Positions 1 to 64,000 of a stretch of DNA of 64,000 bases are shown piece after piece (position 1 is the first letter of the stretch; the number at the start of each line of letters is the position of its first letter). A program made the position numbers and the translations under genes. The stretch is from NCBI GenBank assembly GCA_947475295.1, contig CANJLF010000001.1:1-64000 (forward strand), in the 5' to 3' direction. The notes beneath the pieces are model-generated. The model was not told the origin of the DNA, ran no database searches, and saw only the letters and a list, made by a program, of their open reading frames with translations. The DNA is from Fidelibacterota bacterium. Its GTDB lineage: Bacteria > Pseudomonadota > Alphaproteobacteria > Rhodospirillales > Rhodospirillaceae.

Positions 1-21
1 CCCCCCCCCCCCCCCCCCCCC
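1..21. other. Poly-C tract at window start
   Basis: The first 21 bases are all C, then the sequence turns into ordinary mixed DNA. No other homopolymer of this length occurs in the window. Poly-G (here its complement) is a known no-signal artefact of two-colour Illumina chemistry and often survives at contig ends, so this is probably not genomic. Confidence 0.7.
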
Positions 22-616
22 TTGGGTTCCCTCCAGGGCGGAGTCTGCGCGAGCCGCGCTGCCGCAGCATACGCACGAACATTGCGTTACCGCCGCATCC
101 GTCAAAAGACTCGGAGTCTCGCGTGCGCCAGCGGATTCCGCATTCAAGTCGTTGCGAATCAACGGCATCCATCGCGCTCATTGCTTCAGCTAAAAACTTG
201 ATTGCAGCGCGCGTATAGAAAAATCTGTCAACACATCTTTGGGCTTGTCTCATACGTCTCGCTCGCTACATTGATCCTTGTCGGAAGCGACGTTGAAATG
301 CGCACGCTTAGTAAATAGCGCGCATGGAGAACGGCTTCGGACTTCAACAAGATTTATTCTGAACATTCAGGATCAAAAATAAACGCAAGGGCTGGTTCGA
401 ATTCCGTTCAGCTCTCAAGGTTCAATGTTGTTGCCGGTTTCGACCGGAGTGTTTCCAGGGGTGGGCGTCGTTATCGAGAAACGTCTTTAAAGGGCCGCAA
501 CCGCGGGCGCAGTGAGGCGTTATCTAAAAGTCTTTTGGGGAATCATCTTTGCGGCCGATAGTCTAGGCGCTGCGTAAGCGAGACGGTCGGTTTGGTGTCG
601 AGGGGATAGCGTCGCT
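22..616. other. Non-coding region upstream of dnaA
   Basis: No convincing gene lies here; an antisense frame entering from dnaA is a shadow. Three GANTC sites (CcrM methylation sequence of alphaproteobacteria) sit within 31 bp at 108-112, 114-118 and 134-138, and another is at 540-544. The stretch around 340-395 is comparatively AT-rich and could hold the dnaA promoter, but I cannot fix -35/-10 boxes. I see no cluster of canonical TTATCCACA-type DnaA boxes, so I do not call an origin of replication. Confidence 0.5.
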
Positions 617-2080
617 GTGAAAAGTCTCGAGGAATCGGCCGTCGATCAGGCTGAATGGGATCGCGTCAAGTCGCGCCTCAAACAGGAATTCGGCGAGTCG
701 GCATTTAAGAGCTGGGTAACACCCATTACGGTCGCGACTGTCCGCAACGGCGAGGTCGAGTTGGCCGTGCCCACGCGTTTCATGCGCGATTGGATTTCCA
801 CCCATTATGCCGAACGGATTCGCGCGCTCTGGAACGGCGAAAACCCCAGTGTTCGCAAGGTTACTTTGAAGGTTGAGGCCGCGCGTAACGCCGCCCTGGC
901 CGAAGCCGCAAGCAAAGAAAAGCTCGCTGAAAAGCAGGGCGAAAAGCCGGCGGCCGCCCGCGCCGCCATGCCCGGATCGCGCGCGGCGGCTTCGGCCCGC
1001 GCCGCCGGTCAGCCGGCCTTTGCCACACCAGCCGCACCCGTTCCCTTGGGGGCCGAGCTCTCGGCGCCGCTCGATCCGCGCTATGTGTTCGAGAACTTTG
1101 TCGTCGGCAAACCCAACGAGTTCGCTTATGCCGCGGCCAAGCGAGTCGCCGAATCCGATCAGGTCAGCTTCAACCCGCTGTTCCTTTATGGCGGCGTGGG
1201 ACTCGGCAAGACTCACCTGATGCACGCCATCGCCCACGAGATTCGCAGCCGCGCGCCGTCGCGTAAGGTGGTTTATCTCTCGGCCGAAAAGTTTATGTAC
1301 AGTTTCGTACGCGCGCTTCGGAACCAGGACATGGTTTCTTTCAAGGAACAGTTCCGCTCCGTCGACGTGTTGATGATCGACGACGTGCAGTTCATTTCGG
1401 GCAAAGATTCCACGCAGGAAGAATTTTTCCACACCTTCAACGCGCTGGTCGATCAAGGCCGCCAGATCGTGCTGTCGGCCGACAAGTCGCCCTCCAATCT
1501 CGAAGAAATCGGCGACCGCCTGCGCTCGCGCCTGCAGTCGGGCTTGGTGGCTGATTTACATCCCACAACCTTTGAGCTGCGCCTTGGCATCCTCGACGCC
1601 AAGGCCGAACAGCTCGGTGTCTTGGTGCCCCAGAAGGTCAAGGAATTCCTCGCCCACAAGATCACCTCCAATGTGCGCGAGCTGGAGGGCGCTCTGACCC
1701 GCCTTGTGGCCCACGCCCAGTTGGTCGGCGGCGCGCTGACGCTCGAGACCGCCCAGGACCTGTTACAGGATTTGCTGCGCGCCCATGACCGCCGCCTGAC
1801 CATGGAAGAGATCCAGAAACGGGTAGCCGAGCATTTCAAGATCCGCGTCTCGGACATGAGCTCGGCGCGCCGTAGCCGCGCCGTCGCCCGCCCGCGCCAG
1901 GTGGCGATGTATCTTTCCAAGCAGCTGACTTCGCGGTCCCTGCCGGAAATCGGCCGCGCCTTCGGCGGCCGCGACCACACCACCGTTATGCATGCGGTGC
2001 GTAAAGTCGAAGAGCTGGTGAAGCTCGACACCGCCTTCGCCGAGGACGTGGAACTGCTCACCCGCATGCTCGAAAGCTGA
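617..2080 (+). CDS. dnaA: Chromosomal replication initiator protein DnaA
   Basis: DnaA is the AAA+ ATPase that binds and opens the replication origin and also acts as a transcription factor. The 487-residue product has the usual four domains: an N-terminal interaction domain (about 10-85), a low-complexity Ala-rich linker (about 88-150), the ATPase with Walker A GGVGLGKTH at 192-200 and Walker B VLMIDDVQF around 251-259, and a C-terminal DNA-binding domain with the signature GRDHTTVMHAV. The start is GTG at 617, which puts the conserved N-terminal motif at the expected distance. It stands alone, 204 bp upstream of dnaN, and heads a conserved replication cluster. GANTC sites upstream suggest methylation-linked control as in other alphaproteobacteria; this is inference. 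Confidence 0.97.
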   Translation: MKSLEESAVDQAEWDRVKSRLKQEFGESAFKSWVTPITVATVRNGEVELAVPTRFMRDWISTHYAERIRALWNGENPSVRKVTLKVEAARNAALAEAASKEKLAEKQGEKPAAARAAMPGSRAAASARAAGQPAFATPAAPVPLGAELSAPLDPRYVFENFVVGKPNEFAYAAAKRVAESDQVSFNPLFLYGGVGLGKTHLMHAIAHEIRSRAPSRKVVYLSAEKFMYSFVRALRNQDMVSFKEQFRSVDVLMIDDVQFISGKDSTQEEFFHTFNALVDQGRQIVLSADKSPSNLEEIGDRLRSRLQSGLVADLHPTTFELRLGILDAKAEQLGVLVPQKVKEFLAHKITSNVRELEGALTRLVAHAQLVGGALTLETAQDLLQDLLRAHDRRLTMEEIQKRVAEHFKIRVSDMSSARRSRAVARPRQVAMYLSKQLTSRSLPEIGRAFGGRDHTTVMHAVRKVEELVKLDTAFAEDVELLTRMLES

Positions 2081-2093
2081 TCCGGCTGGGGCC

Positions 2094-2111
2094 TCGGGCG
2101 GTTTCGCCCGA
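2094..2111 (+). terminator. GC-rich hairpin after dnaA
   Basis: TCGGGCG and CGCCCGA form a 7-bp stem with a GTTT loop just after the dnaA stop, with extra flanking GGGG/CCCC complementarity. There is no U-tract, so it may be a weak terminator, a processing hairpin or nothing. Confidence 0.3.
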
Positions 2112-2284
2112 CCCCTCTCAAAGCCACGGATTCTGCGGCCTTTGGACGCGTCGTGCAGGCTGCGTCCAGGGCGTTTTTCCCTAGGTCCCGTCGCCGCTCT
2201 CTGGTTATACTTAGAACCCTTTTCACGGTGCGGGGAACGCCGACCGGCGTATTTCCTCAAGATCAAAAGACGAATTTCAGAACC

Positions 2285-3403
2285 ATGAAACTCATCATCG
2301 AGCGGGCGGCTCTCCTCAAATCCCTAGGTCATGTGCAGAGTGTGGTGGAGCGCCGCAACACCATTCCGATTCTCTCCAACGTGCGTTTGGATGCGGCCAA
2401 AGGCCACCTATCCCTCAATGCCACGGATATGGATATCGAGATCGCCGAGACCACGGCGGCGGACGTCACCAAGAGCGGCGCCACCACCGTCCCCGCCCAT
2501 ACGCTTTATGACATTGTCCGTAAGCTGCCCGACGGCGCGCAAGTCGAGGTGAGTTCCTCGAGCGACGGCGGCCAGATCGCGCTGGCGGCCGGGCGTTCGC
2601 GCTTCAATCTCGCCAGCCTGCCGGTCGAGGATTTTCCGGCCATGTCCGACGGCGACTTGGGCCACACCTTCAAGCTGGCGGCCGCCGATTTGCGCGGCCT
2701 CATCGACCGCACGCGTTTTGCGATTTCGACGGAAGAAACCCGCTATTATTTGAACGGCATCTATCTGCATGCCGCGAAAAGCGAGAAAGTCGCGGTCTTG
2801 CGCGCTGTCGCCACCGACGGCCACCGCCTCGCCCGCGTTGAATTGCCGCTGCCCGACGGCGCTGCCGGCATGCCCGGCGTTATCGTGCCGCGCAAAGCCG
2901 TGATCGAAGTGCGCAAGCTGATCGAGGAAACCGAAGGCGACATCTCGGTCTCGCTGTCGGATTCCAAAATCCGTTTCGGTTTCGACAACGTCACGCTGAC
3001 CTCCAAGCTCATCGACGGCACCTTCCCGGACTATGAACGCGTGATTCCCACCGGCAACGACAAGGTGCTGGAAGCCGAACGCAAGCCGCTGTTTGATGCC
3101 GTCGACCGCGTCTCGGCCATCAGCTCCGAGAAGTCGCGTTCCATCAAAATGAACTGCGAAAAGGGCCTAATCACGCTGTCCGCCTCCAGCCCGGAAGCCG
3201 GCAGCGCCGTGGAAGAAGTCGAAGCGCGTTACGCCGCCGGCCATTTGGAAATCGGCTTCAACTCGCGCTACCTCCTGGAAATTCTCGGCCAGATCGAAGG
3301 CGAAGCCGCGCGCTTCACCATGGCCGATGCGGCCTCGCCCACGGTCATTCGTGACGTGGCGGACGCCTCGGCCATGTACGTTCTGATGCCGATGCGGGTG
3401 TGA
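2285..3403 (+). CDS. dnaN: DNA polymerase III beta subunit (sliding clamp)
   Basis: The beta clamp encircles DNA and tethers polymerase III and other clamp-binding proteins. The 372-residue protein begins MKLIIERAALLKSL, the family's usual N terminus, so ATG 2285 is preferred over an upstream in-frame start at 2153 whose extra 44 residues look like untranslated leader. The three tandem clamp domains and the typical C-terminal end YVLMPMRV are visible, and length matches the family (about 365-375). It precedes recF by about 60 bp, the classic dnaN-recF-gyrB order, so co-transcription with recF is likely. Confidence 0.97.
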   Translation: MKLIIERAALLKSLGHVQSVVERRNTIPILSNVRLDAAKGHLSLNATDMDIEIAETTAADVTKSGATTVPAHTLYDIVRKLPDGAQVEVSSSSDGGQIALAAGRSRFNLASLPVEDFPAMSDGDLGHTFKLAAADLRGLIDRTRFAISTEETRYYLNGIYLHAAKSEKVAVLRAVATDGHRLARVELPLPDGAAGMPGVIVPRKAVIEVRKLIEETEGDISVSLSDSKIRFGFDNVTLTSKLIDGTFPDYERVIPTGNDKVLEAERKPLFDAVDRVSAISSEKSRSIKMNCEKGLITLSASSPEAGSAVEEVEARYAAGHLEIGFNSRYLLEILGQIEGEAARFTMADAASPTVIRDVADASAMYVLMPMRV

Positions 3404-3464
3404 GCGCCCGCTTGTCCGCAAACCTTTGAGCGCTACCCTCGGCACGGCCGCCGCCGCCAAGCCC

Positions 3465-7152
<3,688 letters not shown>

Positions 7153-7161
7153 GCGCCTCTC

Positions 7162-8307
7162 GTGCCGCCGGCCGAACGCAAGCCCGAGCCTTTCAAAGAG
7201 CTGTTCAACGCTGCGCTGGTCGCCGACCTCGCCACCCATCTCAAGCGCCGCTGGCCGGGCTTTGACGCCAAGGGTTTCAGCGCCGCGGCGGTGAAGGATT
7301 TCAAGAAGCTTGAGATGAAACAGCGCGCGCAGCAGATCGCGGCGGCGCTTGGGGCTTATCTTCCGCCCGACGTACCGCGCGCCTTAAAGCTGTTGATATC
7401 AGCACTGCGGCCCTTGGACAAAACTGGCGAACCTATCGACGATGCAGCCAAAGGCCTTGCCGGCATGGTGATCTGGCCCATGGGCGAATATGTCGCGCGC
7501 TTCGGCCTCGATCACGTTGACGAGTCCCTCGCCGCGTTACGCGAACTCACCATCCGCAGCACGGCGGAATTCGCCATCCGCCCGTTCCTGCAGAAACACC
7601 CGCGCCGGGTGCTCGCGCATCTGAAAAAGTGGGCCAAAGATCACAACGAACACGTACGCCGGCTGGTGTCCGAAGGCTCGCGCCCGCGCCTGCCCTGGGG
7701 CCTGCGCTTGCAATCCTTTGTCGCCGATCCGAAGCATATCTTGCCGCTGCTGGATGCCTTGAAGGACGATCCATCCGAATATGTGCGCCGCTCCGTCGCC
7801 AATAGCCTCAACGACATCGCCAAGGATCACCCCGACCTGGTGGCGGTTTTAGCCAAGCGCTGGATGAAAGGTGCCTCAAAGGACCGCGCGCGCATGGTGC
7901 GCCATGCGTGCCGCACGCTGATCAAGGCGGGACATGGCAAAACCCTGGCGGCGCTTGGTTATGCCGACCGGCCGAAAATAAAACTCAGCGGCTTTGCGCT
8001 CTCAACGCCGAAGGTGAAATACGGCAGCTTCGCCGTCTTTGCGCTGGAACTGCGAAGCCAGAGCACGAACCCGCAAAACATCGTGCTCGACTACGTCGTG
8101 CATCACGTCAAGAAAAACGGCGGCACCTCGCCCAAGGTCTTCAAATGGAGAACGCTTGTTGTTGAGCCAAAGCAATCCCTGCGGCTGGAAAAGCGCCACG
8201 CGTTGCGGCCTATTGCCACGCGGGTCTATTACCCCGGCGGCCATCGCATCGAAGTGATGATCAACGGCCGCGTGCTGGACGGCGCGGATTTTGAGCTGGT
8301 GCTGTAA
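7162..8307 (+). CDS. alkC: AlkC-type DNA alkylation repair glycosylase with C-terminal Ig-like domain
   Basis: The 381-residue protein matches the HEAT-like-repeat DNA alkylation repair family, in the AlkC branch, recognised by the SEGSRPRLPWG motif (about 171-181). AlkC enzymes excise 3-methyladenine and 3-methylcytosine. Residues about 1-270 are helical HEAT-like repeats; residues about 280-381 are strand-rich and resemble the Ig-like DNA-contacting domain described for one AlkC subfamily. The start is GTG 7162, 9 bp after the gyrB stop, suggesting co-transcription with gyrB. That neighbourhood is not one I know as standard for this gene. Family assignment is strong; substrate specificity is inferred. 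Confidence 0.85.
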   Translation: MPPAERKPEPFKELFNAALVADLATHLKRRWPGFDAKGFSAAAVKDFKKLEMKQRAQQIAAALGAYLPPDVPRALKLLISALRPLDKTGEPIDDAAKGLAGMVIWPMGEYVARFGLDHVDESLAALRELTIRSTAEFAIRPFLQKHPRRVLAHLKKWAKDHNEHVRRLVSEGSRPRLPWGLRLQSFVADPKHILPLLDALKDDPSEYVRRSVANSLNDIAKDHPDLVAVLAKRWMKGASKDRARMVRHACRTLIKAGHGKTLAALGYADRPKIKLSGFALSTPKVKYGSFAVFALELRSQSTNPQNIVLDYVVHHVKKNGGTSPKVFKWRTLVVEPKQSLRLEKRHALRPIATRVYYPGGHRIEVMINGRVLDGADFELVL

Positions 8308-8315
8308 CACCGCCT

Positions 8316-8654
8316 CTATTCTTTCGGCGCTACCACCTGCATGCGGTCGTCGCCCTGGTTCAAGGCGGTAACGGTCCGCATATGATCTTCCCAGTTATCG
8401 ATGAATTCGCTCAAGGCCATGACCAGCACTTTATCCAAGGGTACCGCCATGCGCTCGCCAAGGGCTGTCAGACGCTCTTGCAGGCTTGGATCGAGCTGCA
8501 CCTTCATCATCCCCGGCGTCACCACGACCCTGGTCTTGACGGGCGACTTTTTGACGATTTTCTTTGCGGCTGTTTTTGCGCGCGCCTTTTTTGCCCGCGG
8601 TTTAACGCCGCCTTTCGTCTTGGGCTTTTTCGCCGCTTTTTTCTTCTTGGCCAT
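8316..8654 (-). CDS. Ribbon-helix-helix-like protein with lysine-rich histone-like tail
   Basis: The 112-residue product has two parts. Residues 1-45 are almost entirely Lys, Ala and Pro/Arg (it begins MAKKKKAAKKPKTK), resembling histone H1-like tails. Residues about 49-95 (VQLDPSLQERLTALGERMAV followed by PLDKVLVMALSEFI) fit a ribbon-helix-helix fold: a short strand followed by two helices, as in CopG/MetJ-type DNA-binding proteins. A good ribosome binding site, AGGGAG, precedes the ATG. It is convergent with alkC (stop codons 8 bp apart) and divergent from the penicillin-binding protein gene, with 109 bp between starts. I infer a small nucleoid-associated or regulatory DNA-binding protein; no target is known. 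Confidence 0.75.
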   Translation of the reverse strand: MAKKKKAAKKPKTKGGVKPRAKKARAKTAAKKIVKKSPVKTRVVVTPGMMKVQLDPSLQERLTALGERMAVPLDKVLVMALSEFIDNWEDHMRTVTALNQGDDRMQVVAPKE

Positions 8655-8763
8655 AGGTACTCCCTGAAACAGAGGCGCGAAATTTACACGCCCTTAAACC
8701 GCCGTATTTATTCTGCATAAGCCACCCTAAGGGGCTCCGCAATTTTAATGCTACATCACCACC

Positions 8764-10689
8764 ATGGCTAAAGCGAAGCGGCGCAAGCCGGACTCCGATA
8801 CCGACAGCAACGACGGCGGTTCCGACGAGAGCCGGAAGGTCCGTGGCGGTTTCCGTGTGTCGTCGGTGGTCTACAACCTGCTCGCGGTGGTGGTGTGGAT
8901 CGGGCTTGGTGTTGCGGTCATCGTCGGCCTTTTCGGGCTCGACCTGCCGATGGTCGACGTGGCCACGCTCACGCGCCGTCCTAATATAAAGCTCATCGAT
9001 GCCGGCGGCTGGGAAGTCGCCAACTTCGGCGACATTTACGGCAACACCATTGATCTCAAGGCCTTGCCGCCCTACGTCCCGGCGGCCGTTGTCGCCGTGG
9101 AAGACCGGCGCTTTTACAGCCACCCCGGCATCGATGCCCGCGGTCTGTTGCGGGCGCTGGTGACCGATATCCGTGCCGGTGCGCGCGTTCAGGGCGGTTC
9201 GACCATCACCCAGCAGGTGGCCAAGAACGTGTTCTTGACGCCGGACCGCACCTTCTCCCGCAAAATCAGGGAGATGCTGCTGGCCATTAAGCTCGAGCGC
9301 ATGTTCACCAAAGACGAAATCCTCGCGCTCTATATGAACCGGGTCTATTTCGGCAGCGGCATCTACGGCTTCGAAGCCGCCTCCGAGCGTTTTTTCAGCC
9401 GCCCGGCCAAGGAACTGACGGTCTTCCAGGCGGCGGTTTTGGCCGGCCTGCTGAAGGCGCCCTCCCATTACAACCCGATCCGCGAGCCCGAACGGGCCAA
9501 AAATCGCGCCGGCATTGTACTCACCACAATGGTCGAGACCGGCGCCCTGACGTCGGCCCAATCCGCCGCTGCCTTGAAGAGCGCCAATCAAGCCCTCAAG
9601 GCCGTGGTCAACACCGAGAACCACGCCCGCTATTTCGCCGATTGGGTGCTGTCGCAGGTCGATTCCTACGTCGGCGCCGTCAACCGCGACCTGATTGTGC
9701 ACACCACACTCGACGGCCGGCTCCAGGCCCAGGCGGAAACCGCCCTGGAAAAGCGCCTGGCGGAATCGGGCGCCAAGCTGAAAGTCGAGCAGGGCGCCAT
9801 TGTTGTGCTCAGTACCGACGGCGCGGTCCGCGCCATGGTCGGCGGCCGCGATTATTCCGACAGCCAGTTCAACCGTGCGACCCAAGCTCTTCGCCAGCCC
9901 GGCTCGTCTTTCAAGCCCTTCGTCTACCTGGCGGGCGTCGAGGCCGGTTACGGGCCTGAGGACATGGTAACCGATGCGCCCATCAAGATCGGCAAATGGA
10001 AGCCGCAGAATTTCTCGGGCAAATATGAAGGCCCCGTCAGCTATGAGACCGCCTTCGCCAAGTCCCTCAATACCGCCGCCGTGCGCATCGCTCAGCATGT
10101 GGGCGCCAAGAATGTGGTGGCCGTTGCCCACCGCCTCGGCATCACCGAGGACTTAAAGCCTGAGCTGTCTTTGGCTTTGGGCTCAAACGAAGTCACGCTT
10201 TTGGACCTGACGGGCGCCTATGCGCCCTTTGCCAACGGCGGCTCCGCGGTCCTGCCCTATGCCATTGAATCCATCACCGACCGCGACGGCGCCCCGCTTT
10301 ACGCCCGCGAGGGCGGCGGCCTCGGCCAAGTCATCACGCCCGACGCGCTGGCGGTCATGAATCACCTGATGACCCAAGTGATCGCCCGTGGCACCGGCAC
10401 GGCGGCGGCCTTTGGCTATCCGGCGGCCGGCAAAACCGGGACCACCAACGAATTCCGCGATGCCTGGTTTATGGGCTTCACCGCCGATTACGTGACCGGC
10501 GTTTGGGTCGGCAACGATTCCGGCGCCGGCATGAAGAACGTCACCGGCGGCGGTTTGCCCGCGAGCATCTGGCGTGATGTCATGATGGCCGCGCACGTCG
10601 GACATGCGCCGCGCGATCTGCCGGGCACGGCGCCGCAAGCAGCTCCCGACCTCATCAGCCGCTTCTGGCAGTCCCTCACGGGCAATTGA
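8764..10689 (+). CDS. Class A penicillin-binding protein (PBP1A family)
   Basis: A bifunctional peptidoglycan synthase with glycosyltransferase and transpeptidase activities, anchored in the inner membrane and acting in the periplasm. The 641-residue protein has a basic cytoplasmic tail (about 1-33), one membrane segment (about 34-58), a GT51 domain with EDRRFYSHPGID and GGSTITQQVAKN, and a transpeptidase domain with the SxxK motif SSFK at 381-384 (Ser381 is the acylated residue), SLN at 434-436 and KTG at 557-559. It is shorter than E. coli PBP1A (about 850) and lacks its long C-terminal OB insertion, as in several alphaproteobacterial homologues. It is monocistronic as far as can be seen. 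Confidence 0.93.
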   Translation: MAKAKRRKPDSDTDSNDGGSDESRKVRGGFRVSSVVYNLLAVVVWIGLGVAVIVGLFGLDLPMVDVATLTRRPNIKLIDAGGWEVANFGDIYGNTIDLKALPPYVPAAVVAVEDRRFYSHPGIDARGLLRALVTDIRAGARVQGGSTITQQVAKNVFLTPDRTFSRKIREMLLAIKLERMFTKDEILALYMNRVYFGSGIYGFEAASERFFSRPAKELTVFQAAVLAGLLKAPSHYNPIREPERAKNRAGIVLTTMVETGALTSAQSAAALKSANQALKAVVNTENHARYFADWVLSQVDSYVGAVNRDLIVHTTLDGRLQAQAETALEKRLAESGAKLKVEQGAIVVLSTDGAVRAMVGGRDYSDSQFNRATQALRQPGSSFKPFVYLAGVEAGYGPEDMVTDAPIKIGKWKPQNFSGKYEGPVSYETAFAKSLNTAAVRIAQHVGAKNVVAVAHRLGITEDLKPELSLALGSNEVTLLDLTGAYAPFANGGSAVLPYAIESITDRDGAPLYAREGGGLGQVITPDALAVMNHLMTQVIARGTGTAAAFGYPAAGKTGTTNEFRDAWFMGFTADYVTGVWVGNDSGAGMKNVTGGGLPASIWRDVMMAAHVGHAPRDLPGTAPQAAPDLISRFWQSLTGN

Positions 10690-11288
10690 GCCGCGTCGAA
10701 ATCGCGCTTTCGGCGGGCGAGTCACAGCCAGCCATGCGCGAATTTGGTTTGTATCCTCCAGACTTTGACTACCGCTGATTGAAAATTACGCATTTTTTTT
10801 GGAATATTCTTTCTTATTTTTCTTGAGAAGGCCGTTTCGAGGGACTTAAAGACATATTTAAATTGTGTCTAAATAAGAAACTGAAATCCCATCAAAAATC
10901 CCCAGGGATTGGGGTGCTGGGACGGAGGTCTGCCTATGGATTGAACAGGCCTAAGAGTGATCATGAGCCAAACGGCGAAATCTTCGCAATAAAACATCCC
11001 GCGAATACCAAACCGGCGCAATTTTATTTTTGTTGCCACTCTAACCCCTCCACACCCAATAATCCGCCCGCCATAAGGGCCTGCCTGCTGGAGACGGCGG
11101 TCCACCGCGGGGCGAAGGTAAATCGCCCCATGATCGGAAACGGATTTTTCGGTCATCAAAAAAACCCGGCCGACAAAAAACGGCGAAACGTCCGGGCATC
11201 GAGCACAGGGAACTCTCTAGGTAACCAGGCGTTGTGATCCTGGTGGGTGACGTTGTGTCCGGTGAGTTATGGCCAAGGAAACGAGGAA
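10690..11288. other. 600-bp intergenic region, AT-rich in its first part
   Basis: About 10775-10880 is markedly AT-rich compared with its surroundings and contains a run of eight T and a small inverted repeat AGACA/TGTCT (about 10850-10870). Farther on are a hairpin CCCC/GGGG near 10900-10920 and a Gly-Cys-type inverted repeat GCCG/CGGC near 11168-11190. The open frame 10863-11237 has no ribosome binding site and a composition typical of non-coding DNA, so I do not call it. The region probably holds the promoter and leader of the SleB-type hydrolase gene; no RNA family was recognised. Confidence 0.4.
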
Positions 11289-12056
11289 ATGACTTTGACC
11301 CCATTGTCGATCCTGCCGCGGAGGTTCTCCGCGTTGCTGACACGCCCACTGTGGACACGAGCGGCGTCCATGCTCCTGGGCGCCGCCTTCATGTTGGTCC
11401 AAGTGTCCCCCGCCGGGGCCGTCGAGATTCCAGCCGATCTCCATATCGATTTCTCCAGCATTGTCGTCTCCAAGGACGAGTTGGTCTGCCTCGCGCTCAA
11501 TGATTATTGGGAAGCGCGCTCCGAGACCATGGCTGGGCGCATAGCCGTCGCGCGCGTGGTGCTCAATCGCGCCATGGATCCGCGCTTTCCGTCCAACCTT
11601 TGCGACGTTGTGAAGCAAAGCAAAGTGCAGGGCCTCAATCACCGCTGCCAGTTCTCCTGGTATTGCGATGCCAAGAACGACGTGCCCTACGAGGCCGATC
11701 AATGGCGCACGTCCCTGAAGATCGCCACGGCGATTCTCCAGGCGGACTCGTCCATTCCCGATCCCACCGGCGGCGCGCTCTGGTATCACGCCGATTTCAC
11801 GAATCCTGCGTGGGCGTCTGAATACGAGTCCACGACCATCATCGGCAGCCATGTGTTTTATCGTGAGCCCGATAACCAGCGCGGCAAAGCGACGCCCGTG
11901 CGCCGGCCGTTCATCTATCGCATGAATGCTTTCGCCGAATACGTTGCCAATAAGAGTGCGCGCAGCAAGGCGACGACCTATGCCGCCGCCGGCGATGCCG
12001 TGTCACCCGTAGCGGTGCAACGCGGCCCCGCCCCGACGCAGCCATTCGCGCGCTAA
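11289..12056 (+). CDS. SleB-type cell wall hydrolase, exported
   Basis: The product (255 aa from ATG 11289) has an N-terminal hydrophobic export signal (about 20-45, ending VSPAGA) and a hydrolase_2/SleB-like domain (about 70-195) with the pattern ALNDYWEARSETMAGRIAVA and a conserved Cys pair around HRCQFSWYCD. Family members cleave peptidoglycan glycan strands as lytic transglycosylase or amidase-like enzymes; outside spore formers they are thought to remodel the wall. ATG 11289 is chosen over an upstream in-frame start at 11247 because AGGA precedes it closely and the signal peptide begins there. Its 3' end overlaps the convergent metalloprotease gene by 54 bp, so antisense effects are possible. 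Confidence 0.82.
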   Translation: MTLTPLSILPRRFSALLTRPLWTRAASMLLGAAFMLVQVSPAGAVEIPADLHIDFSSIVVSKDELVCLALNDYWEARSETMAGRIAVARVVLNRAMDPRFPSNLCDVVKQSKVQGLNHRCQFSWYCDAKNDVPYEADQWRTSLKIATAILQADSSIPDPTGGALWYHADFTNPAWASEYESTTIIGSHVFYREPDNQRGKATPVRRPFIYRMNAFAEYVANKSARSKATTYAAAGDAVSPVAVQRGPAPTQPFAR

Positions 12057-12761
12057 GGTCCAGTCTCCCTCTAACGGCGAGCCTTCCAGAAGTTTCGCGA
12101 CCGTCCGCCAGAACGCCGGGCCGTGGTTCATGTGCTTGAGATGGGCAACCTCGTGGGCGACCACATAGGTCAGCACCATCTCCGGCGCGAGGATCAGCCG
12201 CCACGAGAACGCGATCTTGCCGTCGCGCGTACAGCTTCCCCAGCGTGAGCGCGTATCCCGCACCGTGATGCGGCTGATGTTCACGCCCAAGGCGGCCGCA
12301 AACGCATAGGTCAAAGGGGTAAGGGCGCTACGTGCTTGCTCCTTCAGCCAGTCTTGTAAACGCCGCCGCGCGTGTTCGGGACGCCCGGTCACGATGATCT
12401 CCTGGCCTTCCCGCCAGACGCCGCCGCGCGCCTCGGGTCTTAAGCGTATGATGTGATCCACCCCGCCATAGGGAAGCGTCGCGCCGTCGACAAAAGCAAT
12501 GCGCGGCGGCAGCGTTTCCAGATGGCTTTTGATCCAGGCGGCTTTGTCGGCAATGAAGGCCATCACCGTGCGGTCGCTGGCACGCGGTGGGCGCACCAGC
12601 ACGATGCGGCCATTGATGGGATCGACGCGCAAGCTGATACGGCGTGCGCGCGGATTGAGGTCTACGGCCACGCGGGCCGCCAGATCCTGATTGTCCAATG
12701 CCTTGGCCAAAGCGGTTTCAGCCAGCAGCAGGGCAGGGCGGTCTCTCAGTAAAATGTTCAC
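12003..12761 (-). CDS. YgjP/SprT-type zinc metalloprotease (DUF45)
   Basis: The 252-residue product contains HEVAHLKHMNH at 203-213, the zinc-binding HExxH plus downstream His typical of the YgjP-like DUF45 metallopeptidase family, and the motif SRWGSC that precedes it in this family. I chose GTG 12761 because it overlaps the TGA of the upstream gene (GTGA), a translational coupling arrangement, and because the frame upstream of it is the shadow of that gene. The physiological substrate of this family is not well established. It is the last gene of the long ccm-sco minus-strand series and overlaps the convergent SleB-type gene by 54 bp. Confidence 0.85.
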   Translation of the reverse strand: MNILLRDRPALLLAETALAKALDNQDLAARVAVDLNPRARRISLRVDPINGRIVLVRPPRASDRTVMAFIADKAAWIKSHLETLPPRIAFVDGATLPYGGVDHIIRLRPEARGGVWREGQEIIVTGRPEHARRRLQDWLKEQARSALTPLTYAFAAALGVNISRITVRDTRSRWGSCTRDGKIAFSWRLILAPEMVLTYVVAHEVAHLKHMNHGPAFWRTVAKLLEGSPLEGDWTLAREWLRRGGAALHRYG

Positions 12762-13183
12762 GGCGTGACGTGGTCCTGCAAAGGCCCGGCATCGCGCTCC
12801 GAAATACAGCGGCCGCGCATGGAGATTCCCGCGGTGTGGACGCTCAACGGATCGCCCGTGACCAGCGGATGCCAGCCGGGCAGATCTTTGCCGTCTTTCA
12901 AAAGCCGGTAGGCGCAAGTCTCCGGCAGCCAGTCAATGGTTGCCAGCGACGCCGGTGTCAGCACCACGCAATCGGGCACCAGAGCTTTGCGGCGCGGATA
13001 GTTACCGCAGCGGCAGCTGGTGGTGTCCAGCAGCCGGCACGCCACGTTGGTCAATTTCAGAACGCCCGTGGCTTCCCGGATTTTATGCAGGCAGCATTTT
13101 CCACAGCCGTCGCACAAACTTTCCCATTCCGCCGTGCTCATCTCAGCCAGTGGCTTCTCGCGCCAGAAGGCCGGCTCAGCCAT
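12758..13183 (-). CDS. UPF0260 (YcgN-like) cysteine-cluster protein
   Basis: The 141-residue protein has the N-terminal cluster CDGCGKCC (Cys24, 27, 30, 31) plus CRLLDTTSCRCGNY, the signature of the YcgN/UPF0260 group within the wider YkgJ zinc-or-iron cysteine-cluster family. Biochemical role is unknown. Its start overlaps the end of the SCO gene by 8 bp and its stop overlaps the start of the metalloprotease, so it is embedded in one operon. Confidence 0.88.
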   Translation of the reverse strand: MAEPAFWREKPLAEMSTAEWESLCDGCGKCCLHKIREATGVLKLTNVACRLLDTTSCRCGNYPRRKALVPDCVVLTPASLATIDWLPETCAYRLLKDGKDLPGWHPLVTGDPLSVHTAGISMRGRCISERDAGPLQDHVTP

Positions 13184-13796
13184 GGGGAAGTTGCCGTATG
13201 GCCGCGGTGATTTCGTCGGCTTTCGCTTCGCTCGGGAAATGCGCCAGATATTTGCCGTCGCGGTCCATCAAATAAATGTAGCCCGTATGATTCACGGTGT
13301 AATCGCCGGTCTCTTTGCCGTCGGCGTCCTTCACGGGGGCCTTGGCGGCATAAACCTTGTAGCTCTTAGCGGCCTCGCGCGCTTGCTCCACTGTGCCTGT
13401 CAAAGCCAGGAACCGCGGATGAAAGTTGGCGATATAGCCGGCCAGCGCATCGGCCGTATCGCGCTCCGGATCCACCGAAATGAACACCGGCTGCACGCCG
13501 TCGGCGGCCGGGCCCGCGGCCTCAAGGGCTTGCGTCATAGTCTGCAAGGCCAGCGGACAAATGTCGGGGCAATTGGTGAAGCCGAAATAGATCAGGCTAT
13601 AGCGGCCCTTGAGATTGGCGTCGGTGACGGTCTCGCCTTTGGCATCGACGAGGGTGAAGGGCCCGCCGATGGCCACAGCGCCCGACGCCATGCTGACCGG
13701 TGGTTGTGGGCGCATCTCGGGCAGATACAACAGCAGGACCAGAAGTGTGGCGAGCAGCAAAGCAAGGGCAATGGCGAGCCGCTTAACCATGGGCAT
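13176..13796 (-). CDS. SCO1/SenC-family copper chaperone
   Basis: SCO proteins are membrane-anchored thioredoxin-fold proteins that assemble the CuA site of cytochrome c oxidase. This 206-residue protein has an N-terminal membrane anchor (about 5-25), the copper-binding CPDIC motif (Cys76, Cys80) after IYFGFTN, and the downstream conserved His in YTVNHTGYIYLMD. All three ligands are present, so it should be functional. It follows ccmI by 38 bp in the same direction, consistent with co-expression of cytochrome c and oxidase assembly factors. Confidence 0.92.
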   Translation of the reverse strand: MPMVKRLAIALALLLATLLVLLLYLPEMRPQPPVSMASGAVAIGGPFTLVDAKGETVTDANLKGRYSLIYFGFTNCPDICPLALQTMTQALEAAGPAADGVQPVFISVDPERDTADALAGYIANFHPRFLALTGTVEQAREAAKSYKVYAAKAPVKDADGKETGDYTVNHTGYIYLMDRDGKYLAHFPSEAKADEITAAIRQLPHG

Positions 13797-13834
13797 TCCT
13801 TATAGTCCCGTGCGCCGCGATCACCATGTTTTGA

Positions 13835-15289
13835 TCAACGTGTTTCGTCGAGGGTCTGCAGCTGACGATCCACGTAAGCCTTCAAGGGCGAGTCCGCGGG
13901 CAGAGTTGCCTTCGCCTGGGTGAAGTAGGTGCGCGCTCCGGCTTTGTCGCCGGCTTTGACGCGGGCCAACCCCGACACATACAAGGCATCGGGTTGCTTC
14001 GGATCAAGCTTGAGAACCGCGGCAGCAGCGTCGCTCACATTCTGCGGCAGGGGGCCTTCGGCAGCGGGATCAAGCACGCCCATCAACGATGCCATGTATT
14101 GGATGCGGGGTTCGGCATCGCCGGGCTTTAAGGCCGCGGCCTTGTCATAGGCATTCTTGGCGTCGTCGAACTTCTTCAGCACGGTGTAGGAGCGGCCCAG
14201 CATCAGCCAGCCGTCGTAATCGTTGGGGCTAGCCTCCAGCCGCGCGGCCAGACCGCCCACCATCCCCTCGATCATCTTGATGGTCTCGGGCGGCATCTGC
14301 TCAGGCGCTTTGGGCGCCGCCAGGGCGGCCATGGGACCCCCCATCGGACCCAGGGGCATCAGGGCCGCCGGGGGGGCGGCGGCCTGCACGCGCGCCAGCG
14401 CCAGTTCCTCGGTGGGAATCAATTCCAGCGCATGCTTGGGATCGGACGCCATGACCGGGATATTGAGCTCCTTGGCGGCGTCGGCCATGCGGTCCTTCAC
14501 CATGGCCAGCCACGGCGCATCGCCGGGCGAGGTGTCGACCAACTCGCGCCAGATGGAAAGCGCGTTCTCAAAGGCTCGGTTATCGGCCTGTTCCTGACCC
14601 AGATAGAAGCGCGCGCGCGGCTCTTCCCTGTCCAGCGTCAGCGCCTTCACAAAGGCATCGTGGCTTTCCTTGTTGACCTTGCCGTCGTTGGCATAGACCG
14701 CGGCTTCGCCGTAGCTGGCGAAGTTGACGGAGCTGGGATCCAGCACCAAGAGGTGCTTAAAGGCATTCACCGCCTCAGGGAACTGCCCAGTCATAGCATA
14801 GCTGCGTGCGAGCAAGGCCGCGGAATCAACATCCTTGGGGTCTTTCTCGACCTTGGCGGCCAACTCCGTGATCATCCGGTTGATTTCCGCGTTCTGGGCG
14901 GCTTCGCGCGCGGCGTCTTCCGAAACCCCGCCCATCAATCCAGGTGTACCGACTTTCAAATAAATGCCGGCTGCGATCACCGGCACCACCACGGCTACGA
15001 CGGCGGCTGCGATCATGCGCGTGCGGCGCGAGCCGGCGGCATGAGTCTCCGCGGGCGCTTTGTCTGCCGCCAGGATGCGGCGCTGGATCTCCAGGCGCGC
15101 GGCGTCGGCCTCGGTGGGCGTCAGCACGCCGCGCTCGATATCGCGGTCGACTTCCTTCAGCTGATCCTGAAAGATCGTCATGTCGTAAGCTGCGCGGTCT
15201 TGAACCGCCGCCGGCGTCTTGAACAAGGGCCACAAGAGAACGCCGATCACGGCGATGGCCAGAACGGCCATTATTACCCAGGTGATCAT
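13835..15289 (-). CDS. ccmI: Cytochrome c maturation protein CcmI
   Basis: CcmI delivers apocytochrome c to the CcmF/H haem ligation complex. The 484-residue product begins with two membrane helices (about 3-22 and about 90-112) and continues as a periplasmic tetratricopeptide-repeat domain (for example WLMLGRSYTVLKKFDDAKNA near residue 360). A Pro/Met/Ala-rich stretch (about 305-335) separates two repeat blocks. Its ATG overlaps the ccmH stop (ATGA), indicating translational coupling. It lies between ccmH and the SCO gene. The length is at the upper end for the family because of the second repeat block. Confidence 0.92.
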   Translation of the reverse strand: MITWVIMAVLAIAVIGVLLWPLFKTPAAVQDRAAYDMTIFQDQLKEVDRDIERGVLTPTEADAARLEIQRRILAADKAPAETHAAGSRRTRMIAAAVVAVVVPVIAAGIYLKVGTPGLMGGVSEDAAREAAQNAEINRMITELAAKVEKDPKDVDSAALLARSYAMTGQFPEAVNAFKHLLVLDPSSVNFASYGEAAVYANDGKVNKESHDAFVKALTLDREEPRARFYLGQEQADNRAFENALSIWRELVDTSPGDAPWLAMVKDRMADAAKELNIPVMASDPKHALELIPTEELALARVQAAAPPAALMPLGPMGGPMAALAAPKAPEQMPPETIKMIEGMVGGLAARLEASPNDYDGWLMLGRSYTVLKKFDDAKNAYDKAAALKPGDAEPRIQYMASLMGVLDPAAEGPLPQNVSDAAAAVLKLDPKQPDALYVSGLARVKAGDKAGARTYFTQAKATLPADSPLKAYVDRQLQTLDETR

Positions 15290-15771
15290 GGCGCTTTGTC
15301 TCCGGAATCGTTGAAGGAGGCGAGAGCCGCTTCCTCTTCAGGTGTAAGGGGCGCGACCTCATGGCCGCCGCGCTTCAGCCGCGACGCAACCGCTAGGCCG
15401 CCGAGCATCAAAATAACAAGGGGCGCGAGCCACAGGATGAAAGTGGCGGTCGTGAACCGTGGCTGCAGGAGCACGTAGTCGCCATAACGACTGTGCATAT
15501 AGTCGAGGATTTGCTGATTGCTGTCGCCGGCGGTCACGCGTTCGCGCACGAGAATACGCATATCATGGGCGATCTCGGCATGAGATTCGTCGATAGTTTC
15601 GTTCTGGCAAATGACACAGCGAAGTCCCTTGCTGACTTCGCGGGCCCGCGCCTCCAGCGCCGGATCCCTCAGCATTTCGTCGGGTTCGACGGCCCACGCC
15701 GGAACGGCGCAAAACAAAAAATTCGCCGGAAGGGCGCAGAGCAGGGCGAGGGCGAGAATGAGGCGTTTCAT
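15286..15771 (-). CDS. ccmH: Cytochrome c maturation protein CcmH (CcmL-type thiol reductase)
   Basis: CcmH reduces apocytochrome c or resolves the mixed disulfide during haem ligation. The 161-residue protein has a signal peptide (about 1-28), the active-site motif LRCVICQN with Cys52 and Cys55, and a C-terminal membrane helix (about 108-128). ATG 15771 is used because the frame upstream is a shadow of ccmG and because this ATG overlaps the ccmG stop (ATGA). The single thioredoxin-like part plus separate CcmI is the usual alphaproteobacterial split of the E. coli CcmH fusion. Confidence 0.94.
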   Translation of the reverse strand: MKRLILALALLCALPANFLFCAVPAWAVEPDEMLRDPALEARAREVSKGLRCVICQNETIDESHAEIAHDMRILVRERVTAGDSNQQILDYMHSRYGDYVLLQPRFTTATFILWLAPLVILMLGGLAVASRLKRGGHEVAPLTPEEEAALASFNDSGDKAP

Positions 15772-16361
15772 GGCTCGGCTTGGAGCGCTTTGATCTTGGG
15801 CAAGATATCGTCGCGCCACGCTGCGGCCGTGATCGGGCCCGGCTGCTTGTAGCGGATGATACCCTTCTTATCGACGATAAAGCTCTCAGGCGCCAGGGCT
15901 ACGCCGAAACCAATGGCGGCCTTGCTGTGCGGGTCTTGGCCGATGCGGGTGAACGGATTGCCGCGCTGGCTGAGAAAGGCCAAACCTTTCTCAGGCGTAT
16001 CGCGCCAATCGATGCCATACAGCGGCACCTCGCCGTCCTTGGCGATTTGCATCAACACCGGATGCTCATAGACACAGGTCGGACACCACGAGCCCCAGAA
16101 ATTGACCAGATACACTTGGCCCTTTAGCTCGTCGCTCTTCAGACCCTGATCGCTTCCCGGCAGCGGCGGCAGGTCAAACGCGGGCGCTGGGGTGTTGAGC
16201 AACACCGTGGGGATGGCGCTGATCTCGACACCATTTTCCACATCGAACAGACGTTTGGCGAAGACGCCGCCCAGCGCCAGCAGCGCTGCCAGCGGAATCA
16301 AATAGGGCCAGCGTTTGCCGCGTGGTGCGGTGGACGAAGGCTGGGGCACAGACTCGGTCAT
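15768..16361 (-). CDS. ccmG: Thiol:disulfide interchange protein CcmG/DsbE
   Basis: A membrane-tethered periplasmic thioredoxin that keeps the CXXCH cysteines of apocytochrome c reduced. The 197-residue protein has an N-terminal anchor (about 18-36) and the active site WCPTC (Cys93, Cys96) followed by the glutamate-containing CcmG-specific region. ATG 16361 lies 2 bp after the ccmF stop, giving tight coupling; the longer frame to 16496 would overlap ccmF. Confidence 0.94.
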   Translation of the reverse strand: MTESVPQPSSTAPRGKRWPYLIPLAALLALGGVFAKRLFDVENGVEISAIPTVLLNTPAPAFDLPPLPGSDQGLKSDELKGQVYLVNFWGSWCPTCVYEHPVLMQIAKDGEVPLYGIDWRDTPEKGLAFLSQRGNPFTRIGQDPHSKAAIGFGVALAPESFIVDKKGIIRYKQPGPITAAAWRDDILPKIKALQAEP

Positions 16362-16363
16362 GA

Positions 16364-18361
16364 CTACTCGGCCGCCGCGGGCAGAGCGTCGCTGGCTGTG
16401 GCGCGCTGCGTGGCCCGTTGGGGCGCGCCCACGCGATGTCGGCGGTCGCTCAGGGATACCAAGCCGCCGAAGGCCATCAGCACGACTCCGTACCACACGA
16501 AGGGCACCAGCGGCTGATAGTAGAAGCGCGTCACATAGGCGCCGTTATCGCCTTGGGCCTCGCCCAGGGCGGAATAGAGGTCGGCGAAGAGCGTGGTGTG
16601 GATCGAGGTGTAAGTCGTCTGCTGCGGCGGCTGGACATAGGCGCGCAGCTCCGGATGCATGGTGGCGATCTCGCGCCCGTTCTTCGAGGCAACGATGGTG
16701 GCCTGGCCCGCGTCGTAATTTGGGCCTTTGATCATCTGCACGCCCTGGAAGGTCAGAGTGTAGCCGGCGAGCTCCACCGATTGGCCGGGCGTCATGGTTT
16801 GGATGCGTTCCTGTTTCCAGGCGGCCGCGCTGGCGACGCCGGCGATCAGCACCGCCATGCCGAAGTGGGCGATGGTCATGCCGTGAGCCGAGCGCGGCAG
16901 ATTGCTGATGCGCGTCCAAGCCCCGCTGCGCGTGAGCTTCACGCGGTCGGCCCATTCGCTGAAGCTTGCGACGCCAAGCCACGCCGCCATGGCCAGACCG
17001 AAGCCGCCGCCGATATCGATCAGGCTCATGCCGTTGAGGAACAGCGAGGCCACGAACATCAGAACGCACGCGCCGGCCGCGATTTTGATGCGCGACAGAG
17101 CGCCCGCCAGGTCGCCGCGCTTCCACGCGAGACGCGGACCAATCCCCATAACGATAACCAAGGGCACCATCAGCGGAATGAACACGCCGTTGAAGTAGGG
17201 CGGGCCCACGGAGATTTTGTTGGCGCTCAAGACTTCGGTGAACAGCGGGTAGAGCGTGCCCAAGAGCACGGTGGCTGCGGCCGTGGTCAGAAGAAGATTG
17301 TTGATTAACAGTCCGCCCTCGCGGCTGATGGGCGCGAACATCCCGCCGCCCTGCATGGCCGGCGCGCGCACGGCGTAAAGCGTCAAGGATCCTCCGATGG
17401 CAATGGCCAGCAGCACCAGAATGAACACGCCGCGCGACGGATCGACGGCGAAAGCATGCACCGATGTCAGCACGCCCGAGCGCACCAGGAAGGTGCCCAC
17501 CAAGGACAGCGAGAAGGTGACGATGGCCAGCAGAACAGTCCAGCTCTTCAGGGCTTCGCGGCGCTCGACCACAATCGCCGAATGCAGCAGGGCCGTGCCC
17601 GTCAGCCAGGGAATGAACGAGGCGTTCTCGGTCGGGTCCCAGTACCACCAGCCGCCCCAGCCCAAGGTGTAATAGGCCCACCAGCTGCCAAGGCCGATGC
17701 CCATGGTCAGGCAGATCCAGGCCGCCAGGGTCCACGGGCGCACCCAGCGCGCCCAGGCGGCATCGACGCGGCCTTCGATCAGCGCTGCCACGGCGAAAGA
17801 GAACGCCATCGAGAAGCCGACATAGCCCATGTAGAGCATGGGCGGATGGATGGCGAGGCCGGGGTCCTGCAGCTGCGGGTTCAGGCTCTGGCCTTCCAGC
17901 GGCGCGGGCAGGATGCGTAAGAAGGGATTGGACGTGAACAGAATGAAGGCGATGAAGCCGACGCTGATCATGGCTTGCACGGCCAGCGCGCGCGCGGCCA
18001 GCGCCGGCGGCAGATTGCCGCCGAAGACCGCGACACTCGCGCCGAACACGGCGAGGATGCTGACCCACAAGACCAGCGAACCCTCGTGGTTTCCCCAGAC
18101 GCCGGCGATTTTGTACATCAAGGGCTGCAGGGTGTGAGAATTCTCATAAACCGCGACCACCGAAAAATCCGATGTCACGTAGGCGTGCATAAGTGCTGCG
18201 AAGGCGGAGAGGATCAAAACCAGCTGCAACAGCGCCGCCGGCTTGGCCACGGCCATCCAGGCCGCATTACCGCGCTGAGCTCCCATCAGCGGAATGACGG
18301 ATTGAACCAGCGCCACCACCAGGGCGAGGGCCAGCGCAAAGTGACCGAGTTCGATGAACAT
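16364..18361 (-). CDS. ccmF: Haem lyase subunit CcmF
   Basis: CcmF is the multi-span inner membrane component that attaches haem to apocytochrome c. The 665-residue protein is hydrophobic throughout with about 15 predicted spans, and carries the WWD haem-handling signature WGGWWYWDPTENASFIPWL at 235-253 with flanking conserved histidines (for example IHPPMLYMGY near 171). Length matches the family. It lies between ccmE (15 bp upstream) and ccmG (2 bp downstream). Confidence 0.96.
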   Translation of the reverse strand: MFIELGHFALALALVVALVQSVIPLMGAQRGNAAWMAVAKPAALLQLVLILSAFAALMHAYVTSDFSVVAVYENSHTLQPLMYKIAGVWGNHEGSLVLWVSILAVFGASVAVFGGNLPPALAARALAVQAMISVGFIAFILFTSNPFLRILPAPLEGQSLNPQLQDPGLAIHPPMLYMGYVGFSMAFSFAVAALIEGRVDAAWARWVRPWTLAAWICLTMGIGLGSWWAYYTLGWGGWWYWDPTENASFIPWLTGTALLHSAIVVERREALKSWTVLLAIVTFSLSLVGTFLVRSGVLTSVHAFAVDPSRGVFILVLLAIAIGGSLTLYAVRAPAMQGGGMFAPISREGGLLINNLLLTTAAATVLLGTLYPLFTEVLSANKISVGPPYFNGVFIPLMVPLVIVMGIGPRLAWKRGDLAGALSRIKIAAGACVLMFVASLFLNGMSLIDIGGGFGLAMAAWLGVASFSEWADRVKLTRSGAWTRISNLPRSAHGMTIAHFGMAVLIAGVASAAAWKQERIQTMTPGQSVELAGYTLTFQGVQMIKGPNYDAGQATIVASKNGREIATMHPELRAYVQPPQQTTYTSIHTTLFADLYSALGEAQGDNGAYVTRFYYQPLVPFVWYGVVLMAFGGLVSLSDRRHRVGAPQRATQRATASDALPAAAE

Positions 18362-18376
18362 CTAGGACCTATGCGG

Positions 18377-18883
18377 TTAGGGTGCTTCTTTAGGTGCGGT
18401 CGAGGCCGGCGTCATGCCTTTCGGCCCCGCTTCGCTTGGTACTGGGCCACCCTCAGCACCTTCGTTCCAGCGCCCGCTCTTTTTCAAGGCGTCGGCGACT
18501 TCGCGCGGCATGTAGTTCTCGTCGTGCTTGGCCAATATTTCATTGGCGACAAACACACCGTCCGGTCCCAAGCGGCCTGATGCGACAACGCCCTGGCCTT
18601 CGCGGAACAGGTCCGGCAACAGGCCGCGGTATTTCACCTTCATCGAATTGTTCAGGTCGGTCACCGAGAACGAGATGTCCTCGCCGTTTTTCACCAAGCT
18701 GCCGTCCTCCACCAGGCCACCGATTTGAAAGCGCTCGGCGGCGACCTTGCCTTCGGCGACGTCGGTGGGGCTGCGGAAGAAAACGATGTTGTCCTGGAAG
18801 GCCGTCAGCACTAAGGCCGTGCCGACGCCCAAGCCCAGCATGCCCAGCACGACAAAATAAAGCCGCTGACGTTTGCGTGTCAT
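18377..18883 (-). CDS. ccmE: Haem chaperone CcmE
   Basis: CcmE covalently binds haem in the periplasm and hands it to CcmF. The 168-residue protein has an N-terminal membrane anchor (about 7-28), an OB-fold beta barrel, and the haem-binding motif HDENY with His120 and Tyr124, followed by a flexible acidic/Pro-rich tail. The ATG overlaps the ccmD stop (ATGA). Confidence 0.96.
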   Translation of the reverse strand: MTRKRQRLYFVVLGMLGLGVGTALVLTAFQDNIVFFRSPTDVAEGKVAAERFQIGGLVEDGSLVKNGEDISFSVTDLNNSMKVKYRGLLPDLFREGQGVVASGRLGPDGVFVANEILAKHDENYMPREVADALKKSGRWNEGAEGGPVPSEAGPKGMTPASTAPKEAP

Positions 18884-19059
18884 GACTGTCCTCCGCCACG
18901 GCGTGCATTCTTCAACATTTCGAATTCACGTTCGCGGGTTTTGAGTGTCCGCCGGCTCACGAGCAACACGCCGACGACACCGATCGTAGCTAAGCCGTAA
19001 GACGGCCAGACCCACGCCGCGTATCCGCCCATCGCCAAGTAATTCATCAGCGTGTCCAT
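18880..19059 (-). CDS. ccmD: Haem exporter accessory protein CcmD
   Basis: This 59-residue reading frame begins MDTLMNYLAMGGYAAWVWPS and continues as one membrane span (about 10-35) followed by a basic helix (RRTLKTREREFEMLKNARR). CcmD is small, poorly conserved in sequence but constant in layout (aromatic-rich span then basic tail), and this fits. It lies exactly between ccmC (7 bp) and ccmE (4-bp overlap), the expected place. It helps release holo-CcmE from the CcmABC exporter complex. Confidence 0.9.
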   Translation of the reverse strand: MDTLMNYLAMGGYAAWVWPSYGLATIGVVGVLLVSRRTLKTREREFEMLKNARRGGGQS

Positions 19060-19066
19060 GGCGTGC

Positions 19067-19870
19067 CTATTCTGCCGACGCGCGCGGTAAACGCGCGCTA
19101 TCTACAAAAAGGCGGCCTTCCGCCGCCGGGTCGATAGCCGCATGCGTCGCTACTTGGCTCATGCGCGCGTTACGGATTTTGGCGGCCAGCAGTTCGCTGC
19201 GCAGCCGCAAGACCAGCACCGCGAAGTAATAAAAGGTGAACGCGCCCAGCATGAGGAACAGCGGCAACAGGATCGAGCCGTCGACAGTCGACTTAACGCC
19301 GTCTCCACCCAATTTCACGATCGACGGCTGGTGCAGCGTGTTCCACCACTCCACCGAAAAGTGAATGATCGGGATGTTGACCGATCCGACAAGACAAAGG
19401 ATCGCAGCGGCTTTGTCGCCGCGTTCGGAATCCTCGAAGGCGTCCCCGAGCGCGAGGTAGCCGAGATAGAGGAAAAACAGGATCAGGAAAGATGTCAGGC
19501 GCCCATCCCAGACCCAAAACGTGCCCCACATGGGCTGGCCCCAGAGCATACCTGTGATAAGCGCGAGGCCCGTGAACACCGCGCCCATGGGCGCCGAAGC
19601 CTTGGCGGCCAAATTCGCCATGGGATGACGCCAAATCAGGAAGGCGGCGCTGCCGCCGGCCATGATGCCGTAGATCATCAAGGCCAACCACGCCGACGGG
19701 ACATGGACGTACATGATGCGTACGGTCTCGCTTTGCTGATAGTCGGGCGGCGAAGTGATGAGGGCGATCGGCAGCCCGATCAGAAACAGAATCACCGACA
19801 GGCCCGCCGCCCACGGATAGATGGCGTTGGCGATCCGCATGAACTGGGTCGGATTGGCGAACCTGTGCAC
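19067..19870 (-). CDS. ccmC: Haem exporter membrane subunit CcmC
   Basis: CcmC presents haem to CcmE in the periplasm. The 267-residue protein has six membrane spans and the WWD-type signature MWGTFWVWDGRLTS (about 114-127), with conserved histidines in YVHVPSAW (His56) and in the later IIHFSVEWWNTLHQP loop. The tail after about residue 230 is a non-conserved cytoplasmic extension. It is separated from ccmB by a 160-bp gap, the only sizeable break inside the ccm cluster. Confidence 0.95.
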   Translation of the reverse strand: MHRFANPTQFMRIANAIYPWAAGLSVILFLIGLPIALITSPPDYQQSETVRIMYVHVPSAWLALMIYGIMAGGSAAFLIWRHPMANLAAKASAPMGAVFTGLALITGMLWGQPMWGTFWVWDGRLTSFLILFFLYLGYLALGDAFEDSERGDKAAAILCLVGSVNIPIIHFSVEWWNTLHQPSIVKLGGDGVKSTVDGSILLPLFLMLGAFTFYYFAVLVLRLRSELLAAKIRNARMSQVATHAAIDPAAEGRLFVDSARLPRASAE

Positions 19871-19889
19871 GACGCTTTTTCCTTAATAA

Positions 19890-19908
19890 CTGCGATGGTT
19901 TATCGCAG
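19890..19908 (-). promoter_or_regulatory. Inverted repeat in the ccmB-ccmC gap
   Basis: CTGCGAT and ATCGCAG form a perfect 7-bp inverted repeat with a 5-nt spacer about 20 bp upstream of the ccmC start. Just upstream (about 19930-19952) is an AT-rich stretch on the minus strand with two TATATTTA/TTATATTTA-like blocks. This could be an operator with a secondary promoter for ccmC onward, or a leader hairpin. Function is inference. Confidence 0.35.
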
Positions 19909-20030
19909 GCGGCCAAGTGCCGCCACACTAAATATAAGTATAAATATAGAGACGGCGCGGGTGGATTCCGACCTGTTCCCCACTGAAATCTAGGTCACGT
20001 CTAGAGTACGAATTTGTAACACGAATCCGG

Positions 20031-20696
20031 CTATTCGACGGCTTGCCGCAGTGCAGCAGCGGTTGCCCAGGGGCTGAGCGTCAAAGCCAGCACCATAAAG
20101 CCCGCCAGGACCGTCAACATGGGCCCGGCCGAGACGCCCGTAACGGTGGCTTCGATGGCGGCGGTTCCGAAGATCAGCACCGGGATATAAAGCGGCAGGA
20201 TCAAGAGCGACAACAGCACGCCGCCACGGCGTGTGCCCAACACCAAAGCAGCACCCACCGCGCCCACCAAACTGACCGTCGGCGTGCCGAGAAGGAGGGC
20301 CAGCATCAACGGCCCATAGCCGGCGGCGGGCAGGTGCAACGTCACGGCGAGAACCGGCGATATGATGATCAGCGGCACACCCGTTGTCAGCCAGTGGGCG
20401 ACGACCTTGGCCAGCACCACCACCGGCAAAGGCGCGCCGGTCAGGACGAGTTGATCCAAGGTGCCATCCTCGTAGTCGACGGTGAAGATTCGGTCCAGCG
20501 ATAACAGCGCCGCCAACAGGGCCGTCACCCACACCACGCCGCCGGCGATGCGCGCGAGCACGCTGGCCTCGGGGCCGACGCCGAAGGGAAACAGCACGGT
20601 GGCGATGGCGAAGAAAGCAACTACGGTGAGGCTGTCGGCGCTCTGGCGCAGGGCAAGCCGCAGGTCGCGTGCAAGAACTGCTGTAAATACGCTCAT
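20031..20696 (-). CDS. ccmB: Haem exporter permease CcmB
   Basis: CcmB is the membrane subunit that pairs with the ATPase CcmA in the CcmABCD complex. The 221-residue protein has six hydrophobic spans and family residues such as FTVDYEDGTLDQLVLTGAPL (about 70-90). The start overlaps the end of ccmA by 4 bp (ATGA). Confidence 0.94.
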   Translation of the reverse strand: MSVFTAVLARDLRLALRQSADSLTVVAFFAIATVLFPFGVGPEASVLARIAGGVVWVTALLAALLSLDRIFTVDYEDGTLDQLVLTGAPLPVVVLAKVVAHWLTTGVPLIIISPVLAVTLHLPAAGYGPLMLALLLGTPTVSLVGAVGAALVLGTRRGGVLLSLLILPLYIPVLIFGTAAIEATVTGVSAGPMLTVLAGFMVLALTLSPWATAAALRQAVE

Positions 20697-21379
20697 TTCT
20701 CGCCTTCTTCAGCGTCGCTCCAATGCGACACGTCGCTGGGCGTGAAGGCGGCGAGATCCAAGGTTGCGCCGTCGCTGACAAAGGCCGCCCCGTGACTGGC
20801 AACCATCACCATGCCGCCCTGCGCGCGGTGATCGGCGATGATGCGCGCGAGCGCCTTCAGCGAACTGTCGTCCAGCGCATTGCCCGGTTCGTCCAAAAGC
20901 CACAGCGGCGCCGGCGCCACTATCAGCCGCGCGAGCGCCAGACGATGGCGCTGTCCTGCTGACAACAGACGCGCCGGAAAAGACGCAAGGCGCTTTAGAT
21001 CCATCGCCTCCATGGCGCGGACGATGCCGGATTCAACGGCTTTGCCCGACCAAACTTCCATCCAGAAGCTCAAGTTCTCGGTCACGGTCAGCGCCGGTTT
21101 GACGGCATCCAGATGGCTGATGAATCGCAGCCGCGCCGCATGGGCTTCGGGGTCGTCGATGGGTGCGCCGTTCCAGGCCAGCTGTCCCGCCGTGGCCGGG
21201 GTCAGCCCCGCCAAAAGCCGCAGCAAAGTGGTCTTGCCGCTGCCGTTGGGCCCCCGCAACACCAGGGCCCCGCCGGGCGGTAGCGTGAAATTGAGCTGTG
21301 AAAAAACCAGCCGGCCGCCCCGCCGGCAGGCCAGGTTGGTCCCCGAGAAGGTCAGCGGCGCAGAGGTGTCCCCGGTCAT
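20693..21379 (-). CDS. ccmA: Cytochrome c maturation ABC ATPase CcmA
   Basis: CcmA is the ATP-binding subunit of the CcmABCD complex that energises holo-CcmE release. The product (228 aa from ATG 21379; an ATG at 21391 would add four residues) has Walker A GPNGSGKTT at about 43-51, the signature LSAGQRHRLALARL and Walker B LWLLDEPGNALD. It is the promoter-proximal gene of the ccmABCDEFGHI-sco series, facing acnA across a divergent intergenic region. Confidence 0.94.
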   Translation of the reverse strand: MTGDTSAPLTFSGTNLACRRGGRLVFSQLNFTLPPGGALVLRGPNGSGKTTLLRLLAGLTPATAGQLAWNGAPIDDPEAHAARLRFISHLDAVKPALTVTENLSFWMEVWSGKAVESGIVRAMEAMDLKRLASFPARLLSAGQRHRLALARLIVAPAPLWLLDEPGNALDDSSLKALARIIADHRAQGGMVMVASHGAAFVSDGATLDLAAFTPSDVSHWSDAEEGEK

Positions 21380-21391
21380 GGGCCGGACCAT

Positions 21392-21741
21392 AGCAGAGCG
21401 AACCGCCGCTACCAGGGGTGCGCCTTGATTTTGCAGGGAATTTTTAGGCCTGGAGGTGCCGCCGCGGCCGCGTCCGCCGGCCTCGTCGTTGTGCTTTGCA
21501 CAAGTCTAAATATTTAAGTCATACAAGGGGTTGTGCCATTCTTCCACAACGGGACCCCTGGACTTTGGGCGTGGGATGTGGCTGTTTCACCGGCGAAAAC
21601 CGGATTACAACCGGTCGGGGTCAGGGAACGTATCGCGCTGCAGGCGCCAAGGCCGGTTACAGGGCCGTTCGTTTCGGGTGCCATAATTCCCTTCCTCCGG
21701 TCCGGCCGTATCTTTAACGCGCAGCTCGTGAAGGAGCCCCC
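21392..21741. promoter_or_regulatory. Divergent ccmA/acnA control region with inverted repeat
   Basis: This 350-bp region separates two divergent transcription units. A palindrome TTGTGC-TTT-GCACAA (21489-21503) is followed by an AT-rich patch TCTAAATATTTAAGTC and a second, looser repeat ACAA-GGGG-TTGT (about 21522-21533). These look like operator half-sites and a promoter core, but I cannot assign a regulator. A ribosome binding site GGAG lies 7 bp before the acnA ATG. No gene is supported. Confidence 0.4.
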
Positions 21742-24432
<2,691 letters not shown>

Positions 24433-24443
24433 TCCCAGGAACA

Positions 24444-24479
24444 AAAAACCCCCGCGTCATTTTTGATGCGGGGGTTTTT
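24444..24479. terminator. Bidirectional intrinsic terminator between acnA and lepB
   Basis: A 10-bp stem (CCCCCGCGTC paired with GATGCGGGGG, one G-T wobble) with a 6-nt loop is flanked by five or more A on the left and five T on the right, so it can terminate transcription from both the acnA side and the lepB side. Confidence 0.92.
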
Positions 24480-24491
24480 CTTTTCGAGTTC

Positions 24492-25274
24492 TTATTGAAC
24501 GGCGGCGAAAGACCGTTCGGGCCGGAAGGTCTGCACCAGCTCCGGCAAATCCCACCACGGCACGCTGGGATCGCGCGAATACATGATGCGGTCGACGCGG
24601 CCGACCAAATTCTCCACCGGCACGAAGCCAACGCCGTCGTGCTCGGATGGCACCCGGCTATCGAGTGAGTTGTCGCGGTTGTCGCCCATCATGAAATAGT
24701 GGTCGGGCGGCACGACATATTCCGATGTTGAGTCGTAAGGGCCGTTGTCCGACAGTTCCAGGGTTTCGTGGGACACGCCGCCGGGCAGGGTCTCAACGTA
24801 GCTGTGCAAGTTCCGCTCGCGGCCGTTGTAGGGCGCTTTGTAGTCGCCGTCGTCCTCGCGCGGCACAATCTCGCCGTTGATATAAAGCCGCCCCTCTTTC
24901 ATCTGAATGCGGTCGCCGGGCAGGCCGATCAGGCGTTTGACATAGTTAATCGAGGTATCGCGCGGCAGGCGGAAGACGATGACGTCGCCGCGTTTGGGCG
25001 CGCGGTTCATGACGCGGCCCTTGAAATCCGGAAGTATGTCAAAGGGCGCCGAGAACTTGCTGTACCCGTAGGCGTACTTGCCGGCGATGAGCGTATCGCC
25101 CACCAGCAGCGTCGGCACCATGGAGGAACTGGGAACGTTGAAAGGCTCGGCCGCCACAACGCGCACGATCAGCGCGAAGCCGAGCGCGATGGCGACCGTT
25201 CCGGCTTCCTTTAAAAGCGATGACACGCGTGATTCCCGGGGTTCCGTCACAGGTTCCGTCACAGGTTCAGTCAT
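24492..25274 (-). CDS. lepB: Signal peptidase I
   Basis: LepB cleaves signal peptides of exported proteins at the periplasmic face of the inner membrane. The 260-residue protein has one N-terminal membrane span (about 25-43), the catalytic serine in PSSSMVPT (Ser51) and the general-base lysine in NYVKRLIGLPGD (Lys113), and the box GDNRDNSLDSR. It has a single transmembrane segment rather than E. coli's two, as is common in alphaproteobacteria. The first 12 residues are an odd MTEP-VTEP-VTEP repeat. Confidence 0.94.
   Translation of the reverse strand: MTEPVTEPVTEPRESRVSSLLKEAGTVAIALGFALIVRVVAAEPFNVPSSSMVPTLLVGDTLIAGKYAYGYSKFSAPFDILPDFKGRVMNRAPKRGDVIVFRLPRDTSINYVKRLIGLPGDRIQMKEGRLYINGEIVPREDDGDYKAPYNGRERNLHSYVETLPGGVSHETLELSDNGPYDSTSEYVVPPDHYFMMGDNRDNSLDSRVPSEHDGVGFVPVENLVGRVDRIMYSRDPSVPWWDLPELVQTFRPERSFAAVQ
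25240..25274 (-). repeat. 12-bp tandem repeat encoding the LepB N terminus
   Basis: The 12-bp unit GGTTCCGTCACA (plus-strand reading) occurs almost three times in tandem, encoding the repeated tetrapeptide TEPV at the extreme N terminus of LepB. The last copy differs by one base. It does not affect the membrane or catalytic parts. Confidence 0.8.
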
Positions 25275-25378
25275 AGAGGCCCACCTAAGTTGTTGCCGGC
25301 TGCCATCGTAGCGCTACCAAGCCGCGACTGTCGCGGGCTCTTCGCGCCGATAACCCTTTTGTAATCGCCCAAGGGGCA

Positions 25379-27283
25379 CTAGTCCTTAGCGAGGCCCTTT
25401 TCAAGGAAAGCCGACAGCCGTTTGGCGAAAGCCGCCGGGTCGGGAACGGCCTCGCCCTCAACAATGCGGGCCTGATCCAGCAGCAGATGTGCGGCATCGT
25501 CCAAAGCCGCGCCGCTCACGCCGCCGAGGCGCTTGATCAGCGGATGCTTGGGATTGATCTCCAGCACCTTGCGGATGACGCCCGCGGGATTCTCGCCGTG
25601 CTGCTTCAGCATGCGCGCGAGATGCAGGCTCATACCGCCCGTATCGGCCACGAGACACACCGGGCTGCCGGTCAGGCGGTGGGACACTTTTACATCGGCC
25701 ACGGCCTCGCCGAGACTAGCTTTGAGTTTCTCCACCAGCGCCTTGATCTCATCGGCGGGCGCTTCGTCCTTGGCATCGTCCTTTTTGTCCTGGCCCTTGA
25801 TGGCTGAAAGATCCGTGCCGGCTTCGGCCACGGACTTGAAGGATTTCTTGTCGTAGGCGCCAACCGTGGGTACCCAGAATTCGTCAATGGGATCTGTGAG
25901 CAGAAGCACTTCGATGCCCTTGGCCAGGAAGCCTTCCACCTGCGGGCTGTTTTTCAAAACCGCCGCGCTCTCGCCCGTAATGTAATAGATCGCGTCCTGG
26001 CCTTCTTTCATGCGGCCCACGTAATCCTTCAAGCTGACGAGGCCGTCGACGGCCGTCGACGTGAAGCGCGCCAGTTCCAGAAGATCGTCGCGACGCTCGA
26101 ACTCCTCATAGAGGCCTTCCTTAAAAACCGAACCGAAGGCGTTCCAGAACGCGGCATAGTCCTCAGGTTTCTCGGCGCGCTCCTTCAGATCCTTCAATAG
26201 CCGCTTGGCGATGCCGGCCTGGATTTTCTTCAGGGTCGGATTGTTCTGCAGCATCTCGCGGCTGATGTTGAGCGGCAGGTCGGAGGAATCCACCACGCCG
26301 CGCACAAAGCGCAGATACCGCGGCATTAAACCTTCTAGCTGATCGGAAATGAACACGCGGTTGACGTAAAGCTTCACATGACCTTTGCGTTCCGGGTGGA
26401 ACAGGTCGAAGGGCTTCTGCGTCGGAATGAACAACAGCGCCGTGTATTCGATAGCGCCCTCGGCACGGTAGTGCAGCGTATGCCAGGGTTCGTCGAAGGC
26501 GTGGCCGACGTGGTGATAGAATTCCTTGTACTGCTCCGGCGTCACGTCGTTCTTCGGGCGCATCCATAAAGCTGAGGCGCTATTGAGGGTTTCCGCCTTG
26601 GGTTCGCCATCTTTCTTATTCGGGTCGTCGGCGATGGGGTCAAGGATCACCGGCAGGGCGATATGATCGGAATAGGTCTTGACGATCTGGTGTAGACGCT
26701 GCGGCTCCAAAAATTCCTCGGCGTCCTTCTTCATGTGCAGGGTGATGTGCGCCCCGCGCGCGGCGTCCGGCGCCTCGGCGACCGTAAAAGCGCCTTTGCC
26801 GTCGCTGCTCCAGGTCCAGCCTTTGGGATCGCCGGCCTTGCGCGATACCACTTCGACACGGTCGGCGACCATGAAGGCCGAATAGAATCCAACGCCGAAC
26901 TGGCCGATCAGGTTGACGTCTTTCTTGCTGTCGCCAACCGCCTTCAAGAACTCCGCCGTGCCCGACTTGGCAATGGTGCCCAAGTTGGCGATCAGCTCGT
27001 CGTGGTTCATGCCGATGCCGTTGTCGCTGATGGTCAACGTCTTGCCGGTTTTGTTGACGGCGATGTGGATGGCGAAGTCGCCGCTCTTATCGTCCAGCAG
27101 CTTTGAGTCCGTCAGCGCGGCATAGCGCAGCTTGTCGCAGGCGTCGGAAGCGTTGGAAATCAACTCGCGGAGGAAAATCTCCCGATTCGAATAGAGCGAG
27201 TGCACCACCAGATCGAGAAGCTTGGCTACCTCGGCCTGGAATTCCCGGGTTTCAGCTTTGGGGGAGGATGTCTTTTCTGTCAT
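25379..27283 (-). CDS. htpG: Molecular chaperone HtpG (bacterial Hsp90)
   Basis: HtpG is the ATP-dependent dimeric Hsp90 chaperone of the cytosol. The 634-residue protein has the GHKL ATP-binding domain with RELISNASDACDKLR and LTISDNGIGMN, a middle domain with the conserved LYVNRVFISD and LPLNISREMLQ motifs, and a C-terminal dimerisation domain. ATG 27283 gives the normal N terminus MTEKTSSPKAETREFQAE; the frame upstream is not conserved. It is divergent from the hibernation factor gene, and a heat-shock-like promoter sequence lies upstream. Confidence 0.97.
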   Translation of the reverse strand: MTEKTSSPKAETREFQAEVAKLLDLVVHSLYSNREIFLRELISNASDACDKLRYAALTDSKLLDDKSGDFAIHIAVNKTGKTLTISDNGIGMNHDELIANLGTIAKSGTAEFLKAVGDSKKDVNLIGQFGVGFYSAFMVADRVEVVSRKAGDPKGWTWSSDGKGAFTVAEAPDAARGAHITLHMKKDAEEFLEPQRLHQIVKTYSDHIALPVILDPIADDPNKKDGEPKAETLNSASALWMRPKNDVTPEQYKEFYHHVGHAFDEPWHTLHYRAEGAIEYTALLFIPTQKPFDLFHPERKGHVKLYVNRVFISDQLEGLMPRYLRFVRGVVDSSDLPLNISREMLQNNPTLKKIQAGIAKRLLKDLKERAEKPEDYAAFWNAFGSVFKEGLYEEFERRDDLLELARFTSTAVDGLVSLKDYVGRMKEGQDAIYYITGESAAVLKNSPQVEGFLAKGIEVLLLTDPIDEFWVPTVGAYDKKSFKSVAEAGTDLSAIKGQDKKDDAKDEAPADEIKALVEKLKASLGEAVADVKVSHRLTGSPVCLVADTGGMSLHLARMLKQHGENPAGVIRKVLEINPKHPLIKRLGGVSGAALDDAAHLLLDQARIVEGEAVPDPAAFAKRLSAFLEKGLAKD

Positions 27284-27349
27284 GTCGTCAGGTCCGATTT
27301 CTGCTGCATATTCCACCGCCGCCGCTTGCAAAAGGGCCGCGCGCCGCAG

Positions 27350-27380
27350 ATATGAGATGAAGAGCGGCTTCTGGCAAGGG
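27350..27380 (-). promoter_or_regulatory. Candidate sigma-32-type promoter of htpG
   Basis: On the minus strand CCCTTGCCA (27380-27372) and CTCATAT (27356-27350) are separated by 15 nt and lie about 70 bp before the htpG start. This partly resembles the RpoH pattern CTTGAA-N13-15-CCCCATNT. The match is incomplete. Confidence 0.35.
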
Positions 27381-27586
27381 GCATGACCTCTCGCGACTCC
27401 GGCTGAGTGGCGGGCGGGCAATTTGTTTCAGCCTTGCCCAGACATTTTTCTGCGTTTGAAGTTGCTCTTGGTGTTGCGCGAGGGGCCCGGTTGGGCTCAT
27501 GATTACGCCCCGACGGTGAGGTTTTCTACGGTTCAGTTCGCCGTTTATCCTTGCCGGGCGCCCGTTCAACTTTAGCGGAGCCTTAC

Positions 27587-27964
27587 ATGCAAATCCCTGT
27601 CCAAATCAGCTTTCACGGTATCGACAAGTCCGATGCGGTGGAAACCCGCATCCGCGAGAAAGTCTCCAAACTCGAACACTTCTTCGACCGCATCACCGGC
27701 TGCCGCGTGGTGGTGGAGAGGCATCACCGCAGCCCCACCAAATTTGTCACCAAGGATCAGCCCTTCCACGTTTCCATCGTAGTCGAAGTGCCGGGCGAGG
27801 AGTTGGTGGTCAAGCGCGACCCCAAGGATCCCACGGCGCTGAAGGATCGCCAGGACGTCAACATTGCCGTGCGCGACGCCTTCGCCACCATGCAGCGACG
27901 CTTGAAGGAATATGTCGCGCGGCGTTGGCGTGATCCCCGGCACAGTCCCGTCGTCGCCGGCTGA
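27587..27964 (+). CDS. hpf: Short-form ribosome hibernation promoting factor / RaiA family
   Basis: The 125-residue product begins MQIPVQISFHGIDKSDAVE and matches the sigma-54 modulation/ribosomal protein S30EA family, which binds the 30S subunit and stabilises inactive ribosomes under stress. It has only the N-terminal domain (short form) plus a brief tail, unlike the long HPF usual in many alphaproteobacteria. ATG 27587 is preceded by GGAG at a good distance; a TTG at 27551 is not needed. It is not next to rpoN or ptsN, where this family is often found, but is divergent from htpG. Confidence 0.8.
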   Translation: MQIPVQISFHGIDKSDAVETRIREKVSKLEHFFDRITGCRVVVERHHRSPTKFVTKDQPFHVSIVVEVPGEELVVKRDPKDPTALKDRQDVNIAVRDAFATMQRRLKEYVARRWRDPRHSPVVAG

Positions 27965-28058
27965 TCGCTGTAACCTAGCGCGACTATTCGCAAAGAGCCG
28001 GCGGTCATGACCGCTGAATTCCGCTTCATACCTAAATCAAACGGGGGCCCGCCGCCTA

Positions 28059-28226
28059 CTCGTGCCGCCGATCAGAAGTTCGTGTACGGCGTCCTCGGAC
28101 ACCCGCGTCAGGAACTTCTGATCGAAAGCGGCACTAGATTCAAATATTTGCTAGTGCCCTTTGGTTCCCGAAATGCCTTGCGCGGGCCGCTGCCATGAGT
28201 GACGCATTTCGGGAACGGGGCACTAG
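28059..28226. repeat. Twin-hairpin inverted element, copy B
   Basis: Two hairpins in opposite orientation flank a 13-nt AT-rich linker (ATTCAAATATTTG, 28138-28150). Hairpin 1 (28059-28137): outer stem CTCGTGCCGC with GCGGCACTAG, inner stem CGATCAGAAGTTC with GAACTTCTGATCG, 30-nt loop, and an extra AAA on the right arm. Hairpin 2 (28151-28226): outer stem CTAGTGCCCT with GGGGCACTAG, inner stem GTTCCCGAAATGC with GCATTTCGGGAAC, 27-nt loop, and an extra TTG on the left arm. The element is enclosed by a further perfect 10-bp inverted repeat GGCCCGCCGC / GCGGCGGGCC (28046-28055 and 28226-28235). Its right end overlaps the annotated start of the helicase gene. The same architecture recurs at 63606-63774. 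Confidence 0.88.
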
Positions 28227-30720
28227 CGGCGGGCCAACAGTGACCGCCGTGTTGGGTCCCACCAACACCGGCAAGACCTATCTCGCCATGGATCGGATGA
28301 TGGGTCATGCCTCGGGCATGATCGGCTTTCCCTTGCGCCTGCTCGCGCGCGAGAACTACGACCGCGTCGTGAAAATGCGCGGGTTTGGGGCCGCCGCGCT
28401 GATCACCGGCGAAGAAAAAATCATCCCGCCCAATCCGCGCTATTACATCTGCACCGTCGAAAGCATGCCCTTGGACCGGCGCGTGGCTTTTCTCGCGGTC
28501 GATGAAATCCAACTGGCCGCCGACGCCGATCGCGGCCATGTCTTCACCCAGCGCCTCTTGCATGCGCGCGGCGACGTCGAGACCATGTTTCTCGGCGCCG
28601 AAACCGTCAAACCGCTGATCCGCAAGCTTGTGCCCGGCGTGCACTTTGTCACCCGGCCGCGTTTTTCCAAGCTGCTCTATACCGGCGCCAAGAAACTCAC
28701 ACGATTACCGCGCCGATCCGCTGTGGTGGCGTTCTCGGTGTCCGAGGTCTACGGCATCGCGGAGCTGATCCGCCGTCATCGCGGCGGCGCGGCCGTGGTC
28801 ATGGGCGCCCTATCTCCGCGCACCCGCAACGCCCAGGTGGCGCTCTATCAAAGCGGCGACGTGGATTACATGGTGGCGACCGACGCCATCGGCATGGGCC
28901 TCAATATGGACGTGGACCATGTCGCCTTCGCCTCCATGATGAAGTTCGACGGCCGTGCGCCCCGCGCGCTGGCGGCGTCGGAAGTGGCCCAGATCGCCGG
29001 CCGCGCCGGGCGGCATATGAACGACGGCACTTTTGGCGTCACGGCCGATACGGCTGAGATCGATCCCGACATCATCGTCCGCGTCGAGGCCCACGAATTT
29101 CCGCCGCTGCAAACCCTGTTCTGGCGCAACACCGATCTCAAGTTTACCTCGCTCGAAGCTTTGCTGGGCTCCTTGAAGTATGCGCCGCCGTCGCCGTCGC
29201 TAATTCGGCCGCCGCCGGCCGAGGACCAGCTGGTGCTGGAAGCCATGACCAAAGACGCCGACATCCGAGCGCGTGCCGACGGGCGCACCCGTTTGCGGCT
29301 GCTGTGGGATGTGGCACAGGTGCCGGACTTCCGCAAAGTGAAGCCGGAAATGCACGCGCGCTTCATGGCCCAGGTCTTCCAACACCTCAGCCAAGGCGAC
29401 GAGATGCTGCCGGAAGATTGGGTGGCAGGTCACGTCAAAGCCATCGACCGCACCGACGGCGACATGCACACCATCATGGACCGCATCGCCGCCATCCGCA
29501 CCTGGACCTATATCGCCCATCGCGGCGATTGGATGAGCGATGGCCTGGCTTGGCAGGAACGCACGCGCGAGGTCGAGGACCGCCTGTCCGACGCGCTGCA
29601 CGAGAAGCTCACCAAGCAGTTCGTCGACAGCCGGACCTCTCATCTCGTCAAGCGCCTGCGCGGCAACGATCTCATATCGGCTGATGTGGCCGAGGACGGC
29701 ATTGTCGAAGTCGAAGGCCACCGCCTCGGCCATCTGGAAGGCTTGAGCTTCCAGGCCGACCGCACAGGTCTTCGCACCGCCGACCGCGCGGTGCTGGGCG
29801 CTGCTAACGCCGCACTCCGGCCGGTCATGGCCGCGCGGGTGGATGCCATCGCCGCCGATGCCGATGACGCATTTACCCTCGACGACTCCGCGCGCGTGAT
29901 CTGGCGCGGTGAGCCGGTGGCGTCGCTGATGGCGGGACCTGAACGCCTGAAGCCGCAGATTTTTCTGCCCGTCGACGAGCGCGTCGAAGCGCCCGCCCGC
30001 CTGCGTGTGGAAGCCAGGCTGCGCGCCTGGCTCAACGCCCATATCGCCGACGTATGTGCGCCATTGGCGAAAGCGCGTGAAGCTACGGTCACTGCGCCCG
30101 TACGCGGCATTGTCTTTCAGCTGGCGGAAAACTTGGGCGCCATTCGCCGTAGCGAAGTCGATGCCCATCTCGCGCTGCTGAAAGACGACGAACGCAAAAC
30201 CCTTGCCCGCCTCGGCATCCGCTTTGGCCTGGATCACGTGTTCTTTCCAGCACTCCTGAAGGCCGCGCCCATGCGTCTGCGCGGCTTGCTATGGATTGCA
30301 GCGCACCGCAATATTCCAGCGCCGACGCTGCCGGTTGCAGGCCGCGTATCGGTGCCCTTGGTGAACGACGTTGACGAGACCTTCTATGTGGCCTGTGGAT
30401 TCCGCCCTATCGGCACTACGGCCTATCGTATCGACATGCTCGAGCGCTTCGCCGCCGAAGCCCGGCGCCTTGCTCGGGAAAAGGTTGCTGTGTTTCCACC
30501 CGCCGCACTCTCGCTGCTGGGGATCAACATGGAGGCCGGTGTGCTGGTGTTGAAGGCGCTGGGCTTCAAGGCGAAACTTGTCGAGGCAGGATTGTCCTTC
30601 AGCTTGCGCCGCCGCATACCGCCCCACATCAAGGCCCAGCGTCTGGCCGCGCAAACGCCCACGAACGCAGCGCCTTCGGACTCGCCCTTCGCCAAGCTCA
30701 GGGAGCTGATTCCCTCGTGA
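28195..30720 (+). CDS. SUV3-like DExH RNA helicase
   Basis: The product (841 aa from ATG 28195) has Walker A GPTNTGKT at 21-28, the DExH-like motif VDEIQ at 101-105, and a C-terminal helicase half with ATDAIGMGLNMDVDHV and QIAGRAGR. This matches the Suv3-like helicase widespread in alphaproteobacteria, related to the mitochondrial degradosome helicase, and presumed to unwind RNA. The C-terminal part is alpha-helical and less conserved. It is followed by the S4-domain gene with a 4-bp overlap, then fdxA and carD, a conserved alphaproteobacterial order. The start is uncertain: ATG 28195 lies in the loop of an inverted-repeat element, and GTG codons around 28240-28249 directly before the Walker A region are alternatives. 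Confidence 0.9.
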   Translation: MSDAFRERGTSGGPTVTAVLGPTNTGKTYLAMDRMMGHASGMIGFPLRLLARENYDRVVKMRGFGAAALITGEEKIIPPNPRYYICTVESMPLDRRVAFLAVDEIQLAADADRGHVFTQRLLHARGDVETMFLGAETVKPLIRKLVPGVHFVTRPRFSKLLYTGAKKLTRLPRRSAVVAFSVSEVYGIAELIRRHRGGAAVVMGALSPRTRNAQVALYQSGDVDYMVATDAIGMGLNMDVDHVAFASMMKFDGRAPRALAASEVAQIAGRAGRHMNDGTFGVTADTAEIDPDIIVRVEAHEFPPLQTLFWRNTDLKFTSLEALLGSLKYAPPSPSLIRPPPAEDQLVLEAMTKDADIRARADGRTRLRLLWDVAQVPDFRKVKPEMHARFMAQVFQHLSQGDEMLPEDWVAGHVKAIDRTDGDMHTIMDRIAAIRTWTYIAHRGDWMSDGLAWQERTREVEDRLSDALHEKLTKQFVDSRTSHLVKRLRGNDLISADVAEDGIVEVEGHRLGHLEGLSFQADRTGLRTADRAVLGAANAALRPVMAARVDAIAADADDAFTLDDSARVIWRGEPVASLMAGPERLKPQIFLPVDERVEAPARLRVEARLRAWLNAHIADVCAPLAKAREATVTAPVRGIVFQLAENLGAIRRSEVDAHLALLKDDERKTLARLGIRFGLDHVFFPALLKAAPMRLRGLLWIAAHRNIPAPTLPVAGRVSVPLVNDVDETFYVACGFRPIGTTAYRIDMLERFAAEARRLAREKVAVFPPAALSLLGINMEAGVLVLKALGFKAKLVEAGLSFSLRRRIPPHIKAQRLAAQTPTNAAPSDSPFAKLRELIPS

Positions 30721-31127
30721 CTGCCGAGAAACCCGCCTCCGAACGCATCGACAAATGGCTGTGGTTCGCGCGTTTCGGCAAAACCCGGGCGCTGGCCCAA
30801 AAGCTGGTCGAGCGCGGTCAAGTCACGCTGAACGGCGCTAAGGTCAAAAAGACCAGCGCCCTTGTGCGCGTTGGCGACCGCATCGTCGTCGTTCTTGAAA
30901 CCGTAAAACGCAGCGTCACTGTGCTGGGGCTGGGCGAACGGCGCGGTCCGGCTGAAGAAGCCCGGCAGCTCTACGATGAGCCCGTGCCGAAAGAAAAACT
31001 AAATTCGGAGCAAGCAGCCCTGCCGCTCTATAAACCGATGTTGACTCGTGAACGCGGCGCCGGCCGCCCCACCAAAAAAGACCGCCGCGACATTGCGCGC
31101 GAATTTGGTTGGGATGACGAGGGTTAG
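30717..31127 (+). CDS. S4-domain RNA-binding protein (Hsp15-like)
   Basis: The 136-residue protein starts ASERIDKWLWFARFGKTRAL, the classic S4 RNA-binding motif of the Hsp15/heat-shock ribosome-associated family, and has a basic C-terminal tail (GRPTKKDRRDIAREFGWDDEG). In E. coli Hsp15 rescues stalled 50S subunits carrying nascent chains. Its GTG start overlaps the helicase stop (GTGA), so the two are translationally coupled. Its stop codon overlaps the stop of the convergent methyltransferase by 3 bp. Confidence 0.9.
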   Translation: MTAEKPASERIDKWLWFARFGKTRALAQKLVERGQVTLNGAKVKKTSALVRVGDRIVVVLETVKRSVTVLGLGERRGPAEEARQLYDEPVPKEKLNSEQAALPLYKPMLTRERGAGRPTKKDRRDIAREFGWDDEG

Positions 31128-31735
31128 TTTCTAAAAATCAGAATCAAATTGTTGGCCGGCATGCGATGCGTTTCCTCAAGGCGGAATCCGCAATCGCCCG
31201 CTACACGCGCCACGTCTTTGACGTCGCGGATTCCCCAGGCAGGATTGCGAAGGCGCAAGGATTGATCGAAGGCGACATTGCTCTCGGCCAGAAAGTCACC
31301 ATCGATGGCGTAGGGGCCGTAAGTCACGATCAGGCCGGCTCCCAGTCTTCGCGCGCCTTGAAAGAGTCCCAAGGTCGCCTCCCAGGGCGAGATGTGAATC
31401 ATATTGATGCACAGCACCGCGTCCGCCGCCGCAACCGGCCAGGTGTCCTCAAGCACATCCAGCGCCAACGGCGGGCGCAGGTTGGCCAGCCCCGCTGCCG
31501 CCACATGGGCGGCGATGGACGCCCGGGCGGCGGCTTCGGCATCGGTCGGCTGCCAGGTAAGGGTAGGGAAGGCCCGGGCGAAAATCGGTGCGTGATAGCC
31601 CGAGCCGGCGGCGATCTCGATCAGGCTGTGCCCCGTGAAACCCGGCGGCGCCAAAACTTCTTTTAAGACTTCTAAAATGGGTCCGGCATTGCGCACGGCG
31701 GCAGGGGGCGCCTGCAGGCTGCTCACCTCAGTCAT
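31124..31735 (-). CDS. DUF938 family SAM-dependent methyltransferase-like protein
   Basis: The 203-residue protein has the Rossmann SAM-binding motif IEIAAGSGYHAPIFA (about 40-54) and INMIHISPWEATLGLF, both typical of DUF938. Substrate is unknown. It is inserted in opposite orientation between the S4 gene and fdxA, interrupting the usual helicase-S4-fdxA-carD order. Confidence 0.88.
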   Translation of the reverse strand: MTEVSSLQAPPAAVRNAGPILEVLKEVLAPPGFTGHSLIEIAAGSGYHAPIFARAFPTLTWQPTDAEAAARASIAAHVAAAGLANLRPPLALDVLEDTWPVAAADAVLCINMIHISPWEATLGLFQGARRLGAGLIVTYGPYAIDGDFLAESNVAFDQSLRLRNPAWGIRDVKDVARVAGDCGFRLEETHRMPANNLILIFRN

Positions 31736-31858
31736 GACCTCGCGTCCCGTCTGACCTGCGGAACGGCGTCTTGACGCAGAGCCGTTAAATCGAATACCCA
31801 GAAGGCCTTCACGGGGGTTGCCCTACTATTGCGGGCGGATGGACGGGAGTTCCAAGGC

Positions 31859-32194
31859 ATGACCTACGTCGTCACCGAAAACTGCATCAAGTGCAAGTAC
31901 ATGGACTGCGTCGAAGTCTGTCCGGTGGACTGCTTCTACGAAGGCGAGAACATGCTGGTCATCCATCCGGACGAATGCATCGACTGCGGCGTCTGCGAAC
32001 CCGAGTGCCCGGCCGAGGCCATTGTTCCCGATTCGGACGAATCCGCTGCCGCGTGGCAAGATATCAATAAAGAATACGCGGATAAGTGGCCGAACATCAC
32101 CTCCAAGGGCGAGAGCCCGGCCGACGCCGACGAGTGGAAAGATAAACCCGATAAAAAACAGCTGCTTAGCGAGAAGCCTGGAAGCAACGCTTAA
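31859..32194 (+). CDS. fdxA: Seven-iron ferredoxin FdxA
   Basis: The 111-residue ferredoxin carries nine cysteines near the N terminus (9, 12, 17, 21, 25, 40, 43, 46, 50) in the spacing of Azotobacter ferredoxin I, expected to hold one 3Fe-4S and one 4Fe-4S cluster. It transfers single electrons in the cytosol. ATG 31859 gives the conserved start [14 protein letters not shown]; an upstream in-frame start at 31829 is less likely. It lies upstream of carD, as is usual in alphaproteobacteria, and two terminators follow it. KorAB encoded at 37.7 kb would need such an electron carrier, though the pairing is inference. Confidence 0.95.
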
Positions 32195-32232
32195 GCTTCA
32201 TGTGAGGCTTTAAGTTCGACCCTTAAGCCCCT

Positions 32233-32255
32233 ACGGGCGGCTTTCGCCTGTTTTT
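32233..32255 (+). terminator. First terminator after fdxA
   Basis: ACGGGCG pairs with CGCCTGT (7 bp, one G-U) around a GCTTT loop and runs directly into TTTTC. Confidence 0.7.
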
Positions 32256-32283
32256 CGACCCCCATTTATGATATGGTGATCCC

Positions 32284-32314
32284 AATCCGTCGGCGAACCG
32301 GCGGATTATTTTTT
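32284..32314 (+). terminator. Second terminator after fdxA
   Basis: AATCCGTCGG pairs with CCGGCGGATT (10 bp, one G-U) around a CGAA tetraloop, followed by ATTTTTT. This is a strong intrinsic terminator only about 30 bp beyond the first one. Confidence 0.88.
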
Positions 32315-32555
32315 CTCCGCCGTATTTCGTCAGATTTTTGCGTTAAGATATTGAAAAGACGCAATTTTCGACTAACGGTCGAGATTGGGTATGTTCGGCT
32401 CGCCCCCTAGCCCTTCCTGGGCCGTCGTTTTGGGTTCGGGTCAGCCTGGATCTTGAAGTGGAAGAGCCGGACCGCAAGGCAGCGGAACCGGCCGTTGGGG
32501 GATCAGGCCTCACGGACGACCTAACTAACCCTTGGTGTGGAGTGAGAGACCGAAC
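32315..32555 (+). promoter_or_regulatory. Upstream/leader region of carD
   Basis: Between the second fdxA terminator and the carD ATG lie about 240 bp without a gene. An inverted repeat TTGCGT/ACGCAA (32338-32343 and 32359-32364) surrounds a TTGAAA that could be part of the promoter. The part from about 32400 onward is GC-rich and can form several short stems. No recognised riboswitch or RNA family. Confidence 0.4.
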
Positions 32556-33083
32556 ATGCCCAAGACCGCAACAAAATCAAAAGAGATCAAAGCCGTCCTG
32601 CCGTTTTCCGCCGGGGATTTCGTGGTTTATCCGGCGCACGGCGTCGGCAAAGTGACCAGCATCGAAGCCCAGACCATCGCAGGCCAGAAGGTCGAGCTGT
32701 TTGTCATCAGCTTCGAGCGCGACCGCATGACGCTGCGCGTTCCCATCCGCAAAGTCGAGAATTCCGGTCTGCGCAAGCTTTCCACCCGCAAGGTCATGGA
32801 AACCGCTTTGACGACCCTCAAGGGCCGCGCGCGCGTCAAGCGCGCCATGTGGAGCCGCCGCGCCCAGGAATATGAAGCTAAGATCAATTCCGGCGATCCG
32901 GTCTCCATCGCCGAAGTGGTGCGCGATCTGCACCGCGGCGCCTCGCAGCCGGAACAGTCCTACAGCGAACGCCAGATCTATGAGCAGGCCCTCGAGCGCC
33001 TGGCTCATGAAGTCGCGGCCGTGGAAAAGATCAAACCCGAAGCCGCCACCGCCAAATTGGAAAAGCTTCTGAACGCCGCTTAA
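32556..33083 (+). CDS. carD: CarD family transcriptional regulator
   Basis: CarD-type proteins bind RNA polymerase beta subunit and stabilise open promoter complexes, notably at rRNA promoters. The 175-residue protein has the Tudor-like RNA polymerase interaction domain (about 15-70, with GDFVVYPAHGVGKVTSIEAQ) and an alpha-helical DNA-binding domain (about 80-170). ATG 32556 is used because the TTG start at 32532 adds eight unconserved residues. It follows fdxA, with two terminators between, and ends in a strong terminator, so it is an independent unit. Confidence 0.95.
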   Translation: MPKTATKSKEIKAVLPFSAGDFVVYPAHGVGKVTSIEAQTIAGQKVELFVISFERDRMTLRVPIRKVENSGLRKLSTRKVMETALTTLKGRARVKRAMWSRRAQEYEAKINSGDPVSIAEVVRDLHRGASQPEQSYSERQIYEQALERLAHEVAAVEKIKPEAATAKLEKLLNAA

Positions 33084-33102
33084 GTTCGAAGTCCCTAAAA
33101 GG

Positions 33103-33132
33103 AAACGGCCCCAGGTATTTCTGGGGCCGTTT
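33103..33132 (+). terminator. Terminator after carD
   Basis: A perfect 12-bp stem AAACGGCCCCAG / CTGGGGCCGTTT with a 6-nt loop, 20 bp after the carD stop. The T-run after it is short. Confidence 0.88.
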
Positions 33133-33187
33133 GCGTTTCAAGAAGACGTAAGATGTATTGGCTCTCCTGCATTGGGACCGCAGCAAC

Positions 33188-33979
33188 ATGAAACGCATTC
33201 TTCAGGCTTGGATTTTTGTCGCGCTCTGGGCGGGCTTGCCCGCCCTGGCGGCGCCGCCCGATGCTTTATCAGACGGCGGCAGCGGCGCCGTCGCTGCGGT
33301 CATGGACGGCGACAGCTTGCGTCTTGCAAATGGTGAGCGCGATGTGCGTCTACTCGCCATCCAGGCGCCGAAGCTGCCCAAGGGCCGCAAGGGTTTCGCA
33401 GCTTGGCCCGAAGGCGCCGGTGCGCAAGCGGCGCTGGCGGCTTTGGTGAAAGGGCACAGCGTGACCCTGCGGCTCGGCACAACGCCGCGCGACCGCAATG
33501 GCCGCATCCTGGCCCATGCGGTGCGCGACGACGGCTTATGGCTGCAGGAGGAGTTGCTGCGCGAGGGCTGGGTGCGCGTTTATACCTTTCCCGACAATCG
33601 CCAGTTCGCGCCCGAACTTCTCAAAGCCGAAGAGGACGCCCGCGCCGCCAAGCGCGGCATCTGGGCCGATGCGGTCTACGCCGTTCGTCCGGCGGACCCC
33701 GCGGCTCTTGCCAGGGACATCGGCACCTTTCAGATCGTCGAGGGCCGGGTCGCCGAGGCCGCCAAAGTGCGCGGCCGGGTTTATCTCAATTTCGGCGCCG
33801 ACTTCCTGACCGACTTCACGGCGACGATCCCGCCCGACGTCTTGCCGCTCTTCACCAAAGCCAAGTTCGATCCCCTCACGCTCAAGGACAAGGTCGTGCG
33901 CGTGCGCGGCTACTTAAGGAACTACAACGGGCCGGTCATCGACATAAGCCATCCCGAACAGATCGAAACCCTGCCTTGA
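33188..33979 (+). CDS. Exported SNase-fold (thermonuclease-like) protein with altered active site
   Basis: The 263-residue protein has a signal peptide (about 1-22) and a staphylococcal-nuclease-like domain (about 35-155). Compared with the nuclease, the motif DGD (40-42) and the arginines matching Arg35 and Arg87 (Arg54 in DVRLLAIQAPK, Arg106 in DRNGRILAHA) are present, but the positions matching Asp40 and Glu43 are Gln59 and Lys62. The general-base glutamate is therefore missing and the protein may not cleave nucleic acid. Residues about 180-260 form a second domain of unknown function. ATG 33188 is preferred because the signal peptide begins there. Confidence 0.8.
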   Translation: MKRILQAWIFVALWAGLPALAAPPDALSDGGSGAVAAVMDGDSLRLANGERDVRLLAIQAPKLPKGRKGFAAWPEGAGAQAALAALVKGHSVTLRLGTTPRDRNGRILAHAVRDDGLWLQEELLREGWVRVYTFPDNRQFAPELLKAEEDARAAKRGIWADAVYAVRPADPAALARDIGTFQIVEGRVAEAAKVRGRVYLNFGADFLTDFTATIPPDVLPLFTKAKFDPLTLKDKVVRVRGYLRNYNGPVIDISHPEQIETLP

Positions 33980-33988
33980 TCCCGCGCG

Positions 33989-34654
33989 ATGCCTTCGGCT
34001 AAGACCACGCTTATGATTCTGACACCCTTAGACCCAGCCGAGCTGCCGCGGATTCTCGACATCTTTGATGCGGGCCTCGCGGACCATGCTGATGCCCGCG
34101 CCGTCTTTCGGCGCATTGCCGCGACCCACATATTTTGTCCCGGCTTCAAAGCCGATCTCAACGCCGGGCGCGCCAAGGCCATCGCTCTTGCCGCGCGCAT
34201 GGGCATCCCGATGCTTGATGAAGACCCGGCGCTCGCGTTTTCTTGGGATGGCCGCGTCATCCGGTCGCGCTCTGAGACTAGTGTGGTCTTTCATGAAATC
34301 GCCCACTGGCAGATCGCAACGCCCGCGATGCGCGCACTGTACGATTTTGGCCTCGGTGCCGGGCCCGAGACGGGCCGCATCATTGAGGCCAACGCCGCCG
34401 CCTGCGCCGATGCCGCTATGCGGGAAGAAGAGGAAAACCTCGCCTCTTTGTTGGGTATTCTCTGGGAGACCGAACACGACGAGCCCGCGATCCTCGCCTT
34501 TGCCGAACAGAACTGGCTTGAGTTGTACGACCGCCCCCATACCCAACGCCATTTCGTGACCTGCCTTGAGAACTTGCGCGGGCGCGGGTTGGTGGACTCT
34601 TCGGGAAGGCCCACTTTGAGGACGCATCAGCCTCAGGTAATCTACGCCGCATGA
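33989..34654 (+). CDS. EpmC (YfcM)-like protein, putative EF-P hydroxylase family
   Basis: The 221-residue product resembles E. coli YfcM/EpmC: an N-terminal LDIFDAGLADHADARAVF (compare the family's opening), then VVFHEIAHWQIA with His102, Glu103 and His106, followed by MRALYDFGLG. EpmC hydroxylates lysylated elongation factor P, after EpmA and EpmB. The metal-binding HExxH is intact. The start is uncertain between ATG 33989 and ATG 34013. It sits 9 bp after the SNase-fold gene and 13 bp before the TetR gene. Neither epmA, epmB nor efp is in this window, so function is inferred from resemblance only. Confidence 0.65.
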   Translation: MPSAKTTLMILTPLDPAELPRILDIFDAGLADHADARAVFRRIAATHIFCPGFKADLNAGRAKAIALAARMGIPMLDEDPALAFSWDGRVIRSRSETSVVFHEIAHWQIATPAMRALYDFGLGAGPETGRIIEANAAACADAAMREEEENLASLLGILWETEHDEPAILAFAEQNWLELYDRPHTQRHFVTCLENLRGRGLVDSSGRPTLRTHQPQVIYAA

Positions 34655-34667
34655 GGGGGCGTTACTT

Positions 34668-35342
34668 ATGAGTGATCTGCAAACCACGGATGTTCAGAAC
34701 GCGGGCTTCCCATCCTGTGACAGCACGCGGCGCGATCACAAACGCCTGTCATCGGGCGAACGCCGCCAGGCGATTCTTGATGCCGCCAAAGAATTATTTC
34801 TGACCAAAGGCTACGCCGCCACATCGCTCGAGGAAATCGTCGCCACCTCCGGCGGCTCACTCTCTACCGTCTATCAGCTGTTTGGCAACAAACAAGGTTT
34901 GTGGGAAGCGCTGGTGGGACAGGCCTGCGCGATGGTCACAGCACCTTTGCACGACGCGATGAACCATCAAGGCGATCCGCGCACGGTGCTGAAGGCTTTT
35001 GCATCACGGCTCGATGCCCTAGAACGCTCGCGCGATACGGCGGGGGCGCTGCGCCTCATGCTGGCCGAAGGCGGCAAGTATCCCGAGCTGGCCAAGACAC
35101 TTTTCGCCAACGGTCCCGATTCCGGCAAGCAAGTGGTCAGCGCCTATTTGGACTCCGAAGTCGCGGCCGGACGCCTCGCCATTACCGACACTAATCTCGC
35201 CGCCGAGCAATTTAGGGCGCTCGTCTGCGGCGATACCAAGCTGCGCAGTGCCTGCGGCGTCTTGGCTTCGGTCTCGCCCGAGGACATCAGCAAACGCCTC
35301 GATGCCGCCGTCGATATGTTCCTGAAAGTCTACGGAACCTGA
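34668..35342 (+). CDS. TetR/AcrR family transcriptional regulator
   Basis: The 224-residue protein has an N-terminal TetR HTH domain (about 30-80: GERRQAILDAAKELFLTKGY, then SGGSLSTVYQLFGNKQGLW) and an all-helical ligand-binding domain of the AefR-like type. Ligand and targets are unknown. It is 13 bp downstream of the EpmC-like gene and overlaps the convergent GH17-like gene by 13 bp at the 3' ends. Confidence 0.92.
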   Translation: MSDLQTTDVQNAGFPSCDSTRRDHKRLSSGERRQAILDAAKELFLTKGYAATSLEEIVATSGGSLSTVYQLFGNKQGLWEALVGQACAMVTAPLHDAMNHQGDPRTVLKAFASRLDALERSRDTAGALRLMLAEGGKYPELAKTLFANGPDSGKQVVSAYLDSEVAAGRLAITDTNLAAEQFRALVCGDTKLRSACGVLASVSPEDISKRLDAAVDMFLKVYGT

Positions 35343-36229
35343 AAAGGGAACTTGGGCTTGCCATCGTCGGCTAACAGGCCCCATAGCGCGCCTTGCTCTT
35401 CCGGCGCTTTCCACGGCTGATCGTAAGCCTCGACAACCGTATAGATGTAGTGCGCTTGCGCCGCGCGGCGCAGGAAGTCCCTCAGGTATTCGGCTTGGGC
35501 GGCTGCGGACGGTTGGGCCGCTTGATTCACCCGCCCGGCCCAAGGCCAGCCGGTCTCGGCAATGACGATGGGTTTTGCTGGAAACGCCGCCTGCAATTCC
35601 TGAACACGACGATCCAAATACGCCACGGCTTCCGCCACGGGTGGACCGTCGTGATAAGCGTAAATATGCGCGCCGATGAAATTGCTTGCGGCGCCCAGCG
35701 CCGGGTTCTTGAGCCAAACATGCCACGGCTCGGCCGTCCCAACAGGAATCTTGCGCCCCGCGAGCGCGTCTTTCATGCGGCCGATATAGGGAATCACTTC
35801 TTCCGCCGTCAGCTCGCCGCGCACGATCGCCTCGTTGCCGACATAAACCCGGTCGATAACGTCGGTATTGCCGAGCACAACGTGAATGCCCCGTGCGATT
35901 TCCGCATCGTTCTTGTCACGATCCTTGCCAAGCCAAAGTCCCAATGAGACTTTCAAGCCCAGCTCACGCGCTATCGGCGGTATGCGGACCAGGCCGAATT
36001 CCGTGGAATAGGTGCGAATGCCCCGCGTATAGGGCACGAGATGCTGCAAATCGGTGCGCAGCGTGGTTTCACTGAAACCCTTCTGCCGTTGCGCGGTGGT
36101 TGCCACGCCCGAGGGGTTATAGGCGAGGCTCATAAACTTAAAAGCCGGCGGCGTTGCGGCGGCCGACAGTAGGCAAACACACGCCACCGCCGCGACGGCC
36201 CGAAGCATAAATTTCCGCAACGTGTTCAT
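35330..36229 (-). CDS. Exported GH17-like glycoside hydrolase (beta-1,3-glucanase type)
   Basis: The 299-residue protein has a signal peptide (about 1-25) and a TIM-barrel resembling glycoside hydrolase family 17. Catalytic candidates are Glu133 in YVGNEAIVRGE (acid/base) and Glu225 in IVIAETGWPW (nucleophile), both followed by the family's typical residues. Members act on beta-1,3-glucans. The long open frame extending to 37414 runs through the metC gene on the opposite strand and is a shadow; ATG 36229 (or 36238, adding MGT) gives a proper signal peptide. It is divergent from metC. Confidence 0.85.
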   Translation of the reverse strand: MNTLRKFMLRAVAAVACVCLLSAAATPPAFKFMSLAYNPSGVATTAQRQKGFSETTLRTDLQHLVPYTRGIRTYSTEFGLVRIPPIARELGLKVSLGLWLGKDRDKNDAEIARGIHVVLGNTDVIDRVYVGNEAIVRGELTAEEVIPYIGRMKDALAGRKIPVGTAEPWHVWLKNPALGAASNFIGAHIYAYHDGPPVAEAVAYLDRRVQELQAAFPAKPIVIAETGWPWAGRVNQAAQPSAAAQAEYLRDFLRRAAQAHYIYTVVEAYDQPWKAPEEQGALWGLLADDGKPKFPFQVP

Positions 36230-36316
36230 CGTCCCCATTTTTTCAAGCGCGTCTCGCGCGCGCGACAAGAATGGCTTATACCTTTTCGCGTCGTTCATTT
36301 TGCACTGAAGCCGAAG

Positions 36317-37495
36317 ATGAAGAAAGACACAAGAGTCGTCCGCGGCGGGCTCAATAAGAAGCGCAATGCCGGTGTGGTCAACACGCCGGTGGTGCGCGCC
36401 TCGACGGTGATTTTCGAAAACGTCGCCGCCATGCGCGACGCCGACGAGCGTGTGCTGAAGAAACACGAGAAGATACTGTTCTATGGCCGGCGCGGCACGC
36501 CGACCCACTGGACCTTGCAGGAAGCCATCACCGATCTTGCCGGCGGCGCCGATACGGCCCTGGCGCCGTCCGGCCTCGGCGCCTGTACGCTGGCCATACT
36601 GAGCTGTGTGAAGGCCGGCGACCACATTCTTGTCACGGACTCGGTCTATGGGCCGACGCGCGCTTTCTGCTCCGGCTTTTTGAAACGCTTCGGCGTTGAC
36701 GTCGATTATTACGATCCGACCATCGGCGCCGGTATCGCCGCGCTTCTGAAACCCAACACGACGCTGGTGTTTTGTGAATCTCCCGGGTCGCTGACCTTCG
36801 AGATCCAAGACATCCCCGCCATCGCCGCCGCCGCCCACGCGCGCGGCGCCAAGGTCGCCGTCGACAACACCTGGTCCAGCCCGCTGTTCTGCAAGCCGCT
36901 GACACTCGGCGCCGATCTCTCTATCGAGGCCGGCACCAAATACATCGTCGGCCACTCCGACGTTCTTATCGGCACGGTGACGGGAACGGCCGAGGCCATC
37001 CATAGTGTGCACAGCACCGCCGGCGCCCTCGGCCTCGCGGTTTCGCCCGACGACGTTTATCTCGCCACGCGCGGCCTGCGCACCTTGGGTGTACGCTTGC
37101 GCCAGCACCAGGCCAGCGCGCTGACGGTCGCCCGCTGGCTTCAAGGCCGGCCTGAAGTGAAACGCGTGCTTTATCCCGCTCTGCCGGAAGACCCCGGCCA
37201 CGTCCTCTGGAAGCGCGATTTCAGCGGCGCCTCGGGTTTGCTGGGTGTGGTCTTTCGGAACACCTCCCAGGCCGCGGTCGACGCCATGATCGACGGCATG
37301 GAGCTGTTTCCCCTGGGGTTCTCCTGGGGCGGTTTTGAAAGCTTGATTGCCCCGGTAACGGCGGCCCGCACCGCCAAACCCTGGACCGAGCCCCAGCCCG
37401 GCATCCGCCTCCATATCGGCCTAGAGGATGTGGAAGACCTGATTGAAGACCTGGAAAAGGGCCTCGCCCGCTTCCGCAAGGCCTTGAAGGCCTGA
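36317..37495 (+). CDS. metC: Cystathionine beta-lyase
   Basis: A PLP enzyme that cleaves cystathionine to homocysteine, pyruvate and ammonia in methionine synthesis. The 392-residue protein matches the alphaproteobacterial MetC group: YGRRGTPTHWTLQEA near the N terminus and the Schiff-base lysine in EAGTKYIVGHSD (Lys208). Related gamma-elimination or gamma-synthase activities are possible, since this Cys/Met family is hard to split by sequence. It appears monocistronic. Confidence 0.92.
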   Translation: MKKDTRVVRGGLNKKRNAGVVNTPVVRASTVIFENVAAMRDADERVLKKHEKILFYGRRGTPTHWTLQEAITDLAGGADTALAPSGLGACTLAILSCVKAGDHILVTDSVYGPTRAFCSGFLKRFGVDVDYYDPTIGAGIAALLKPNTTLVFCESPGSLTFEIQDIPAIAAAAHARGAKVAVDNTWSSPLFCKPLTLGADLSIEAGTKYIVGHSDVLIGTVTGTAEAIHSVHSTAGALGLAVSPDDVYLATRGLRTLGVRLRQHQASALTVARWLQGRPEVKRVLYPALPEDPGHVLWKRDFSGASGLLGVVFRNTSQAAVDAMIDGMELFPLGFSWGGFESLIAPVTAARTAKPWTEPQPGIRLHIGLEDVEDLIEDLEKGLARFRKALKA

Positions 37496-37729
37496 GCAGA
37501 TCACCCCTTCCACCTGGTGGCAGGCCATAACGGATCAGCCGGAAGATGGTTCGCCTCCGGGTCGTCCTTTAAGGAGAACATCGCTCCGTTGATTTAGATG
37601 CATGCAATGATTCAGGGCCTTTTTTGGTTAAAGAAAACCCCTTTATCCGCTAGAGTAACACTTGGGTGAGGGAGTCTTTTGAACACGATTCGCGAAACTT
37701 TTCGCGGACCGGCCGGGAGAATTGAGCCT

Positions 37730-39622
37730 ATGAATCTTCAAGCCGATGCACGCGGCAACGGATTGCCCGCGTCCCCTTCTGCGTCTAAGTCCGATCTCGA
37801 CGCCATTGTCGTGCGCTTCGCCGGCGACTCCGGCGACGGTGTGCAGCTCCTTGGCAGTCAGTTCTCCCAGGAAACCGCCCTAGCTGGAAATTCACTGGCA
37901 ACCTTCCCGGATTATCCCGCCGAAATTCGCGCCCCTACCGGCACGACTTACGGTGTCTCGGCCTTCCAAATCAACTTCGGGTCGCGCCAGGTCAAAACCG
38001 CCGGCGATCAGCCCGATGTTCTCGTGGCACTCAATCCTGCCGCGTTGATGGTCAACTACAAAGGCATCCGCAAAGGCGGCTTGGTGATTCTGGACTCCGG
38101 CGCCTTCAAAGAAAAAGACATCAAGCGCGCTGGCTTCACGGTTGATCCGCGCCTCGACGGTACGCTCAAGGAATTCCGCGTTCTCGAAATCGACATCTCG
38201 GCGCAGGCGCTGGAAGTCGCCAAGCCCTTCGGCGTCTCGCAGAAAGAAGCCCTGCGCGCCAAGAACCTGTGGACGTTGGGTTTGGTGTCGTGGATGTACG
38301 ACCGCGAGATGAAGTCGACCATGGAGTATGTCGCGCGCAAATTCGGCTCCGAGGATCCGGTCGGCCTCGCCAACATGGCGGCCTTGAAAGCCGGTCACGC
38401 TTACGGCGAGACCCATGAATTAGCCGGCGACATCGCGCCGGTCAGCATGCCGGCGGTCAAAGTCGAGCCCGGCGTCTATCGCCTGGTCTCCGGTGCTGAG
38501 TCACTCTCCTGGGGTCTGGCTGCCGGCGCGCAGCTCGCGGGCCTCGAGATGGTGCTAGCGTCCTATCCCATCACACCGTCGTCGCCAATCCTGCATATCC
38601 TGGCGAAGCTGAAGCAGTTCGGCATTACCACCTTCCAGGCCGAGGACGAAATCGCCGCCTGCTGTGCTGCCATCGGCGCGTCCTACGGCGGTAAGCTCGG
38701 TGTCACGGCATCGTCCGGTCCGGGCATCGCGCTCAAGACTGAAGCGATTGGTTTGGCGATCTCGACTGAATTGCCGCTGGTGATCGTCAATACCCAACGC
38801 GGCGGCCCGTCCACGGGTCTGCCCACCAAGACCGAACAATCGGATTTGTACATCGCCGTGTGGGGCCGCAATGCCGATGCGCCAATCCCGGTCATCGCTT
38901 CGCATTCACCCGGCGATTGCTTCGAGGTCGCCATCGAAGCCGTGCGCCTCGCTACCAAGTACATGACGCCCGTGATGATCCTGTCCGATGGCTATATCGC
39001 CAATGCCGCCGAGCCGTGGAAGATCCCATCGGTCAAGGACTACGCGCCCTTCAAGGTGGAATTCCACACCAAGGCCGAAGGCTTCCATCCTTTCATCCGC
39101 GATCCACATACATTGGCGCGCGTCTGGGCCAAGCCCGGCACGCCGGGGCTTATGCACCGCATCGGCGGCATCGAGAAGGACTACAACTCGGGCAACATTT
39201 CCTACGATCCGGCCAACCACCAGAAGATGACCGATACGCGCGCGGCCAAGATCAACAATATCGCCAACGATATCCCTGAGCAGGAAGTCGCCATCGGCAA
39301 TACCAAGGGCAAGCTCGCCGTCGTCGGCTGGGGCTCCACCTTTGGCCCCATCAACCGCGCGGTTCACAATATGCGCGAGAAGGAAGGCCTCGACGTCTCG
39401 CACATTCACATCCGCCACATCTGGCCGCTGCCGCGCAATCTCGGCGCGCTCCTGAAGAACTACGAAAAGGTGCTCGTCGCCGAAATGAACAACGGCCAGA
39501 TGCTGACGCTGCTCAAGAGCCAGTACCTCGTCGACGCCAAGAGCCTGCTCAAGGTTTCCGGCCAGCCGCTTAAAATCGAAGAAGTCAGCAGCGCCATTCG
39601 CAGTCTGCTGGGGAGCAATTAG
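37730..39622 (+). CDS. korA: 2-oxoacid:acceptor oxidoreductase subunit alpha (KorA-type, gamma-alpha fusion)
   Basis: The product (630 aa from ATG 37730) joins a gamma-type domain (about 20-190, with VRFAGDSGDGVQLLGSQFSQ) to the alpha pyrimidine-binding domain (about 215-560, with YPITPSSPILHILAKLKQFG). It pairs with KorB to oxidise 2-oxoglutarate (or a related 2-oxoacid) to acyl-CoA with ferredoxin as acceptor. TTG 37679, with its own GGGAG, would add 17 residues; GGGAG also precedes ATG 37730 at longer distance. korB follows after 2 bp. Confidence 0.92.
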   Translation: MNLQADARGNGLPASPSASKSDLDAIVVRFAGDSGDGVQLLGSQFSQETALAGNSLATFPDYPAEIRAPTGTTYGVSAFQINFGSRQVKTAGDQPDVLVALNPAALMVNYKGIRKGGLVILDSGAFKEKDIKRAGFTVDPRLDGTLKEFRVLEIDISAQALEVAKPFGVSQKEALRAKNLWTLGLVSWMYDREMKSTMEYVARKFGSEDPVGLANMAALKAGHAYGETHELAGDIAPVSMPAVKVEPGVYRLVSGAESLSWGLAAGAQLAGLEMVLASYPITPSSPILHILAKLKQFGITTFQAEDEIAACCAAIGASYGGKLGVTASSGPGIALKTEAIGLAISTELPLVIVNTQRGGPSTGLPTKTEQSDLYIAVWGRNADAPIPVIASHSPGDCFEVAIEAVRLATKYMTPVMILSDGYIANAAEPWKIPSVKDYAPFKVEFHTKAEGFHPFIRDPHTLARVWAKPGTPGLMHRIGGIEKDYNSGNISYDPANHQKMTDTRAAKINNIANDIPEQEVAIGNTKGKLAVVGWGSTFGPINRAVHNMREKEGLDVSHIHIRHIWPLPRNLGALLKNYEKVLVAEMNNGQMLTLLKSQYLVDAKSLLKVSGQPLKIEEVSSAIRSLLGSN

Positions 39623-39624
39623 TC

Positions 39625-40665
39625 ATGAACGTTACAGTTCAACCCGACAAACTGACCGCCAAGGACTTCGCCTCCGACCAGGAAGTGCGCTGGTGCCCGG
39701 GATGCGGCGACTACGCCATCCTGAAGGCCATGCACAAATCCCTGGCCGACATGGGCGCGCGTCCTGAAAACACCGTGTTCATTTCGGGCATCGGCTGTTC
39801 GTCGCGCTTTCCCTACTACATGGCGACCTACGGCTTTCACACCATCCACGGTCGCGCGCCTGCGGTAGCCACGGGGCTCAAGCTCGCGCGCCCAGAGTTG
39901 GATGTCTGGGTCGTCACCGGCGACGGCGACGCGCTGTCGATCGGCGGCAACCACCTGTTCCATGCGCTCCGCCGCAACGTCGATTTGAACATCCTGCTGT
40001 TCAACAACGAGATCTACGGCCTCACCAAGGGCCAATACTCGCCGGCGTCGCGTGTCGGCACCAAGTCGCCGTCAACCCCGATGGGCAGCGTCGACAGCCC
40101 GGCAGAAGCGTGCACCTACGCGCTGGGCTGCGGCGCGCGTTTCATCGCGCGCGGTATCGACGTGCAAGCCAAGGAATTGGACGTGCTGTTCCGCCGCGCG
40201 CGCGAACACAAAGGCGCGTCCTTTGTCGAGATCATCCAAAACTGCATCGTCTACAACGACGCGGTCTTCGCCGATTTCACCGAAAAGGCAGTCGCGGCAG
40301 AGATGCAAGTGCATGTGAAGCACGGCCAGCCCATGCGCTACGGCAAGGACGGCAACAAGGGGCTGCGCTTCAGTCCCCAAACCTTCAAAATCGAGGCCGT
40401 CGTCATCGGCCAGAACGGCGTCACCGAAAATGACATCCTGATTCACGACGAGAAGAACCGCGTGCTGGCCAGCCTGCTCGTCGCCTTGCGTCCGCCCAGC
40501 TTCCCGGAAGTCCTCGGCGTGATTTATTGCGATCCGGCGGCGACATCCTATGAAGCAGCCGTCGCCGCCCAGGAAGCTCAAGCCAAAGCCCAAGCCACCG
40601 CCAAAGGTGGTGCGCCCGACCTCGACAAGTTGATGCGCGCCGGCAATACCTGGTCGGTGACCTGA
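39625..40665 (+). CDS. korB: 2-oxoacid:ferredoxin oxidoreductase subunit beta (KorB)
   Basis: The thiamine-diphosphate subunit of the KorAB enzyme. The 346-residue protein has an iron-sulfur-type CPGCG motif (24-28) plus Cys58, and the TPP/Mg motif GDGDALSIGG (99-108) followed by NNEIYGLTKGQ (127-137). Length and residues match 2-oxoglutarate ferredoxin oxidoreductase beta subunits rather than four-subunit pyruvate enzymes, but the exact substrate is inference. It directly follows korA. Confidence 0.93.
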   Translation: MNVTVQPDKLTAKDFASDQEVRWCPGCGDYAILKAMHKSLADMGARPENTVFISGIGCSSRFPYYMATYGFHTIHGRAPAVATGLKLARPELDVWVVTGDGDALSIGGNHLFHALRRNVDLNILLFNNEIYGLTKGQYSPASRVGTKSPSTPMGSVDSPAEACTYALGCGARFIARGIDVQAKELDVLFRRAREHKGASFVEIIQNCIVYNDAVFADFTEKAVAAEMQVHVKHGQPMRYGKDGNKGLRFSPQTFKIEAVVIGQNGVTENDILIHDEKNRVLASLLVALRPPSFPEVLGVIYCDPAATSYEAAVAAQEAQAKAQATAKGGAPDLDKLMRAGNTWSVT

Positions 40666-40672
40666 ACGCCCA

Positions 40673-40696
40673 GCCCGCCGTGATTTAGCAGCGGGC
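40673..40696 (+). terminator. Possible terminator after korB
   Basis: GCCCGC and GCGGGC form a 6-bp stem with a 12-nt loop 7 bp after the korB stop. There is no U-tract, so confidence is low. Confidence 0.3.
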
Positions 40697-40900
40697 CGAA
40701 ACCTCAAGTCGGTGTCGCGCGCGAAGCGTTTCCCCCTTGGTCTTTAGGGACCGTGGAATGCTTTGACTTTGCGCGCAAAAATATCGAAAACTAAAGCCAG
40801 CCTTGAACCTCGGCCGGGGGGTGGATGTTCAAAGGCGCGCCGCCGCGGCCAGGGTTCCGACCCGCCGCGAGACCAGCGGCTGCGGGGATAAGGTGGCGTG

Positions 40901-41488
40901 ATGGCGACGGACGACCAATCCATTGAAGTCGGCAATTTCCCGAAAGGGAAAGTCCTGTTCAAGCAGGGCGAGAAGGGCGACGCCGCCTATATCGTCAACT
41001 CCGGCGCCGTCGGCATGTACCGCGAGGCCCAAGGGCGCAAGATTCCGCTGGCCACCGTGCGGCGCGGCGAGCTGTTCGGCGAGATGGCCGTCATCGACGA
41101 CAGCCCCCGCATGGCCACGGCCTTCGCCCTCGAAGACTCCGCCGTCATGGTGGTGCCGATCCGCATCATGCTCGATAAGCTGCGTAAGGCCGATCCGTTT
41201 ATCCGCTCGCTCATCCGCATGCTCATGACGACGCTCCGCGGCGTACACGACTCCTATATGCCCAAGTCCCGCAGCCTGGCCGATGCGCTCAATATGTTGA
41301 ACCGCCAGTCCGATATCGTCACACGCTTTCTACAAAGCGATTTGCCGCCGGCCTTCCGCACCGATCTCGAGGGCAAGCTGAAAGTCCTGGATGCGGCGAT
41401 CAAGGATTTGCGCAAAGTCGCCGCTGCTCATCGCGAGGAAGACAAGCGCGACGACGCCATTCCCGCAGAGTCTGACCTGCCGCAATAG
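40901..41488 (+). CDS. Cyclic-nucleotide-binding domain protein without HTH
   Basis: The product (195 aa from ATG 40901; GTG 40898 is directly before it) has a Crp-like beta-roll (about 10-115) with the phosphate-binding cassette GELFGEMAVIDDSPRMATAF, where Glu and Arg match the cAMP-contacting residues of CRP. The C-terminal part (about 120-195) is helical and does not contain a Crp/FNR winged helix. It may sense cyclic nucleotide and act on a partner protein. It is probably a single-gene unit. Confidence 0.85.
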   Translation: MATDDQSIEVGNFPKGKVLFKQGEKGDAAYIVNSGAVGMYREAQGRKIPLATVRRGELFGEMAVIDDSPRMATAFALEDSAVMVVPIRIMLDKLRKADPFIRSLIRMLMTTLRGVHDSYMPKSRSLADALNMLNRQSDIVTRFLQSDLPPAFRTDLEGKLKVLDAAIKDLRKVAAAHREEDKRDDAIPAESDLPQ

Positions 41489-41490
41489 CC

Positions 41491-42012
41491 TCATCCATAC
41501 GTCGGAATATCTTTCCAGCCGTAGCCGATTTCCTTGAGCGGTTTTCCGGCGAAGTCGCGCACGGTCTCGGCGACCACCTCGCCGCCGACTTTTTCGTAGA
41601 ACGTCTTCGCCGGATTGTCGGCCAGCACCCAGACGAACAGTCCCTTAAATCCGCTCTGCGCGAGGCGATTACTCGCCGCCATGAACAAGCGCCGCCCGTG
41701 GCTTTCGCGCTGATGGCTGCCAAGCACATAAAGCGACGAGATTTCGGCCTGATAGCGTTTGTCCCGGTGCCGCAAGGGCCCGCCCGCGACAAAACCGATC
41801 ACCCGCTGGTCATGGTCCTCGCTGACCAGGGTGGTGAAGGCTGGCCCGGCCCGCTCAAGAAGACGCACCCAGACGAAGGTGCGGTTCTGCACGGTCATGC
41901 TGTCGAGGTAGGCCTGCGGAATGATGCCGCCGTAGCTCGACCGCCAGGTGTCCACATGGACCCGGGCGATGGCGGGGGCGTCGTCGATCTCGGCGGGGCG
42001 GATCGTCAGCAT
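41491..42012 (-). CDS. GNAT family N-acetyltransferase
   Basis: The 173-residue protein has the GNAT fold: strand IRPAEIDDAPAIARVHVDTW at the start and the acetyl-CoA binding region YVLGSHQRESHGRRLFMAA (about 92-110). Gly and Arg of the Q/RxxGxG/A loop are partly changed (HQRESHGR). Substrate unknown. It is convergent with the cyclic-nucleotide-binding gene, with 2 bp between stops. Confidence 0.88.
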   Translation of the reverse strand: MLTIRPAEIDDAPAIARVHVDTWRSSYGGIIPQAYLDSMTVQNRTFVWVRLLERAGPAFTTLVSEDHDQRVIGFVAGGPLRHRDKRYQAEISSLYVLGSHQRESHGRRLFMAASNRLAQSGFKGLFVWVLADNPAKTFYEKVGGEVVAETVRDFAGKPLKEIGYGWKDIPTYG

Positions 42013-42260
42013 GATGAGTCAATCCTTGCCCCATTTTAACTTCACAATCGCGCGGGTAACAGCGGCAAGGCCGCTTGGGGGATTCAAAAGAGAGGCAATT
42101 TGCCGTAATCTGGCACGGCGGATGTGAGGGGGAGGGCGCCGGTTTACCGGTGTCACGTGTCCGCAGCAAAAGGGGAGAGCTTGATGGCGAGGCATGTTGC
42201 GGCCTCCAGACTTGGCGCTGGCCGCCAATCTGTTTCCCAGCCCGTTTCTCATTCATTCAC

Positions 42261-43550
42261 ATGAGTAGTCCCGCAACAGCTCCGCGCTCCGCGGCCGTGG
42301 CGTTCATCCTGTTCACGGTGCTGCTCGACGTTATTGCCATGGGCATCATCATCCCGGTATTTCCGGCTCTGGTGGTGAAGTTCATGGGCGGCGATATGCC
42401 CCAGGCGGCCGCCATCTACGGCATCTTCGGCACGGCCTGGGCGCTGATGCAGTTTTTGTTCTCGCCGTTGACCGGCGCGCTATCGGACCGGTTCGGCCGC
42501 CGGCCCATCGTGCTTCTCTCCAATTTAGGTCTCGGTCTCGATTATGTGCTGATGGCGCTCTCGCCCAATTTGGCCTGGCTGTTCGTCGGCCGCATCATTG
42601 CCGGCATCACCGCCAGCAGTATCTCGGCGTCGACCGCTTATATCGCCGACGTCATGCCGCCGGAAAAACGCGCCGGCGCTTTCGGCCTGATCGGCGTCGC
42701 CTTCGGATTGGGCTTTGTGCTGGGCCCGGCTCTTGGCGGGTTGCTCGGCAGCATCGATCTGCACTTGCCGTTTTGGGTTGCGGCAGGCTTAAGTCTCACC
42801 AACGCGATCTACGGCATCTTTGTGCTGCCCGAATCCCTCGCGCCCGAAAAACGCCGTCCCTTTTCCTGGCGGCGCGCCAATCCGGTGGGTGCGCTGATCC
42901 TCTTGCGCGGTCACCCGGAACTCTCGGGTCTTTCGCTGGTGCATTTTCTTTATGCGCTGGCGCACAACGTCCTTCCCAGCGCCTTTGTGCTCTACACGAC
43001 ATATCGCTACGGCTGGGACGAACGCACCGTCGGTCTGACCATGGGCGCCTACGGCATCATGATGATCCTGGTGCAAGGCGCGCTGGTGAAACCTGTCGTC
43101 GCCCGGTTCGGTGAACGCCGCGCTTTGGTCTTTGCGCTCAGCTGCGCCGTCGTGGGCTTTGCGATCTACGGCTTCGCGCCCACGGGTACACTCTTCTTAT
43201 TGGGCCTTCCTATTATAGCCCTCTGGGGATTTTACGGCCCGTCGTCGCAAGGCCTCATGACGCGGTGCGTCACACCCTCGGAACAGGGCCAGCTTCAGGG
43301 CGCGCTCAGCAGCATCAGCGGCATCACCGGCCTGATCGGCCCGGGGCTTTTCACGCTGACGTTCGCCCATTTTATTTCTTCCGAGCACACCGTGACGGTG
43401 CCCGGCGCGCCGTTTCTGGTGGCCTCGGCCCTGGTAGCGTCGGCTGCACTTCTAGCCTGGCGCGTGACCCGCCCCGCCGCCGCGGCTTCCGAGGTCCCAC
43501 TCTCCCAAGATTTGGCGCAGGAAAAGGCCAAAGTTTTCCCCGGCCAATAA
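42261..43550 (+). CDS. MFS transporter, TCR/Tet-type (DHA1) family
   Basis: The product (429 aa from ATG 42261) has 12 hydrophobic spans and the motif-A GALSDRFGRRPIVLLS between spans 2 and 3, plus a motif-C-like GPALGGLLG in span 5. This group exports drugs or metabolites by proton antiport. The frame upstream to 42075 lacks hydrophobic or conserved character and is dismissed. No regulator gene adjoins it, so substrate is unknown. Confidence 0.9.
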   Translation: MSSPATAPRSAAVAFILFTVLLDVIAMGIIIPVFPALVVKFMGGDMPQAAAIYGIFGTAWALMQFLFSPLTGALSDRFGRRPIVLLSNLGLGLDYVLMALSPNLAWLFVGRIIAGITASSISASTAYIADVMPPEKRAGAFGLIGVAFGLGFVLGPALGGLLGSIDLHLPFWVAAGLSLTNAIYGIFVLPESLAPEKRRPFSWRRANPVGALILLRGHPELSGLSLVHFLYALAHNVLPSAFVLYTTYRYGWDERTVGLTMGAYGIMMILVQGALVKPVVARFGERRALVFALSCAVVGFAIYGFAPTGTLFLLGLPIIALWGFYGPSSQGLMTRCVTPSEQGQLQGALSSISGITGLIGPGLFTLTFAHFISSEHTVTVPGAPFLVASALVASAALLAWRVTRPAAAASEVPLSQDLAQEKAKVFPGQ

Positions 43551-43598
43551 GCCTCTGGAATTTCAGTAAAAAATTCTCAGTTCTTTCGGACGCGCGCC

Positions 43599-43626
43599 CT
43601 TGAATTCCAACAGACCACTCCTAGAT
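43599..43626 (+). promoter_or_regulatory. Candidate sigma-32 promoter of hsp20
   Basis: CTTGAA (43599-43604) and CCTAGAT (43620-43626) are spaced by 15 nt. The -35 matches the RpoH consensus well; the -10 is a moderate match. It would give a transcript start near 43633, about 115 nt before the hsp20 ATG, leaving room for a ROSE-type leader. Confidence 0.5.
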
Positions 43627-43725
43627 CAGGGGGGTAACGGATGCCCATTGGGGTCCGTGAGTTGCGGCCTTACGGCGCAGCCCAAAGGGGAGCCATGGTG
43701 GTTCACCCTATTAAATGCGCCGCGG

Positions 43726-43748
43726 TATTGCTCATTGAGGATATCACC
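43726..43748 (+). promoter_or_regulatory. ROSE-like RNA thermometer hairpin over the hsp20 ribosome binding site
   Basis: The sequence TATTGCTCATTGAGGATAT directly before the hsp20 start contains UUGCU facing the Shine-Dalgarno AGGA. C33-G37 closes a short loop, U32-A38 and C31-G39 pair, then G30 faces G40 and U29 pairs A41 (last two digits, 437xx). This is the hallmark of ROSE elements, where UUGCU pairs with AGGA through a G-G pair and opens at heat-shock temperature. The upstream leader (about 43633-43725) contains further short hairpins such as GGTG/CACC near 43696-43706. Confidence 0.72.
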
Positions 43749-44213
43749 ATGCGTACATTCGACCTTTCCCCGCTTTTCCGTGCGTCGGTCGGTTTTGACA
43801 ACCTCGCCCGCGTTTTTGATGCGGCGGGCCGCCTCGACGACACTAGTATTTCCTATCCGCCCTACAACATCGTGAAGGCCGGTGAAGATGCCTATCGCAT
43901 TACTTTTGCCGTTGCCGGTTTCGGCGAGAACGACCTCGATGTGAATGTGGAAAACAATACGCTCACCGTGCGCGGCAAAGTCGCGCAGGAAGGCGACGCG
44001 GCCACCTACCTCTATCGCGGCATTGCCGGGCGGTCCTTCGAGCGTAAGTTCGAACTGGCCAACCATATCCAGGTATCGGGTGCGCGTATCGAGAATGGTT
44101 TGCTGCATATCGATCTGAAGCGCGAAGTGCCCGAGGCCCTAAAGCCGCGCAAGGTCAGCATTGCCGCCCCGCCACAGATTAAGAGCCAGCCGGTCGCGCA
44201 GGCTGCTGAGTAA
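43749..44213 (+). CDS. Small heat shock protein Hsp20 (IbpA-type)
   Basis: The 154-residue protein has an IbpA-type N terminus (FDLSPLFRASVGFDNLARVFDAA), an alpha-crystallin domain with YNIVKAGEDAYRITFAVAGF, and the conserved GLLHIDLKREVPE strand. It holds unfolding proteins in a refoldable state. ATG 43749 is preferred because the upstream frame to 43641 lies in the leader and because AGGA is placed correctly. The C-terminal IxI-like anchor is weak (VSIAAPPQI). Expression is probably heat-induced twice, by a sigma-32-like promoter and a ROSE-like thermometer. Confidence 0.94.
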   Translation: MRTFDLSPLFRASVGFDNLARVFDAAGRLDDTSISYPPYNIVKAGEDAYRITFAVAGFGENDLDVNVENNTLTVRGKVAQEGDAATYLYRGIAGRSFERKFELANHIQVSGARIENGLLHIDLKREVPEALKPRKVSIAAPPQIKSQPVAQAAE

Positions 44214-44227
44214 TGGCCGCGGAATAA

Positions 44228-44264
44228 CAAAAAAAGAGACGGCGGCTGTTTAGGCCTCCGTCTC
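44228..44264 (-). terminator. Intrinsic terminator of the MBL hydrolase gene (minus strand)
   Basis: GAGACGG and CCGTCTC form a 7-bp stem with a GC-rich loop. On the minus strand the stem is followed by TTTTTTTG, a good U-tract, so it ends transcription arriving from the MBL gene. For hsp20 on the plus strand it may serve as a weaker terminator. Confidence 0.8.
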
Positions 44265-44350
44265 ATTCTTCACTCCGCCGCGCTGCGCCGTCGAGATGGG
44301 ACCGTTACCCCCAACGGATCCCCGCCCGTCTCCGGCGCGGCGCGGTCTTT

Positions 44351-45265
44351 TTACGATTTCAATGACCGATAGGTCAGGCGCAGAAAATTGGCCGTCGCCG
44401 TTTCGTTGGCGCCGGCCTGTTGCTCCAGGTCCTGAATCGGCTTCGCCTTCACCACGTCATCCTCGCTCTTGCCTTCGCTGATCAGCTTGGCCACACGGTC
44501 GCGCGCGGTGACCAGCAGCGTGCGGTATTGCGCCATCTGGGCCTTGGTCATGAGGGCGCCGTGGCCGGGCACGATCTTTGTGTTGTCGTTGGCGAGCTTC
44601 AAATAGTTGTCGACGACGGCGATCATGCCCTTGATGTTGCCGCCTACGGCCACATCGATATTGGGATAGCGCCCGCCGACGCTGACGATATCGCCGGTGG
44701 CCAGCACATTGGCGTCGGCGAAATAAACCGCGCTGTCGCCGTCGGTGTGGGCGTTGGGTTGGTACGTAACTTGAGCCGTGCGGCCTTTGACCGTCACGCT
44801 GGTTGATGTCCCGGTATAGGTCTGTTTCGGCAAAGCATCGCCGGTGGCCGGTGGCGCGGTAACGCCGGTCAGCGCATTGGCAACCGGGGTCGCCAGACGT
44901 TTGTTGATATTGGTATGGGCCACGACAACGGCGCCGTCTTTCTGGAAGGCCTCATCGCCGCCGGTGTGATCGCCATGATAGTGCGTGTTGATGACGTACT
45001 TGATCGGCTGCGGCGACACTTTGGCGACCGCGGCCTTGATCTTATCGTGCAGCGGCGCGAACTGGGTATCGACCATGATGACGCCGTCGTCACCGACCGC
45101 GACAGTGATATTGCCGCCTTGGCCTTCGAGCATATAGGTCTTGTTACCGAGGTCGGTGGTCTTGATCTCGACCTTAGAAAAGTCGGGGGCCTGCTGAGCG
45201 TAGGCCCCACTCATGATGAGTGTGCCGAAAGCGACCGCAATGGCGGCTGGTATGATGCGCTGCAT
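44351..45265 (-). CDS. Exported MBL-fold metallohydrolase
   Basis: The 304-residue protein has a signal peptide (about 1-23, ending SGAYA) and a metallo-beta-lactamase fold with the zinc site HYHGDH (His95, His97, Asp99, His100), then AHTDGDSAV, TGDIVS and VPGHG. This spacing is that of the QuiP/Bla2-like periplasmic MBL hydrolases; beta-lactamase activity is possible but unproven. The ATG at 45265 starts the signal peptide; the longer frame adds a non-conserved 22 residues. A terminator follows. Confidence 0.88.
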   Translation of the reverse strand: MQRIIPAAIAVAFGTLIMSGAYAQQAPDFSKVEIKTTDLGNKTYMLEGQGGNITVAVGDDGVIMVDTQFAPLHDKIKAAVAKVSPQPIKYVINTHYHGDHTGGDEAFQKDGAVVVAHTNINKRLATPVANALTGVTAPPATGDALPKQTYTGTSTSVTVKGRTAQVTYQPNAHTDGDSAVYFADANVLATGDIVSVGGRYPNIDVAVGGNIKGMIAVVDNYLKLANDNTKIVPGHGALMTKAQMAQYRTLLVTARDRVAKLISEGKSEDDVVKAKPIQDLEQQAGANETATANFLRLTYRSLKS

Positions 45266-45439
45266 GTTGGGTTCCTCCCTGTTGGAGGCGCATTTTGCCC
45301 CGGCCCTGCCCCGGAAACAACCAGAACACAACCTGAGCTAGGGCGGCCATGCAGAACTTATTCGACCATCAGGCGTTGTCCTGCCTGGACGCTCGCTTTC
45401 CGAGGCGTCGGAACCTTAGGCAAGACAAAGGAATCTCCA

Positions 45440-45637
45440 ATGGCTGATGATGCAAATGGTGGCGGCGGTCTATATTTCGTAGTCGGCGGCTTGGTTGTCG
45501 TCGTTATGGGACTGGTTTTGTATTTCGGCGGCTATGTTGGCGGCGCGTCCAGCACCCGTTCCACCACGATCGAACGGACGCTTACCCCCGATTCAAGCTC
45601 CACGACCACCACGACCACCACCAAGCCGGCCCCATAA
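45440..45637 (+). CDS. Small single-span membrane protein with Ser/Thr-rich tail
   Basis: This 65-residue frame begins MADDANGGGGLYFVVGGLVV, has one hydrophobic span (about 11-34) with a GLVLYFGGYVGG core, and ends in a Ser/Thr/Pro tail with seven consecutive Thr. A ribosome binding site AAAGGA precedes the ATG by 7 bp. Glycine-rich single-span proteins with a charged or polar tail are common unnamed genes in alphaproteobacteria. Function unknown. Confidence 0.65.
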   Translation: MADDANGGGGLYFVVGGLVVVVMGLVLYFGGYVGGASSTRSTTIERTLTPDSSSTTTTTTTKPAP

Positions 45638-45775
45638 TTCTCAAGGGTTTGGCGCCTTTGCCGCCGGCGATGAGGCGGGACTTCGCTTGCCCGATTGGTT
45701 AAAATAGCCGCCGGCCGCTTATGCGGCCCGCTGCGGGGGATTTGCAGCGACCGTCTGGTCGGCGAGGGGGGATTC

Positions 45776-47197
45776 ATGAGCACGCAGCAAAACGGCGCGA
45801 GCCTGATCGCGCGCATCGCGGTGCGCAGTTGCGCCTGGTCGGAACGCTGGGTTCCCGATCCTTACGCCGTGGTCGTGCTGATGGTCGCGATTGTCGCCCT
45901 CGGCGCGCTTGCCCTCGGCGCGGGTCCCGTGGTCGTCGCGCGTAGCTTCGGTGACGGGTTCTGGAGTCTCATCCCCTTCACCATGCAGATGACCTTCATC
46001 ATCATTGGCGGCTACGTCACCGCCGACTCACTCCCGGTTGCCAAAATCATCCAGCGCGTGGCGGCAATTCCTAAGACCGGGCGCGGGGCCGTGGTCATGG
46101 TGGGCCTCTTCAGCATGGGACTGGGGATGATTCACTGGGGCCTGTGTCTGGTGGTCTCAAGCCTGCTCGCGCGCACGATCGCGCAGCGCCGCGATCTCAA
46201 CATGGACTATCGCGCCGCCGGCGCCGCGGCCTACCTCGGCAACGGTTCGGTCTGGGCTTTGGGGCTGTCGTCTTCCGCCGCGCAGCTGCAGGCCAATCCC
46301 GGCAGCATGCCGCCCAATATGTTGGCGGTAACCGGCGTGATCCCCTTCAGCGAGACCATTTTCCTCTGGCAGTCGCTGTTGCTGGCCGCGATCCTGATTG
46401 CCGTCAGCACCTGGACCATTTGGGCCACGGTGCCTGATAAGGCGCACACGCGCACGGCTCAGGATATGGGCGTGGATGTCGAGCGTCACAACCGCGCGCC
46501 TGCACCCCGCAGCCGTCCCGGCGAATGGCTGGAATACAGCCCGTTGCTAACGATATTTATCATCCTGTTAGCGCTGGCCTGGCTGATCGAACAAATATCG
46601 CGCAATGGCGTCATGACGACGATCTCCAGCCTCAACAACTACAACTTCATTTTCCTGATGCTAGCCATCGGCCTGCATTGGAGCCCGCGGCGGTTTCTGG
46701 ATTCAGCGGCGCGCGCCATGAGCAGCGTCGGCGGCGTGCTGATCCAGTTTCCCATGCTGGGCGCGATCTCGATGATCATGACGGCGGCCAAGAATGACGA
46801 GGGTCAGACAGTGGCGGGCGTGCTTGCTAACTTCTTCACGGAATTCGCCGCCGGCCCCGCCTTCGCTTTCGTCGTCACCATCTATTCCGCCGTACTCGGC
46901 CTGCTGGTGCCGTCGGGCGGCGGCAAGTGGGTGATCGAGGCGCCCTACGTCATGCAAGCCGCCAAGAACATGGAATATCACCTGGGCTGGGTGGTGCAGA
47001 TCTATAACGCCGCCGAGGCTCTGCCCAATCTGCTCAATCCCTTCTGGATGCTGCCGGTCATTGGCATCATGGGCGTCAAAGCGCGCGATCTGGTGGGCTT
47101 CACCTTTGTGCAGTTCCTGGTGAATTTTCCCATCGTTCTCGTCCTGCTGTGGCTCTTGGGCATGACGCTGACGTACCATCCGCCGGTTATGCCCTAG
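45776..47197 (+). CDS. AtoE-like short-chain fatty acid transporter
   Basis: The product (473 aa from ATG 45776) is a multi-span membrane protein of the AtoE/short-chain fatty acid permease family, with typical strings WVPDPYAVVVLMV, MIHWGLCLVVSSLLAR and VPSGGGKWVIEAPYVMQAAK. It imports short-chain carboxylates such as acetoacetate or butyrate. The frame upstream to 45695 is not conserved. It lies 39 bp before the aldolase/dehydrogenase gene; a shared transcript is likely, but a common pathway is not shown. Confidence 0.88.
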   Translation: MSTQQNGASLIARIAVRSCAWSERWVPDPYAVVVLMVAIVALGALALGAGPVVVARSFGDGFWSLIPFTMQMTFIIIGGYVTADSLPVAKIIQRVAAIPKTGRGAVVMVGLFSMGLGMIHWGLCLVVSSLLARTIAQRRDLNMDYRAAGAAAYLGNGSVWALGLSSSAAQLQANPGSMPPNMLAVTGVIPFSETIFLWQSLLLAAILIAVSTWTIWATVPDKAHTRTAQDMGVDVERHNRAPAPRSRPGEWLEYSPLLTIFIILLALAWLIEQISRNGVMTTISSLNNYNFIFLMLAIGLHWSPRRFLDSAARAMSSVGGVLIQFPMLGAISMIMTAAKNDEGQTVAGVLANFFTEFAAGPAFAFVVTIYSAVLGLLVPSGGGKWVIEAPYVMQAAKNMEYHLGWVVQIYNAAEALPNLLNPFWMLPVIGIMGVKARDLVGFTFVQFLVNFPIVLVLLWLLGMTLTYHPPVMP

Positions 47198-47236
47198 CTG
47201 TTGCTCAAACCGCGCTAGACGTCGTATGAGAGCCCT

Positions 47237-49285
47237 ATGAAGAGTATGTGGTCCGACGTTGAGGCGCAGCGCATGGTCGAACGCTATGCGCAGCAAGGCG
47301 TAAACGCCGACATCGCGCTGCGTGTTTATACCTCGCGCCTCTTGGGCCGCGACCCTTCGCTGGTGCTGCATGGCGGCGGCAATACCTCTGTAAAGACCAC
47401 AGTGCCCGATGCTCTGGGGCGTCCAACATCGGTGCTCTGCGTAAAGGGCTCCGGCTGGGACATGGCCGAGATCGAGCCTGCTGGGTTACCCGCTGTGCGC
47501 TTGGCGCCTATCGTTGAGCTGCGCGACCTCGCCAAACTTTCCGACGAGGACATGGTCAACATCCAGCGCTGCAATCTCCTGGATGCATCGGCACCCAATC
47601 CGTCGGTGGAGACGCTGCTGCATGCCTTCCTGCCGCACAAATTCATCGACCACACGCACGCCATCGCCGTGCTGGCCGTCAGCGATCAGCCCAACGGCAA
47701 TGATCTGTGCCGCGAACTTTACGGCAAGCGCATGGGTCACGTGCCCTACATCATGCCGGGCTTCCTCTTGGCCAAACGCGCCGCCGAGGTTTTTGAACAA
47801 GACCCCAGCGTCGAGGGCTTGATCCTCGAGAAACATGGCATCTTCACCTTTGGCGAAACCGCGCGCGAGGCCTACGAGCGCATGATCGAAAAGGTTGCCG
47901 AGGCGGAAGGTCGTCTGCAGAAAAATCGCAAAGCCGTGTTTGCGCCCGCCGCGCTGCCGAAACAGACCGCAACGGCGGCCGCGATCGCACCGACTTTGCG
48001 CGGACTTATCGCGCGCTGCGACAAGGGCAAGGCTTTGCAGCGCATGGTGCTGGATTTCCGCAACGGCCCCGCGATTCTCAACTACGTCAACGGCCGCGAG
48101 CTTGAGCGCTATTCGCAAGTCGGCGTCGTCACGCCTGATCATACCATCCGCACCAAGAACTGGCCGTTGGTCGTTCCGGCACCCGATGCCTGCGATGTGG
48201 CGGCCTTTCGCACAAACGCCGAAGCCGCTTTTGCCAAATTCACGCAGCGCTATCACGACTACTTTCGCCGCCATAACGCGCGCCAGGATCCGCCCAAGAC
48301 CGAGCTTGATGCCGCGCCGCGTGTGATTCTCGTGCCCGGTCTCGGGCTGTTCGGCGTCGGTGCGAGCAAAGGTGCGGCCTTGATCGCCGCCGATATCGCC
48401 GAGAACACCATCCAGACCATCACCGATGCCGAATCCCTGGGGCGCTACGAATGTTTGAGCGAAGCCGATCTCTTCGACATGGAGTATTGGTCGCTGGAAC
48501 AAGCCAAGCTCGGCAAAGGCAAGGAAGCAAAGTTCGCGCGCCACATCGTCGTCGTCACCGGCGGCGCATCGGGCATCGGGCGCGCGACCGCCCAAGCCTT
48601 CAAGCGCGAGGGCGCCGAAGTCGCCATTCTCGATCTTCCGGGCGACGCGCTCACCACCGCCGCCAAAACCCTGAAGTGTGCCGGCATCCCTTGCGATGTC
48701 ACCGACGCTAGCGCCGTCAAGGCGGCCTTCGCCAAGGTGGTCGAGACTTTCGGCGGCGTCGATATCGTCGTCGCCAACGCGGGCAAGGCCTGGCAGGGTA
48801 AAATCGGCACCGTCGACGAACAGGTTCTGCGCGACAGTTTTGAGCTGAATTTCTATGGCTATCAGCGTGTCGGCCAGGCCGCGGTCGATGTCATGACCCA
48901 ACAGGGCTTCGGCGGCGTGCTGCTGTTCAACGTCTCCAAGCAGGCGGTCAATCCAGGCCCGAACTTCGGTCCTTACGGCTTACCAAAAGCGGCGGCGCTT
49001 GCGCTCATGCGCCAATACGCGGTGGATCACGGCGCCGACGGTATTCGCGCCAACGCCGTCAATGCCGACCGCATCCGCTCAGGGCTTCTCACCGACACCA
49101 TGATCGCCGAACGCTCCAAGTCACGCGGTGTCTCGCAGGAGGACTATATGGGCGGAAATCTCTTGGCGCGGGAAGTGACCGCCGAGGATGTGGCCCAGGC
49201 CTTCATCAGCCTGGCGCTGGCCGATAAAACTACCGGCGCTGTCCTCACGGTGGACGGCGGCAATATCGCTGCTGCACTGCGATAA
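47237..49285 (+). CDS. Bifunctional class II aldolase / short-chain dehydrogenase
   Basis: The 682-residue fusion has an N-terminal class II aldolase/adducin domain (about 20-400, with LVLHGGGNTSVK, HTHAIAVL and LEKHGIFTFG) and a C-terminal SDR domain (about 435-680) with TGGASGIG at 441-448, NAG and YGLPK (Tyr580, Lys584). This architecture is that of RhaD/RhaE-type rhamnulose-1-phosphate aldolase/lactaldehyde dehydrogenase proteins. Here no rhamnose kinase, isomerase or regulator is nearby, so the sugar is uncertain. It follows an AtoE-like transporter. Confidence 0.9.
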   Translation: MKSMWSDVEAQRMVERYAQQGVNADIALRVYTSRLLGRDPSLVLHGGGNTSVKTTVPDALGRPTSVLCVKGSGWDMAEIEPAGLPAVRLAPIVELRDLAKLSDEDMVNIQRCNLLDASAPNPSVETLLHAFLPHKFIDHTHAIAVLAVSDQPNGNDLCRELYGKRMGHVPYIMPGFLLAKRAAEVFEQDPSVEGLILEKHGIFTFGETAREAYERMIEKVAEAEGRLQKNRKAVFAPAALPKQTATAAAIAPTLRGLIARCDKGKALQRMVLDFRNGPAILNYVNGRELERYSQVGVVTPDHTIRTKNWPLVVPAPDACDVAAFRTNAEAAFAKFTQRYHDYFRRHNARQDPPKTELDAAPRVILVPGLGLFGVGASKGAALIAADIAENTIQTITDAESLGRYECLSEADLFDMEYWSLEQAKLGKGKEAKFARHIVVVTGGASGIGRATAQAFKREGAEVAILDLPGDALTTAAKTLKCAGIPCDVTDASAVKAAFAKVVETFGGVDIVVANAGKAWQGKIGTVDEQVLRDSFELNFYGYQRVGQAAVDVMTQQGFGGVLLFNVSKQAVNPGPNFGPYGLPKAAALALMRQYAVDHGADGIRANAVNADRIRSGLLTDTMIAERSKSRGVSQEDYMGGNLLAREVTAEDVAQAFISLALADKTTGAVLTVDGGNIAAALR

Positions 49286-49379
49286 GCAGGCTGCTTAAAG
49301 CCGGCACAGCCATAGAAAAACCCCCGTCATTGGTCTAGTCTTTCGACCGCTAAACGGAACCAAAAAGGGGAGGCTTGTT

Positions 49380-50183
49380 GTGATCACTGGCACTTTACTA
49401 CGTCGGTTTGCAGTCGTGTCCGCGGCCGTGCTGCTCATGGCCGCGCGCTTTGCGTCACCGGCTTCCGCCGCCGAAGTCCGCGTCATGATCTCCGGCGCCT
49501 TCACCGCCGCTTACGAGGTCCTGAAGCCCGAGTTCGAAAGGCAGACCGGCCACAAACTGATCACTATCAGCGGCCCATCCATGGGCGAGACGCCGCAAGC
49601 CATTCCCAACCGCCTTGCGCGCGGCGAAGCCGACGATATCGTCATTGTCGCCCGCAGTTCCGCCGACATGCTGGCCAAGAACGGCGCGGTTGATCCCAAA
49701 ACCGTGGTTGATCTGGTTCATTCCCAGATCGGTTTCGCCGTCAAGGCCGGCGCGCCCGTTTCTGATATCTCGACCGCCGATAAGCTCAAGGACGTGCTGC
49801 TGAAAGCCAAGTCGATTGGTTATTCGGACAGCGCCAGCGGCGTCTACGTCGGCACGCAGCTTTTTAAGAAGCTCGGCATCGAAAGCGAAGTGTCGGGCAA
49901 AGCCCACAAGATTCAGGCCACGCCGGTCGGCGAAATGATCGCCAAAGGCGAGATCGAAGTCGGCTTTCAGCAGATCAGCGAGCTAAAGCCGGTCAAGGGC
50001 ATCACGCTGGTCGGGCCGATCCCCTCGGCGGTGCAGTTGATCACGCCCTTCACGGCGGCGGTCAATTCCAAATCGCAGAACGTCGATGCGGCCAAGCAGC
50101 TGATCGCGTTCCTGACGTCGCCCAAGGCCTACGACACCATCAAGGCCACCGGCCTGCAGCCGGCGGCTCTCGCAAAGGATTAG
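49380..50183 (+). CDS. ModA-like extracellular solute-binding protein (first of a tandem pair)
   Basis: The 267-residue protein has a signal peptide (about 1-30, ASPASAAE) and a type 2 periplasmic-binding fold of the SBP_bac_11/ModA-like group (VMISGAFTAAYEVLKPEFER, then GEADDIVIVARSS and GYSDSASGVYVGTQLFKKLG). Members bind molybdate or other oxyanions or small acids. The start is GTG 49380 after GGGGAGG. There is no permease or ATPase gene nearby. It is about half identical to the next gene. Confidence 0.85.
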   Translation: MITGTLLRRFAVVSAAVLLMAARFASPASAAEVRVMISGAFTAAYEVLKPEFERQTGHKLITISGPSMGETPQAIPNRLARGEADDIVIVARSSADMLAKNGAVDPKTVVDLVHSQIGFAVKAGAPVSDISTADKLKDVLLKAKSIGYSDSASGVYVGTQLFKKLGIESEVSGKAHKIQATPVGEMIAKGEIEVGFQQISELKPVKGITLVGPIPSAVQLITPFTAAVNSKSQNVDAAKQLIAFLTSPKAYDTIKATGLQPAALAKD

Positions 50184-50217
50184 TGCTTTAACGGACTACA
50201 CAATGGAGAGGCTCGCT

Positions 50218-51003
50218 ATGATCACTCACGCACGTAAAGCCGCTGTCTTGTTTACAGCCGCACTGCTCATGGGCGCCGTGCCCGTTTCTCCGGTCTCGGC
50301 CGCGGAAATCACCGTCATGATCTCCGGCGCTATCACGCCTTCGGTCAATGCGCTGAAGGGTGAATTCGAGAAGAAGACCGGCCACAAGGTCGTCACCGTC
50401 GGCGGCGGCTCCATGGGCAATGGACCGACCACCATTCCCAATCGTCTCCGCTCCGGCCAGGCCGACGACCTCATCATCATCGCGCGTCCGTCGGTCGACG
50501 ATCTCGCCAAGGAAGGCCTGATCGATCCGAAAAGCGTCGAAGACCTGGTGATTTCCAAAATCGGCTTTGCCGTTCAGAAGGGCATGCCCGTGCCGGATAT
50601 CTCCACGCCGGAAAAATTGAAACAGGTTCTGCTGAACGCCAAGTCCATCGCCTATTCCAGCAGCGCCAGCGGCATCTATATCAAAAACGAACTCTTCAAG
50701 AAGCTCGGTATTGAGAAAGAAATCGCCACCAAGAAGATCAGCGAAAGCGGCGGCGGCGGCATTGCCAAGGGCGAAGCCGAAGTCGGCTTCCAGCAGGTCA
50801 GCGAACTGAAGGCCATCAAGGAAATCACCCTGGTCGGCCCGATTCCGGATGCCGTGCAGTTGGTCACCCCCTGGGCTGTGGGGATTTCAACCAAGGCGAA
50901 AAATCCCGAGGTCGCCAAGGAATTCATCGCCTTCATGTTCTCGCCGGAATCCACCAAGGTCATCGCCGAAACCGGTCTCGAACCCGTCAAACGCAAGAAG
51001 TAA
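50218..51003 (+). CDS. ModA-like extracellular solute-binding protein (second of a tandem pair)
   Basis: The 261-residue protein (ATG 50218, preceded by GGAGAGG) has a signal peptide ending VSPVSAAE and the same fold as its neighbour: VMISGAITPSVNALKGEFEK, GQADDLIIIARPS, AYSSSASGIYIKNELFKKLG. The pair differs mainly near the presumed ligand-contacting GPSMGETPQ (first) versus GGSMGNGPT (second), so ligands may differ. A strong terminator follows, so the two form a transcription unit without a transporter. Confidence 0.86.
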   Translation: MITHARKAAVLFTAALLMGAVPVSPVSAAEITVMISGAITPSVNALKGEFEKKTGHKVVTVGGGSMGNGPTTIPNRLRSGQADDLIIIARPSVDDLAKEGLIDPKSVEDLVISKIGFAVQKGMPVPDISTPEKLKQVLLNAKSIAYSSSASGIYIKNELFKKLGIEKEIATKKISESGGGGIAKGEAEVGFQQVSELKAIKEITLVGPIPDAVQLVTPWAVGISTKAKNPEVAKEFIAFMFSPESTKVIAETGLEPVKRKK

Positions 51004-51021
51004 AACCTCATAAGTATGCAG

Positions 51022-51062
51022 CGGGCTGGCGCGCATTTCTGCGGGCCAGCCCGTTTTTTTTT
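51022..51062 (+). terminator. Terminator after the solute-binding protein pair
   Basis: CGGGCTGGC and GCCAGCCCG pair perfectly (9 bp) with a 14-nt loop, followed by nine T. Confidence 0.93.
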
Positions 51063-51156
51063 GGGGTGTGGCGGCTAACGACACGCCCTCCCGCGCGCCG
51101 TGATGCTTTGTCTGGACGTTTGAGCCTTTCGCGTTTAGATTGATGTGGGAGGATGA

Positions 51157-53100
51157 ATGCGACCCGACGTAGGACGTAGGGGAGCAGGTCACGCGATCAT
51201 AGGAGCGCTAGCCCTCCTTCTATGCACATCCCATATCGCCTTCGCCCAGCGCGCCGGCGATAACGCCGCCGCTGCCGCCGACGATGCTTTTGGCACGCGC
51301 GTCGGCAATGAAAGCATCGGCCTCTACGGCGCCTATGACGCCCGCGGTTTCAGTCCGGCCCAGGCCGGCAACGTCCGCATCGAAGGGCTCTACTTTGATC
51401 AGCAGAGCCAGCTCAACAATCGTATCTCCGGCGGCAACACCGTACGTGTCGGCATCGGCGCGCAGTCCTATCCCTTTCCAGCGCCCACCGGTATCGCCGA
51501 CTTCAGCCTGCGGCTGCCCGGCGACCAGACGGTCACCACCGCCTATGCCGGCGTCGATGGTTACACCAGCGTCGAGCTGCAAGCCGACACGCAGATGCCG
51601 GTTATCACCGACAAGTTCAGTGTTGGCTTCGGCGCCCGATGGGGCTCTTACGAAAACGACGCCGCTGTCCGCAACAGCGGCTGGGACACCGGCGTCGTTG
51701 CCCGCTGGCGCATGGAAGACGCCGAGATCATCGGCTTCTGGGGCCGCTGGCAGGGCAACTGCTGCAAACAGCAGCCGGTGGTTTTTACAGGCGGAAATTA
51801 TTACGCGCCGCGCACGGCGCGGCGCCAGTACTTCGGCCAAGACTGGACCGGCGCGCGCGGTTTCGAACAGAACTTCGGCGCGCTCGCCCGTGTGCGCACC
51901 TGGGGCGATTGGACCCTTCGCGCCGGACTCTTCCGCTCCTCCAGCGGCACAGACTACAGCTTCGGCGATTTTATCGGCAACGTACAGCCCAACGGCGTTG
52001 GCGACCACGTCATCGTCGCGTCGCCCGCACAGCTCTTCGGCTCCTATTCCGGCGAGGTCAGGCTCTCGCGCGTGATCACCGAGGGCGACTTCCGCCATAC
52101 CATCAACATCGCGTTCCGCGGCCGCGACGTCGAACGTTACTACGGCGGCGGCGATGAATTCGATGCCGGGACGGCCCTCGTCGGGCAGCGGGTGGTGATT
52201 CCCAAACCGACCTTCACCTTCGGTCCAACCACACGCGATCACACGCGCCAGGGCACCGCCGGCGTCGCTTACGCCGTCACCTGGCTGGGCGTGGGTGATT
52301 TCGGCGTGGGCCTGCAGAAAACATTTTATCACCGCGATATCGCGCCGCCCGGCGTGTCCAGGGTTTCATCTGCGTCCAGCCCAATCCTTTACAACGCCAC
52401 GGCCAGCGTTTTTGTCAGTAAAACCTTAGCCCTCTATGCCGGCTACACCAAAGGCCTGGAGGAGTCCGGCGTCGCGCCGCCAAACGCCGCCAATCGCGGT
52501 GAAGCCATGCCCGCCAGCCTCACCACGCAAATCGACGGCGGCTTTCGCTATGTCATTACGCCGAACTTGAAGCTGATCGCGGGTTTGTTTCAGGTGGAAA
52601 AGCCCTACTACAATCTCAATGCCACAAATGTCTACGGCGCGCTCGGCGCCGTGCGCCATCGCGGCGCCGAGATTTCGTTGGCCGGCAAGATCAGCGACAG
52701 CATCAGCGTCGTCGGCGGCGTGATCTTCATTCAGCCGCGCCTCTCGGGCGAGCCCATCGACCGTGGCTTGGTAGGGCGCATCCCGCCCGGCCCCCGTCCG
52801 CGCTTTGGCCTGCTGAGCGTGACGTATCAGCCGCCCTCATGGGGCGGCTTCGCGCTGGATGCGCAGATTTAGAATGCTTCAGGCAAGACCGCCCACGCAG
52901 ACGATCTGCTTTATACGCGCCCCTGGACCGAAGTGAATCTCGGCGCGCGTTACGGCTTCAAGATTGGGGACGCGCCCGCCAGCTTGCGCGCCGTGGTGCA
53001 AAACGTCACCAATCACTTCGGCTGGAATACCGACAGCGGCGGCGCGTTTTTCCCGCGCTCGCCCAGGCGCTTTAACGCCAACATCGCCGTGGATTTTTAG
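51157..53100 (+). pseudogene. TonB-dependent receptor interrupted by an in-frame TAG
   Basis: From ATG 51157 (after GGGAGGA) the frame encodes a signal peptide, a plug domain (about 40-150) and beta-barrel strands, then stops at TAG 52870-52872 after 571 residues. The same frame continues without any further stop for 75 codons (NASGKTAHADDLLYTRPWTE, later VVQNVTNHFGWNTDSGGAFF) and ends IAVDF at TAG 53098-53100. The terminal phenylalanine is the usual outer-membrane barrel signal. The whole would be a normal 647-residue receptor. CAG to TAG is one transition. It is either a recent pseudogene, a sequencing or assembly error, or read through. Without the tail, the barrel lacks its last strands and would not insert. 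Confidence 0.85.
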
Positions 53101-53108
53101 CGGGTCTT

Positions 53109-53750
53109 TTAAGGCTTCCGCTCGGCGACACCCCGGATATCGGCGGTGATGGATGTGTTGCCGCCCTGTGGCGTAACCTGCGGCGTAAACAGCATCGGCA
53201 CGTCGTAAGTGTGGCCGCAGCCGCGGATGGTCCACATTTCGTACCAGACTTTTCCCTCTGCCGCCGGCGGTTGATCGACCCGCGTGTCGATGGCCGCGTA
53301 ATCGCGGCAGACGCCGCCCTTTTGCGCCACCGCCAGAAACGCGTACTGCACGGCGGCGCGCTGCAGGCCGATATCGGTCAGCGTCGTCCCGATCATCCCG
53401 GCGGTGAAAGCAATGTTGCTGTCCAGGCCGGGGCTCGCGAAGAAATTCAAAAGCTTGGTTGTGCCGCAGCCGGCGACCGCGTGCTGCTCCTTCCAGGAGC
53501 CGCCTGTGGGCACGCCCGCCTTGAACGTCACGGGCTGAACAAAGGTGACGCTTAAGCCTTTATCGCCGACGTCTTTGCATCCCTGAAAGGCCAGAGCCGC
53601 CGACTCATCGAAAGCGGCTTTCAAGCGCTCGGTATGCGCCGCCGAGCCGAAATACTTCGCCTGCTCCTCGTTCAACTTGTCGGCGGCGGGGGCGCTGGGC
53701 GCCGCGGCGAGTAATACCGCCGCAGTCATGAAGCGAAGCACATGAGCCAT
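53109..53750 (-). CDS. Exported protein of unknown function
   Basis: The 213-residue product has a signal peptide (about 1-22, ending APSAPAA) and four cysteines in the mature part (in FQGCKDVG, VAGCGTT, GGVCRDY and IRGCGHTY) that could form disulfides. I do not recognise a domain. It is convergent with the interrupted TonB receptor gene, 8 bp from that gene's last stop. It faces no strong promoter that I can see; the next gene upstream starts 19 bp away on the same strand, so it could be co-transcribed. Confidence 0.7.
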   Translation of the reverse strand: MAHVLRFMTAAVLLAAAPSAPAADKLNEEQAKYFGSAAHTERLKAAFDESAALAFQGCKDVGDKGLSVTFVQPVTFKAGVPTGGSWKEQHAVAGCGTTKLLNFFASPGLDSNIAFTAGMIGTTLTDIGLQRAAVQYAFLAVAQKGGVCRDYAAIDTRVDQPPAAEGKVWYEMWTIRGCGHTYDVPMLFTPQVTPQGGNTSITADIRGVAERKP

Positions 53751-53768
53751 GAAAACTCTCTCCCTTTT

Positions 53769-54524
53769 TTAGGCCCGCTGCGGCGCCAACCACGCCGGCA
53801 GTTGCCGGTAAGCCATATGCACGTTGCCGCTAAAATGGTGAACGGTGCAGCCGAACTTCTCAAACATAACCTTAAGCGCCGCCTTGGTGTAGATCGTGAT
53901 GTGACCGTTGCGCGGAGCGATGTACCAGGCGTGGATGGCGCGCGGCGGCAATTCGTCTGCCGTCAACGTCGAGAATATCAGCACGCCTTTGGAGTCCAGC
54001 AAACGCAAGGCGTCTTCAGCCGTCGCCAGCGGCGTCGGCGTATGTTCGAACACCTCGAAGCAGGTTACGACGTCGAAGAGCGCACCCTGCGGCAAAGCCG
54101 CCGATGTCATGGGGTCCCAGCTGGCGGCGGCGACGCCTTTGCCGCGCAGCAGCTCAGCCGTTCGTCCCGCGCCGCCGCCGTAATCCAGCACCTTCAACGG
54201 CCCCGCCTGTTTGATGAAATTGAAGACCATGTCGGCCAGCAGCTGCGGGCGGATCTCGGCGTATTCCGGATCAACGCGGGCATAGTCGGCGTTATAAATG
54301 TGCTCCTGAAAGTCAGCGTGGGTCCATTCATCGAAGGCCCGCGAGAAAATCAGGCCGCAGTTTTCGCAGCGGTAATAATAAACCGGAACGCCCGAGAGCA
54401 CCGGAAAGACGTTCTCCCGCTCCAGGCAGTTTTTGTTGAAATCCACAACGCCATAAAGCGACGCCGGACCATCGCAGATCTTGCACGATGTTTCTGGGCC
54501 GCTGACGTGGAGGCTCTTGAGCAT
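53769..54524 (-). CDS. SAM-dependent methyltransferase with N-terminal zinc-ribbon-like cysteines
   Basis: The 251-residue protein has an N-terminal CxxC pair (Cys14, Cys17) and another (Cys53, Cys56) forming a zinc-ribbon-like module, then a class I methyltransferase domain with VLDYGGGAGRTAELLRGKG and VVTCFEVFEHTPTP. This arrangement occurs in methyltransferases linked to sugar or surface polysaccharide modification, but here no glycosyltransferases surround it. Substrate unknown. Confidence 0.82.
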   Translation of the reverse strand: MLKSLHVSGPETSCKICDGPASLYGVVDFNKNCLERENVFPVLSGVPVYYYRCENCGLIFSRAFDEWTHADFQEHIYNADYARVDPEYAEIRPQLLADMVFNFIKQAGPLKVLDYGGGAGRTAELLRGKGVAAASWDPMTSAALPQGALFDVVTCFEVFEHTPTPLATAEDALRLLDSKGVLIFSTLTADELPPRAIHAWYIAPRNGHITIYTKAALKVMFEKFGCTVHHFSGNVHMAYRQLPAWLAPQRA

Positions 54525-54549
54525 GTCTGCAGCCTATTCTCCGCCCGAG

Positions 54550-54640
54550 TGGTGCCCGCTCCCGGACTTGAACCGGGACGGCCCGATAAAAGGCCTACGG
54601 ATTTTAAGTCCGTTGCGTCTACCAATTCCGCCAAGCGGGC
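54550..54640 (-). tRNA. tRNA-Leu (anticodon UAA), CCA encoded
   Basis: Read on the minus strand, the transcript starts GCCCGCTTGGCGGAATTGGT, has an anticodon arm ACGGA-CTTAAAA-TCCGT with anticodon TAA, a long variable arm (class II tRNA), a T arm with GGTTCAAGTCC, an acceptor 3' strand AGCGGGC, discriminator A and CCA. All stems pair. It lies in the gap between two methyltransferase genes. Confidence 0.96.
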
Positions 54641-54710
54641 ACGAGGATGAACATAGGGTAAGCGCGGCGCCACCCTAACGGTCCGGGCGCGCGAGAGCAA
54701 CGGCGCGTCG

Positions 54711-55532
54711 TTAGGTTTTGGTGAGGTTGAAGGCCATGAACGGCGCGACGAGGCGCAGTCCCGGGACCTCCAGCAACCGTGTCAGGCCAAACCGATAAAA
54801 TAGTTTGGCGATGCCGGCCAAACTGCGCTGACGCTCGGCGAATTCCGGGTCTGTAAAAAGGCGCTGGAACATGCGGCGCATAATGGTGTCGTCACTGTAA
54901 AGGCTGAGACCCTGGGCCCGCGCGTAGCTCAAGACCTCGCGTTTTTTTACAAAATTCAGTGAAGCCCAAAGCCCCGCATAATCGCGGTCGCGTTCATACC
55001 GGTCGATGGCGTGCGCAAAAAGACGGCGGGTGAGGGGCTTGTTGAGCGTGATGGGAATGCGGAAATGGGGCTCCCACGGAAATGCATAGTTCGGGCAAAG
55101 AATGACCGAGGTGCCCCCGGGCGCCAGCCACTGGTGGGTGCGCGTCAGATATTCCCGCCAGGACGCAACGTGCTCAAAAACATTGACCGAGAAGACGAGA
55201 TCATAAGGAGTCGTCGGCGCAAACGCTTCATACCCACAGCGGTAAATAGCGAGGTTCGCGCGTGCGGCGATGATCGCCAACGGCGCTTCGGTTTTTCCAA
55301 ACCCAGAGTCCACAGGTTCTATGCCTTCGAAACGACAATTGGGAAAACGAGTTTGCAGCAGGCCCAGCAGCAAACCAGGGCCGCTGCCGATCTCTAAGCA
55401 GCGCAGAGCTGTGTTGCCGCGCTTGGACAAGAGGCGTGTGACGACGCGGGCAATCTCCGAAAACCCAAATTCGGCCTCTTCCCGGCAGAGTTTGAAGTAG
55501 TCTTCATCACCAAAGGCGTCGCTAAAATTCAT
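54711..55532 (-). CDS. Class I SAM-dependent methyltransferase
   Basis: The 273-residue protein has the SAM motif LEIGSGPGLLLGLLQTRFPN (about 46-65) and DLVFSVNVFEHVASW (about 110-124), typical of class I small-molecule methyltransferases. The C-terminal third is helical and of unknown role. Substrate unknown. It is separated from the other methyltransferase by tRNA-Leu and is not closely similar to it. Confidence 0.82.
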   Translation of the reverse strand: MNFSDAFGDEDYFKLCREEAEFGFSEIARVVTRLLSKRGNTALRCLEIGSGPGLLLGLLQTRFPNCRFEGIEPVDSGFGKTEAPLAIIAARANLAIYRCGYEAFAPTTPYDLVFSVNVFEHVASWREYLTRTHQWLAPGGTSVILCPNYAFPWEPHFRIPITLNKPLTRRLFAHAIDRYERDRDYAGLWASLNFVKKREVLSYARAQGLSLYSDDTIMRRMFQRLFTDPEFAERQRSLAGIAKLFYRFGLTRLLEVPGLRLVAPFMAFNLTKT

Positions 55533-55568
55533 GCGTTATATCATTTCGCCGTCTTCAAATTGCCGTCT

Positions 55569-56372
55569 TCAAATTGTGGGCCGCACCGCGCCGGCGAGGC
55601 CGTCGACAATCTTGGTGAGCTGCGAGGTTTCCTGATCGAGGCGGTCGATAGCCACGTCGTCGAACAGCGGCTCGCCCGCCAGCCAACGTTCTTCGCTGTC
55701 GGCCTGGGCCAGGGCGATCTGCAAGGCGTGCGTCAGCTCGTAATTGCGGTGGGGCAATCCGGCCAGCACCATGGCGGCGCGCATCATGATAATGATGTAG
55801 GACCGCAAGCTGCCCAGGCTGGGCGGCGCGGTGAAGGGAATGCTGCTGCCCTTCAGGAAAATCAGCTCGCAGGTTTTCAAGGACGTCGACAGCACGGCGC
55901 GGCACACCACCGGCCGATGCAGATATTCCGAACAGGCGTGGTTATCCAGGATCGGGCAGTTGACGCGATCGATCTCGCGTTGCAGCTGCGGCATGGCTTT
56001 GGCCCTTGCCGCCGCAGCGATGACGCGCGCATGAGTCATGCCCTTGCCGCGTACGGCCTGGGCCAGGCGAAATACCTCCGGCAGCGATGTGCTGACATAG
56101 GTTGTGCAACAGTGCGAACATCCGCGCGCGCAGGCCACCGGTTCCTTGACATAGTGATGCAAGTTGACGTCGATCAGCACTTCGGCAAAAGCCGCCATGC
56201 GGCTGGCGCGATCCTTGACGGCGCTGTCCTGCAGTATCAAGGCCATGTGCCGGGTATTGGCCTGAACCGCGCGGGCATTGTTGCCCGCCAGCTCAAAGGG
56301 CTTGCCGATGAGCTCGGCATCGTCTTTCAAAAGCTGCTGGCGGATGGAGATGTCCAGGCGTTCCATGGTCAC
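55569..56372 (-). CDS. YkgJ-type cysteine-cluster protein (second of a tandem pair)
   Basis: The 267-residue protein has CARGCSHCC (Cys81, 85, 88, 89) and a second set at Cys139, 147, 157 and 168 (CPILDNHACSEY and CRAVLSTSLKTC), the metal-binding pattern of the YkgJ/UPF0153 family. An ATG two codons downstream (56366) is an alternative start. It starts 3 bp after the stop of the paralogous gene. Function of the family is unknown; the clusters probably bind zinc or an iron-sulfur centre. Confidence 0.85.
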   Translation of the reverse strand: MTMERLDISIRQQLLKDDAELIGKPFELAGNNARAVQANTRHMALILQDSAVKDRASRMAAFAEVLIDVNLHHYVKEPVACARGCSHCCTTYVSTSLPEVFRLAQAVRGKGMTHARVIAAAARAKAMPQLQREIDRVNCPILDNHACSEYLHRPVVCRAVLSTSLKTCELIFLKGSSIPFTAPPSLGSLRSYIIIMMRAAMVLAGLPHRNYELTHALQIALAQADSEERWLAGEPLFDDVAIDRLDQETSQLTKIVDGLAGAVRPTI

Positions 56373-56375
56373 ACC

Positions 56376-57170
56376 TTAAAGCGTTGGCCGGATATTTTCG
56401 ACCAGCGCGTGGGTCATGGCCCCGAGGCTCGATGGCTTGAGGTCGGCTTCGTCCACCGGCACGCCGGCGAAAAGAGCCTCGCCCGCCAGCCAGCGCTCCT
56501 CGGCGTCGGGCTCCCTCAAGGCCACGGCCAGGGCCTGGTTCATCTCAAAATGCACATGTGAAAGCCCGCTCAGCATCAACGAGGCCTGCAATATGGCCAC
56601 AGCATAGACGCGGACATCCGTGGTGCCGTCGGTGAAGGGGAAGGACTCGCCGCTGTTCTCCTCAAAAATCCGCAAGCAGGTTTCAAGGGACTTTGACAAT
56701 ACGGCGCGGCAGGCCAGGGGCCGCGTCATATATTCGGAGCAGACTTTGTCCCGCAGGATCGGGCAGATCACGCGGTTCACCTCGCGCGCGCCCTGCGCGA
56801 TGCCGGCCGAGACTGTCGCGGCTTCGGCGACTCGCGCGGACTTCTCCGCCTGACCGCGCATCGCGTGCGCGACGCGCAGGACTTCCGGAATGGTCACGCT
56901 GACATAGGTTTTGCAGCAGTAATAGCAGCCCTTCGTGCAGGCCGCGGGCTTCGCGTCCTGCTTCATCATGGTGCTGTCGAGCAACTGTGCGGCGAAGGTG
57001 GCCGCCTTGCTCGCGCGCCGCTTGACGCCGGTATCCAGCAGCATGAGCGTGAGATGGCGTGTGTTGGCCTGAACGGTACGGATGTCGGAGAGATCGATCG
57101 CCTTGCCGATCCAGGCCTGATCTTCCTTCAAGAGCTGCCGGCGTTTGGCGCGGTCCAGCCGCTCCTGCAT
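56376..57170 (-). CDS. YkgJ-type cysteine-cluster protein (first of a tandem pair)
   Basis: The 264-residue protein (ATG 57170; the upstream frame to 57248 overlaps a divergent gene) has CTKGCYYCC and CPILRDKVCSEY, CRAVLSKSLETC, identical in spacing to its neighbour. The two share an N-terminal helix QANTRHLTLMLLDTGVKRRA and the C-terminal NIRPTL / AVRPTI ending. They look like an in-place duplication retained as an operon. Confidence 0.86.
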   Translation of the reverse strand: MQERLDRAKRRQLLKEDQAWIGKAIDLSDIRTVQANTRHLTLMLLDTGVKRRASKAATFAAQLLDSTMMKQDAKPAACTKGCYYCCKTYVSVTIPEVLRVAHAMRGQAEKSARVAEAATVSAGIAQGAREVNRVICPILRDKVCSEYMTRPLACRAVLSKSLETCLRIFEENSGESFPFTDGTTDVRVYAVAILQASLMLSGLSHVHFEMNQALAVALREPDAEERWLAGEALFAGVPVDEADLKPSSLGAMTHALVENIRPTL

Positions 57171-57247
57171 CGTTCGTCCCCAACTAGGTCCCTGCCTTGA
57201 TCTTACGGGCGGGATGGGGCAGGAGTAAACCTCACCTAGGACGCGCA

Positions 57248-58021
57248 ATGCCCAATCCCGCCGCCGTCGCCATCACCGCCGAGGAAATTCTGGCCCGCGT
57301 GCTTTACCGCGACGGCCTCGTGCTGGTCATCGATAAACCCGCCGGCATGCCGGTTCACGCCGGCTTCGGCGGGGGTGCGAATTTGGAGCAGTCCTTTGTG
57401 CATCTCACCTTCGGGTTGCCGCGTCCGCCTTCGCTCGCCCATCGCCTCGACCGCGATACATCCGGCTGCCTCGTTCTCGGGCGCCATACCAAGGCGCTGC
57501 GCGATCTTGGGAAAATGTTCGAGGACGGCAGCGTGCGCAAAACCTATTGGGCGTTGGTCGACGGCGTGCCTAAAAATCCCGAGGGCCGCATCAAACTGGC
57601 CTTGAGCAAACTCGGCAACGGCCCGGGCTGGAAAATGAAGGCCGATCCGGCGGGACAAGAGGCTATCACCGACTACAAAGTGCGCGGTGTCGCCGAAACC
57701 CCGCGCGGGCCGCGCGCGTGGATCGAGCTTCATCCCCACACCGGCCGCACCCACCAGATCCGCGTCCATTGTGCCGAGATGGGCTGCCCTGTCGTCGGCG
57801 ACAATGTCTATGGCCGCATGCCGACCACAGAACCGCTGATGCTGCATGCGCGCGGCATCGCGCTGCCGCTGCATCCCAAACGCGAGCCGATCCGCGTGCG
57901 CGCGCCGGTGCCCGAACATATGCGCGACGATCTGGCGGCTTGCGGCTTTACGGGCGACAAAAGCGGCGACAAGAATCTTGAAAACGAGATTCCCAAGTCA
58001 GAAGTCAAAAAATCAAAGTAA
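57248..58021 (+). CDS. RluA-family pseudouridine synthase
   Basis: The 257-residue protein has the RluA active-site motif HRLDRDTSG with the catalytic Asp, plus GRTHQIRVHCAEMG near the C terminus. It isomerises uridine in rRNA or tRNA; there is no N-terminal S4 domain, so it resembles RluA/TruC rather than RluD. ATG 57248 starts the conserved part. Its 3' end overlaps the convergent MoCF-domain gene by 9 bp. Confidence 0.92.
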   Translation: MPNPAAVAITAEEILARVLYRDGLVLVIDKPAGMPVHAGFGGGANLEQSFVHLTFGLPRPPSLAHRLDRDTSGCLVLGRHTKALRDLGKMFEDGSVRKTYWALVDGVPKNPEGRIKLALSKLGNGPGWKMKADPAGQEAITDYKVRGVAETPRGPRAWIELHPHTGRTHQIRVHCAEMGCPVVGDNVYGRMPTTEPLMLHARGIALPLHPKREPIRVRAPVPEHMRDDLAACGFTGDKSGDKNLENEIPKSEVKKSK

Positions 58022-58768
58022 AGTACCCATGATAGGTGTGCCACCCTTGGCGCGCATCAAGGCTTCGACTTCCGCCAGCACGGCAATAATCGCGGCTTTG
58101 TCGGTCGAGCGCGCGACGATGCTGGTGGCGTGCTTCCCGTCGCTCGTAAACGGATAGCTCCCAACGCTCACATGCGGATAGCGGTTCTGGATGTCAGTCA
58201 GCTCGGCGGCGATGTCGCCTTCTCTGACAACGGCGTCGACGTGATTGGAGAGCATGGGGTCGCCGCGCCTTAGCGTCGGCGCCAGGGCCTCAAACATGGC
58301 TTGCGCGATTTTGGGAATGCCCGCCATGACGTAAACGTTGGCGATGCGGAATCCCGGCGCGATGCTGACGCCGTTGTCGATCAAATCCACATCGGGCCCG
58401 TCGGGCACTTCGGCCATTTTCAGGCGCGCGGCGTTGGGCTCGTGGCCGTAGTAATTCACCAGACGCCGCACCGCTTCCGGATGGCGCACGACCTTGCGGC
58501 CAAAAGCCTCGGCCACGCAGGCCGTGGTGATGTCGTCGTGGGTCGGCCCGATGCCGCCGGTGGTGAAGACATAGGTATAAAGCGCGCGGCAGGTATTGAG
58601 CGTCTCGACAATCACGCTGGGCACATCGGGAATGACGCGGCATTCCTTCAGTCGGATGCCCAGGGCGCCTAAGCGCTCGCCGAGGAAATTCAAATTAGCG
58701 TCCTGCGTGCGGCCCGAGAGAATCTCGTCGCCAATGATCAGCAGGCATGCGGTGGGGGCTTCGCTCAT
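58013..58768 (-). CDS. Molybdopterin-binding (CinA N-terminal/MoaB-type) domain protein
   Basis: The 251-residue protein begins CLLIIGDEILSGRTQDANLN and has TTGGIGPTHDDITTACVAEAFG, both hallmarks of the MoCF_biosynth domain of CinA. It lacks the C-terminal CinA deamidase domain, so it is the stand-alone form. In stand-alone proteins this domain can hydrolyse ADP-ribose or bind molybdopterin; here the activity is unknown. Confidence 0.88.
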   Translation of the reverse strand: MSEAPTACLLIIGDEILSGRTQDANLNFLGERLGALGIRLKECRVIPDVPSVIVETLNTCRALYTYVFTTGGIGPTHDDITTACVAEAFGRKVVRHPEAVRRLVNYYGHEPNAARLKMAEVPDGPDVDLIDNGVSIAPGFRIANVYVMAGIPKIAQAMFEALAPTLRRGDPMLSNHVDAVVREGDIAAELTDIQNRYPHVSVGSYPFTSDGKHATSIVARSTDKAAIIAVLAEVEALMRAKGGTPIMGTLL

Positions 58769-58787
58769 GGCCCAGAGTTTCGCCGGT

Positions 58788-59321
58788 CTAGAGCCAGTCC
58801 TGCAAGAACGGAATCAACGGTAAATCGGCCGGCGGCATGGGGTAGTCGCGCAAGCGTTCGGCCCGCACCCAGGCCAGTTTCTGGCCTTCCCGGGCGGTGA
58901 TTTTGCCCTGCCATTGGCGGCAGACATAAAGCGGCATCATCAGGTGAAAGTTCTCATAGGAATGGGAGGCGAAGGTGAGGGGGGCCAAGCAGCTCGCCCG
59001 GATATCGACGCCCAGTTCCTCGCGCAGCTCGCGGATCAAGGCCCCTTCCGGCGTCTCGCCGTCTTCGATCTTGCCGCCGGGAAATTCCCAAAGCCCAGCC
59101 AGGGCTTTACCTTCAGGACGTTGCGCGAGCAGAATCCGCCCGTCGGCATCCAGCAGCGCCACGGCCACGACATTGACCGTGCGTAATCCTAAGCGCGGCG
59201 TCGGAACGGCGGCTGAGACGCAGCCGTCTTCCTCCTCCGCCGGCGTAGAGCCGCCTCCGTTTGAATCGCGCGCGTTTACCGCGCGCGGCGCGCCGGGGGC
59301 GCTAGTTTCTATAGGAGCCAT
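58788..59321 (-). CDS. mutT: MutT-type Nudix hydrolase
   Basis: The product (177 aa from ATG 59321) has a Nudix box GGKIEDGETPEGALIRELRE followed by ELGV and a MutT-like length and tail. It is expected to hydrolyse 8-oxo-dGTP and related nucleotides. The start overlaps the argJ end by 20 bp, and the first ~50 residues are a poorly ordered acidic/Pro-rich extension. argJ followed by mutT next to secA is a conserved alphaproteobacterial order. Confidence 0.9.
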   Translation of the reverse strand: MAPIETSAPGAPRAVNARDSNGGGSTPAEEEDGCVSAAVPTPRLGLRTVNVVAVALLDADGRILLAQRPEGKALAGLWEFPGGKIEDGETPEGALIRELREELGVDIRASCLAPLTFASHSYENFHLMMPLYVCRQWQGKITAREGQKLAWVRAERLRDYPMPPADLPLIPFLQDWL

Positions 59322-60534
59322 TAATATCGATGTAACCGTGCGTGAGGTCGCAAGTCCACACTGTCGCCGCACCTTTGCTGATGCCGACGTCCACTTCGAT
59401 CAGAATCTCGCGGCCCTTCATGTGTGCGGTCACCGGCGCTTCGTCGTAACCGGGCACGGCTTCACCGGCGCGCGCCACCTGCACGCCGCCGATGGTGATG
59501 GCCAGCCGGTCACGGCTGGCTTTCTCGCCGGCCTTGCCCACGGCCATGACGATGCGGCCCCAGTTGGCGTCCTCGCCGGCGATGGCGGTTTTCACCAAGG
59601 GCGAATTGGCGATCGACATGGCGATGCGCCGCGCGGCGGTGTCGTTATCGGCGCCCGTCAGGCGGATTTCGATAAACTTGGTGGCGCCTTCGCCGTCGCG
59701 CGCTACCTGCTTGGCGAGATCGATCAACAGATCATCGAGTTTGGCCCTGAATTCCGTCAGCCGCGGATCGACGGCGCTCCCGACAAAGCGGTGCTTGGCC
59801 TGGCCGGTGGCGAACATCAGCAAGGTGTCCGAGGTGGACGTGTCGCCGTCCACGGTCACGCAGTTAAAGCTTTTGGCCGCGCCCGCTGTGATCAGCGTCT
59901 GCACGGCGGCCGGTTCTAGGGCCGCGTCGGTGAACACGTAGGCCAGCATCGTCGCCATGTCGGGCGCGATCATGCCCGAGCCCTTACAGAAGCCGTTGAT
60001 GGTCACCGGTATGCCGTCGATGCTGCACGTGCGCGTCGCGGCCTTGGCGAAGGTATCGGTGGTCATGATCGCCTTGGCGGCCTCGGTCCAAGTGTCTTCC
60101 TTCAACGTCGCCCTGGCATTGGGCAAGGCGTCGACAATTTTTTCGGCCGGCAGCGGTACGCCTATGGTGCCTGTCGACGAAATGAACACTTCGTTGCGCT
60201 TGCAGCCAAACGTCTTGACGGCGGCCTCGACCGTGGCTGCGACCGTCGCGATCCCCTTCTGGCCGGTGAAGGCATTGGCGTTGCCGGCATTGACGATCAG
60301 AACCCGCGCCTTGCCGCCCTTGAGGTTGGCTCTGCACAGGTCCACCGGGGCCGAGGCGGTCAGGGATTTGGTCAGCACGCCGCCCACGGTCGTTCCGGCG
60401 GTCAATTCCGCCACCATCAGATCGACGCGGTCCTGGTAACGAATGCCGGACGCGACGGCGGCCAGCCGGACCCCCCTTAAAGTCGGCAGGGTCGGGAAAG
60501 TCGGCGGCGCTAAAGGCGAAATCGTATGGGCCAT
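59302..60534 (-). CDS. argJ: Bifunctional glutamate N-acetyltransferase/amino-acid acetyltransferase ArgJ
   Basis: ArgJ transfers acetyl from N-acetylornithine to glutamate in the arginine acetyl cycle. The product (410 aa from ATG 60534) has the autocleavage site in SGMIAPDMATMLAY, with Thr195 as the new N-terminal nucleophile of the beta chain, and CVTVDGDTSTSDTLL. It ends with the typical DINGSYRN. The upstream frame to 60609 is not conserved. It is divergent from secA. Confidence 0.95.
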   Translation of the reverse strand: MAHTISPLAPPTFPTLPTLRGVRLAAVASGIRYQDRVDLMVAELTAGTTVGGVLTKSLTASAPVDLCRANLKGGKARVLIVNAGNANAFTGQKGIATVAATVEAAVKTFGCKRNEVFISSTGTIGVPLPAEKIVDALPNARATLKEDTWTEAAKAIMTTDTFAKAATRTCSIDGIPVTINGFCKGSGMIAPDMATMLAYVFTDAALEPAAVQTLITAGAAKSFNCVTVDGDTSTSDTLLMFATGQAKHRFVGSAVDPRLTEFRAKLDDLLIDLAKQVARDGEGATKFIEIRLTGADNDTAARRIAMSIANSPLVKTAIAGEDANWGRIVMAVGKAGEKASRDRLAITIGGVQVARAGEAVPGYDEAPVTAHMKGREILIEVDVGISKGAATVWTCDLTHGYIDINGSYRN

Positions 60535-60840
60535 GGCGGAACTCGGAGCAATCGTTAAAAAACGCCGTGCTTCAATGACATAAGCGCCCCCCGGGGACAA
60601 GCGGCGCAACAGGCACCGGCAGAGTCCCGCCGCGCGGCGAAATAAGCCGGGTCCGAGTAAATTTTTGCCTCATAAAGGCTCAAAATATCAAGGAAATCCG
60701 CGGAATCTTCGGGAGGCGTCGTTGACTTCGGGGCACCCAGCTTCTATCTCTTCGCCACCACTGTCTAAGTTTTGCGTTCTATTTCCATTCAGTCACGGGC
60801 AGGCCCTAGGCCAGCCCCATTTCCCGTCTTTGAGGTTGCT
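60535..60840. promoter_or_regulatory. Divergent argJ/secA region with candidate secA promoter
   Basis: TTGACT (60722-60727) and TATCTC (60745-60750) are separated by 17 bp, upstream of the secA ATG by about 90 bp, a fair sigma-70-type match. The rest has an AT-rich part (about 60655-60700) and no gene. An in-frame ATG-like start at 60772 precedes secA but is not conserved. Confidence 0.45.
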
Positions 60841-63567
60841 ATGCTCGGCGCTCTCGCCAAACGGATATTCGGGTCGGCCAACGACCGCTTGATCAAGTCG
60901 CTGCGCCCCACCGTCGAGGCGATCAATGACAAGGAAGCCGAGGTCGCCGCCCTGGACGACGCTGGCGTGCGGGCCCGCACCGCCTGGCTCAAGGGTCGCC
61001 TGGAAGCCGGGGAAAGCCTGGACGACATCCTCGTGGATGCTTTCGCCACCGTCCGTGAAGCCGCCAAACGCACCCTGAAACAGCGCCACTTCGACACCCA
61101 GATCATGGGCGGCATGGTTCTGCATAAGGGCATGATCGCAGAGATGGGCACCGGCGAAGGCAAGACCCTGGTTTCGACCCTGCCGGTTTACCTCAACGCC
61201 CTGTCCGGCAAGGGCGTGCACGTGGTCACCGTCAACGACTACCTGGCCAGCCGCGACGCCGACTGGATGGGCCAGATCTACCGTTTCCTCGGCCTCACCG
61301 TCGGTTGCATCGTGCACAACCTGTCCGACGACCAGCGCCGCAGCGCCTACGCCTGCGATATCACCTACGGCACCAACAACGAACTCGGCTTCGACTTCCT
61401 GCGCGACAACATGAAGTATTCGATGGAGGACATGGTCCACCGCGACTTCAACTACGCCATCGTCGACGAAGTCGACTCCATCCTGATTGACGAAGCTCGC
61501 ACGCCGCTGATCATCTCGGGCCCCTCTCAAGACAACACCGATCTCTACGACCGGGTCGACAAAATTATTCCGCTGCTGAAAGCCGAGCACTTCGAGAAAG
61601 ACGAAAAACAGCGCTCCATCACTTTCACCGACGCCGGCACCGAATACGCCGAGCAGATCTTGAACGACAAGGGCATCCTGACCGAAGGCGCGCTCTACGA
61701 TTTGCACAACGTCTCGCTGGTCCACCACCTGAACCAGGCTTTGCGCGCCCATCACATGTTCAAGCGCGATGTCGATTATCTGGTGAAGGACAACAAGGTC
61801 CACCTGATCGACGAATTCACCGGCCGCATCATGGAAGGCCGCAGACTGTCGGAAGGCTTGCATCAGGCCATCGAAGCCAAGGAAGGCGTCGAGGTTCAGA
61901 ACGAGAACCAGACGCTGGCCACCATTACCTTCCAGAATTATTTCCGTATGTATCCCAAGCTGTCTGGTATGACCGGCACAGCCATGACCGAGGCCGAGGA
62001 ATTCGGCCAGATCTACGGCCTGGAAGTGGTCGATGTGCCGCCCAATGTGCCGCGTGTGCGCATCGACGGCCACGACGAAGTCTACCGTTCGGCCGACGAA
62101 AAATACGCTGCGATCATCCAACTCATCGAGGAATGCTACGAACGTCAGCAGCCGGTGCTGGTGGGCACCGTATCGATTGAGAAATCCGAGACACTAGCCA
62201 CGCTCCTGCGCAAAAACAAAAAGATCATGCCGCAGGTCTTGAACGCCAAGTACCACGAGCAGGAAGCCTTCATCATTGCCCAGGCCGGTGTGCCGGGCTC
62301 AGTCACCATCGCCACCAACATGGCCGGCCGCGGCACCGACATTCAGCTCGGCGGCAACGCCGACGCGCGCATCATGGCGGACGAAAAGATCAAAGGCCTG
62401 GCGTTGTCCGAGGAAGAAAAGGCCGCCATCCGCGCCGACGTTGCGGAAAAGAAGCAAATCGCCATGGCCGCCGGCGGGCTTTACGTCATCGGCACCGAGC
62501 GCCACGAAAGCCGGCGCATCGACAACCAGCTGCGCGGCCGTTCGGGCCGTCAGGGCGACCCCGGCGCCTCCAAGTTCTTCCTGTCGCTACAGGACGATTT
62601 GATGCGGATTTTCGGCTCCGAGCGCATGGACAGCATGCTCCAGCGCCTAGGGTTGGAGAAGGGCGAAGCCATCATCCATCCGTGGATCAACAAGGCCATT
62701 GAGAAAGCCCAGCAGAAGGTCGAAGCCCGCAACTTCGACATCCGGAAGAATTTGCTGCAGTTCGACGACGTCATGAATGACCAGCGCCGCGTCATCTTCG
62801 AACAGCGCCGCGAGATGATGAGCAGCGAAGACCTGTCGGACATGATCAACGACATGCGCCACCAGACCATCCTCGATATGGTGGCGAAATTCATTCCCGA
62901 ACGCGCCATGCACGAGCAATGGGATATCGCGGGATTGCACGAGGAAACCGTGCGCATCCTTAGCCTCGACCTGCCGCTCGCCGAATGGGCGGCCGAGGAA
63001 GGCATCGCCGACGAGGAAATGCGCGAACGCATTCAAGCAGCCTCCGATGCCAAATTGACCGCCAAGACCGCGGAGATCGGGCCCGAACTCATGCGCCGCG
63101 TCGAGAAAAGCATCGTCTTGCAAATGATCGATCAGGGCTGGCGCGACCACCTGGCCCAGCTCGACATGCTGCGCCACAGCGTCAACTTGCGCGCCTACGG
63201 CCAGAAGCAGCCGCTGCTGGAATATCAGCGCGAAGCTTTCAACATGTTCAATGACTTGATGTCGGGCTTGCGCGAACGCGTCACCGCGTTCCTGTCGCGC
63301 GTTGAACTTCGCCCTCAAACGCCGCCGGAAGATCTCGAGCCGCAGGCGCCGCAACGCCTGCGCGCAATTCACGAGACCCCCGCCGGTCAATTCGGCGAAG
63401 ATGCCACGGCGGAAACGGCGCGGCGCGCGGTTTCGCGCGTGGCGCCGGAAGAGCGCAACCCCAACGACCCTGCGACCTGGGGCAAGGTTGCGCGCAACGA
63501 AGCCTGTCCTTGCGGCTCGGGGAAGAAGTTCAAGCACTGTCACGGCGCCGTGGAAGAAGTCGCCTAG
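60841..63567 (+). CDS. secA: Protein translocase ATPase SecA
   Basis: SecA drives preproteins through SecYEG. The 908-residue protein has the Walker A MGTGEGKT (102-109), the DEAD-like [14 protein letters not shown], the second helicase domain with [16 protein letters not shown], and the C-terminal zinc-binding [14 protein letters not shown] for SecB and lipid contact. ATG 60841 gives the conserved N terminus [16 protein letters not shown]. Length is normal for alphaproteobacteria. A weak T-rich end, GCGGCTGCTTTTTT, follows the stop at 63570-63582. Confidence 0.97.
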
Positions 63568-63605
63568 AGCGGCTGCTTTTTTCATTCGCGCCTTCAGCCG
63601 GAGCG

Positions 63606-63774
63606 CTAGCGGAGCGGATTTGACATTTGCATCCGACCGAGGTGCGAAACTGTGAGGCGAATGTCAAATCCTAAGCTCCGCTAGAATCATATATTTCCTA
63701 GTCGTCCTTAGATTCTAACATTCGCGAAGAGTGCAGGGCGAACTGGGATGCGAATGTTAGAGTTGGACCACTAG
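63606..63774. repeat. Twin-hairpin inverted element, copy A
   Basis: Two opposed hairpins flank a 13-nt AT-rich linker (AATCATATATTTC, 63685-63697). Hairpin 1 (63606-63684): outer stem CTAGCGGAGC with GCTCCGCTAG, inner stem GGATTTGACATTTGC with GCGAATGTCAAATCC (one G-T wobble), 26-nt loop, extra TAA on the right arm. Hairpin 2 (63698-63774): outer stem CTAGTCGTCC with GGACCACTAG (one mismatch), inner stem GATTCTAACATTCGC with GCGAATGTTAGAGTT (imperfect at the base), 24-nt loop, extra TTA on the left arm. The halves are inverted relatives of each other. It lies between secA and the amidotransferase gene and ends 3 bp before the latter's ATG. Confidence 0.88.
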
Positions 63775-63777
63775 ATC

Positions 63778-64000
63778 ATGGCCGCTGTTACCGCCCTTCG
63801 CCATGTCGCCTTTGAGGATTTGGGAATCCTCGAAGATCTGTGCGCTGCACGGAAGTGGCCGGTCACCTATGTCGAGGCGCCTGTCGTCGACTGGAAGACC
63901 TTCGACCCCTTAGCGCCCGATCTTCTTGTTGTCCTGGGCGGTCCCATCGGCGCCTACGAGGAACATCTCTATCCCTTCCTGACGCCGGAAATCGCCGCCA
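63778..64000 (+). CDS. Class I glutamine amidotransferase (GMP synthase-like), partial
   Basis: The frame opens at ATG 63778 and runs off the window; 74 residues are seen (MAAVTALRHVAFEDLGILED, then LLVVLGGPIGAYEE). This matches the N-terminal part of stand-alone GATase1 proteins related to the GMP synthase amidotransferase domain; the catalytic Cys, His and Glu lie beyond the window. A clear ribosome binding site is not seen, and the element just upstream overlaps the likely leader. Confidence 0.75.
   Translation, partial: MAAVTALRHVAFEDLGILEDLCAARKWPVTYVEAPVVDWKTFDPLAPDLLVVLGGPIGAYEEHLYPFLTPEIAA

Follow-up and report, generated by a model that had tools for sequence, protein, structure and literature searches.

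Two twin hairpins in the window, i.e., the whole stretch of 64,000 nucleotides that was analysed, raise the question of what kind of element they represent and what keeps the arms of their stems complementary. Copy 1 starts with a left hairpin of 79 nt (28059 to 28137, + strand), which was matched with 68.2 bits and E 4.3e-15 by R1, a covariance model of the half-element that was built from home-genome copies with short calibration. An AT-rich linker of 13 nt (28138 to 28150, + strand, read from the sequence) leads to the right hairpin of 76 nt (28151 to 28226, - strand; R1 match of 70.7 bits, E 8.7e-16), which is homologous to the left one in inverted orientation. The left hairpin has a 10-bp outer stem running from CTCG to CTAG and an AAA bulge on the linker-facing arm (28125-28127), followed by the inner stem and the loop; the bulge of the right hairpin is TTG (28161-28163). 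Copy 2 consists of a left hairpin of 79 nt (63606 to 63684, + strand; bulge TAA at 63672-63674; R1 match of 76.1 bits), an AT-rich linker of 13 nt (63685 to 63697, + strand, likewise read from the sequence) and a right hairpin of 77 nt (63698 to 63774, - strand; bulge TTA at 63708-63710; R1 match of 70.3 bits). Re-reading of the sequence confirmed what the first-pass annotation had given as coordinates, half lengths (79+13+76 and 79+13+77 nt) and linkers, and likewise the CTAG or CTCG at the ends and the 3-nt bulges that face the linker (AAA/TTG and TAA/TTA). Its description of the stems as 'fully compensated' was slightly too strong: most positions are paired, but 1-3 of the 23 pairs per half are not of the Watson-Crick type. 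Counted as outer stem (of 10) plus inner stem (of 13), there are 9+13 Watson-Crick pairs in either half of copy 1, and 10+12 in the left and 9+11 in the right half of copy 2.

Upon folding as single-stranded DNA, z-scores of -8.2 (copy 1) and -7.7 (copy 2) were obtained, and none of 200 shuffles was equally stable for either copy; by these z-scores and shuffle tests, a chance origin of the hairpins is ruled out. Copy 1 is located between a gene of the S30AE (ribosome hibernation factor) family and a gene for a Suv3-type helicase, the longest reading frame of which starts at 28195 within the right hairpin, with an alternative in-frame GTG at 28240. Copy 2 is positioned after secA.

A search of the home genome with the linker pattern produced 10 matches, 9 of which were true copies by eye. 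When the left halves of these nine copies were aligned with the reverse-complemented right halves, the latter were found to be inverted homologues of the former. The R1 search of the 2.70-Mb home genome, in which 150 of 613 candidates were scored, returned at least 20 twins; all 40 distinct half-places paired up, no solitary half was among the matches, and the inverted pair was the unit in 20 of 20 copies. The copies belong to two main subfamilies, and those of the window fall in different ones. Simple duplication of the two window copies is ruled out by the existence of two subfamilies and 20 loci. The 20 copies are intergenic or lie at a gene edge with the TAG of the element serving as stop, and their neighbours are co-directional, divergent or convergent as judged from crude ORF calls, some of which run over the edge of an element.

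The stems of the home copies covary. Among the 18 halves of nine copies, 96.9% of the cells were paired and 18 of 25 pairs had changes on both sides. Double changes occurred in 77 cells, compared with a mean of 24.8 after shuffling and no more than 12 when the structure was slid, and only 6 cells had a one-sided change, so that almost all changes in the stems are Watson-Crick double changes. These counts extend to 18 halves the structural covariation that had been claimed from two copies.

The status of the repeat as a family hinged on the number of copies in this genome and in relatives, and the covariance-model search that had been suggested for this purpose did find further ones, in the home genome, in the home genus and in Rhizobiales. 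All counts are lower bounds, as 79 candidates per genome were scored in a survey of 61 genomes and 150 each in the home search and in a search of 15 genomes, and one hairpin can contribute a match on each strand to the R1 counts. In the survey, 17 of 61 genomes (home included) were carriers, and presence within the home genus was patchy (13 of 19). An exact search of named genomes with 23 nt of the left half yielded at least 113 stretches from Rhodospirillaceae MAGs and Rhizobiales; among the matches listed, the latter were Bradyrhizobium, Nitrobacter, Afipia, Phyllobacterium and Rhodoplanes. The 15 genomes, which were picked as carriers, had 8 to 150 R1 matches each, Afipia massiliensis having 148 (both strands counted; 150 candidates scored). 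From an even draw of the class, at least 18 of 289 genomes (home included) matched at E <= 1e-6 with 16 candidates scored each. Some genomes of this draw contain compact halves of about 55-66 nt in which the twin plan is kept, and halves across the family measure about 55-81 nt.

No twin match was obtained in phage records, and window copy 1 was not found in plasmid records; three plasmid records hold a type A copy at 70-75% identity. One contig of 16732 bases, the sole one of the IMG/VR viral collection and of putative viral nature, has one twin copy (L449). Two MAGs labelled Candidatus Marinimicrobia also hold the alphaproteobacterial twin repeat (L142, L172). In the genome of L142 (G071), the R1 matches lie at coordinates identical to those in G006 of the home genus, and the label of G071 is therefore probably wrong.

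Empty-site alleles, which the first-pass annotation had named as a check, were searched for by comparing the joined flanks of 12 of the 20 home copies with 19 genomes, and 20 loci for 8 copies were aligned. For 3 of these 8 copies the junctions could be read in 7 empty alleles of sister species; the loci of the remaining 5 were too diverged to read. Every empty allele holds one tetranucleotide, which is of the form NTAN in 5 of 7 cases (CTAG twice, CTAA, GTAG and TTAG) and CTGT or CTGA in the others, and the filled alleles have CTAG or a variant on both flanks. Insertion takes place at one CTAG-like tetranucleotide, which is intergenic for the most part, and the twin is dispersed as a whole; the site appears on both flanks, consistent with duplication of the central TA. 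For a broader view of the ends, a scan by structure only, which used no sequence, gave 183 twin matches, and 133 unique twins after duplicates and those at locus ends were dropped. NTAN was present on both sides in 70 of the 133 twins and not in the other 63. Of the 70 twins, 58 were CTAG/CTAG, 11 of the remaining 12 deviated only at an outermost base, and none had an identical non-CTAG target on both sides. Because of the outermost-base deviations and since no non-CTAG target was repeated, the end patterns appear to fit a duplication of TA within NTAN better than a 4-bp duplication. Duplication of 4-bp YTAR, in the style of IS5 or IS701, was considered and agrees less well with the element ends.

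Copies also occur within or next to other copies. In tandem arrays, one common foot is found, which is CTAG in L119 and CTCG in L130 and L178; L098 and L163 are likewise among the tandem or clustered arrays. In L115 and L190, a complete twin of another subfamily is located at the inner foot of a twin, whereupon the outer linker and right half resume; L146 is nested in the same way but has a damaged outer right half, and L165 seems to derive from recombination. Among 28 loci from relatives (representing fewer twins, as some loci are halves of one), none shared the flanks, and hence an insertion site, with the home copies. Based on the empty sites, the insertion at a CTAG-like site and the nested copies, the element is mobile and non-autonomous. 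It resembles MITEs in being short, gene-free, dispersed in multiple copies and accompanied by empty sites.

Some further observations concern the surroundings of single insertions. The L072 insertion in G020 lies between stretches that match a part of about 100 bases of L050 (home C5), and by this alignment the home genome seems to hold the empty site for it. Flanking inverted repeats of at least 7 bp were present at 5 of 132 copies, compared with a mean of 1.0 and a maximum of 4 in 200 shuffles; this excess is small, and one of the five is adjacent to a different half within an array. Three twins are found between the arms of inverted repeats (window 28040-28240, home C24:12291 and home C1:88740). 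By eye, the repeats at C24:12291 and C1:88740 resemble intrinsic terminators split by the element, and the empty alleles of C1:88740 keep a terminator-like hairpin.

The anatomy of the twin is well maintained among copies. The linker had 12 or 13 nt in 112 of the 133 twins, and the bulge had 3 nt in 226 of their 266 halves, being AAA in 177. In the home genome, a bulge of 2-4 nt, usually AAA, was linker-facing in 39 of 40 halves and absent in one. In the larger set, 261 of 266 halves had it on the linker-facing arm and 5 lacked it; this set was partly chosen for side, since the pairing rule of the structural scan demanded linker-facing or absent bulges. The side of the bulge was therefore judged on the home copies and on 1.2 Mb of the Afipia massiliensis genome that were scanned with no side imposed, where all bulges of the 15 twins were linker-facing. 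In the same 1.2 Mb, there was one solitary and decayed half of the twin family; other solitary matches resembled different palindromes. This genome has many other types of palindromic repeats that occur as solitary long hairpins (L332-L391), e.g., around GGCCGGGACAAGCCC and CCCCGCGAAAGCGGGG. As 100 of the 133 twins came from loci picked by the exact 23-nt left-half match, conservation of left halves is biased; 18 of the 133 were home copies. Right halves played no part in the choice of loci, and those of type A were 91% identical in the stems and 67% in the loops (2520 pairs). The stem sequence is also kept between a Rhodoplanes MAG and the home genome, despite their distance.

A stable, covarying fold would also be expected of a structured RNA, e.g., a 3'-end stabiliser or terminator that is kept by host selection, and the frequent position between co-directional genes would suit such a function. 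Of 186 stem mismatches (133 twins minus 17 without clear orientation), 68 were G.T and 47 A.C. This excess of G.T is mild, and wobble has little or no advantage in the stems; the 77 double-change against 6 one-sided cells also speak against an RNA. In addition, copies occur in divergent settings as far as the crude gene calls tell, and the 28 relative loci include no orthologous insertion. Rfam matched only tRNA in the window, with no twin match at gathering score, and further searches gave four weak matches far below gathering scores, or none in E-value mode; a known RNA family is thus rejected. Given the mild G.T excess and the lack of a common insertion site among the relatives, the structured RNA that the first-pass annotation had listed among its readings is very improbable. 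A protein-bound DNA hairpin or cruciform, the latter on the same list, is possible and fits best as part of the mobility mechanism.

Within the hairpins, the CTAG feet covary as well. At position 3 of CTAG, 46 double changes were counted, all of them compensated. Ends that depart from CTAG in a compensated way turn up here and there in closely similar copies: L094 has CTCG..CGAG and its nearest neighbour, at 95% identity, CTAG..CTAG. These changes of the feet can be due to selection for pairing, to template-switch correction at quasipalindromes, or to both.

Among known repeats, the closest in layout was encountered in Sinorhizobium meliloti. In six 50-kb stretches of pSymB, the words that recur most often come from a repeat of 117-119 bp with two hairpins, which we take to be RIME1 (Rhizobium-specific intergenic mosaic element). 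It is present in 217 plasmid records, which among the matches listed came from Sinorhizobium, Rhizobium and Ensifer, with three single records from other genera. In the excerpts at hand, PMC2573895 names RIMEs and cites the defining 1995 paper. The three pSymB copies have CTAG or TTAG as left and CTAG or CTAA as right ends. Together with nine copies from 40 of the 217 records they formed a set of 12 (Sinorhizobium, Ensifer, Rhizobium), in which 95.3% of the cells were paired and 36 cells had double changes compared to 12.6 in shuffles; 7 of 500 shuffles reached the observed number of pairs with double changes. Bulges are linker-facing in most of the 12, with 3 nt in the right and about 4 nt in the left hairpin; L421 has no right-hairpin bulge, and L426 folds poorly. 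The rhizobial repeat thus resembles the twin in its two large intergenic palindromes, AT-rich linker, CTAG-type ends, linker-facing bulges and covarying stems, but differs in its unrelated sequence, smaller loops and length. In the 300 kb of pSymB that hold the three copies, R1 gave no match at E <= 1 and the structural scan no twin. The twin-hairpin plan would thus be known already from the rhizobial repeat and is not unique, which lowers the novelty of the twin family; no sequence kinship between the two was found in these comparisons. The first-pass annotation had not recognised the element as a described family; this stands with respect to Rfam and to the sequences of named repeats, but not for the architecture.

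ERIC, NEMIS/Correia and RUP elements duplicate TA on insertion, and are single palindromes or simple inverted-repeat MITEs rather than two bulged hairpins. The twin has in common with them that it is short, mostly gene-free, palindromic and intergenic, with TA-type insertion. Target and TA signature are also similar to those of IS711/IS427-type insertion sequences, as IS711 is described, in the part consulted, to target YTAR and duplicate TA (PMC2266754); these are, however, full insertion sequences with a transposase, which the twin does not have. With the REP doublets of REPIN/RAYT systems, which are possibly read in a two-hairpin 'clover' fold, the excerpts of PMC3116915 indicate common features in the inverted palindrome pair as replicative unit, the non-autonomous nature and the tandem clusters. 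The twin differs from REPINs in that its halves measure about 55-81 nt, that CTAG feet border each hairpin at either end, that the target is of the NTAN type and that there is no RAYT linkage. The GTAG or CGTC foot tag of REPINs is not present, the foot of the twin being CTAG or a variant and often compensated, nor is a cognate RAYT gene bordered by copies of the twin. The GTAG/CGTC REP superfamilies (PMC3733652, the main text of which does not contain CTAG) and Br-REP1 and Br-REP2 of Bradyrhizobium (PMC5082802) are, in the portions consulted, similarly abundant intergenic palindromes of related hosts; the Br-REP consensus sequences as printed in PMC5082802 are unlike the twin by eye. For Nitrobacter, Oligotropha and Afipia, Hahn et al. 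mention, in the part consulted and as data not shown, a larger repeat that surrounds Br-REP2 and may be linked to the twin family. No published description of the twin element was found by searching with a description or short stem fragments, such sequences often standing in figures only.

With regard to the mover, the home genome has a single match to a Y1 transposase, REP-associated by NCBIfam, of 72.5 bits (below the cut-off of 80). The Y1/RAYT-like gene (L011, home C11:69945-73271, at 1462-2145) has its own short palindrome, TTCGTACCTGGTAC, on both sides, which is unrelated to the twin hairpin. Y1 was matched in 13 of the 17 carriers among the 61 genomes (not in G018, G020, G024 and G050) and in 6 of 6 element-free genomes of the home genus; of 12 further carriers from other searches, 9 had no Y1 at E <= 1e-3, including Afipia massiliensis. 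Linkage to RAYT was rejected in view of the other palindromes at the home Y1 gene and the many carriers with no Y1. The first-pass proposal of a REPIN-like mobile repeat thus held in that an inverted, covarying pair spreads as one unit, but its RAYT mobilisation, against which the Y1 matches in element-free genomes also speak, and the GTAG/CGTC tag did not hold.

IS630 linkage was rejected as IS630-type DDE_3 was matched in only 6 of 13 carriers, and IS5-type linkage as PF13586 was matched in 8 of 13 and PF01609 in 1 of 7. No match to PF13586 or PF01609 was obtained in G015, G024, G061, G064 and G072, and in the carriers G024, G061, G064 and G072 there was none at E <= 1e-3 to PF01797, PF13358, PF13586 and PF01609. 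Among the families tested, no transposase was linked to the twin; presence of a family would not prove a role, and absence may mean later loss or divergence. Neither the 1.2 Mb of Afipia massiliensis nor six Y1 loci taken from carriers held an autonomous relative with the same ends, and no long-spaced pair of halves around a gene was seen in the 1.2 Mb. A multicopy IS5-type element resides at eight contig ends of the home genome (L435, L438, L440, L441, L443, L445, L446 and L447); it has CTAG at 8 of 8 readable junctions, and its visible end is unlike the twin.

Taken as a whole, the data are probably explained by a mobile and non-autonomous DNA repeat, about 170 bp long, that consists of an inverted pair of imperfect hairpins with an AT-rich linker of 12-13 nt. 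An enzyme supplied in trans would read the two hairpin ends by stem positions, CTAG foot and linker-facing bulge, cut at the CTAG feet and insert the twin at another NTAN site. Mobility would be retained by well-paired copies alone, by which the stems would stay complementary and conserved and the loops would drift. As our first guess, in which we have about even confidence, the mover works by DDE chemistry that duplicates TA, as in IS5/IS427 or IS630; single-strand HUH chemistry is a second and rather doubtful guess. However, a classical DDE end would not require both arms of an internal hairpin to be complementary, and a pure origin by target duplication would not predict compensated changes that reach the CTAG feet and recur in close copies. 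The covariation of the feet thus calls for later correction or selection beside target duplication. Further points that weigh against the mobile-repeat reading are that no linked transposase was found among the families tested, that the 1.2 Mb held no long-spaced pair around a gene, that empty sites were readable for only 3 of 8 copies, and that 63 of the 133 twins do not show NTAN at both ends. An ordinary MITE with unselected complementarity, in which template switching during replication uses one arm as template for the other (quasipalindrome correction), would account for the scattered compensated ends as in L094 and the 46 double changes at CTAG position 3. Correction should erase the bulge, though, which is kept in 261 of 266 halves. 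Since the bulge survives and the stem sequence itself is conserved from the Rhodoplanes MAG to the home genome, correction alone is disfavoured and we consider it unlikely; template switching may act together with the mobile-repeat mechanism.

The inverted hairpin pair as unit, the one-sided bulge and the tandem arrays with a common tetranucleotide would also be in line with a true REPIN that is moved by RAYT or another Y1 (HUH) enzyme via single-stranded hairpins. The CTAG feet would then be the cleavage sites, and an empty CTAG together with an element ending in CTAG would mimic target duplication. The published REPIN doublets with their 'clover' fold (PMC3116915, as far as consulted) and the one Y1 match in the home genome point in the same direction; the other palindromes at that gene, the Y1-free carriers (4 of 17 and 9 of 12), the Y1 matches in all six element-free genomes of the home genus and a CTAG instead of a GTAG/CGTC foot make this improbable. 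That the hairpins are a non-mobile site bound by a chromosome-structuring or recombination protein, which extrudes a cruciform, would agree with the nearly invariant stem positions and bulge, but is contradicted by the patchy presence in the genus, the empty sites, the nested insertions and the strongly varying numbers of R1 matches, and is the least probable of the explanations. Beyond the mobile repeat itself, it is a tentative thought that the twin family, its compact forms and the RIME-like rhizobial repeats constitute an ancient alphaproteobacterial superfamily of twin-hairpin transposable DNA with no insertion-sequence parent. A perhaps chromosomally fixed enzyme would read two bulged hairpins by shape and few bases and paste them into NTAN, so that stems may diverge while their arms change together.

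Short palindromic repeats are common in the intergenic DNA of bacteria, and for many of the alphaproteobacterial ones no mover is known. The twin family offers genomes with many copies (Afipia, Nitrobacter, Bradyrhizobium), empty sites that can be read and a structural code that is clear, and so makes the question of the mover testable. If the rhizobial repeat is its kin, repeats that have been described separately would form one superfamily across the class.
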